From assembly GCA_003232185.1 (NCBI GenBank), contig QIMC01000337.1, positions 1 to 36,606 on the forward strand: a stretch of DNA of 36,606 bases, in the 5' to 3' direction. Under the pieces are notes generated by a model that saw only the letters and a list, made by a program, of their open reading frames with translations, ran no database searches and was not told where the DNA came from. The position numbers and the translations under genes are program-made. Source of the DNA: Flammeovirgaceae bacterium (GTDB taxonomy: Bacteria; Bacteroidota; Bacteroidia; Cytophagales; Cyclobacteriaceae). Of the stretch, positions 1 through 36,606 are shown one piece after another (positions within the stretch are counted from its first letter, which is position 1; each line of letters begins with the position of its first letter).

Positions 1-1283
1 GTTTTTTTTTACTCCAAAAGGAGCGGGATGAACTGGCTGAAATTACTACAGGATTACAACAAGAAAACGCCTTTTTAAAGCACGAACTGGCGCACCTCAA
101 GCGCATGTTGTTTGGCACCAGGAGCGAGCGTTTCGTGCCCTGCGACCCGGGCCAGACAACCCTTTGGGACAATGGCCCGCAGCTCGAAGAAGCACCTGAG
201 GTAGAGCAGGTTTCTTATGAGCGTACAAAGCCCGGAAAGAAAGGAAAAGCTGTCCGCAGCGGGCTTCCGGCACACCTGCACAGGGAGGTAGAAATAATAG
301 AGCCTGAAAACCTGGCATCGGGGGCAAAGAAAATAGGTGAACAGGTAACCGAAGTATTGGAGTACACCCCAGGCAAGCTGTTTATAACCCGGTATGAACG
401 CCCAAAATATGTGCAAGATGAGAAAATCATCATCGGTGAACTTCCATCGTTGCCCATACCACAGGGAAATGCTGCCCCAAGCCTGCTTGCCCACCTGCTG
501 ATCAGCAAGTTTGTAGATCACTTGCCCTTTTATCGTCAGGTACAGATGTTGAAAAGAGATGGCGTTAAAATAGCAGAATCGACCATATCAGGCTGGTTTT
601 CGGCCTCGTGCAAATTATTAACCCCTCTTTATGAAGCGCTAAAGCAGAAAGTGCAAGCGGCCGATTATCTAAATGCTGATGAAACTCCTCTTCCGGTAAA
701 AAGTGCTCAGAAGAAGGGGTCGCTGGATAAAGGATACCATTGGGTTTATTACTCAATGCACTCCCAACTGGTCTGTTTCGATTACCATCCAGGCCGAGGC
801 AGAGAAGGACCTATTGATTTTCTGCAAAACTTTAAAGGAGCCCTGCAAACCGATGGATATGCAGCATACGAAAAATTTGACGACAAGCCGGGTGTAACGC
901 TGTTGGCCTGTATGGCACATGCCAGGCGTTATTTTGATAAGGCCCTGGACAACGATAAAACCAGGGCATAAGAAGCCCTGGCCAAAATACAGGCCTTGTA
1001 TGCCATTGAAAGGCAGGCCAAAGAAGCAGGGTGCTCATTTGAACAACGCCAGAAGCTTCGCCAACAAGAAACGGGCCCATATTGGAAGAGTTTGAACAGT
1101 GGCTGAAAGCCAACTTACCCCAAGTGTTGCCAAAAAGTGCTATAGCGCAGGCCATTGCCTATACGCTGAAATTATGGCCACGGCTAAAACGCTATACTCA
1201 CAATGGAGCGTGGCAAATTGACAACAATCTGGTGGAAAACAGCATCCGTCCGGTAGTAGTGGTGGAAGAATTATCTATTTGCA
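1..1283 (+). pseudogene. tnpC: IS66-family transposase (TnpC/ORF3), 5' portion, truncated by the window start and degenerate
   Basis: Frame open from about nt 3 (KERDELAEITTGLQQENAFLKHELAHLKRMLFGTRSERF), with the IS66 signature region LNADETPLPV...GYHWVYYS and CMAHARRYFDKAL. In-frame TAA at 969-971 (KTRA*EALAKIQALYAIERQA). Frame change near 1065-1082 (QQETGP / ILEEFEQWLKANLP) and another near 1255-1265 (NNLVENSIRPVV / KNYLFA). Confidence 0.93.
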
Positions 1284-3071
1284 GTGTGCCAAGAACGTTG
1301 CTTGGATGGCAGCGGAGCTTTATTAAAGATGAGAGAACCGACCTCTCGAAATCGGCTTGCAGGAGCAGGCTTCAAACTACCGTATGCTGAAGGTCATGCT
1401 TTGACGTGATCAAGTATTTATGTAGGAGGTGACCGAAAGGAAACCACTGATGAAATGTCGAAAGGTAAAATATGATGTCAAAACTAAATTCTCGCGAATG
1501 GTTTAGGAAAAGCTCAAGGGAAACCTGTTTACTGCTTGGGCGGCATCCGGCACGCAGGTGGCACGACCTACATATGGGCTTTAATAAGGAACTTGGGAAC
1601 CTGTCGTTTCGATGTAAAAGAGAACGCTCAAGCATAAAAGTGCAAGAGCCAATATCTGATGCGAGGCACAGGGGCGGACCGATTGGTAGTAGTGTTGAAG
1701 GGACTGTAATGGTTGTGGAGCGAAGCGGTCGGGTTATCCAGTCTGATGTATTAAACAACTATGTAAGTAGGAGGAATTAATGCAAACGGCAAAGTCATAT
1801 ACAATTTCTAAACAATTAATCCAGGGAGCAGCAGGAATTGATGGGCAAACGATAAAAGGCTTTGAAGAAGATTTGAAAAACAATCTTTATAAGATCTGGA
1901 ATCGAATGTCCTCGGGGTGTTATATACCACCTGCTGTTAAACTGGTTGAGATTCCGAAGAGTGGAGGAGGGAAACGCCCTCTTGGTATACCAACGGTAGC
2001 CGATAGAGTGGCTCAAATGGTGGTAGTAATGATGCTGGAACCGAATATAGAACCAGTATTTCATGAAGACTCTTATGGTTATCGACCGGGTAAATCAGCA
2101 CATGATGCTGTAGATCAAGCTCGCAAAAGGTGCTGGCAATACGATTGGGTATGGATATCAAAGTTTTCTTTGATAGCATTGATCACACCATGCTTCAAAA
2201 AGCCATTGAACGTCACACAGACAGTAGATGGGTGAAGCTATACATCCAACGTTGGCTGCAAGTACCGTATCAAACATCCAGAGGAGAACGCATAACAAGA
2301 GACAAAGGAGTGCCACAAGGCTCAGTGATCGGGCCATTATTAGCAAACCTGTTTCTACACTATGCGTTCGATGAATGGATGCGCAGAAACTATCCTCAAA
2401 TACCTTTTGAAAGGTATGCGGACGATACTATCTGTCACTGCGAAACTCTTGAACAGGTCAGCATTAAACGATCGCTTTGCAGCTTGTAAGCTAGAGCTGC
2501 ATCCAAAGAAGACTAAAATTGTGTACTGTTACCGAAGCGGAAAGAAGGAAAAACATGATCAAATGCAATTTGATTTTCTGGGATTCACTTTTCGTCCTCG
2601 GTTGGCTAAAAGCCAAAAGACAGGCTATTTTGTAAGTTTTCTTCCGGCAATCAGCAACAAGGCAAAGAAACGGATCGGAGAAGTGATTAGAAGGTGGAAC
2701 CTACATCTGTGGACTGATAAAGACTTGGCATTCATTGCCAAGGCAATTAATCCAAAGTTGCAAGGTTGGCTAAATTACTACGGTAGGTTTTACAAAACAG
2801 CGATGTACCCAATATTAAAGAGGTTAAATCAACGCCTAGCGCATTGGTTTATCCAGAAGTTTAAAAAGTTGCGCTTTCACAAAAGGCGTGCATGGCATAG
2901 ATTAGGAACTTTTGCAAGTCAAAATCCCAATCTTTTTGCCCATTGGCGTTTTGGATTGCGTCCTCGGAAATCTTTTCAATAAGATTTCAATGAGTATGAC
3001 TGGATAATGGGAGCCGGATGACGAGAGATTGTCAAGTCCGGTTCTGAGAGGGTCTGGGGGTGAAATTCCCC
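1284..3071 (+). mobile_element. Group II intron inserted in the IS66 transposase gene (decayed)
   Basis: 5' GTGTG start at 1284 immediately after IS66 codons YLFA. Domain-V-like hairpin gagccggatgacgagagattgtcaagtccggttctg at about 3011-3046, then a DVI-like hairpin tgggggtgaaattcccc. IS66 reading resumes as GSHQAAQQAAMMYSFFGTCKINNIEPLQWL from 3072. The exact 3' boundary is uncertain by several nt. Confidence 0.85.
1780..2982 (+). pseudogene. ltrA: Group II intron-encoded protein (reverse transcriptase/maturase), frameshifted
   Basis: RT motifs in three different frames: GGGKRPLGIPTVADRVAQ...YGYRPGKSAHDAV (1780-~2150); MDIKVFFDSIDH...GVPQGSVIGPLLANL...RYADDT (~2145-2455); ACKLELHPKKTKIVYC...FDFLGFTFRPR plus maturase-like KLQGWLNYYGRFYKTAMYPILKRLN (~2460-2982). 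Confidence 0.92.
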
Positions 3072-3245
3072 GGATCACATCAAGCAGCGCAACAAGCCGC
3101 TATGATGTATTCCTTTTTTGGTACTTGTAAGATCAATAATATAGAACCATTGCAGTGGCTCACCGATACACTTAGAAAAATCCCAGACCACAAGGTCAAT
3201 CAACTACATGAACTGCTTCCGGTAAAAAAACAAGTCCAATCCTGA
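3072..3245 (+). pseudogene. tnpC: IS66-family transposase, 3' remainder downstream of the intron
   Basis: GSHQAAQQAAMMYSFFGTCKINNIEPLQWLTDTLRKIPDHKVNQLHELLPVKKQVQS*, the typical IS66 C-terminus. Confidence 0.9.
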
Positions 3246-3299
3246 TTTTCTTAAGCTCCCAAGACCGAAGGGATACATAATAAGTAACCGGGGATCCCA

Positions 3300-4418
3300 T
3301 TAGGAGAAGTAAGTCTTAATGATTTGTGTTGTGTACTCCACTAATTCAATGTTTAATTGATCCGACATGGGCAGGGAGACAATATGGTTAGCATATTTTT
3401 CCGTGTAGGGAAATGAACCCTCAAGGTAATTCAAGTTTTTATAAGCGTTTTGTAGGTGACATGGAATTGGATAGTGGATCGCCGTGTGTACGCCGTTATT
3501 TTTTAAATATTGCATAAAGCCATTCCTGTCTGGTACCCGAATTACAAAGAGATGATAAACATGAAATGCATCTTTCATTTCTGGTGGCAATACCAACTCA
3601 TCAATGTCCTTCAAATAAACTCTATACCAATCTGCAGCTTCTTTTCGTCTCTCAGTCCAAACAGGTAAATGTTTCAATTTTACCGATAAAATAGAAGCCT
3701 GCAGACTTTCCATTCTAAAATTATGTCCAACCAAGTCATGATAATACTTTTTAGCACTCCCATGATCCTTGATCATTTGCATTTTTTCGTAAAGATCTTT
3801 GTCATTGGTTACTACTGCACCAGCTTCACCATAAGCTCCCAGGTTTTTCCCAGGATAAAAGCTAAATGAACCCGCGATGCCAAAATTGCCTACAAACTGA
3901 TTCTTATATTTTGCGAGATGCGCTTGTGCACAGTCTTCTAAAAGGATTAACCCATGTTTAACAGCGATCTCCTTAATAGCATCTATGGGAGCAGGTTGTC
4001 CATATAAATGTACCGCCAGAATAGCTTTTGTTTTGGAGGTAATCGCAGCTTCAATTTTCTGGGGATCCAGATTATAATATAACTCATCACAATCCACAAA
4101 AACAGGCGTAGCTCCTGCTACACTTACAGCTTCGGCACTGGCAAAAAAAGTATTTGCCGGAACAATAACTTCATCATGAACTCCGATATCCAGAGACATC
4201 ATCATCAGATGTAGAGCACTGGTTCCATTGTTTACTGCCACACAATACTTAACCTGATGGACCAGGGCAAATTCCTCTTCAAATTTTTTCACAAATGGTC
4301 CACCGGCAAATAATGCGCTTTCAAAAACCTGCTGGATTGCTTCATCAATTTCATCTTTGATAGAAAAATATTGAGCCTTTAGGTCAAGAAACCCTACATT
4401 CATTTTACTAGTTATCAT
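3300..4418 (-). CDS. DegT/DnrJ/EryC1/StrS family sugar aminotransferase (WbpE/WlbC-like)
   Basis: 372 aa; MNVGFLDLKAQYFSIKDEIDEAI..., NNGTSALHL, DEVIVPANTFFASAEAV, LLEDCAQAH, SFYPGKNLGAYGEAGAVV (PLP-lysine region). Confidence 0.93.
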   Translation of the reverse strand: MITSKMNVGFLDLKAQYFSIKDEIDEAIQQVFESALFAGGPFVKKFEEEFALVHQVKYCVAVNNGTSALHLMMMSLDIGVHDEVIVPANTFFASAEAVSVAGATPVFVDCDELYYNLDPQKIEAAITSKTKAILAVHLYGQPAPIDAIKEIAVKHGLILLEDCAQAHLAKYKNQFVGNFGIAGSFSFYPGKNLGAYGEAGAVVTNDKDLYEKMQMIKDHGSAKKYYHDLVGHNFRMESLQASILSVKLKHLPVWTERRKEAADWYRVYLKDIDELVLPPEMKDAFHVYHLFVIRVPDRNGFMQYLKNNGVHTAIHYPIPCHLQNAYKNLNYLEGSFPYTEKYANHIVSLPMSDQLNIELVEYTTQIIKTYFS

Positions 4419-4421
4419 GGT

Positions 4422-4889
4422 TTATGATTTTATTATCTTGGCTGGAACCCCTGCTACAACCGTATTATTTGGAACATCGTTGATGACGACTGCCCCAGCT
4501 CCAATAATGGCATTTTGACCAATGGTAATGCCACACATAATGGTAGCACTGGAGCCAATAGAAGCTCCTTCTTCAATCACTGTATCTTCACAAACCCAAT
4601 CGTCTTTGGTTTGTAATGACCCATCAGGATTTGTGGCCCTAGGCTTCCGATCGTTGATAAACGTAACATTGTGGCCAATAAACACCCGGTTCTCTATTTT
4701 TACTCCTTCGCAAATAAAGGTATGCGAAGATATTTTACAGTCGGATCCAATTTTAACACCTTTCTGGATTTCAACAAACGTTCCGATTTTAGTTCTGTCC
4801 CCAATCTGACAGCCGTACAAATTCACAAAGGAGTAAATTCGTACGTCCTGACCAAGCTTCACATCATCCGATATAACACAGTACTTCAT
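4422..4889 (-). CDS. Left-handed beta-helix (hexapeptide repeat) sugar N-acetyltransferase (WbpD/WlbB-like)
   Basis: 155 aa with hexapeptide periodicity ([39 protein letters not shown]...[15 protein letters not shown]...[28 protein letters not shown]). Confidence 0.9.
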
Positions 4890-4904
4890 TACTTTTACAA
4901 GTTT

Positions 4905-5915
4905 TTAATCTATTCTGATTTCCTTACCGCCACTTTTTAATGAGAGGTCTGAGGCCTCGAGAATTTTAACCACTTGCAATCCTTCATACCCACCATTTAT
5001 GGGTCGTTTGTTGTTTTTTAAACAGTCAACTAAATGGGCTGTTTCTAATTTCAAAGCTTCCACTTGCTTTACTACCGGAATAAGGATGTCCCCATGGTGA
5101 TACCTAACTTGTAGTTTATAAAATTCTGTTTTCTCTTTAATCTCTTCTACTTTCTTATTATAAATTTTTACTTTCTCATTGGCTTCCAGATCATCCCACA
5201 CTAACATTTTTTTGTCACCGGCAACTAATGTTTTTCTGACCTTTACCGGCGATAACCAATTACAATGAAAATGTCCAATGAAATTATCACTTCCATTAAC
5301 CGTTAAATAAGCTACATCAACCATCCCTTTTCCCATATGGTCAGCCCCAACTGTATTTACCGAGTGGGGCTTGAATTGTGGATTAATATAAAACATGATG
5401 GAAAGGTCGTGTGGTGCAAGGTCCCAGATCACATTGGCATCGTACTGGAATAGTCCCAAATTTACTCGAACCGAATCATAATAGTATAATTTCCCCAATT
5501 CTTTGTTTACCAGTTCTTTCATTTTATTTACCGCTCCTGTAAACAGGAAGGTGTGATCTACCATGATTAGTAATTTCTTTCTTTCGGCGATTTCTATAAG
5601 TTCCGAAGCCTGTGCCGAAGTAGCGGTAAACGGTTTTTCTACAAAAACATGTTTGCCTTGCTCCAAGGCCTTCTTAGCAAGTCTGTAGTGGGTGGAAGTT
5701 GAGGTAATTATAGCAACGAGATCAATTTCCGTATCTTTAAGGATACTGTTTTCATCGGTTGAGACGTCAATTTCCGGGTGTGCAGATTTTAAGGCCTGTA
5801 AACGATTGGTAGAAATATCCGATACTCTGACAATCTCGATTTCCGGATTGTCTTTAAAATTTCTAACCACGTTAGGACCCCAATAGCCATAACCAATTAC
5901 TCCTACTTTAATCAT
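4905..5915 (-). CDS. Gfo/Idh/MocA family NAD(P)-dependent oxidoreductase (WbpB/WlbA-like)
   Basis: 336 aa; N-terminal Rossmann motif KVGVIGYGYWGPNVVRNF; EKPFTATSAQASELIEIAE; VDHTFLFTGAVNKMKELV; WDLAPHDLSIM. Confidence 0.92.
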   Translation of the reverse strand: MIKVGVIGYGYWGPNVVRNFKDNPEIEIVRVSDISTNRLQALKSAHPEIDVSTDENSILKDTEIDLVAIITSTSTHYRLAKKALEQGKHVFVEKPFTATSAQASELIEIAERKKLLIMVDHTFLFTGAVNKMKELVNKELGKLYYYDSVRVNLGLFQYDANVIWDLAPHDLSIMFYINPQFKPHSVNTVGADHMGKGMVDVAYLTVNGSDNFIGHFHCNWLSPVKVRKTLVAGDKKMLVWDDLEANEKVKIYNKKVEEIKEKTEFYKLQVRYHHGDILIPVVKQVEALKLETAHLVDCLKNNKRPINGGYEGLQVVKILEASDLSLKSGGKEIRID

Positions 5916-5947
5916 GCTGTGTTTGTCAAAGAACTATTAAATTACGG

Positions 5948-7375
5948 TTAAGCTCCACCTCTCCCAAAAATTATCACTGGGATTGTACTGAAGAGTATTT
6001 TAAGATCCATCCATACCGAACAATGCTCTTTGTAGTACAAGTCTAAGACTATTTGTTGATTAAATAATACCTCGTCTCTTCCATTTATTTGCCAGACACC
6101 AGTCATCCCTGGCTTGATGGCACATCGTTGTTTTTGCCATTCTTTCATTACTTCGAACTCATAGGGAAGACAAGGTCTTGGACCAACCAGGCTCATTTCT
6201 CCAATAAGAACATTGATCAACTGGGGGAATTCATCAATTGACGTTTTTCTCATAAACTTACCTAATGGAGTAATTCTGGGATCATGTACAAGTTTTTCGG
6301 TACTATCATTCTCTAAGATCATTTTCCTTACTTTCTCCTGATGTAATTGGGTGCTAACATTAACGAACATAGATCTGAATTTATACATCAAAAACTCCTC
6401 TCCGTCTTTACCAACACCATTGGCTTTATAAAAAACGGGGCCTTGGGACGTTAATTTGACTAATATAGCAATTATAAGCCAAATGGGTAATAACCCAATA
6501 ATAACCACTAAAGACACCATTACATCGAGACTTCGCTTTAGGAAAGGATAAACTAATTTGTATCCGTGTTGTGGCGGTACGTATCTAAAAGCTGAAACTT
6601 TTCCAATCTCTTCGATATTAATTTTTTGGTGGGCAATATTGTATAGTTCAGATACTATATGAACCGTGCTATTGGATTCCTTGCATTTATCAATAATTTC
6701 ATGAAGTCGGTTGTCACATTGGGTATCAGAGGCTACCAGGATGTCATGTACATTAAATCGATCTACCAGTTGAGGGAGGTCCGAAATACTGCCAAGGACA
6801 GGTATTCTGTTTACTTCTTGTCCCAAAGGTTGCTCCTTATCATCCACCAACCCAATAATATTGAAATAGCTGCTTCTATTTTCAATTAGTTCATCCGCAT
6901 GCTCAATACTGAGTTTACCACATCCCACTATCAACAGATTTCTATTTATGATTTTTGTATTTACCAGCCTGTAGAAAATGTTAGGAATAATCAATACCCG
7001 GGTTATTCCAAATATGATGGATAAGTTGATGTAAATCAAGCCCAATAAAACCCGGGCGGATGTCATTTCTTCGATTTTAAAAATGAACGAGAAAAAAACC
7101 AACGCTACTAAACTGAGGAACAAAGCTTTTTGCAGGGCTATTGCGTGACGCAATTTATTCAGTATCACCTGATATTTATAAACTTCTGTTTCCGCCATAG
7201 CCAGAATAAGTGTGCCTATGATAAGTAAATAACCTAACATCAGGTCACTTGTAATATAGCCAAGCTCAAAGTATGAGCTATAGTTGCTATACATTACATT
7301 CGACAAATATATGGTAAAGACAATCACCAAGATGTCATGAATTACAAGCAGTAATTTGTGAGTACGAAATCTCAT
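5948..7375 (-). CDS. Undecaprenyl-phosphate glycosylphosphotransferase (exopolysaccharide initiating sugar transferase)
   Basis: 475 aa; N-terminal TM segments, nucleotide-binding-like central domain, C-terminal bacterial sugar transferase motifs KRSLDVMVSLVVIIGLLPIW, MYKFRSM, TSIDEFPQLINVLIGEMSLVGPRPCLPYE, KPGMTGVWQINGRDE. Confidence 0.95.
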   Translation of the reverse strand: MRFRTHKLLLVIHDILVIVFTIYLSNVMYSNYSSYFELGYITSDLMLGYLLIIGTLILAMAETEVYKYQVILNKLRHAIALQKALFLSLVALVFFSFIFKIEEMTSARVLLGLIYINLSIIFGITRVLIIPNIFYRLVNTKIINRNLLIVGCGKLSIEHADELIENRSSYFNIIGLVDDKEQPLGQEVNRIPVLGSISDLPQLVDRFNVHDILVASDTQCDNRLHEIIDKCKESNSTVHIVSELYNIAHQKINIEEIGKVSAFRYVPPQHGYKLVYPFLKRSLDVMVSLVVIIGLLPIWLIIAILVKLTSQGPVFYKANGVGKDGEEFLMYKFRSMFVNVSTQLHQEKVRKMILENDSTEKLVHDPRITPLGKFMRKTSIDEFPQLINVLIGEMSLVGPRPCLPYEFEVMKEWQKQRCAIKPGMTGVWQINGRDEVLFNQQIVLDLYYKEHCSVWMDLKILFSTIPVIIFGRGGA

Positions 7376-7429
7376 GAATAGCTGTGATTTAGTAGGTTTG
7401 AATTAATTAATAAGAAATAACAGATGATT

Positions 7430-7449
7430 TATAACTTTTAAAAGTTATA
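7430..7449. repeat. Perfect 20-bp palindrome TATAACTTTTAAAAGTTATA in the predicted 5' leader of the 7375->3300 operon
   Basis: Direct reading: tataacttttaaaagttata equals its own reverse complement. Confidence 0.95.
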
Positions 7450-7473
7450 TTTAATATTAGTTAAGTACAATGT

Positions 7474-7505
7474 CAAAGTTATGAAATATATTTGATAAGT
7501 ACAAA
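7474..7505 (-). promoter_or_regulatory. Predicted Bacteroidota-type promoter for the 7375->3300 operon
   Basis: Minus strand -7 element TAACTTTG (TAnnTTTG; plus strand caaagtta 7474-7481) and a TTTG -33-like element (plus strand caaa 7502-7505), with 20 nt between. Confidence 0.5.
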
Positions 7506-7709
7506 ATATTTTTTTTATATAATTTATCGAAGACATAATTGACTTTTTGTAAGCGTGGGGAAATATTGATGTAATAAATCTAATATTAGCTTACGGCGGC
7601 TCGCCTTCTTAAAATCCAAAAATTAAGTTATATGAACCTACTTTGGGTATAGGGATGGACAATTCGTGGATTTATTAACCAATTTTCTAGCAATTCTGAG
7701 GTGATCAAA

Positions 7710-8864
7710 TTAGCGTGTCAGATTTTTAAGAATTTCCTGGTATTCGGATTTGTATCTGGACCAACTATTTTCTTTATAAAACTGATGTCCATTTTGTGCT
7801 AACTGTTTCATATAATCCCTGTGATTTACTAAGAAGATAATTTTTTCAGCAAAGTCTTGTGGATCGCCTGCTTCGAAAAATAGTGCACAATCCGAGAAGT
7901 ACTCTTTGAGAATTTTTACATCGGATGCAATGACCGCTAAACCTTTGGTAAAGTACTCGTTGATCTTTACTGGCATCTGATAATTGGTAGAGTAATTGCT
8001 TGGCCAGGGAATGACACCTATGTGCGCTTTTTCATATTCTCTTGAGAGAGTTGGGTGGTCTACCAATCCTACAAATTCCACTTGATTTTGCAAGTTTTTC
8101 TTAGAGATCAACTCTAAAAGTTCTTCTTTGTACTCTCCATCACCATATAATTTGAGCATAATATTCTGCTGCTTACTTTTTACAATACTCATTGCTTCAA
8201 TAAGGATGTCAAAGCCTAATCTTTGTGCAATGGTTGAAGGGAAAATTAGGGTAATTTTTTCCTGATAAAAGTCATGCTTGGAATAAGGAGTGAAAATGTT
8301 TTCATCTGATGCATTTAGTATAATAGGTATATTTTCTTTATTGATTTTGTTCTCCTTGAACCGTTTATTATGTAGTCTATTGGTGGAAATGATTACGTTT
8401 GAGAACCATGCCGATAGACGTTCTTCAATAAATAGCAACTTAATTAAAATATGATCCATAGATAAGTTGAATTTTTCGGCATAGACTTCCGGCACTAAAT
8501 CATGAATATCCAATATAATTTTTGCTCCCATCACTTTTGGTAATAAGCAGCTAAATACCAAAAAATTGGGCATGTTATTTACGTGAATTACTGCATATTT
8601 ATTATTGATATGATTCTTAGATATTTGTATGGTCACAAACATAAAGAATCGAAGGTAATTACAAATAAAAGCAATTTTATTACTCCCTTTATATTGAAAA
8701 AAATTACTATTTATTACATTTATACCTTCCGGAGGCTTCGGAGATGGCTCTTTTAAGGTGTAAAAATCCACGGCAAAACCAGCTTCCGCAGCTGCCAATG
8801 CTTGCCTAATAACCCTTGAATCGTAGCGCAATCGAGTGTAACCTATCATGGCGATTCTTTTCAT
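7710..8864 (-). CDS. Glycosyltransferase family 4 protein
   Basis: 384 aa; MIGYTRLRYDSRVIRQALAAAEAGFAVDFYTL...; C-terminal KITLIFPSTIAQRLGFDILIEAM...EFVGLVDHPTLSREYEKAHIGVIPWPSN...KINEYFTKGLAVIASDV. Confidence 0.88.
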   Translation of the reverse strand: MKRIAMIGYTRLRYDSRVIRQALAAAEAGFAVDFYTLKEPSPKPPEGINVINSNFFQYKGSNKIAFICNYLRFFMFVTIQISKNHINNKYAVIHVNNMPNFLVFSCLLPKVMGAKIILDIHDLVPEVYAEKFNLSMDHILIKLLFIEERLSAWFSNVIISTNRLHNKRFKENKINKENIPIILNASDENIFTPYSKHDFYQEKITLIFPSTIAQRLGFDILIEAMSIVKSKQQNIMLKLYGDGEYKEELLELISKKNLQNQVEFVGLVDHPTLSREYEKAHIGVIPWPSNYSTNYQMPVKINEYFTKGLAVIASDVKILKEYFSDCALFFEAGDPQDFAEKIIFLVNHRDYMKQLAQNGHQFYKENSWSRYKSEYQEILKNLTR

Positions 8865-8893
8865 AAGCTAAAATTACATTTAATAGCCCCTAA

Positions 8894-9847
8894 TTAAAGT
8901 AAACTACCATACAATTCAATGATTTTTATGGCGATGCGATTTAATTCCAGATGGTGTATGTCAGTTCTTCCGGTAGTCGTATCGTTAAATACAATGGCGT
9001 TTTTAATCTTGGCAGCCACATCATAAACATTAAAGGAGGTTAAATAGCATCCTTCCGTTTTATTTATTACCTCCTTTATATCTCCTACATCTGTAGCAAC
9101 GATAGGACAATTAGAAGCCATAGCTTCTTTGATAACATTCGGGGAACCTTCTAAAAAAGAGGTAACCACCAAAACATCTGCAGCATTCAAATAATCAGCA
9201 GTTTGTTTAGCTGGTACAGGGAAGGGGCTCACCAATGTCCATTGGTCATTATTTATTAGATCAAATGCGTCTTTACATAGCTTAAAATTCTTCCTGGGGT
9301 TGGTCTTGCTTCCCAAAAACAGAATCACCTTTTTTTCTGTAAGTATATTGAGACTTACTCTCGCTTTGTGCTTGTTCCGGGGCTTATATTTTTTGAAATC
9401 TACACCATTTGGAATTATAGCAGCTTTATTCTTTATAAAAATATAATCTTCTAGATTTCTTGACTTAACAATAATTTTTTTAACGAATGGTTGCAGACTT
9501 TTGGCGATGAAAATCTCTAAATAGCCTTTTAATTTTTTCCTGCCGTGGATATCAACTAAACCATAAACATCGCTCCCCATGTACGATACCACCACCGGTA
9601 ATTTAGTACCTGTTAGCAAGGCAACCCAGCCACAAAAAGAGTAATGAGCATGTATGAGATCAAAATTATTATCCTCAATATGCTTACGAAGTAGGGGTAT
9701 ATTTTTAAGATAACCCTTTAACCCTTTTCCATAGATTAAAAAGTGATCCACATCTATACCATTATCAATTAGAGATTTCTCCTGACTTTCTATAAATGGG
9801 ATTTTTGGAAAGTCAGTATTGCCACTACTTATAAATAAAACCCTCAT
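8894..9847 (-). CDS. Glycosyltransferase family 4 protein
   Basis: 317 aa; FDLIHAHYSFCGWVALLTGTKLPVVVSYMGSDVYG; IPNGVDFKKYKP; AADVLVVTSFLEGSPNVIKEAMASNCPIVATDVGDIKEVI. Confidence 0.92.
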   Translation of the reverse strand: MRVLFISSGNTDFPKIPFIESQEKSLIDNGIDVDHFLIYGKGLKGYLKNIPLLRKHIEDNNFDLIHAHYSFCGWVALLTGTKLPVVVSYMGSDVYGLVDIHGRKKLKGYLEIFIAKSLQPFVKKIIVKSRNLEDYIFIKNKAAIIPNGVDFKKYKPRNKHKARVSLNILTEKKVILFLGSKTNPRKNFKLCKDAFDLINNDQWTLVSPFPVPAKQTADYLNAADVLVVTSFLEGSPNVIKEAMASNCPIVATDVGDIKEVINKTEGCYLTSFNVYDVAAKIKNAIVFNDTTTGRTDIHHLELNRIAIKIIELYGSLL

Positions 9848-10206
9848 TGAAAACAGTTGGTAATGTTAAATGGAACTGGAAAATTTAAGAATATATTGAT
9901 CAGGTTCTGCAGAAACAACATCATCAATAAAAAGGTTAACTAATTATTTTTAATACTAACAGGTCACTGGTATTAAAGCTTGAAATTACCAATGTATGCC
10001 TATAAAAAGAGACCTAATTGCCTCAAAAACGCATATCATAATATTGAATGGTGACAAAGATGAGTTTTCTTAGCTTATTATTGAAATATAGTTAGGAAAA
10101 ATATAATTTATTGTAGTTTTTTATGCTTTACTATCAAAACCGTTTTGTTGAAATTTACGGGATATTTTAATTAACGTTAATTGAATCTAAAGTAACAATA
10201 TAAAAG

Positions 10207-12081
10207 ATGTGTGGAATAGCTGGAGTGGTTTATTCTGATCCATTGAGATCTGTTGATCAAATGGAACTAACCAGAATGACGGAGGTCATAGAGCACCGTG
10301 GCCCTGACGATGAAGGATACTATATTAATCAAAATGTTGGACTTGGGTTTAGAAGGCTCAGCATTATTGACATTTCCAGTGGTCACCAGCCGCTTGCCAA
10401 TGAAGATAATTCCATATGGATAGTTTTCAATGGGGAGATCTACAATTTCAAAGAACTGAGAAACGACCTAAAGAAACGGGGGCACGTATTTAAAACCAAA
10501 ACTGATACTGAGGTAATAGTTCACTTATATGAAGATCATGGAGTGGACTGTGTTGATTTTCTTCGAGGAATGTTTGCCTTTGCCATATGGGACAATAGAC
10601 AAAAGAAATTATTTTGTGCTCGTGATCGGTTTGGCATAAAACCATTTTATTATTCAATTGATAATGAGAAGTTCGTATTTGGATCTGAGCTGAAAGTGTT
10701 GACAAGAGCTGGAGTCTCTGGTGAAATCAACTTGAATGCATTGGACAGTTATTTGGCATATGGATACATTACCCAGGACCTTTCAATTTACCAGGGAATA
10801 AAGAAGTTAAAAGCGGGCCATACCCTTGAGTTGGACCTGCAGGGCTTTTCGATCAAAAAACGAAAATATTGGAAAGTTATTTTCCAACCGGACTATTCCA
10901 AAAGCGAAGATGAGTGGTGTTACGAGATCAGGAATTCACTTATTGAATCAGTTAAAATGAGATTAATAAGTGACGTTCCACTTGGGGCCTTCCTCAGTGG
11001 GGGCGTCGATTCCAGCTCTATAGTGGCTTTAATGTCACAAATATCCAATCAACAGGTTAAAACTTTTTCAATTGGTTTCAAGGAAGCCCAATTCAATGAA
11101 TTGGCTTATGCTAGAGAGATAGCCAATAGATATGAAACGGATCATCATGAATATATTCTAGAACCAGAATCTGTTAGTCTGCTTCCGAAACTAGTTACAG
11201 CCTATGACGAACCTTTTGGTGATTCTTCGGCCATACCTACTTATTATTTGTCCAAATTCACTCGACAATATGTTACCGTTGCATTATCCGGTGATGGTGG
11301 TGATGAGTTATTTGCCGGTTATAATAACTATACCAAAATGGACAAGATTCATCGATATAACACACCATGGCCTGGATTCAATAAGTATATTTGGGGAAGC
11401 CTCTACCGGATCATTCCGCTAAAAGTAAAGGGAAAAGGTATCACATATTTCTTGTCTCATGATAAGGAAAAAGTAGGTGCATATTTTGCCTATACTACTT
11501 TACCTGAAAGAGCTAAATTGTACAAGCGTTCTGTTTGGGATCTTGTAAAAACAGATTATGCAGAACTATATAAAGAACAAGTTATTGCTGAGTGCAACTC
11601 TCCCGATTTCATCAGCCGAATGCAACACATGGATATTTCAACCTGGCTGGTAGATGATATTTTAACTAAAGTAGATCGCGCCAGCATGCATAATTCGCTT
11701 GAAGCCAGGGTCCCAATCCTCGATCATAAGTTTGCTGAATTAACTTTTAAAATACCTCCATCATTAAAACTAAAGGGAAGTGACAAAAAATACATTTTTA
11801 AGAAAGCTATGGAAAATGACTTGCCAAAATCAATTCTCAAGCATAAAAAGCAAGGGTTTGCTATTCCACTGAGTTCATGGTTTAAAGACGACCTAAAAGA
11901 ATACATTCAGGACAGGCTAAATTCAAAAAATAGTTTTGTCTCCGAATATTTGGACACAGCATTTATTTCGAAGTTAATTGAGGATCATAACCATGGAATG
12001 AGAAGCCTTCATAGGAAAATCTGGGGGATATTATTTTTAGATGTATGGCTCGAACAACAAAAGAAGTTAACTAAACCATGA
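10207..12081 (+). CDS. asnB: Asparagine synthase (glutamine-hydrolysing)-type amidotransferase
   Basis: 624 aa; N-terminal nucleophile MCGIAGVVY; EHRGPDDEGYY; FNGEIYNFKELR; ARDRFGIKPFYY; synthetase PP-loop GAFLSGGVDSSSIVALMS; ALSGDGGDELFAGY; LPKSILKHKKQGFAIPL. Confidence 0.95.
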   Translation: MCGIAGVVYSDPLRSVDQMELTRMTEVIEHRGPDDEGYYINQNVGLGFRRLSIIDISSGHQPLANEDNSIWIVFNGEIYNFKELRNDLKKRGHVFKTKTDTEVIVHLYEDHGVDCVDFLRGMFAFAIWDNRQKKLFCARDRFGIKPFYYSIDNEKFVFGSELKVLTRAGVSGEINLNALDSYLAYGYITQDLSIYQGIKKLKAGHTLELDLQGFSIKKRKYWKVIFQPDYSKSEDEWCYEIRNSLIESVKMRLISDVPLGAFLSGGVDSSSIVALMSQISNQQVKTFSIGFKEAQFNELAYAREIANRYETDHHEYILEPESVSLLPKLVTAYDEPFGDSSAIPTYYLSKFTRQYVTVALSGDGGDELFAGYNNYTKMDKIHRYNTPWPGFNKYIWGSLYRIIPLKVKGKGITYFLSHDKEKVGAYFAYTTLPERAKLYKRSVWDLVKTDYAELYKEQVIAECNSPDFISRMQHMDISTWLVDDILTKVDRASMHNSLEARVPILDHKFAELTFKIPPSLKLKGSDKKYIFKKAMENDLPKSILKHKKQGFAIPLSSWFKDDLKEYIQDRLNSKNSFVSEYLDTAFISKLIEDHNHGMRSLHRKIWGILFLDVWLEQQKKLTKP

Positions 12082-12158
12082 ATTTCAACCTGACTGATTG
12101 AGTGTAGATTGGTGGTCTCTTCTTTTTCGTCCTTTTCCCTTTTCCTGATTAGTGCGTA

Positions 12159-12995
12159 CTACGTCAATTGTTTGTCAATTAAACGTGACATGCGGGTTTC
12201 GGTGATACCAGTAATATTTTTAATGGTATCTTTCAGATAGTGTGGATTTATCTGTGCCAACAAGTCATGATCCTGTGACGATTTGAACAGGTGAGACTTT
12301 CTTAGGCACAGAAATGACTCTTCGATATCTAGAAATTGAGCTATTCGGCCAACACTGAAAGATATATCTTCAGTGGGGACAATCAACAGTCGGTGATGTG
12401 GAATGGTTTGTAACAGTGATTCATAGGTACGTGACCACAGACTCAAGTAGGACGCCATTGGAAACAAGTCATAGCGTCGGAATAAGTCTTTCTCTTGGCC
12501 GTAGGCGAAGTTATCTGGCATGTACAGGGCTTCCAGACATTTGTGCCAGGCACTGCCGACCGGGTTTCGTTTATTGATCGTGTGATTTATCATTGAATTA
12601 ACCCAACTGAGCGGATCTCTATAGGTCAATATAAATCTTGCTGATGGAAAGAGATCCACCAGTATGTCAATAAAGAAGTAATTGGAAAAGTTACTCTCCA
12701 TTTCCAGCTGCATGCAATGTTCGCGAAGCAGATAAAAGTTTCGAATTTCATTCTGGTTGTTGACGCCATTGCAAAAGTCGATGATCAGTTTGATCATCAG
12801 TTTGATGTCTGGCTCATGTTGGGATCGAAAATGTTTTGAAAATAAGCCATCTATGGATGTTGTTCCGGATTTCATTAAGCCGAGTGTGAAGGCATGACAC
12901 CTTCGTTGACGAAACAGGTTTCGCAATGTATACGCTGGTTGAAACATGCGCCTGTGCGACATCACATTACTCCATATCATTTCAGAATCTTTCAT
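12159..12995 (-). CDS. Sulfotransferase family protein
   Basis: 278 aa; PAPS 5'-phosphosulfate-loop-like FTLGLMKSGTTSIDGLF; ARFILTYRDPLSWVNSMINHT (3'-phosphate motif-like); LLIVPTEDIS. Confidence 0.75.
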   Translation of the reverse strand: MKDSEMIWSNVMSHRRMFQPAYTLRNLFRQRRCHAFTLGLMKSGTTSIDGLFSKHFRSQHEPDIKLMIKLIIDFCNGVNNQNEIRNFYLLREHCMQLEMESNFSNYFFIDILVDLFPSARFILTYRDPLSWVNSMINHTINKRNPVGSAWHKCLEALYMPDNFAYGQEKDLFRRYDLFPMASYLSLWSRTYESLLQTIPHHRLLIVPTEDISFSVGRIAQFLDIEESFLCLRKSHLFKSSQDHDLLAQINPHYLKDTIKNITGITETRMSRLIDKQLT

Positions 12996-13161
12996 AAGAT
13001 TTGCAGAATAAAACTTTGCGTTTATGATTTAAAACAACAGTACCGTGTTAATAGTTTCATTTAACTCACAATATATCAGAAAAGTAAGCTGCTAATATTC
13101 ATCTAAAAGTTGAAGTGGAAATCATCAGGGAGTAGATGTTCCAGGGCAAAGAAGGATCGGT

Positions 13162-13884
13162 CTATACCCGGTTTTTAGGAAAAATCAAGCGGTAATCGAA
13201 TTTGTGACCTGCACTTTTGACGGAATTTTTCTTAAACAATCTATTCCTGCAAATCAAAAATTTTCTTAGAAATATATGTCTTGTGTTCAGCTCACCATAT
13301 TGCCAACCGTGAATACTATATAACCAACGTGCAGCGATATTTTCTTTGTTTACCACGGCTTTTGCGATATTATGCCCAGAATTGAGTAGTTCTTGCTGTA
13401 CAAGATAGAGCATTTCGGTACCTGTGGCGTTGCCTTTATATTCCGCGATAACCCTATTATCAAACATATAAACCTCTCCTTGGTTCATTTCAATTTCATG
13501 GATTTCCACAGACGGGTGGTATTTATCGCGACCGATATTCCATTCAAACCACCAGATGTAACCTACTATTTGATCTTCTATTTTAGCGATAACTCCTTTA
13601 AATTCACTATCCAGATAATTGCTAAATTTTAATACTATATTCTCTGGAACGTTAAGGTGCTTAAGTTCATGTAAAAGTTCCTTATTAATGTACTCCAAAG
13701 TAATTTTATTGCCTAACTGAAATTTACGCTGCTTAGTCAAATCCCAAGAGATAATGTATTCATATTCCTTAAAATAAATTTGTCCCAGGATCTTTTTCCT
13801 TAATTTTCCTGCAACCTTCTTTTTGGTTTTCTTGAAGTCGTCTTCAACCAAAGATTTCCTGATCTTGTTAATAATATGTACCAT
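13162..13884 (-). CDS. GNAT-like N-acetyltransferase
   Basis: 240 aa; ...GVIAKIEDQIVGYIWWFEW... EVYMFDNRVIAEYKGNATGTEMLYLVQQELLNSGHNIAKAVVNKENIAARWLYSIHGWQYG, resembling a GNAT fold C-terminal half. Confidence 0.6.
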   Translation of the reverse strand: MVHIINKIRKSLVEDDFKKTKKKVAGKLRKKILGQIYFKEYEYIISWDLTKQRKFQLGNKITLEYINKELLHELKHLNVPENIVLKFSNYLDSEFKGVIAKIEDQIVGYIWWFEWNIGRDKYHPSVEIHEIEMNQGEVYMFDNRVIAEYKGNATGTEMLYLVQQELLNSGHNIAKAVVNKENIAARWLYSIHGWQYGELNTRHIFLRKFLICRNRLFKKNSVKSAGHKFDYRLIFPKNRV

Positions 13885-14056
13885 AGTTAAATTTCTGTGC
13901 AGATATTATTATCAATTCAATAGTCCCAACCAATAATGTCCAGCTAGTTGCACGGTACTTCCTGATAATAGCTCAAATTTAATTGCAAATACCGAAAGAT
14001 ACTAAAATAAATTATATCATATCATGCAATAGTGACATAATAATAAAAAGGCAATT

Positions 14057-15190
14057 TTATGAAGGAATGATCGACATCAGAATTTTTTCAAATTGGTTAC
14101 ATATATGATCCAGCTCATGATGATCTGCTAGGTAATTTTTGCATTTTAAGGCAACTTCATCATAGTTGGGATCATCTATTAGCGTATTTATAGCATCCCC
14201 CATTTCCTCATAGGACTTAACGGTAATTCCCAATCCATACTTGCTAATTATCTGGTCAGGATCGATACTTTCACGGGATATAATTGGAGTCCCAACTGCT
14301 AGGGCTTCTAAAAATGTATTAGAAAATCCTTCAAAGTGAGAAGTATTTACTAAAAGGTATGCCTTGGATAAGTAGAAAAATACCTGGTCGCGATTAAGGG
14401 TACCTACTAATTCAACATTGTCACATGAATCTAAATTCTCCAAACAAATTAAGATTTCATCGGATGTCTTATTGGTTGAGGAACCGGCTATTTTGAATTT
14501 AACATGAGGTAATGACCTAACAAGTTGGTACATAAAGGGCAAGTTTTTAACAGGAGCAAAGTTACCTAACCACATTACATACTTTCTTTGTTGATGACTT
14601 TGAAATGGTGGCAATTCTTTTCTGTAATGAAATGGGTTTGATATTAGGGCTATGTTTTTATTTCCGAACCTTTTTTTGAATTGCTGGCATTGATAAGAGT
14701 TTTGACAAACAATCAGTTGAGCTCTTCGGACTCCGAATTCGTATGAAATGACTTCGAGTCTATTTAATATTTTATCGTAAGTCCCATCGGTATCCGCGTC
14801 ACTTGCCACCAAAAAAACAAACGGTATATTTAATAGTTTGCCTATTAAGGCCATAACACCGGTATTCATAGCGCTGGTAACCTGAAAGAGAATATCTGGT
14901 TTATAAGATTTTATTTTTTGGTACATTCGAACCCTGTCACGCAGGAAGTCATATCCTTTGATCTTACTACCACCTTTTGATGAAGGGAATCTAAAAGACT
15001 CCACAACATCGAAATCAGGTTGGTGTTTGATAATTTTCTTTGCCCCGGTCCAAGTTAATATACCAGTTTGATGCCCCAGTTGTGTGAAGCCTTGGATCAA
15101 GTGGAACACCCGAATACTTGCTCCTCCAAATGGTTTTCCATCATCTTGCAGTATAAATGGGATGTTACTATCAAGAAAAAGTAATTTCAT
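14057..15190 (-). CDS. Glycosyltransferase family 4 protein
   Basis: 377 aa; GGASIRVFHLIQGFTQLGHQTGILTW; KYVMWLGNFAPVKNLPFMYQLVRSLPHVKFKIAG; LLVNTSHFEGFSNTFLEALAVGTPIISRES. Confidence 0.93.
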   Translation of the reverse strand: MKLLFLDSNIPFILQDDGKPFGGASIRVFHLIQGFTQLGHQTGILTWTGAKKIIKHQPDFDVVESFRFPSSKGGSKIKGYDFLRDRVRMYQKIKSYKPDILFQVTSAMNTGVMALIGKLLNIPFVFLVASDADTDGTYDKILNRLEVISYEFGVRRAQLIVCQNSYQCQQFKKRFGNKNIALISNPFHYRKELPPFQSHQQRKYVMWLGNFAPVKNLPFMYQLVRSLPHVKFKIAGSSTNKTSDEILICLENLDSCDNVELVGTLNRDQVFFYLSKAYLLVNTSHFEGFSNTFLEALAVGTPIISRESIDPDQIISKYGLGITVKSYEEMGDAINTLIDDPNYDEVALKCKNYLADHHELDHICNQFEKILMSIIPS

Positions 15191-15246
15191 TTCATTAAAG
15201 ATCTAGACTAGAAAAAAGGATTGATTGTAGTCTAATATCATCATCC

Positions 15247-16887
15247 TCAAAACTTTCTAATTCGCATTAACCCATCAATTACTGTGAGGTTATTGGCCTC
15301 ATTAATTGTGTGGAGTCCGATAATGTTTTTACTCCAACCTGGTTTGTATGACGTTATTTCAACCTCAAGGTACTCACTAGTACTCAGTGTAATAACTTTG
15401 TTTATTTTTAAGCCATAACCATACCTCTTTTGACAGATTTGTGAAGGTCGATATAATTGCCCACTTCTTTTGAATAACCTGCCGGCCGGCCTGGCACTGG
15501 AAGTATCAGAAACTATTGGGTTCTGAGGGTGCGCACTCCAATGATTGCTGGTTGGGTCATCCGAATAAAAGAGATAAAGTTCGTCCCAATTTAAAGCCCC
15601 GGAATTTTCCCGAACATTGGTAAATAACCACCAACTACCATCATGTTCTACTACCGTGGTGTCCGCGGCCACTATATTGCTTATAAGGTCATACTGATAA
15701 TCCCATTGGAAAGGGAATTTCGAACTCTTGTACAACTGGATATTTCCATTTTCGGAAGTTTCCGGGATCATATAATAGCTACCTTTCCAATGAAAAATAA
15801 AAGGATACGACAAATGATAGGGTTTACTTAACACCGTGGTTGGATGACTTATATTGCCCTCCGGGTCCATTTGAATCATTGAAATAGTCCCTTTGGCATT
15901 CTTTTTTAATGAGATATCTTCAAAAAAGATGTAGTATTCTCCATGTTCGAATACAACGAAAGGATCCGCCCAGAACCTGTCCTTAGGGGGCATTAATTTT
16001 CTATATTGACCAAATGAAAAATCTCCTTTTTCATTAGATGATAACAGCAGGATCCACTTTTCAAGATAGATTTTGTGATAGAATTTTTTAAAACATAGTC
16101 TTTGGTAATACTTCAAAAGTGGAAAAACCAATGATCTAACATTTGGTATCCGGGCAGGTGGTGACTTGACACTGTTTTGATATTTATTTCGAACCATATC
16201 AAAAAACTCCGTTTTTCCTAGCTCATGCAATTTCACTAGCTGCCGTGGTATAAATGAAGCAGTTTTCCAATAATGAGGATTAGCATTACGTTTGATATAA
16301 ATAGACCAGATAGAAGAATAAGATTGATATACAATTTCCTTGCTATTACCAAGTTGGGCAGTTAGTACGCAGTTTATTGAGGGTTTATCTTCTATAACTT
16401 CCCAAAACCCAGCAGTAATTCTATTGAAATTTTTATCATAGTCTTGGAAACGCCATAAGCCAAGTGTTGAATTTATCAAGTGAGAATGACTATAGTCGCC
16501 GTCTGATAATTGAATCCACAAATCAACTGGATGTTTATTAATCGCCCTTTTTTCTATATCGGTGAAAACTCTGGTAGAACTCTTGGCACTCGAAAACTCT
16601 AAAGTTGGACAGTTTTCCAGCAATGACTTTACATGGATTTTACTAAACGCATTTGGAATAGGTTTTTTTATTTGATAATTGTTTCTTATGAAATTATCAT
16701 ACATTTTTAACCCTTTGCCCTTGATTTTGCTATTTACCACCACTAGCGAAATTCGCGCAAACTTCAGGTCTTTTATTTTTTGTAACATTAGATGTTCCCA
16801 TGCAGGAATATTCAGTGAATCAAGAATTATTCCTATTGAAATTTCTATTTCATGTTTCAACGAATTCAAGGAATTGGGATCAACCAT
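15247..16887 (-). CDS. GINT1_N-like (glucosamine inositolphosphorylceramide transferase 1 N-terminal domain) protein with a formyltransferase-like N-terminus
   Basis: 546 aa; N-terminal SIGIILDSLNIPAWEHLMLQKIKDL (formyltransferase-like start); C-terminal half PPKDRFWADPFVVFEHGEYYIFFEDISLKKNAKGTISMIQMD...YHLSYPFIFHWKGSYYMIPETSENGNIQLYKS (beta-propeller-like). Confidence 0.7.
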   Translation of the reverse strand: MVDPNSLNSLKHEIEISIGIILDSLNIPAWEHLMLQKIKDLKFARISLVVVNSKIKGKGLKMYDNFIRNNYQIKKPIPNAFSKIHVKSLLENCPTLEFSSAKSSTRVFTDIEKRAINKHPVDLWIQLSDGDYSHSHLINSTLGLWRFQDYDKNFNRITAGFWEVIEDKPSINCVLTAQLGNSKEIVYQSYSSIWSIYIKRNANPHYWKTASFIPRQLVKLHELGKTEFFDMVRNKYQNSVKSPPARIPNVRSLVFPLLKYYQRLCFKKFYHKIYLEKWILLLSSNEKGDFSFGQYRKLMPPKDRFWADPFVVFEHGEYYIFFEDISLKKNAKGTISMIQMDPEGNISHPTTVLSKPYHLSYPFIFHWKGSYYMIPETSENGNIQLYKSSKFPFQWDYQYDLISNIVAADTTVVEHDGSWWLFTNVRENSGALNWDELYLFYSDDPTSNHWSAHPQNPIVSDTSSARPAGRLFKRSGQLYRPSQICQKRYGYGLKINKVITLSTSEYLEVEITSYKPGWSKNIIGLHTINEANNLTVIDGLMRIRKF

Positions 16888-17010
16888 TTATGAAGGATAA
16901 TTATTAAACTAAGATAGCGGTTGCTTTTATGCAAACTTTCAACCAAGTTTTCAATTTAATATTCTTATTTTTGATCTTCTAATGAAGGCACTACCTCAAT
17001 ACTTGATTTT

Positions 17011-18507
17011 ATGGAAGTAAAAGCCCAAGCCAAAAGGGCCATTCCATATTCAATTGGCATATCTGTTTTTAACATTGTGGTGGCCCTTTTTGGGATGGTA
17101 TTCCTGGTAAGGTATCTCGAGGCTGTTGAGTATGGGGTATTGGCAATACTTACAGGATTACCGGTGATCTTTAATTTATTGATTTCATTCGGATACGATC
17201 AATATATCTTGAGATACATCCCGAATATCTCAGAGTCCAAACTAGTAGGGGATATTATTTGGAGGATAGTCTTTAAACGAATGGCCTTGGCCATTATATT
17301 TTCATTATTACTAATTGCCACATTCGATATTTATTCAGAAAGGTTTGAGTTAACGGAATACTATCCCCATTTGGTTATTTTTCAGATTGTGGTTGTTTTT
17401 CGCATAGGAAATAATCTCCTAAATATAAGCTTTGGCGTTAGGTTTTTACAGAAGCAGGTTCTTTTACTTGGTGTGATTTACCAGGCACTGCGGATATCAG
17501 CAATAATCTACGGAGTGATAGAAAAGAAGGATCTGCAGTTTTTCATTTTGGCTTTCACAGTGGCTGAGATTATAAGAATATTGTTGTCTAGTATATTGTT
17601 TTCAAAACATTTTGGGCAGCCTCGGTTGAGAAAGCTAATTCAGTCTAGAGATGAAAGTAAGGAAGAAAAAAGCTATAGAAATATAAGCTACCTTAATAGT
17701 TTAGGGACTTCTTTTCTGGGAACCGATATTGATAGGTATGTACTGGGTTACTTTTCCACAAATGTTCAAGTTGCCATATATGCAATAGCCACCAAAATTT
17801 TAACACATCTTTTGTATTTGTACCCAAGTAAAATGTTTAAATCCGTAATAGAACCTGCATTTTATAGTAAGTATGATAATTCAACCAATGAATCCGATCT
17901 TAATAACATGTTTCAATTTCTATTTAATGCCAACACTATGATTGGATTCATGTTTATTTCTATCTTTTATCCTCTAGGAGATAAACTTTTAATGCTGGTA
18001 TTCGAACAGAAATATATTGAACAGGTCTTTTGGCCTTTGCTTATTTTTCTAATTTTTATAGTATTTTATGCGATACCATTAGGTTTAGTTGCAAATGCCA
18101 TTAAGAAGCCAAAGATCTTACTTTACTCTAAGATCTCTGTGGTAGTCAATATAGCTTTGGGAATTCCGTCAGCGTATTATTTCGGAGCTATTGGAATGGC
18201 CGCGGCAACAGCTTTTAGTGTTACATTAAAAAACGCAATCATATATTTACTTTCATCAAAGTACGTGACTATTAGATTACCCTGGATGTCGACATGGAAG
18301 GCATTAATAAATGCCCTGATTACCTTAGGTGTGTTATATTTGTTAGATGAATACCTTAGTCTGCCTGTTATTATTTCGTTGGTTATTGGGATAATAATAT
18401 ATATAGTCCTTTTGAAGGTTAATCCCATATTAACTCCAGACCAAAAAAACTTGCTCTTGACGCTTGTACCCAATAAATTTGGGGCATTGGCCAAAGCATT
18501 GATTTGA
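17011..18507 (+). CDS. Polysaccharide flippase (Wzx/MATE-like)
   Basis: 498 aa, multi-TM; PYSIGISVFNIVVALFGMVFLVRYLEAVEYGVLAILTG...; LGTDIDRYVLGYFSTNVQVAIYAIATKI; C-terminal TM pairs. Confidence 0.88.
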   Translation: MEVKAQAKRAIPYSIGISVFNIVVALFGMVFLVRYLEAVEYGVLAILTGLPVIFNLLISFGYDQYILRYIPNISESKLVGDIIWRIVFKRMALAIIFSLLLIATFDIYSERFELTEYYPHLVIFQIVVVFRIGNNLLNISFGVRFLQKQVLLLGVIYQALRISAIIYGVIEKKDLQFFILAFTVAEIIRILLSSILFSKHFGQPRLRKLIQSRDESKEEKSYRNISYLNSLGTSFLGTDIDRYVLGYFSTNVQVAIYAIATKILTHLLYLYPSKMFKSVIEPAFYSKYDNSTNESDLNNMFQFLFNANTMIGFMFISIFYPLGDKLLMLVFEQKYIEQVFWPLLIFLIFIVFYAIPLGLVANAIKKPKILLYSKISVVVNIALGIPSAYYFGAIGMAAATAFSVTLKNAIIYLLSSKYVTIRLPWMSTWKALINALITLGVLYLLDEYLSLPVIISLVIGIIIYIVLLKVNPILTPDQKNLLLTLVPNKFGALAKALI

Positions 18508-18514
18508 TTTTGAG

Positions 18515-19354
18515 TTAATATTTTTTCCAAGCGGTTATTTCGCGTCCAAAAAGCTTTTCGAATTTTTGTATATCCTCCTTGATTTCTAAGTATAGTTTCT
18601 GTTTTAGATCAATAGGAAATTCAGGTTTTTCAGGCAATTTATTGCCTATTACTCTCAAAGATAGTTCTATTAATGATTTTGGGAAGAAACGTCTCAGAGG
18701 TTTAAAAGGAACAAAAATACGACCTATACCCTTTTCCGAAAGTACATTTCTATTTGTTGATTGATTTGTGGGTTTATACTGACTATTTTCTAAAAAAGGT
18801 TTTATGTCAATTTCCAAAAACCGTGCTATTTCAACCAGGGTATTTTGTGGACTGGCAATCAAGTCTTCAAACAAGAGAAGCAATACTCTATCTCTTCCGA
18901 ATGATTCTATAAACGGACTAATCTGATAATAGTATTTGGAGCGTAATGTATACGATTCATTATTTCGTATTTCAGTTTGTAGATCTTTATGGGTTCTTTT
19001 TCTGACCAGCCTATGAGCATAATTAGATATTATTCGTTCAATGGGGTCCCTGGTGATATAAATATGTTTCATTTGTGGATTATAAGCATGAATCCTTTTG
19101 GCAGTATCTTCAAATTCGGGCCGCATTGTATAGGTTGTAGATCCCTCCCCCAAAATTTGACCATACCGGGGTTTGAAAAGTTTATGGTATTTATTGAGAT
19201 GATTCCTCCAATCAGGATCTCTACTAAAATAATCTGGTTCCTTTTCGAGACAGAAGCAAACTTTTGGATGCTTCGATATATAATTGGACAAACTGGTAGT
19301 GCCACTTTTTTGAGCACCAATTATCATAAAATCTATGTTAAAACGATTTTTCAC
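18515..19354 (-). CDS. Sulfotransferase domain protein (heparan-type / NDST-like fold)
   Basis: 279 aa; FMIIGAQKSGTTSLSNYISKHPKVCFCLEKEPDYFS; GEGSTTYTM; KHIYITRDPIERIISNYAHRLVR; LLLLFEDLIASPQNTLVEIARFLEI. The GTG start overlaps the upstream TAG stop (TAGTG). Confidence 0.9.
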   Translation of the reverse strand: MKNRFNIDFMIIGAQKSGTTSLSNYISKHPKVCFCLEKEPDYFSRDPDWRNHLNKYHKLFKPRYGQILGEGSTTYTMRPEFEDTAKRIHAYNPQMKHIYITRDPIERIISNYAHRLVRKRTHKDLQTEIRNNESYTLRSKYYYQISPFIESFGRDRVLLLLFEDLIASPQNTLVEIARFLEIDIKPFLENSQYKPTNQSTNRNVLSEKGIGRIFVPFKPLRRFFPKSLIELSLRVIGNKLPEKPEFPIDLKQKLYLEIKEDIQKFEKLFGREITAWKKY

Positions 19355-20028
19355 TAATTCTCAATTACGTACATCCGAGGGATAAAGAAGCACTTTACAT
19401 ATAGATAGGCCAATGCTTCACCAACGACTGTTCGGAAGCCGATACTTGACTTCCACCATTTATTTTGATCATAGCTTAAATCGTCAAGTGAAATGATGCC
19501 GAACTGGTACTCAGCCCCAATCGCTTTGGTGTACAATAGTTTACTTCGCCGTGCATGTGGCCCAATGGTTAGAATGTTAATGGTGTGGTTTTGAATAGAC
19601 GCGGTTTTTAACCATTTGTTTACAATAAGGGCATTAGAATAGGTTCTGTCCCTTAAAATTTTCTTGCTCGGTAATGCCACAATTTTCTCTGGATCGAAAC
19701 CTAATTGATTCAATTTAACAACCCCAACATCCACATAGGTTTGAAATCCACTATATGTACCCATTGGGACAGGGCCTCCCGTGATCAGTATCTTTTCACA
19801 TTTCAAGTTATTGAATACTATCATGGCACTGTCAAAAGCATAGTCTGGAAGTGAGCCTTCTATCACTAACACCCCGTTTTTGTACGGTTCATTGGTAGCC
19901 AAATAAGAATATACAGTGACTTTCAGTAAGGTTAGTAAAATTAATAACAAGAAAATAAAGAGTACCCAACCTTTCCAGGTGGGAACCCAAATATTCTTTC
20001 TTTGAAAAATTGAAAATGATAGCTGCAA
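19354..20028 (-). CDS. YdcF/SanA-like DUF218 protein
   Basis: 224 aa; N-terminal TM; GVLVIEGSLPDYAFDSAMIVFNNLKCEKILITGGPVPMG...; LPSKKILRDRTYSNALIVNKWL; LTIGPHARRSKLLYTKAIG. Confidence 0.75.
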   Translation of the reverse strand: MQLSFSIFQRKNIWVPTWKGWVLFIFLLLILLTLLKVTVYSYLATNEPYKNGVLVIEGSLPDYAFDSAMIVFNNLKCEKILITGGPVPMGTYSGFQTYVDVGVVKLNQLGFDPEKIVALPSKKILRDRTYSNALIVNKWLKTASIQNHTINILTIGPHARRSKLLYTKAIGAEYQFGIISLDDLSYDQNKWWKSSIGFRTVVGEALAYLYVKCFFIPRMYVIEN

Positions 20029-20049
20029 GGGTAGTTTTACCTGATATAT

Positions 20050-21147
20050 TTAGTTTTGCAATAATTTATTATATTCGATTTCATAACTTCTCACCATTTT
20101 ATCAAGGTTGAAATTTTCAATAACGATTTTTTTACCTTCAGACCCCATGCGTTTAGCAAGATGGTTGTCATCCAAGATTGTCAATATTGATTTGATTAAT
20201 CCTTGTATGTCATAAGGTTCTATCAAAATGCCTGTTATTCCATCTTTCACCAATTCTGGTGTACCACCACCATTGGTGGCTATTACCGGTTTGCCAAATG
20301 CCATAAATTCGAGAACAGCATTTGGTATCCCTTCTCCATGAATTCTGTGGTTTGTAGTAAGTACACCTAGGTCTATTGCACTCAGGTAACGTTCAATGTT
20401 ACTTTTACGACCAATTAATTGGATATTTTCTTTTAAGGAATCAGGTATCATGGCCTGGAATTTGGATAAAAGTATCCCATCACCGATGGCAACAAATGCT
20501 ATATCTTTTCTTGTATTGGAAATATGTATCGCGGCATCAAGAAAAGTGTGGTAATCTTTTCTAATCTCAAACGCGCCAACCATAGCTACAATTTTTTTCC
20601 CATGTAGGTTTAACTCATCTTGAATTTCATTGGTTGAAATCGAATAATTTAATCTATTTAGATCATAACCATTATGAATGAAAACACTTTTCGCTTTAGG
20701 TGCGTTGTATGACTTTAGACCCATTTCGGAATTGGCTATTATCAAGTCAGACATGGGAAATGTGAGTTTACTCCGAATCCAGTTAGTGACTTTAAGTCGA
20801 AAAGGGGCATTGTATATCATGGCATTTACAAACTTTATACCTAATAATTTTGCGACGGGTAGTGAATAAACAGAGCACATACTTTCACAACTCTGAATGA
20901 TCGAAGGTTTTATTTGTTTGCATAGTTTATATAGGCGACTGAAAATACTCAAATCCTTTTTCCTTCGCCTTTCGAAAAAGTGAATTTTTATTGGTAGGTC
21001 AAATACATCTTTATAATCGATAATAGTGGACAGCATCACCAGATGAATTTCCAGGGATTCATTTTTAGATAATCCTTTAAATAACTCAATGAATCTTCTT
21101 TCTTTGCCGCCGGTTTTCAGCGTATCAATAATAAAGAGTATTCTCAT
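20050..21147 (-). CDS. Glycosyltransferase family 4 protein
   Basis: 365 aa; MRILFIIDTLKTGGKERRFIELFKGL; IHNGYDLNRL; VAMVGAFEIRKDYHTFLDAAIHI; EGIPNAVLEFMAFGKPVIATNGGGTPELVKDGITGIL. Confidence 0.95.
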   Translation of the reverse strand: MRILFIIDTLKTGGKERRFIELFKGLSKNESLEIHLVMLSTIIDYKDVFDLPIKIHFFERRRKKDLSIFSRLYKLCKQIKPSIIQSCESMCSVYSLPVAKLLGIKFVNAMIYNAPFRLKVTNWIRSKLTFPMSDLIIANSEMGLKSYNAPKAKSVFIHNGYDLNRLNYSISTNEIQDELNLHGKKIVAMVGAFEIRKDYHTFLDAAIHISNTRKDIAFVAIGDGILLSKFQAMIPDSLKENIQLIGRKSNIERYLSAIDLGVLTTNHRIHGEGIPNAVLEFMAFGKPVIATNGGGTPELVKDGITGILIEPYDIQGLIKSILTILDDNHLAKRMGSEGKKIVIENFNLDKMVRSYEIEYNKLLQN

Positions 21148-21237
21148 TTGCTCAAGATGACTTTCATTAAGTTTTGTAATACCAATTATTTAGTGGTCTT
21201 TTTAAAAGACAAGGGTCGTTAAAGTTGTACCTTTTTT

Positions 21238-21275
21238 AGTAAAAGCCATAGCTACATGGGTTTTACTTCTTTTTT
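21238..21275 (+). terminator. Orphan intrinsic-terminator-like hairpin
   Basis: agtaaaagccat-agctac-atgggttttact (12-bp stem, one G-G mismatch) followed by tcttttt; no plus-strand gene lies upstream within the intergenic gap. Confidence 0.5.
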
Positions 21276-21510
21276 AAGATAAAAAGAAAAATTTGAAAGA
21301 ACAATTCCACCGAATACGATTTGTCAGAGCAATAGTGACACCGATCAAGAATACAAACTTGAAAGATTCTCAAATTTCAGAGGAATGATCTAGAAGCAGG
21401 TAATGTATTAAATATTGTACCATTTATGATCGGGAGAAGAATACTAAAATAGAATCTTAAACACGTATGTGGTATATTAAGCACGGATACCATTCTTGGA
21501 TTAAAGGTTA

Positions 21511-21848
21511 GTGGAAGAAATAATTCTTGCCGATAAAAACATCAAAGTGCCGTTATTTCAAACCAAGTCTGTTTTAAGAGATACGTTTGGTGAAAATTTA
21601 CCAAAATCGATTTTAAACGCTCCAAAAAAGGTTTTAATGTTCCCCTACCAGAATGGGTCAAAGACGACTCTGTTAATCAAAAGCTAACAGATTTATTGGA
21701 AACAGATGGGTTAAATAATAAATTGGTTAAAAAAATCGCAAAGAAAACAAAGAGAGTAAATCTGATAATGGGAACTTTATATATAGATTTATGGTTTTTA
21801 GTGATTGGATCAAACAGACTACTGGATCCTAAAGCAGTTATTTATTAA
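21511..21848 (+). pseudogene. C-terminal remnant of an AsnB-type amidotransferase, with one frameshift
   Basis: EEIILADKNIKVPLFQTKSVLRDTFGENLPKSILNAPKK then, one nt out of frame, GFNVPLPEWVKDDSVNQKLTDLLETDGLNNKLVKKIAKKTKRVNLIMGTLYIDLWFLVIGSNRLLDPKAVIY*. Compare LPKSILKHKKQGFAIPLSSWFKDDLKEYIQDRL of the intact AsnB at 10207-12081. Confidence 0.8.
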
Positions 21849-21871
21849 CAGTTTTACAAAATTAAATCACT

Positions 21872-23209
21872 TTGTTTATGGTACGTAAAACTCTTGATAT
21901 TTCCCTTACTCCAAATTTTAATTTCCGAAGGTATTCATTAGTGCTATCCTTGTTTTTTCTTGCAGTTTCAAGTTCTTGCCAAATTGATTCTACAAATGCA
22001 CAAAGCCTGGTGATTTTTCCAGATGCAGAGGGTTATGGTAGATTTACTAAAGGAGGAAGAGGCGGAACAATAATCAAAGTAACAAATCTTAACCAAAATG
22101 GACCTGGATCACTACGTGCGGCGGTAAAATTTAATGGTCCTCGTACAGTGGTTTTTGAAGTATCTGGAACTATCAATATGGCAAAAGACCTGGTAATTAA
22201 CCATCCGTACATAACAATTGCAGGTCAAACTGCCCCTTCACCTGGGATATTGTTAAAGGGTGGTACAGTTGTCATTAAAAGCAACAATATACTCATTCAA
22301 CACATTCGTGTGCGATCAGGTTTAGGAACAGATGACGCTATAAAATTTGGTGCTGCCGGCTCTGAGCAAGTATACGATGTGTACCTGGACCACGTATCGG
22401 CCAGCTGGGGGGTGGATGAAACTATGAGCGTCTATCAAAATAACAATGGATATGTTCATGATATCTCAATTGATCATTGCTTTATTACTGAGGGGTTAGC
22501 CAAGAACAATACCTTTACCGGCGCCAAAGGTTTTCTGATTAATAAGGGAAATAGTCCTAACAATGTTGTGGTAGGACCCATAAGTATCACCAAATCTCTT
22601 TTTGCACATAATAACCAGAGGAACCCAATGATATATAATGGTGTAGAATTAGTGTTGAGCAATAACATTATTTACGGATATAGGCATACTGCTCTGAATA
22701 TCAATGGAAGAGCAGCCGGGATTGCAAAAGTATCTGTGATAAACAATGTATTTAAAACGAGAATACTAACAAAAATAAGCCCTGTCAATGGAGTTGATAA
22801 CCCTAACGTTGAGCTTTACCTTTCAGGTAATGAGCTGGATGGCAACATTCCAAGTAATCAAAGTACACTTGTTAGCCGTAGCCTTACTCTGGTGAACCAC
22901 AGTCCACTTGCCCTAAACGGGGTTAAAATACTGTCCACTCAAATCACCGAGAACTACGTTCTTCATCAAGCAGGCGCCAGGCCTACAGATAGAGATTCCG
23001 TGGACGCCAGAATTGCTAATGAAGTTAGAACTGGTACCGGAGATTGGATGGATCAAGCCGAGGTAATAAATGCATATCCTGATTTGAACAAAAATACAGT
23101 GCTCTTTACCATCTCTAATCCAAATGTTGATGATGACAATGATGGGTATACTAACTTGGAAGAGCTGTTGTTCGAAATGAAGCTTGAGATCGAGGGAAAA
23201 TCCAATTAA
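21872..23209 (+). CDS. Pectate lyase-like (PL1-type beta-helix) protein, probable lipoprotein
   Basis: 445 aa; GYGRFTKGGRGGTIIKVTNLNQNGPGSLRAAVKFNGPRTVVFEVSGTINM; AGQTAPSPGILLKGGTVVIKSNNILIQHIRVRSG; YLDHVSASWGVDE; DDDNDGYTNLEELL at the C-terminus. Signal peptide with lipobox-like LAVSSSC. Confidence 0.85.
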   Translation: MFMVRKTLDISLTPNFNFRRYSLVLSLFFLAVSSSCQIDSTNAQSLVIFPDAEGYGRFTKGGRGGTIIKVTNLNQNGPGSLRAAVKFNGPRTVVFEVSGTINMAKDLVINHPYITIAGQTAPSPGILLKGGTVVIKSNNILIQHIRVRSGLGTDDAIKFGAAGSEQVYDVYLDHVSASWGVDETMSVYQNNNGYVHDISIDHCFITEGLAKNNTFTGAKGFLINKGNSPNNVVVGPISITKSLFAHNNQRNPMIYNGVELVLSNNIIYGYRHTALNINGRAAGIAKVSVINNVFKTRILTKISPVNGVDNPNVELYLSGNELDGNIPSNQSTLVSRSLTLVNHSPLALNGVKILSTQITENYVLHQAGARPTDRDSVDARIANEVRTGTGDWMDQAEVINAYPDLNKNTVLFTISNPNVDDDNDGYTNLEELLFEMKLEIEGKSN

Positions 23210-23734
23210 CAAGACAGAAAAATCATTGAATACAATCTGGTTCTTTTTATCAAAATGATATGATACCAGCCAAAAATCATTGTTTTCACCCTACAATTAT
23301 GATTCTGGTTCAAAATTTAATTGTTCAAGTATATAGTATAACAGAAGTTATAATATATACAAATAGTTAAAATTCACTCCTACCATAGTTATATTTTTGA
23401 TAGTAATTAATAGCAGCTAATTACTTCTTTAAGATTGAATCATACATCCCTAAAGTGGGTGCTATGCCCAATTATATTTTAATTGTTACACAAAAACTTA
23501 AAATAATTCTACCAATATCAAATTGAAACACATCAATTATCATTTTGGCATTTTCAGTTGCTCCACAGATGCATTAAATATCATAAAGAACTAATAATCA
23601 ACACTTTGTAAAAAACACCAGATGATCATTTTTTCTTGGCATATATCCTGCTATGCTTTTAACAAGAAATAGTCAAATCTGGTGGATACAATTATTAGTG
23701 CAAAATTGTTCAGAATTTTTTAAACATACTTTGA

Positions 23735-26700
23735 ATGTCTGGTAAGAATTTTTACTCTCTATTATCTACTTGCGTTATCTCATCTATATTTTTCTCATTC
23801 ATACTTATTGCTAATGTAAATTTTGCATTTGGCCAATTACCTGTATTCCCTGAAGCGGAAGGTTTTGGCAGGTTTGCAACTGGAGGAAGAGGTGGGACTA
23901 TAATTCGCGTTACTAATTTGAACTCTAGTGGCGCAGGTTCTTTAAGCAATGCTGTAAACTCGAGCGGTGCTAGAATTGTGGTTTTCGAGATTTCAGGAAC
24001 CATTAATTTGGGAAGTGATTTGGTCATCAGAAATCCAAACCTGACCATTGCTGGCCAATCTGCCCCTTCACCTGGGATATTGTTAAGGGGTGGTACGGTT
24101 GTCATTAAAAGCAACAATATACTCATTCAACACATTCGAGTGCGATCAGGATTAGGATCCGATGATGCCATAAAATTTGGAGCCGGCAGTTCTGAACAAG
24201 TATATGATGTATATCTAGACCATGTTTCTGCCAGTTGGGGCGTTGATGAAACTATGAGTATTTACCAAAACAACAATGGATATGTTCATGATATCTCAAT
24301 CGATCATTGCTTTATTACGGAGGGGTTAGCCAAGAACAATACCTTTACCGGCTCCAAAGGTTTTTTGATTAATAAGGGAAATAGTCCTAACAATGTTGTG
24401 ATAGGACCCATAAGTGTCACCAAATCTCTTTTTGCACATAATAATCAACGAAATCCGAAGATCTATGATGGCACAGAATTAATCTTTAGTAATAACGTTA
24501 TTTATAGTTATAAGCATACCGGATTGTCTATTGACGGTAGAACTGATGGAATTTCGGTGGTGACGGCAATAAATAATATATTCAAAACAAGAGTTAATCC
24601 AAATGTAAATCCGGTACAAATGGATGATAACCCTAACGCTCAGATTTATCTTTCCGGGAATGAGTTAGACGGCAATGTTCCCTCTAATCAAAGTTCGCTG
24701 GTTAGCGGTAATGTTAATCTTGCTGGCCAGAGTCCGCTATCTCTAAATGGGGTTAATATCCTTTCCACTCAATTAACTGAAGACCATGTTCTTAATCAGG
24801 CTGGAGCCAGACCCGTAGATAGGGATGCCGTGGATGCGAGAATTGTCAATGAGGTGAAAACCGGAACCGGCGACTGGATGGATCAAACAGAGGTGAATAG
24901 TGCTTATCCTAACTTAGCGGTTAATAACCGATCATTTAGTATATCCAACGCAAACGGCGATGATGATGGTGATGGCTACACTAATGTAGAAGAATTACTT
25001 TATCAAATGAAATTGGAAGTTGAGGGAAGAGCAGGCGTCCCAAGCAATACCGCACCTACTATTAGTAACATATCTAATCAAACTATTGATGAAGATGATA
25101 CTATGGGTCCTATCTCATTTACTGTTAACGATGCTGAGTCTTCTGCTAACTCTTTAACCCTAAGTTCTAGTTCAAGTAACAATACTTTAGTCCCAAATAG
25201 TGAGATTGTATTTGGAGGCAGCGGTACCAATCGCACCATAACTATCACGCCAACTTCAGGTCAATTTGGTACTGCTACAATCACTGTTTCTGTTTCTGAT
25301 GGAAGTGTACAGGTTTCTGATATATTCGTCCTGACAGTTAATGAAGTATCAACTGGAAATACGCCTCCCAGAATTGCTAATATAGCCACCCAAACCATAG
25401 ATAAGGACCAGACTATGGGTCCAATTGTCTTTACAGTTGAGGACGATGAATCTGCGGCAGGCACATTAACATTATCTGGAAGTTCTAGTAACACCGGACT
25501 TGTCCAAAATAATGATATTGTTTTTGGGGGCAATGGAGGAAATAGGACCATAACAATTACACCTAATCCTGGCCAAACAGGACAGGCGACTATTACTGTT
25601 ACCGTATCAGATGGCGAGGATCAGGATGTGGAAACTTTTACGTTAAGGGTAAATGAACCGGTATCTAACAATACTCCTCCTACTATTTCCAATGTTTCTA
25701 ACCAAACCATAGATCAGGACCAATCAGTAGGGCCTTTGAATTTTACCATTGGCGATACAGAAAGTTCAGCGTCCTCCTTAACGGTAACTGCCGGTTCCAA
25801 TAACAATGGATTGGTGCCTTCTGGTAGCATTAATTTAGCAGGAAGTGGAACAAATCGCACCATCAGTATTACTCCTAGTGCTGGACAGTTCGGTACGGCC
25901 AGCATTACCATAACTGTTTCAGACGGGGAAGATGAAGGTTCTATTAGTTTTGTATTGAACGTAAACCAAGTTGCAGCAGGTGGTACACCTCCGACTGTAA
26001 GTAACTTGAGTAATCAAACAATCTTGCAAGATGAGACGCTTGGGCCTCTTGGTTTCACAGTGGATGATAATGAATCTAACCCTGGTACACTTTTATTAAC
26101 CGGAAGTTCAAGCAATGGTGCACTGGTTTCAAACACGTCAATCATTTTTGGTGGAGGAGGCAGCGATAGAAACATTACAGTAATCCCTACTACTGGTGCC
26201 TTCGGCACTACTATCATAACTGTTACTGTATCAGATGGTCAGGAACAGGATTCTGAAACCTTTGAACTTAACGTGACTGCTAATACGGCTCCTACAATAA
26301 GTAACATTCAAAACCAAACAATTGATCAAAACCTGGTATTGGGACCCATTAGCTTTACAATCAGTGATTTAGAAACAGTAGCTGGAGACTTGGTATTAGA
26401 TGCTAGTTCAAGTAATACCGCGCTGGTGTCAGCACCAGGCATAAACCTTGGTGGAAACGGCAATGATAGAACTATTACCGTAACCCCACGACAGGACAGA
26501 AGTGGGATTACCGAAATTACCATATCTGTTTCAGATGGAACAAACATCAATTCAATCACTTTCCAAGTAACAGTAGTTGGCCCTTCACCTAATACCCCTC
26601 CTACAATTAGTCAGATCACTGACCAGACCGTAGAGGCGAATGAGGTTCTGGGGCCTTTGGAGTTTAACGTCGATGATTCGGAAACTACTGCAGGTACTTT

Positions 26701-28210
26701 GACGTTGAGTGCAAGTTCCAGCAATAAAGTATTAGTTCCTGATGAATCGATATCGCTGGATGGAAGTGGCATTAACCGACTTGTAACAATCGTTCCAGCA
26801 CCCGATGAAATCGGCCAGACTACCATAACCATAACAGTTTCGGACGGGCAGGATGTGACTTCAACCGATTTCATGCTGGAAGTAAATCAGGTAACCCCAA
26901 CAGGTGCAGCTCCTACCATCAGTAACATTGTCGACCAGACTGTCATGCAGGATGAGGTATTAGGGCCAGTTAATTTTAGAGTCAATGATACAGATTCAAA
27001 TCCCATGGCATTACAGGTAACCGGTAGTTCCAGTAATGGAGCTTTGGTTCCGAACCAATCTATATCATTCGGTGGGTCAGGAAGGGCCAGAACCTGTACA
27101 GTAGTACCAAATAGTGGAATGTCTGGGTCCACTACTATCACGCTTACCGTCTCGGATGGACAGGAACAGGTTTCGGAAACATTTCAACTTTCCGTTGTTG
27201 AAAATGAACCTCCAACCTTAAGCAAAATCGAAGATCAGAGTATAGAGAAGAACCAAACTTTAGGCCCTATTGAGTTTTCAATCGGTGATCCTGAGACTGA
27301 TTCAGAGGATTTGATAGTGAGTGTTAATTCAAACAACATAGAGTTGGTGCCTGAGCAGGCCATTGAGCTTAGTGGCACTGGGTCAAATCGGTCAATAACC
27401 ATAAACCCTGGTAAAGATCAGATCGGGTCTGCAAAGATTACTGTGACAGTGTCAGATGGTTCTGAAAAGATCAGTCAAAGTTTCACTGTTACTGTAGCAG
27501 AACCAGAAAAGAAAGAAATTACATTTTCTGTTACTATTCAGGATGCAGATTGCCATGGGGAGAATGGTGCCATTGAACTTAGTATCGAAGGCGGCGTAGC
27601 TCCCTATACCTATGATTGGTCCAATGGGGCGTCCACTGCAAGCATTAGCAATTTGAAGACTGGGATCTATACCATTACGGTAGTTGACAATGCCGCAAAC
27701 TCGGCCACGGCATCATTTGTTGTGAACGAAGCACAAGGCCCGGATAAACCCAATATTTCTTGGGTTGGAGATGACTTGCTGGCTTCTGCGGCCGAAAGGT
27801 ATGAATGGTTCATTGATGGTGAAGTTATCCAAGGGGAAACTGGAAGAACTATTACTCCTCTTAGGTCCGCTGATTATATAGTAACAGTTTATGATACTAA
27901 TGAATGTTTTGCTTCTTCAGATGAGTTCACAGTTACCATTTCTGAAACTGACATTGAGGGCTTAGAACTTTATCCTATACCAGTTATGAGTGATTTAAAT
28001 GTCGAATTGGATCTTAAACAAGCCAATTGTAAGATAGGGATTGGTATTTTCACCTTACAAGGCAGGCCAATTATTCTTAAGAGATTTGGTAAAAATATTG
28101 ATAAACAGTTCAAAACGACTATGGATTTAAACCAATTAAGACCTGGTGTTTACATTATCAAAATCCGTGTGAATGATGAAATAATTCAAAGAAAGCTGAT
28201 AAAGATGTAG
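23735..28210 (+). CDS. Large secreted pectate lyase-like protein: lyase domain, 8 cadherin/Ig-like repeats, SprB-like repeat, Ig-like segment, T9SS type A sorting domain
   Basis: 1491 aa. The N-terminal domain is paralogous to 21872-23209. Eight ~100-aa repeats run from NTAPTISNISNQTIDEDDTMGPISFTV... to NEPPTLSKIEDQSIEKNQTLGPIEFSI... SprB-like unit: DADCHGENGAIELSIEGGVAPYTYDWSNGASTASISNLKTGIYTITVVD. C-terminus: LYPIPVMSDLNVEL...LNQLRPGVYIIKIRVNDEIIQRKLIKM. Confidence 0.92.
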   Translation: MSGKNFYSLLSTCVISSIFFSFILIANVNFAFGQLPVFPEAEGFGRFATGGRGGTIIRVTNLNSSGAGSLSNAVNSSGARIVVFEISGTINLGSDLVIRNPNLTIAGQSAPSPGILLRGGTVVIKSNNILIQHIRVRSGLGSDDAIKFGAGSSEQVYDVYLDHVSASWGVDETMSIYQNNNGYVHDISIDHCFITEGLAKNNTFTGSKGFLINKGNSPNNVVIGPISVTKSLFAHNNQRNPKIYDGTELIFSNNVIYSYKHTGLSIDGRTDGISVVTAINNIFKTRVNPNVNPVQMDDNPNAQIYLSGNELDGNVPSNQSSLVSGNVNLAGQSPLSLNGVNILSTQLTEDHVLNQAGARPVDRDAVDARIVNEVKTGTGDWMDQTEVNSAYPNLAVNNRSFSISNANGDDDGDGYTNVEELLYQMKLEVEGRAGVPSNTAPTISNISNQTIDEDDTMGPISFTVNDAESSANSLTLSSSSSNNTLVPNSEIVFGGSGTNRTITITPTSGQFGTATITVSVSDGSVQVSDIFVLTVNEVSTGNTPPRIANIATQTIDKDQTMGPIVFTVEDDESAAGTLTLSGSSSNTGLVQNNDIVFGGNGGNRTITITPNPGQTGQATITVTVSDGEDQDVETFTLRVNEPVSNNTPPTISNVSNQTIDQDQSVGPLNFTIGDTESSASSLTVTAGSNNNGLVPSGSINLAGSGTNRTISITPSAGQFGTASITITVSDGEDEGSISFVLNVNQVAAGGTPPTVSNLSNQTILQDETLGPLGFTVDDNESNPGTLLLTGSSSNGALVSNTSIIFGGGGSDRNITVIPTTGAFGTTIITVTVSDGQEQDSETFELNVTANTAPTISNIQNQTIDQNLVLGPISFTISDLETVAGDLVLDASSSNTALVSAPGINLGGNGNDRTITVTPRQDRSGITEITISVSDGTNINSITFQVTVVGPSPNTPPTISQITDQTVEANEVLGPLEFNVDDSETTAGTLTLSASSSNKVLVPDESISLDGSGINRLVTIVPAPDEIGQTTITITVSDGQDVTSTDFMLEVNQVTPTGAAPTISNIVDQTVMQDEVLGPVNFRVNDTDSNPMALQVTGSSSNGALVPNQSISFGGSGRARTCTVVPNSGMSGSTTITLTVSDGQEQVSETFQLSVVENEPPTLSKIEDQSIEKNQTLGPIEFSIGDPETDSEDLIVSVNSNNIELVPEQAIELSGTGSNRSITINPGKDQIGSAKITVTVSDGSEKISQSFTVTVAEPEKKEITFSVTIQDADCHGENGAIELSIEGGVAPYTYDWSNGASTASISNLKTGIYTITVVDNAANSATASFVVNEAQGPDKPNISWVGDDLLASAAERYEWFIDGEVIQGETGRTITPLRSADYIVTVYDTNECFASSDEFTVTISETDIEGLELYPIPVMSDLNVELDLKQANCKIGIGIFTLQGRPIILKRFGKNIDKQFKTTMDLNQLRPGVYIIKIRVNDEIIQRKLIKM
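25046..27510 (+). repeat. Eight tandem ~100-codon repeats encoding cadherin/Ig-like domains (within the 23735-28210 CDS)
   Basis: Repeat start motif N/G-T-x-P-T-I-S-N-I-x-(N/D)-Q-T-I, then GP(I/L)xFTV, SSSNxxLV, GGSGxNRTITITP, TITVTVSDG, counted eight times in the translation. Confidence 0.92.
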
Positions 28211-28237
28211 AGAAAACTTGATCAAACGCCAATAATG

Positions 28238-28272
28238 GGAGGGTAGCTTTATATAGCTACTCTCCTTTTTTT
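28238..28272 (+). terminator. Rho-independent terminator downstream of the large lyase gene
   Basis: ggagggtagct-ttatat-agctactctcc (11-bp stem with one G-U) followed by ttttttt. Confidence 0.88.
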
Positions 28273-28338
28273 GGTTTATGGCTCTCCAATTACAGTCCAA
28301 CCATTGTCGACAAATCGCCGTCAGAATGAAGCATATTT

Positions 28339-29778
28339 TCACAGACGATCACTACCAACTATTTTTTTATGGAAACTATAGTAAACATACTCACAATAAG
28401 CTATTAAGAATATTGCTATGAAACCCGTTTGTCTTATAGTGCCATCATAGTGCATAAAATTAATGGCACGTCGATTGGCGCAACCAATAAACATAAGCAG
28501 TACGATGATTAAACATGTTAATCCTAAGAAGCTAAGATTCCTGGGTTTCTGATTCATAAAACCAAAGAATCTAACAAGGAAATAAAGGTAGATAAATATG
28601 TGATAGCCTAAGCCTAAAATTCCTAGCTGGTGGGTTATACCATTCCAAAAGCCTTCGGACCAGTTGTACTCCCATTCTACGTAAAACATTCTGGGGATAA
28701 TCTGCAGATTTTTAACAAATTGATTTATGGAAAGGTCAGAAACCTTCCTGTTCAAATTCTGAAAATCTTCGGCAGATTCTACATTTACCATTGATTCCAT
28801 ACGGGTGAATAAGAATTCAGGCTGTATTATGACCAGAACTAACATAATAATAAAAATCCCAGCTGTCATTTTCAGGTCACGTTTCAGACCTATCGTAATA
28901 GCGAACCCAAGTACTGTGAATACATAAGCCTGTCGAGATAAACTAATTGCTATTCCCCCCAAGAGGAGCACTATGGAGAGGATATAGAAATATTTTAATG
29001 CATTTCGGGTTGAAAATCTATTTATTGCAAGGAATAATGCGAATACCAATAAAATACCCCAGTCATTTTTGTGACCGAAATATGGATTTTGCCAGAGTAA
29101 ATTGTTGAACGTACCTTGTTCCATGACTAATACGGCAGGGTTTTCAATTGCTAAATAAATTAGCGTTCCTGCTTGAAGTGCTGCCAAAAGAACAAAAAGG
29201 TTGAAAAACCTCAATATATTGGACTGACTAAATTTGGTAAAAACGACATAAATTACATACAGATGCAAGCCGATATTGAATGTTTTGGCAATAAAGTTTT
29301 TTAAGCCCAAAGCTTCGGTTTGACCCAGAGACAATGGCGGCTCTTGCACAATATGTAAGATATCTGCGCTGATCTTGATAAAAATAAATGAGATCGTCAA
29401 AAGGAGCACTGTCCCATATTGAACTGGAAATTTTCTAATCGACTTACTTCTCAGACTAAAATAAATAGCAGGCCAACATGCTATTCGCTGAAACTTTAAG
29501 CCGCTTATTTCCGAACCTATCAGGTTGTCTGGAAAAGGTATAAAAAGTACCAGGGTCAGTACGGCAACGGCATTATAAAACGAAGTAAATTGAAAAATAA
29601 ATATCCCGGCAGCCACTATATATCGAACCTGCTCAGCTGGTTCCATATAAACAGTCAGCCAACAAATCAGATAAATTACACTTAATTGGATCAATGAAAA
29701 AACCTGAGTGTTCACCTGAGTTCCTGTAAAATTTTCGGCTAAACTAATTGATGGTGTGGGATTAGAGGTACTAATCAC
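28339..29778 (-). CDS. O-antigen ligase/polymerase-like multi-TM protein (Wzy-like)
   Basis: 479 aa, about 10-12 predicted TM segments; large loop NNLLWQNPYFGHKNDWGILLVFALFLAINRF, SLSRQAYVFTVLGFAI. Directly follows the Wzc-like gene. Confidence 0.8.
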   Translation of the reverse strand: MISTSNPTPSISLAENFTGTQVNTQVFSLIQLSVIYLICWLTVYMEPAEQVRYIVAAGIFIFQFTSFYNAVAVLTLVLFIPFPDNLIGSEISGLKFQRIACWPAIYFSLRSKSIRKFPVQYGTVLLLTISFIFIKISADILHIVQEPPLSLGQTEALGLKNFIAKTFNIGLHLYVIYVVFTKFSQSNILRFFNLFVLLAALQAGTLIYLAIENPAVLVMEQGTFNNLLWQNPYFGHKNDWGILLVFALFLAINRFSTRNALKYFYILSIVLLLGGIAISLSRQAYVFTVLGFAITIGLKRDLKMTAGIFIIMLVLVIIQPEFLFTRMESMVNVESAEDFQNLNRKVSDLSINQFVKNLQIIPRMFYVEWEYNWSEGFWNGITHQLGILGLGYHIFIYLYFLVRFFGFMNQKPRNLSFLGLTCLIIVLLMFIGCANRRAINFMHYDGTIRQTGFIAIFLIAYCEYVYYSFHKKIVGSDRL

Positions 29779-29786
29779 GTGTCACT

Positions 29787-32195
29787 CTATTGAAGTACTT
29801 TCTTGATCCAACTTTGCTTAAAGTCTTCTTCATAATATCCATACCCATATTGTGATTTTTTCACATCAACATCGTTAAAAATGAGAGACAGATTCTTTAG
29901 CTGACCAGAATTATGAATATTATTAATTTCACTAATGTGACTCTTCAAGGTATAGCCCTTTCTTACCACAAAAATATTTAGATCAGATTTAGACATTAAT
30001 TCAATAGCGTCGGAAATAATCCCGATTGGTGGAGTATCAATGATGACATAGTCAAAAAGACCCTTTATCTTATACAACATTTCATCAAACTTACCGCTAA
30101 TGAGCAACTCTGATGGGTTGGGTGGTATCGCCCCCGGAGTTACATAAAGTAAATTTTTATATTTTGATTCTTGGATAATATCCTCAAGGTCCGCAATTCC
30201 AGCTAAATAATCGCTTAGACCTAGCTGCCCTTTTCTAATTGTATCAGACTCTATTCCATAGTCTTCGAAATTGGCTTTTTTTCTCATGTCAGCATGAATA
30301 ATCACTACTTTTTTCCCGAAATTAGAAAAGACATACGCCAGGTTTTGTGAAACAAATGTTTTTCCTTCTCCGCTAATTGATGAGGTAATCAGAAAAACCA
30401 GTGAGCTGGATTTTCCTTGGGTCAGATATCTTAAATTGGAACGAACGTTTCTGAAAGATTCAGAAATGGCCGATTTAGGTCTATTTTCAGCTACAATAAA
30501 ACTATCCTTTTCCTTCACTTTAGCAATAGTGCCCAGTATTGAAATGTTAGTAAGGTCTAGTAATTCTTCCTTAGAATTAATCTTTTTATTGAAGTAGTCG
30601 AAAACAAGAATCATTAGGATTGGAAGGGCTAGCCCCAAAATAACGGCAAAAGCATAGTTTAATATAGGACTGGGTTTAACAGGTTTTGTTCCTTGAACTT
30701 GGGCGGTGTCTATTATGCGGAAATCCACACTATTCGAAGCTTTAGCTATTCCAGCTTCGGCCTTTTTTTGCATTAGGAACATATACAACTGCTCATTCAG
30801 CTGGTAGTTCCTGCTAATATCGGTGTATTCACGGGCAGCTTTTGGAAGACTGCTAACGGTAGACCGCAGTTCACCTATTTTGCTATTTATGTTGTTTATT
30901 TCCACTGAAGTGGTGTATACTAACCTCTTTAGAACTTCAGATATATTCTCCTTTAAAACATTGATTTCTTTATGTTTTAAGCCTAACAATGGATTGTTAA
31001 ATTTTTTTTCTGATTCTACTACTCTCACCTCTAATAGTAGATCAATTAAGGTATTTACTTGTCTATCAAGATTTTGATCCTCAATCCCCATGGAAGATGG
31101 CGGAATAATCTGCTCCAAGTGATTATTATTAATCAGTCTTTGCATATCCTGCAACTGGACCATTTTTGCGTTTAGGGAAGACTTGTCTCGATTATAGTTA
31201 TTAATGGTCGCCATTATACCGGTAGTCTGTGCGTCCAGGTCAATAGTATTCGTTCTCGATTTGAAAACCTCCAAGCGGTCCTCGACCATGCTCAAAGAGT
31301 CACCCATATAAGCTATCTGTTTATTAATAAATTCGATGGTTTTTGCAGCTATATTGTTTTTCTGCTCCAGTTCGTTTTTAATGTAGTTTTCAACTAGTTT
31401 ATTAACAAAGTCCATCAGTTTGGGGGGGGTATTACCCTCCAATGAAATTTTTAGAACGGAAGATTTCAATGAATAGGGGCTAATTGTCAGGTTTTCTCTA
31501 AACTGCTTAGTCAATCTACTATAATTGTCAATTCTTATGAGAATAGGTCCCTTGTATTTTGGTGTTAGTAATTTCATCCTAAATACAAACTTATCAATCT
31601 CCACTATGGTGCCGAACCTGAAAATCTTTCCGGAAAAAACATCTGGTTTTTTTTCCTTTTTTGAAAAATACTTGTTAAAAAAGGAATCCTCATCCGCTTG
31701 AATTACCCGGAGTGTGTAAGTGCTGTCTGAGCCTCGGATTAACTCGATGTTCTTGGAAAATGGGGTCTTATTAGAAGTACTTCTAATGGAAAGCTCTACT
31801 GGAGATTTATCGTATAATTCAATGTCTCTAACCTTGCCGGGTAATATGTATGAAACTTGGAAATTAAGATCTCTAAGTGATTTTTCAACGATTGCATTAG
31901 ATTTGACAACAACTGCTTCGTTCTCCAGATTTGCATTGTTTCTACCAAAGAACTCCTCTCCATACAGGATCCCCGAAACGGAATTGGCTTCCTGGGGAGG
32001 TTTAATTAAAACTGTTGATTCTACGATATACACCGGATTGGTATACCGGGTGGTTAGAAATGCCACCACTAGAGATAGACTGAGAAACAACAGAATAATA
32101 TGCCATCTAACTAACAGTCGATCTATGATCTTTCTTAAGTCAATGGAGTGATGGTCCTCCGGAGGTTCTTGATTGTGCAATTTTCGATTTTCCAT
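29787..32195 (-). CDS. Polysaccharide co-polymerase / BY-kinase (Wzc-like, Wzz domain + tyrosine kinase)
   Basis: Wzz-like N-terminus (DLRKIIDRLLVRWHIILLFLSLSLVVAFLTTRY, ESTVLIKPP), Walker A ISGEGKTFVSQNLA, Walker B YVIIDTPPIGIISDA, Tyr-rich C-terminal tail YGYGYYEEDF. The ATG at 32195 is more likely than the GTG at 32207. Confidence 0.93.
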   Translation of the reverse strand: MENRKLHNQEPPEDHHSIDLRKIIDRLLVRWHIILLFLSLSLVVAFLTTRYTNPVYIVESTVLIKPPQEANSVSGILYGEEFFGRNNANLENEAVVVKSNAIVEKSLRDLNFQVSYILPGKVRDIELYDKSPVELSIRSTSNKTPFSKNIELIRGSDSTYTLRVIQADEDSFFNKYFSKKEKKPDVFSGKIFRFGTIVEIDKFVFRMKLLTPKYKGPILIRIDNYSRLTKQFRENLTISPYSLKSSVLKISLEGNTPPKLMDFVNKLVENYIKNELEQKNNIAAKTIEFINKQIAYMGDSLSMVEDRLEVFKSRTNTIDLDAQTTGIMATINNYNRDKSSLNAKMVQLQDMQRLINNNHLEQIIPPSSMGIEDQNLDRQVNTLIDLLLEVRVVESEKKFNNPLLGLKHKEINVLKENISEVLKRLVYTTSVEINNINSKIGELRSTVSSLPKAAREYTDISRNYQLNEQLYMFLMQKKAEAGIAKASNSVDFRIIDTAQVQGTKPVKPSPILNYAFAVILGLALPILMILVFDYFNKKINSKEELLDLTNISILGTIAKVKEKDSFIVAENRPKSAISESFRNVRSNLRYLTQGKSSSLVFLITSSISGEGKTFVSQNLAYVFSNFGKKVVIIHADMRKKANFEDYGIESDTIRKGQLGLSDYLAGIADLEDIIQESKYKNLLYVTPGAIPPNPSELLISGKFDEMLYKIKGLFDYVIIDTPPIGIISDAIELMSKSDLNIFVVRKGYTLKSHISEINNIHNSGQLKNLSLIFNDVDVKKSQYGYGYYEEDFKQSWIKKVLQ

Positions 32196-32560
32196 ATTAG
32201 AGATCACTTATTGACCCAAAAATAAAGTATAGATTAAACCACGCTGGCCATGACTTGATAGGTACCGCTAATCCAATGGCACTATTGCAGGTCCAAAGGA
32301 ATCATAAAAACGACGATACTTAAAATAATTGCTATCTCAATTCAAACTTCTATATAGTACTCAATTATGGAGTTGAAATTAACAGTACTTTTGTGAAATT
32401 ATAAAATTTTACTAAAAAATATAAATTAATTTATAGAAACTATAATACATGTGGTATTATTTTACTGAAATAACAACATAAATCAATGATGAAAGTAGTC
32501 TATTCAAAATGTTGAGTATAACTACACCATTGACGAGTTGAATAAGGTATTACAGAAAAT

Positions 32561-33808
32561 CTAATTTTGAAATGGAGGATCAAGCTTTAAATACTTTTCC
32601 GATTGTCTTAAAACCCGGTTACATTGCTTTCGTTCTTTTCTGGCAGACATATGATCATAAATAAATTTAGGCAACAACTTTTTTTTCAGAACTTTTAGAT
32701 ACTTGGTTTTGATTATATAGGCCAGGCTCTTCAGGTTGGTTTTTTTATAACATGTTAAGTTAAGGGTATGGTTTTCAACAACGCCCCAGCTTCTTTTATG
32801 CTCTGATACTCCACCTAAGAAATCATATATCTCTACACCTTCATTAATAATTTTTTCTATAACCAAAGCCCTTAAAACATTGCCGATCCTTCGTGTTCTC
32901 CAATCTGGATCGAATCCTTCTTGCAGTGAGAGCATTTGATTATTGTATAAGAAATTAAACTGGCAAGCTTTAATTTCGCCTTCAATCTCCAAGCAATAGA
33001 GCTTTACGTATTTCTTTGAATTAAATAAACCAGCCATATCGCGATAGAAGTTGCGTTTGTTTACGTTGTGAAAACTGCCAGGAAGTCCCAATGAGACCCA
33101 CTTTTTTTGATGTAGCAAAAACAATGAAATCAAATACTTTTCAAGATCATTACTTAAATCGGCCTCGTAAAACTTAACCTCAAAACTTGACAATAATTTC
33201 TTAACTGTTGATTTTAGCCTGTACCTATGTTTTCCACTGAATGATCCTAGGTAGGTCTGCCAGGTACTTGGTAAATGTACATGTGAGCACACCTGGGATT
33301 CGGTTAAGACTTGCCAATCCACATTCTCGAAATAGCTTTTTAGAAAGCCCAGATTGGGAGAATTATCACGGATATCGCTTAGCGAAAATAAGTCAATATC
33401 CCTGCAATTTTTAAAAATGTGCTCAAAAAAAACTTGAATAGTGCTCCTTTCGAAGCCTTTCTTTATGATCAAATCCAGGTATTCCGACCCGGCATCACGA
33501 TCACCTATAAATCTTAGACTTTTTAATCTTGATCCGGTGATTATCTTTTCCTGTCTGATGTAAAATGGAGCAATTCCTACTACTTCATTTTCAACGGAGG
33601 CAAAGAGTATATACAATTCATCATCACCTAAGAAATTTGTTATCCATGTGCTAACCCATTCATAGGTAAGAAAGATGGTGTCCGATTTGCTGGACTTCAA
33701 TATATTATTCCATTTGTTACTTAATCCTTGAAGTTCATGAACCTGGGTAACTGTGCTGATCTCCAGAGATAATCCTGGTTTTTCACTTGTTTCAGTTTTA
33801 GCAAACAT
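32561..33808 (-). CDS. GNAT/CelD-type (BioF2-like, Acetyltransf_6) acyltransferase
   Basis: 415 aa; FLTYEWVSTWITNFLGDDELYILFASVENEVVGIAPFYI; SFSGKHRYRLKSTVKKL; LEIEGEIKACQFNFLYNNQMLSLQEGFDPDW; YDFLGGVSEHKRSWG. Confidence 0.82.
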   Translation of the reverse strand: MFAKTETSEKPGLSLEISTVTQVHELQGLSNKWNNILKSSKSDTIFLTYEWVSTWITNFLGDDELYILFASVENEVVGIAPFYIRQEKIITGSRLKSLRFIGDRDAGSEYLDLIIKKGFERSTIQVFFEHIFKNCRDIDLFSLSDIRDNSPNLGFLKSYFENVDWQVLTESQVCSHVHLPSTWQTYLGSFSGKHRYRLKSTVKKLLSSFEVKFYEADLSNDLEKYLISLFLLHQKKWVSLGLPGSFHNVNKRNFYRDMAGLFNSKKYVKLYCLEIEGEIKACQFNFLYNNQMLSLQEGFDPDWRTRRIGNVLRALVIEKIINEGVEIYDFLGGVSEHKRSWGVVENHTLNLTCYKKTNLKSLAYIIKTKYLKVLKKKLLPKFIYDHMSARKERKQCNRVLRQSEKYLKLDPPFQN

Positions 33809-34009
33809 CTTTCAAATTCAGTATTCTGGCCGAATAAGAATCAATCGCTTTTCTCTCATTTGCCAAGTGAATCACATAGTTGATACAGGGTTCCACTGTA
33901 CTTTCTTCATAATAGTATGATATTTCTACGGAAAGTAGATAAGTCATTGGATTAAAAAAATTCAAACTTAATACTCCACAAAGTAATAGGAATTATTCAA
34001 ACATACTAA

Positions 34010-35989
34010 TCACCTAATCAGTACGATTTTACGGTAAAATGACTCACTGCCTAAATCCAACTTAACTATATACACACCACCTCTAAGTTTTTCAGGTACC
34101 TTCCATTCAATCTGATGACTTCCTTTCTGCAGTTGATCAATAGCAAGTTCCATTTGAATGTCTCCTCTGATCCCGATTATTCTCAATTTTACCTGAGCCT
34201 GATTTTGGCTGTTTTTGAATTGTATAGTGGCATGATCAATTACGGGGTTTGGATAACTGATTATCTCCACATTTTGGCTCTCAAAGTCGGGCAAGTTGGT
34301 AATAATCTCGTTATTACCAGCATTTAACAGGTCACCACTAACCCCCACCTTAATTGGACTGCTTCCTCTTTCGAAGGCCCCCATATCCGGAGCAATATTG
34401 TTAAAGTTGTCATTGAAGTTGGGAATAATCACTCCTGCACTCTCCCCAGGTGCTCCTGACGCCAGGGCAAACATTCCAGGTTGATTATTTACGTCGTATT
34501 GGGGCAATTCCCTTCCCAGATCAATACCATTGATCTCATGTAACATAGTATCACAGCTTTGTTCCACACCACCTCGATATAGATCATAGTCCCAACTATT
34601 TGTACAACTTTCGATACCTGCTTCCATCACCGCACCGGCGCTCCTGCTAACAAAAATGTTGTTTCGGGAGATCAAATTTAGAATTGCCCCGCCTGAGGAA
34701 GAAATTGATTGATTGGAGCCGGTAGGTCTACTGGTTCCAGTCGTTCCCTCAGGCTGTAATACTGTATTATGAAAGACATAGGTTCTTTTAAAGGGCAAGA
34801 TAACGGTATCGCTTCCCGCTTTGAGAAATGGACCTTGCTCCCACAGGTCTGAGTTAGTTTCTGGCCCATTCCTTTTGCTTTCGTTCACTATATTTCTCCA
34901 GATGTATAGGGGGCCTATTGTAGTACTTGCTATGGCAATCTTGGTGAAAGTTTTGTCGATATAATTACCCCAAATCCTTACGTTGTTGTTGGCTCCCTCG
35001 CTTTCAATTCCATCGTCCCAGCACCTTTGAATGAAATTTCCATAGATATCGGAGTCTTTATTTGGAAACCCACGAAAGCTTTTGTTGTCCCCTGCACCAA
35101 AACCGTCATTGAAATAATGTGCATCATCTGAAAATACTTCATTGTATCTGATCACATGATTTCCATTGGTGTTCCAAAGGGAAACGGCTTGGGGGCCTGC
35201 AGGGTGATATTGTCCATTACTACGACGCTCAGCCCAACTATTGGCATCTGTTCTCGGATGATGGAACCTGTTATATTGGATGATAAGCCTTTCTATATCC
35301 GGTGCCTGGTTTGAATATATTGCTGAATGTAAATTCATGCCCCATCCATCGTTGTGATTAGTGCCCCAGTTGGTAATATCGCAATGTTCTATCACGACAT
35401 CATGTGAATTGTTAAAAATTTTTATACCATGTTCTCCAGGTCCTATAACCGTTAATCCCCTTAGAATGACATAAGAAGTATTCTCCTCTATACGTATCCC
35501 ATACGGATCCAGTTCAGATACTTTAATGGTGGCATTGGTTCCGTTCTCATAAGTATACAAGATATAACCATTAGGCGTGCCCGACCTGTTTACAGATAGT
35601 ACTTCATCTGAAAAAGCAGGAAGAAATACAGTATCCGCCACCGGGAACTCCTCCGCCCAGGTGGTGATAGATACTGTTTCCTGGATATTAGTTCCGTTTA
35701 AAATAAGATTCACTTCATAGGTCCTCCCCGGGACTAAATTGACAATGCTTCCTCTATATTCCTTTACCTCCTCATCAAAGTACAGTGGAAGAGCGCTTCT
35801 CCATTCTTCATCACCGGACATACGATATCTAACCTGACATTCTATTGAAGTGGCTCCGGCTGGTGGGCTCCAGTACACTCCCACACAGTTGAAAGTCGGA
35901 ATCAAAGTTTGACCATAGCAATAAAAAGCGCTTGAACTCAAAAACAGTATTAAAATATTTACTATACAATACCTGCAGCTACCTTTCAT
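34010..35989 (-). CDS. Secreted FN3-like + right-handed parallel beta-helix protein with T9SS type A sorting domain
   Basis: 659 aa; signal peptide; VRYRMSGDEEWRSA...VPGRTYEVNLILNGTN; YVILRGLTVIGPGEHGIKIFNNSHDVVIEHCDITNWG; IYGNFIQRCWDDGIESEGANNNVRIWGNYIDKTF; SYPNPVIDHATIQF...LRGGVYIVKLDLGSESFYRKIVLIR. Confidence 0.88.
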   Translation of the reverse strand: MKGSCRYCIVNILILFLSSSAFYCYGQTLIPTFNCVGVYWSPPAGATSIECQVRYRMSGDEEWRSALPLYFDEEVKEYRGSIVNLVPGRTYEVNLILNGTNIQETVSITTWAEEFPVADTVFLPAFSDEVLSVNRSGTPNGYILYTYENGTNATIKVSELDPYGIRIEENTSYVILRGLTVIGPGEHGIKIFNNSHDVVIEHCDITNWGTNHNDGWGMNLHSAIYSNQAPDIERLIIQYNRFHHPRTDANSWAERRSNGQYHPAGPQAVSLWNTNGNHVIRYNEVFSDDAHYFNDGFGAGDNKSFRGFPNKDSDIYGNFIQRCWDDGIESEGANNNVRIWGNYIDKTFTKIAIASTTIGPLYIWRNIVNESKRNGPETNSDLWEQGPFLKAGSDTVILPFKRTYVFHNTVLQPEGTTGTSRPTGSNQSISSSGGAILNLISRNNIFVSRSAGAVMEAGIESCTNSWDYDLYRGGVEQSCDTMLHEINGIDLGRELPQYDVNNQPGMFALASGAPGESAGVIIPNFNDNFNNIAPDMGAFERGSSPIKVGVSGDLLNAGNNEIITNLPDFESQNVEIISYPNPVIDHATIQFKNSQNQAQVKLRIIGIRGDIQMELAIDQLQKGSHQIEWKVPEKLRGGVYIVKLDLGSESFYRKIVLIR

Positions 35990-36378
35990 GTGAAAAACTA
36001 ATTCGTAATCAATAAAAACTTGGTCACCATTACAGTGTCGCTAGACCCAACTTCAGCTCTTAAATGATACCCTACTTACCAATACTTATAGGTGATGTGG
36101 CTCTTCTGAAAAAGCAAGTCTACATTAAATTAATCATTTAATTTGTTATATAATAACTTAAAAATGTCATATTTCGACATCTGAATGAAAAACAATATTA
36201 AAATAGGATATTATCAATATATTTTGTTATATTATTAATATTTTAACTACAAAATACCTCTAAACCGACAGGTTCATTAGACATTATTGAAATAATCAGA
36301 AGAATGGCTTCTATTAAAGAAAAGGTACTAGTGTAACGAACGATTAATTATTTAAGTATATTTTATTATCTTTGTCCT

Positions 36379-36606
36379 ATGACAAGGATAAGCAAAACCA
36401 TAAATCTTAGCAATGAGGACCGTGCCGAATTAGAAATGTGGTCTCGATCACAAACTATTGAAAGAAGAATGGCCGACCGGGCAGAGATCATATTACTCTC
36501 CTGCGAGGGCAAGACTTTCGATGAGATATGCAGTCGACTGGATACCAGCCCACCGGTAGTGAATAAATGGCGTATGCGTTACCGTAAAGAAGGACTGGCA
36601 GGTTTG
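36379..36606 (+). CDS. IS630-like transposase N-terminal helix-turn-helix domain, truncated by the window end
   Basis: MTRISKTINLSNEDRAELEMWSRSQTIERRMADRAEIILLSCEGKTFDEICSRLDTSPPVVNKWRMRYRKEGLAGL; open to the last base. Not in the supplied ORF track. Confidence 0.85.
   Translation, partial: MTRISKTINLSNEDRAELEMWSRSQTIERRMADRAEIILLSCEGKTFDEICSRLDTSPPVVNKWRMRYRKEGLAGL

Follow-up and report, generated by a model that had tools for sequence, protein, structure and literature searches.

That bacterial paralogs undergo gene conversion is well established. Long-lasting, recurrent concerted evolution has been described for 26 prokaryotic genes, tandem copies included, in which paralogs within a genome are more alike than orthologs, a pattern attributed to gene conversion that recurs at both synonymous and non-synonymous sites (Wang and Chen, 2018; PMC6053082). 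The tandem lyase genes considered here, found in a 36,606-nt stretch of DNA from a Flammeovirgaceae bacterium (the window) and in its relatives, differ from those genes in being homogenised in the core of the domain only, with an N-terminal segment that mostly keeps orthology, and in that the two copies differ in C-terminal architecture. The main text of that study contains no word starting with "lyase" and none starting with "Bacteroid", and a search of the literature on pectate lyase and gene conversion returned nothing relevant. Concerted evolution is a known process; the present setting was not found described.

The best solved relative of the window lyases is PfPL1 of Pseudoalteromonas fuliginea (9buj), annotated as a pectate lyase, which leads both the profile search (E 5e-27) and the fold search and shares 20% identity with them in the fold alignment. 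The periplasmic Vi-antigen depolymerase VexL (6fi2), whose structure title describes a depolymerase linked to capsule secretion, is also similar (profile E 3.5e-8, fold E 5e-8). VexL is only 18% identical to the window lyases and is associated with a capsule system that depends on an ABC transporter; the genes in the window are of the Wzx/Wzy/Wzc type. VexL is not known to have a tandem twin. The lyase RbmB of Vibrio cholerae acts on the matrix polysaccharide of its own producer. Its structures (9ozl, 9ozd) have a beta-helix fold like that of the window lyases, although the fold match is weak (E 3.5e-3, TM 0.14) and on this evidence the enzymes are not of the same family.

Gene 1, the short copy, and residues 1-400 of gene 2, the long copy, are related beta-helix lyases (Table 1). 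Gene 1 has a signal-like segment at its N-terminus, is without a C-terminal sorting domain and has no Pfam match. In gene 2, Pfam places Big_9 Ig-like repeats after the lyase domain, then an SprB repeat and, at the C-terminus, a sorting domain for type IX secretion. A profile search of the PDB matched the lyases to 9buj and 6fi2, and Foldseek, run with an AlphaFold model of only modest confidence (pLDDT 57.5), placed 9buj first (E 6e-10) and 6fi2 next, with several pectate lyases also matching. By predicted fold and by sequence likeness to solved PL1 lyases, the two proteins fit a PL1-type right-handed beta-helix. D, H, E and R residues are invariant in a five-row alignment and may include catalytic ones. 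An identity as PelZ is not supported: the lyase parts score 191 bits (gene 1) and 184 bits (gene 2) against the NCBIfam equivalog NF041900, far under its curated cut-off of 840 bits. Each copy occurs once in the assembly, and their upstream (promoter) regions share nothing longer than 10-mers. A third, divergent lyase (34% identity) lies at a contig end in the same genome (G000:C166:47-1240; L084).

Table 1. Features of the lyase pair and of the surrounding polysaccharide genes, in coordinates of the window
Feature	Position	Strand	Details and basis
Undecaprenyl-phosphate sugar transferase-like protein	5948..7375	-	Pfam Bac_transf 4e-62
Wzx-like polysaccharide flippase	17011..18507	+	Pfam Polysacc_synt 1e-10
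Gene 1 (short copy)	21872..23209	+	listed length 445 aa from a TTG start; an ATG lies at 21878; ORF
Gene 1 product: pectate-lyase-like right-handed beta-helix protein	21872..23209	+	profile and PDB matches
Conversion tract 1, gene 1	22230..22324	+	HMM, 95.8% identity; pS 0.088
Unconverted island, gene 1	22325..22441	+	pS 0.805, 35/39 residues; synonymous codons like flanks
Conversion tract 2, gene 1	22442..22613	+	HMM, 96.5% identity; pS 0.082
Gene 2 (long copy)	23735..28210	+	1491 aa; ORF, Pfam
Conversion tract 1, gene 2 partner	24060..24154	+	HMM, offset 1830
Unconverted island, gene 2 partner	24155..24271	+	offset 1830, synonymous divergence and HMM
Conversion tract 2, gene 2 partner	24272..24443	+	HMM, offset 1830
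Wzy-like polymerase or ligase	28339..29778	-	Pfam Wzy_C 4e-4, under its cut-off
Wzc-like chain-length regulator and tyrosine autokinase	29787..32207	-	TIGR01007 eps_fam; Pfam Wzz, GNVR, AAA_31

The two genes form a mosaic of similar and dissimilar blocks. As a sequence-only reading of this DNA had stated, they align at a constant offset of 1830 nt without gaps (from about 22010 to 23206), and its hand counts at that offset proved exact: 20/30 identical positions at 22201-22230 of gene 1, 87/90 at 22231-22320, 95/120 at 22321-22440, 167/174 at 22441-22614 and 43/60 at 22621-22680. The middle block, which it had described as changed mostly at synonymous sites with its protein kept, indeed retains 35 of 39 amino acids and codes in gene 1 for the conserved DDAIKF and DHVSASWGVDETMS motifs. 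Codon alignment, one of the checks it had proposed, found synonymous divergence to be low in just two blocks and not uniform over the domain: the NG86 proportion of synonymous differences is 0.783 in the 5' flank, 0.088 in block 1, 0.805 in the island between the blocks, 0.082 in block 2 and 0.761 in the 3' flank. A two-state HMM that was not supplied with the earlier boundaries recovered only the two tracts of Table 1, with states of 96% and 67% identity and a log-likelihood gain of 39.8 over one state. When codon columns were permuted, the observed best segment, which covers both blocks, was reached in 0 of 2000 trials. By Fisher tests on conserved degenerate codons, the blocks differ from the flanks (p 4e-16) and from the island (p 9e-8); the island is like the flanks (p 0.85) and block 1 is like block 2 (p 0.42). 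Since the island resembles the flanks and not the blocks, and the blocks resemble each other, the pair has two converted segments, and the island between them either escaped conversion or was restored. Third-position GC of the island is 0.475 in gene 1 and 0.25 in gene 2 (n = 40 codons), and the gene 1 island may come from a separate source. Third-position GC did not reveal which gene was the donor.

Gene conversion between the tandem copies by homologous recombination, whether in one patchy event or in two that followed each other closely, is very probably the explanation, and this part of the earlier proposal is well supported: low synonymous divergence is limited to two sharp blocks within otherwise saturated paralogs. 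The segments of raised identity are sharply bounded, exceed chance and include synonymous sites. Genes 1 and 2 would thus be old tandem paralogs with saturated synonymous sites, between which about 95 and about 172 nt of the lyase-domain core would have been copied from one gene to the other, presumably through a RecA-type pathway, leaving the 117-nt island unconverted; both blocks would then have diverged to the same small extent. The proposal had spoken of two recent tracts. Two segments are borne out, yet two events cannot be told from one patchy or partly overwritten tract, the blocks being equally diverged, and "recent" holds only in a relative sense (dS about 0.09 since conversion). Because the divergence of the blocks is equally small, a single patchy event accounts for them as well as two events at about the same time do. 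A possible but rather doubtful variant is a single tract of about 385 nt in which recombination with another strain's unconverted allele later brought the island back. The equal post-conversion divergence of the blocks agrees with it, as does the third-position GC of the gene 1 island, which lies above the 0.22-0.38 found elsewhere in gene 1 (n = 40 codons); however, it requires an extra step, and mismatch repair of heteroduplex ordinarily yields patchy tracts.

Tandem lyase loci of relatives were gathered, and every pair within a locus was searched for stretches in which synonymous codons are identical. Among 96 tandem pairs from 74 loci, four carry tracts at a permutation p < 0.001, namely those of the window, G005, G111 and G175, and each of the four joins a short lyase (445-514 aa) to a long one (1282-2252 aa). 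Tracts are thus found in 4/18 short-long pairs vs 0/78 other pairs (Fisher p 9e-4, with the short/long cut of 1000 aa picked after the hits were seen). In G005, 815 consecutive nucleotides are identical between the short and the long lyase (L069:1053-1867 and L069:3202-4016), bounded within both coding sequences by flanks of about 70% identity; this is a fresh conversion tract. The short-long tracts of G111 and G175 (L088, L090), with blocks of about 92-100% and islands of 83-88% identity, are older and less even. A close ortholog of either window gene, above about 48% identity, was found neither in 60 relatives, nor in 397 genomes of the family, nor in a GTDB contig scan, and 391 genomes of the order yielded nothing at E<=1e-55 besides the window's own two genes.

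The relatives also bear on explanations that do without exchange between the window copies. Mixing of reads or k-mers from the two copies during metagenome assembly is very unlikely, even though the source assembly is fragmented (488 contigs, 87.7% complete): a collapsed or mis-joined repeat would give identity, but 3/90 sites differ in block 1 and 7/174 in block 2, synonymous and non-synonymous, and similar tracts occur in G111, a single 6-Mb contig. It is equally improbable that a third lyase, and not the partner gene, was the source from which both genes independently received both segments. The genome does hold a third lyase, and third copies join the homogenisation in G111 and G175; nevertheless, the C166 lyase at 34% identity is too divergent to have been the donor, the assembly has no other near copy, and this course is the less parsimonious one.

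That protein constraint alone does not account for the blocks, as the sequence-only reading had argued, was upheld by comparison with homologs. Across the family, protein conservation in block 2 is only 26%, about the same as in the 3' flank, vs agreement at 54/57 residues between the paralogs, and the island protein is highly conserved yet synonymously saturated. When gene 1 was compared with 85 homologs, the share of shared amino acids encoded by the same codon was 0.28 in block 1 and 0.39 in block 2, with 0.34 for the island and 0.31/0.37 for the flanks; gene 2 gave similar values, except for a higher one in the island (0.45). Constraint on nucleotides (an RNA structure, an overlapping gene or a codon-level signal) or on protein, holding the blocks alike without exchange, would suit their position in a conserved enzyme domain, but it is ruled out, to a negligible residual probability, because the 85 homologs show no excess of identical codons in the blocks and the block 2 protein is poorly conserved; in addition, no Rfam family matches 21000-25500 and the tracts of relatives lie at different positions.

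In the relatives, one lyase domain holds two histories. Trees were built for nine relatives that carry an array of short, long and third lyases, with the N-terminal 75 columns and the core treated separately. In the N-terminal part most copies cluster with the same paralog from other genera (label changes: 5 by paralog vs 21 by genome). In the core, copies of one genome cluster together, either the short with the long or all three, at a support of 99-100 in G089, G122, G111, G175 and G005, and AU tests reject across-genome clades of the short copies (p 2e-9), of the long copies (G089 with G122, p 1.5e-5) and of the third copies (p 5e-8). In the 75 N-terminal columns, the within-genome pair is clearly rejected by the AU test in G122 only (p 0.0025); the other values range from 0.055 to 0.215, with G089, G175 and G111 borderline and G146 not rejected. 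The lyase core of the relatives is under concerted evolution. Paralogs closer to each other than to orthologs are found in the relatives only, with partial support from the N-terminal segment there. The window pair groups with itself both in the N-terminal part and in the core; therefore, either its duplication was separate from that of the relatives or older traces have been erased. Since the same copying is seen in relatives that share the gene arrangement, it appears that only the catalytic core of the twins is kept similar. Trees of the whole lyase domain, and orthology calls in this family, blend the two histories and call for caution.

The lyase pair sits in an exopolysaccharide or capsule locus of a Bacteroidota-type bacterium, to judge the phylum by the type IX domain. 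Besides the genes listed in Table 1, of which the Wzc-like one scores 149.5 bits against TIGR01007 eps_fam (cut-off 108), glycosyltransferase genes surround the pair. At 15247-16887 the same locus encodes a protein in which Pfam finds GINT1_N (PF24793), a domain named after glucosamine inositolphosphorylceramide transferase 1. In the relatives, 8/9 genomes have a gene of the Wza type (PF02563) at 9-21 kb from the short/long/third array, and in the ninth the contig of the array, which is short, carries none. Of nine genomes with short-short arrays only, 0/9 have a Wza-type gene within 145 kb of the array on its contig. The array of G111 has a Wzc-like and a Wza-like gene nearby, and those of G030 and G005 have Wzc-like genes. 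In the long copies examined, repeats of the Ig or fn3 kind occur together with a type IX tail; none of the short copies tested carries such a tail.

This context suggests that the lyases act on the bacterium's own exopolysaccharide, a putative role. More speculatively, and with the odds against it, the polymer made by the cell itself may be the target of both enzymes, with conversion of the core keeping the two matched. Repeated core conversion would then fit a periplasmic or surface short enzyme and a type IX-secreted long enzyme to one polymer, with the N-terminal segment and the C-terminal domains remaining paralog-specific. If so, partial gene conversion would be a specificity-matching device in the exopolysaccharide loci of these bacteria: as the structure of the polymer shifts, both lyases would shift together, although the N-terminal segment and the delivery domains of each would stay its own. 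To what is known of conversion between bacterial paralogs, the window pair adds a clean, quantified case, and the relatives with the same type of pair and of exopolysaccharide locus add a core that alone is repeatedly homogenised. The question of function thereby becomes testable: do both enzymes act on one polymer, and are they kept matched by conversion as it evolves?

Other observations concern lyases outside these pairs. In G002, of the same genus as the window organism, a short contig holds two short lyases and one long one (L065), which are not close in sequence to the window pair. Lyases of two different genera (L040 and L083) share 19 identical degenerate codons in a row at the position of block 1; this resembled a hot spot common to both, but given the 3741 pairs compared, chance or exchange across species is the likely source. 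Finally, in two species of one genus (L079 and L082), a stretch of 73 codons has 95% codon identity over a background of 68%, possibly through recombination between species.
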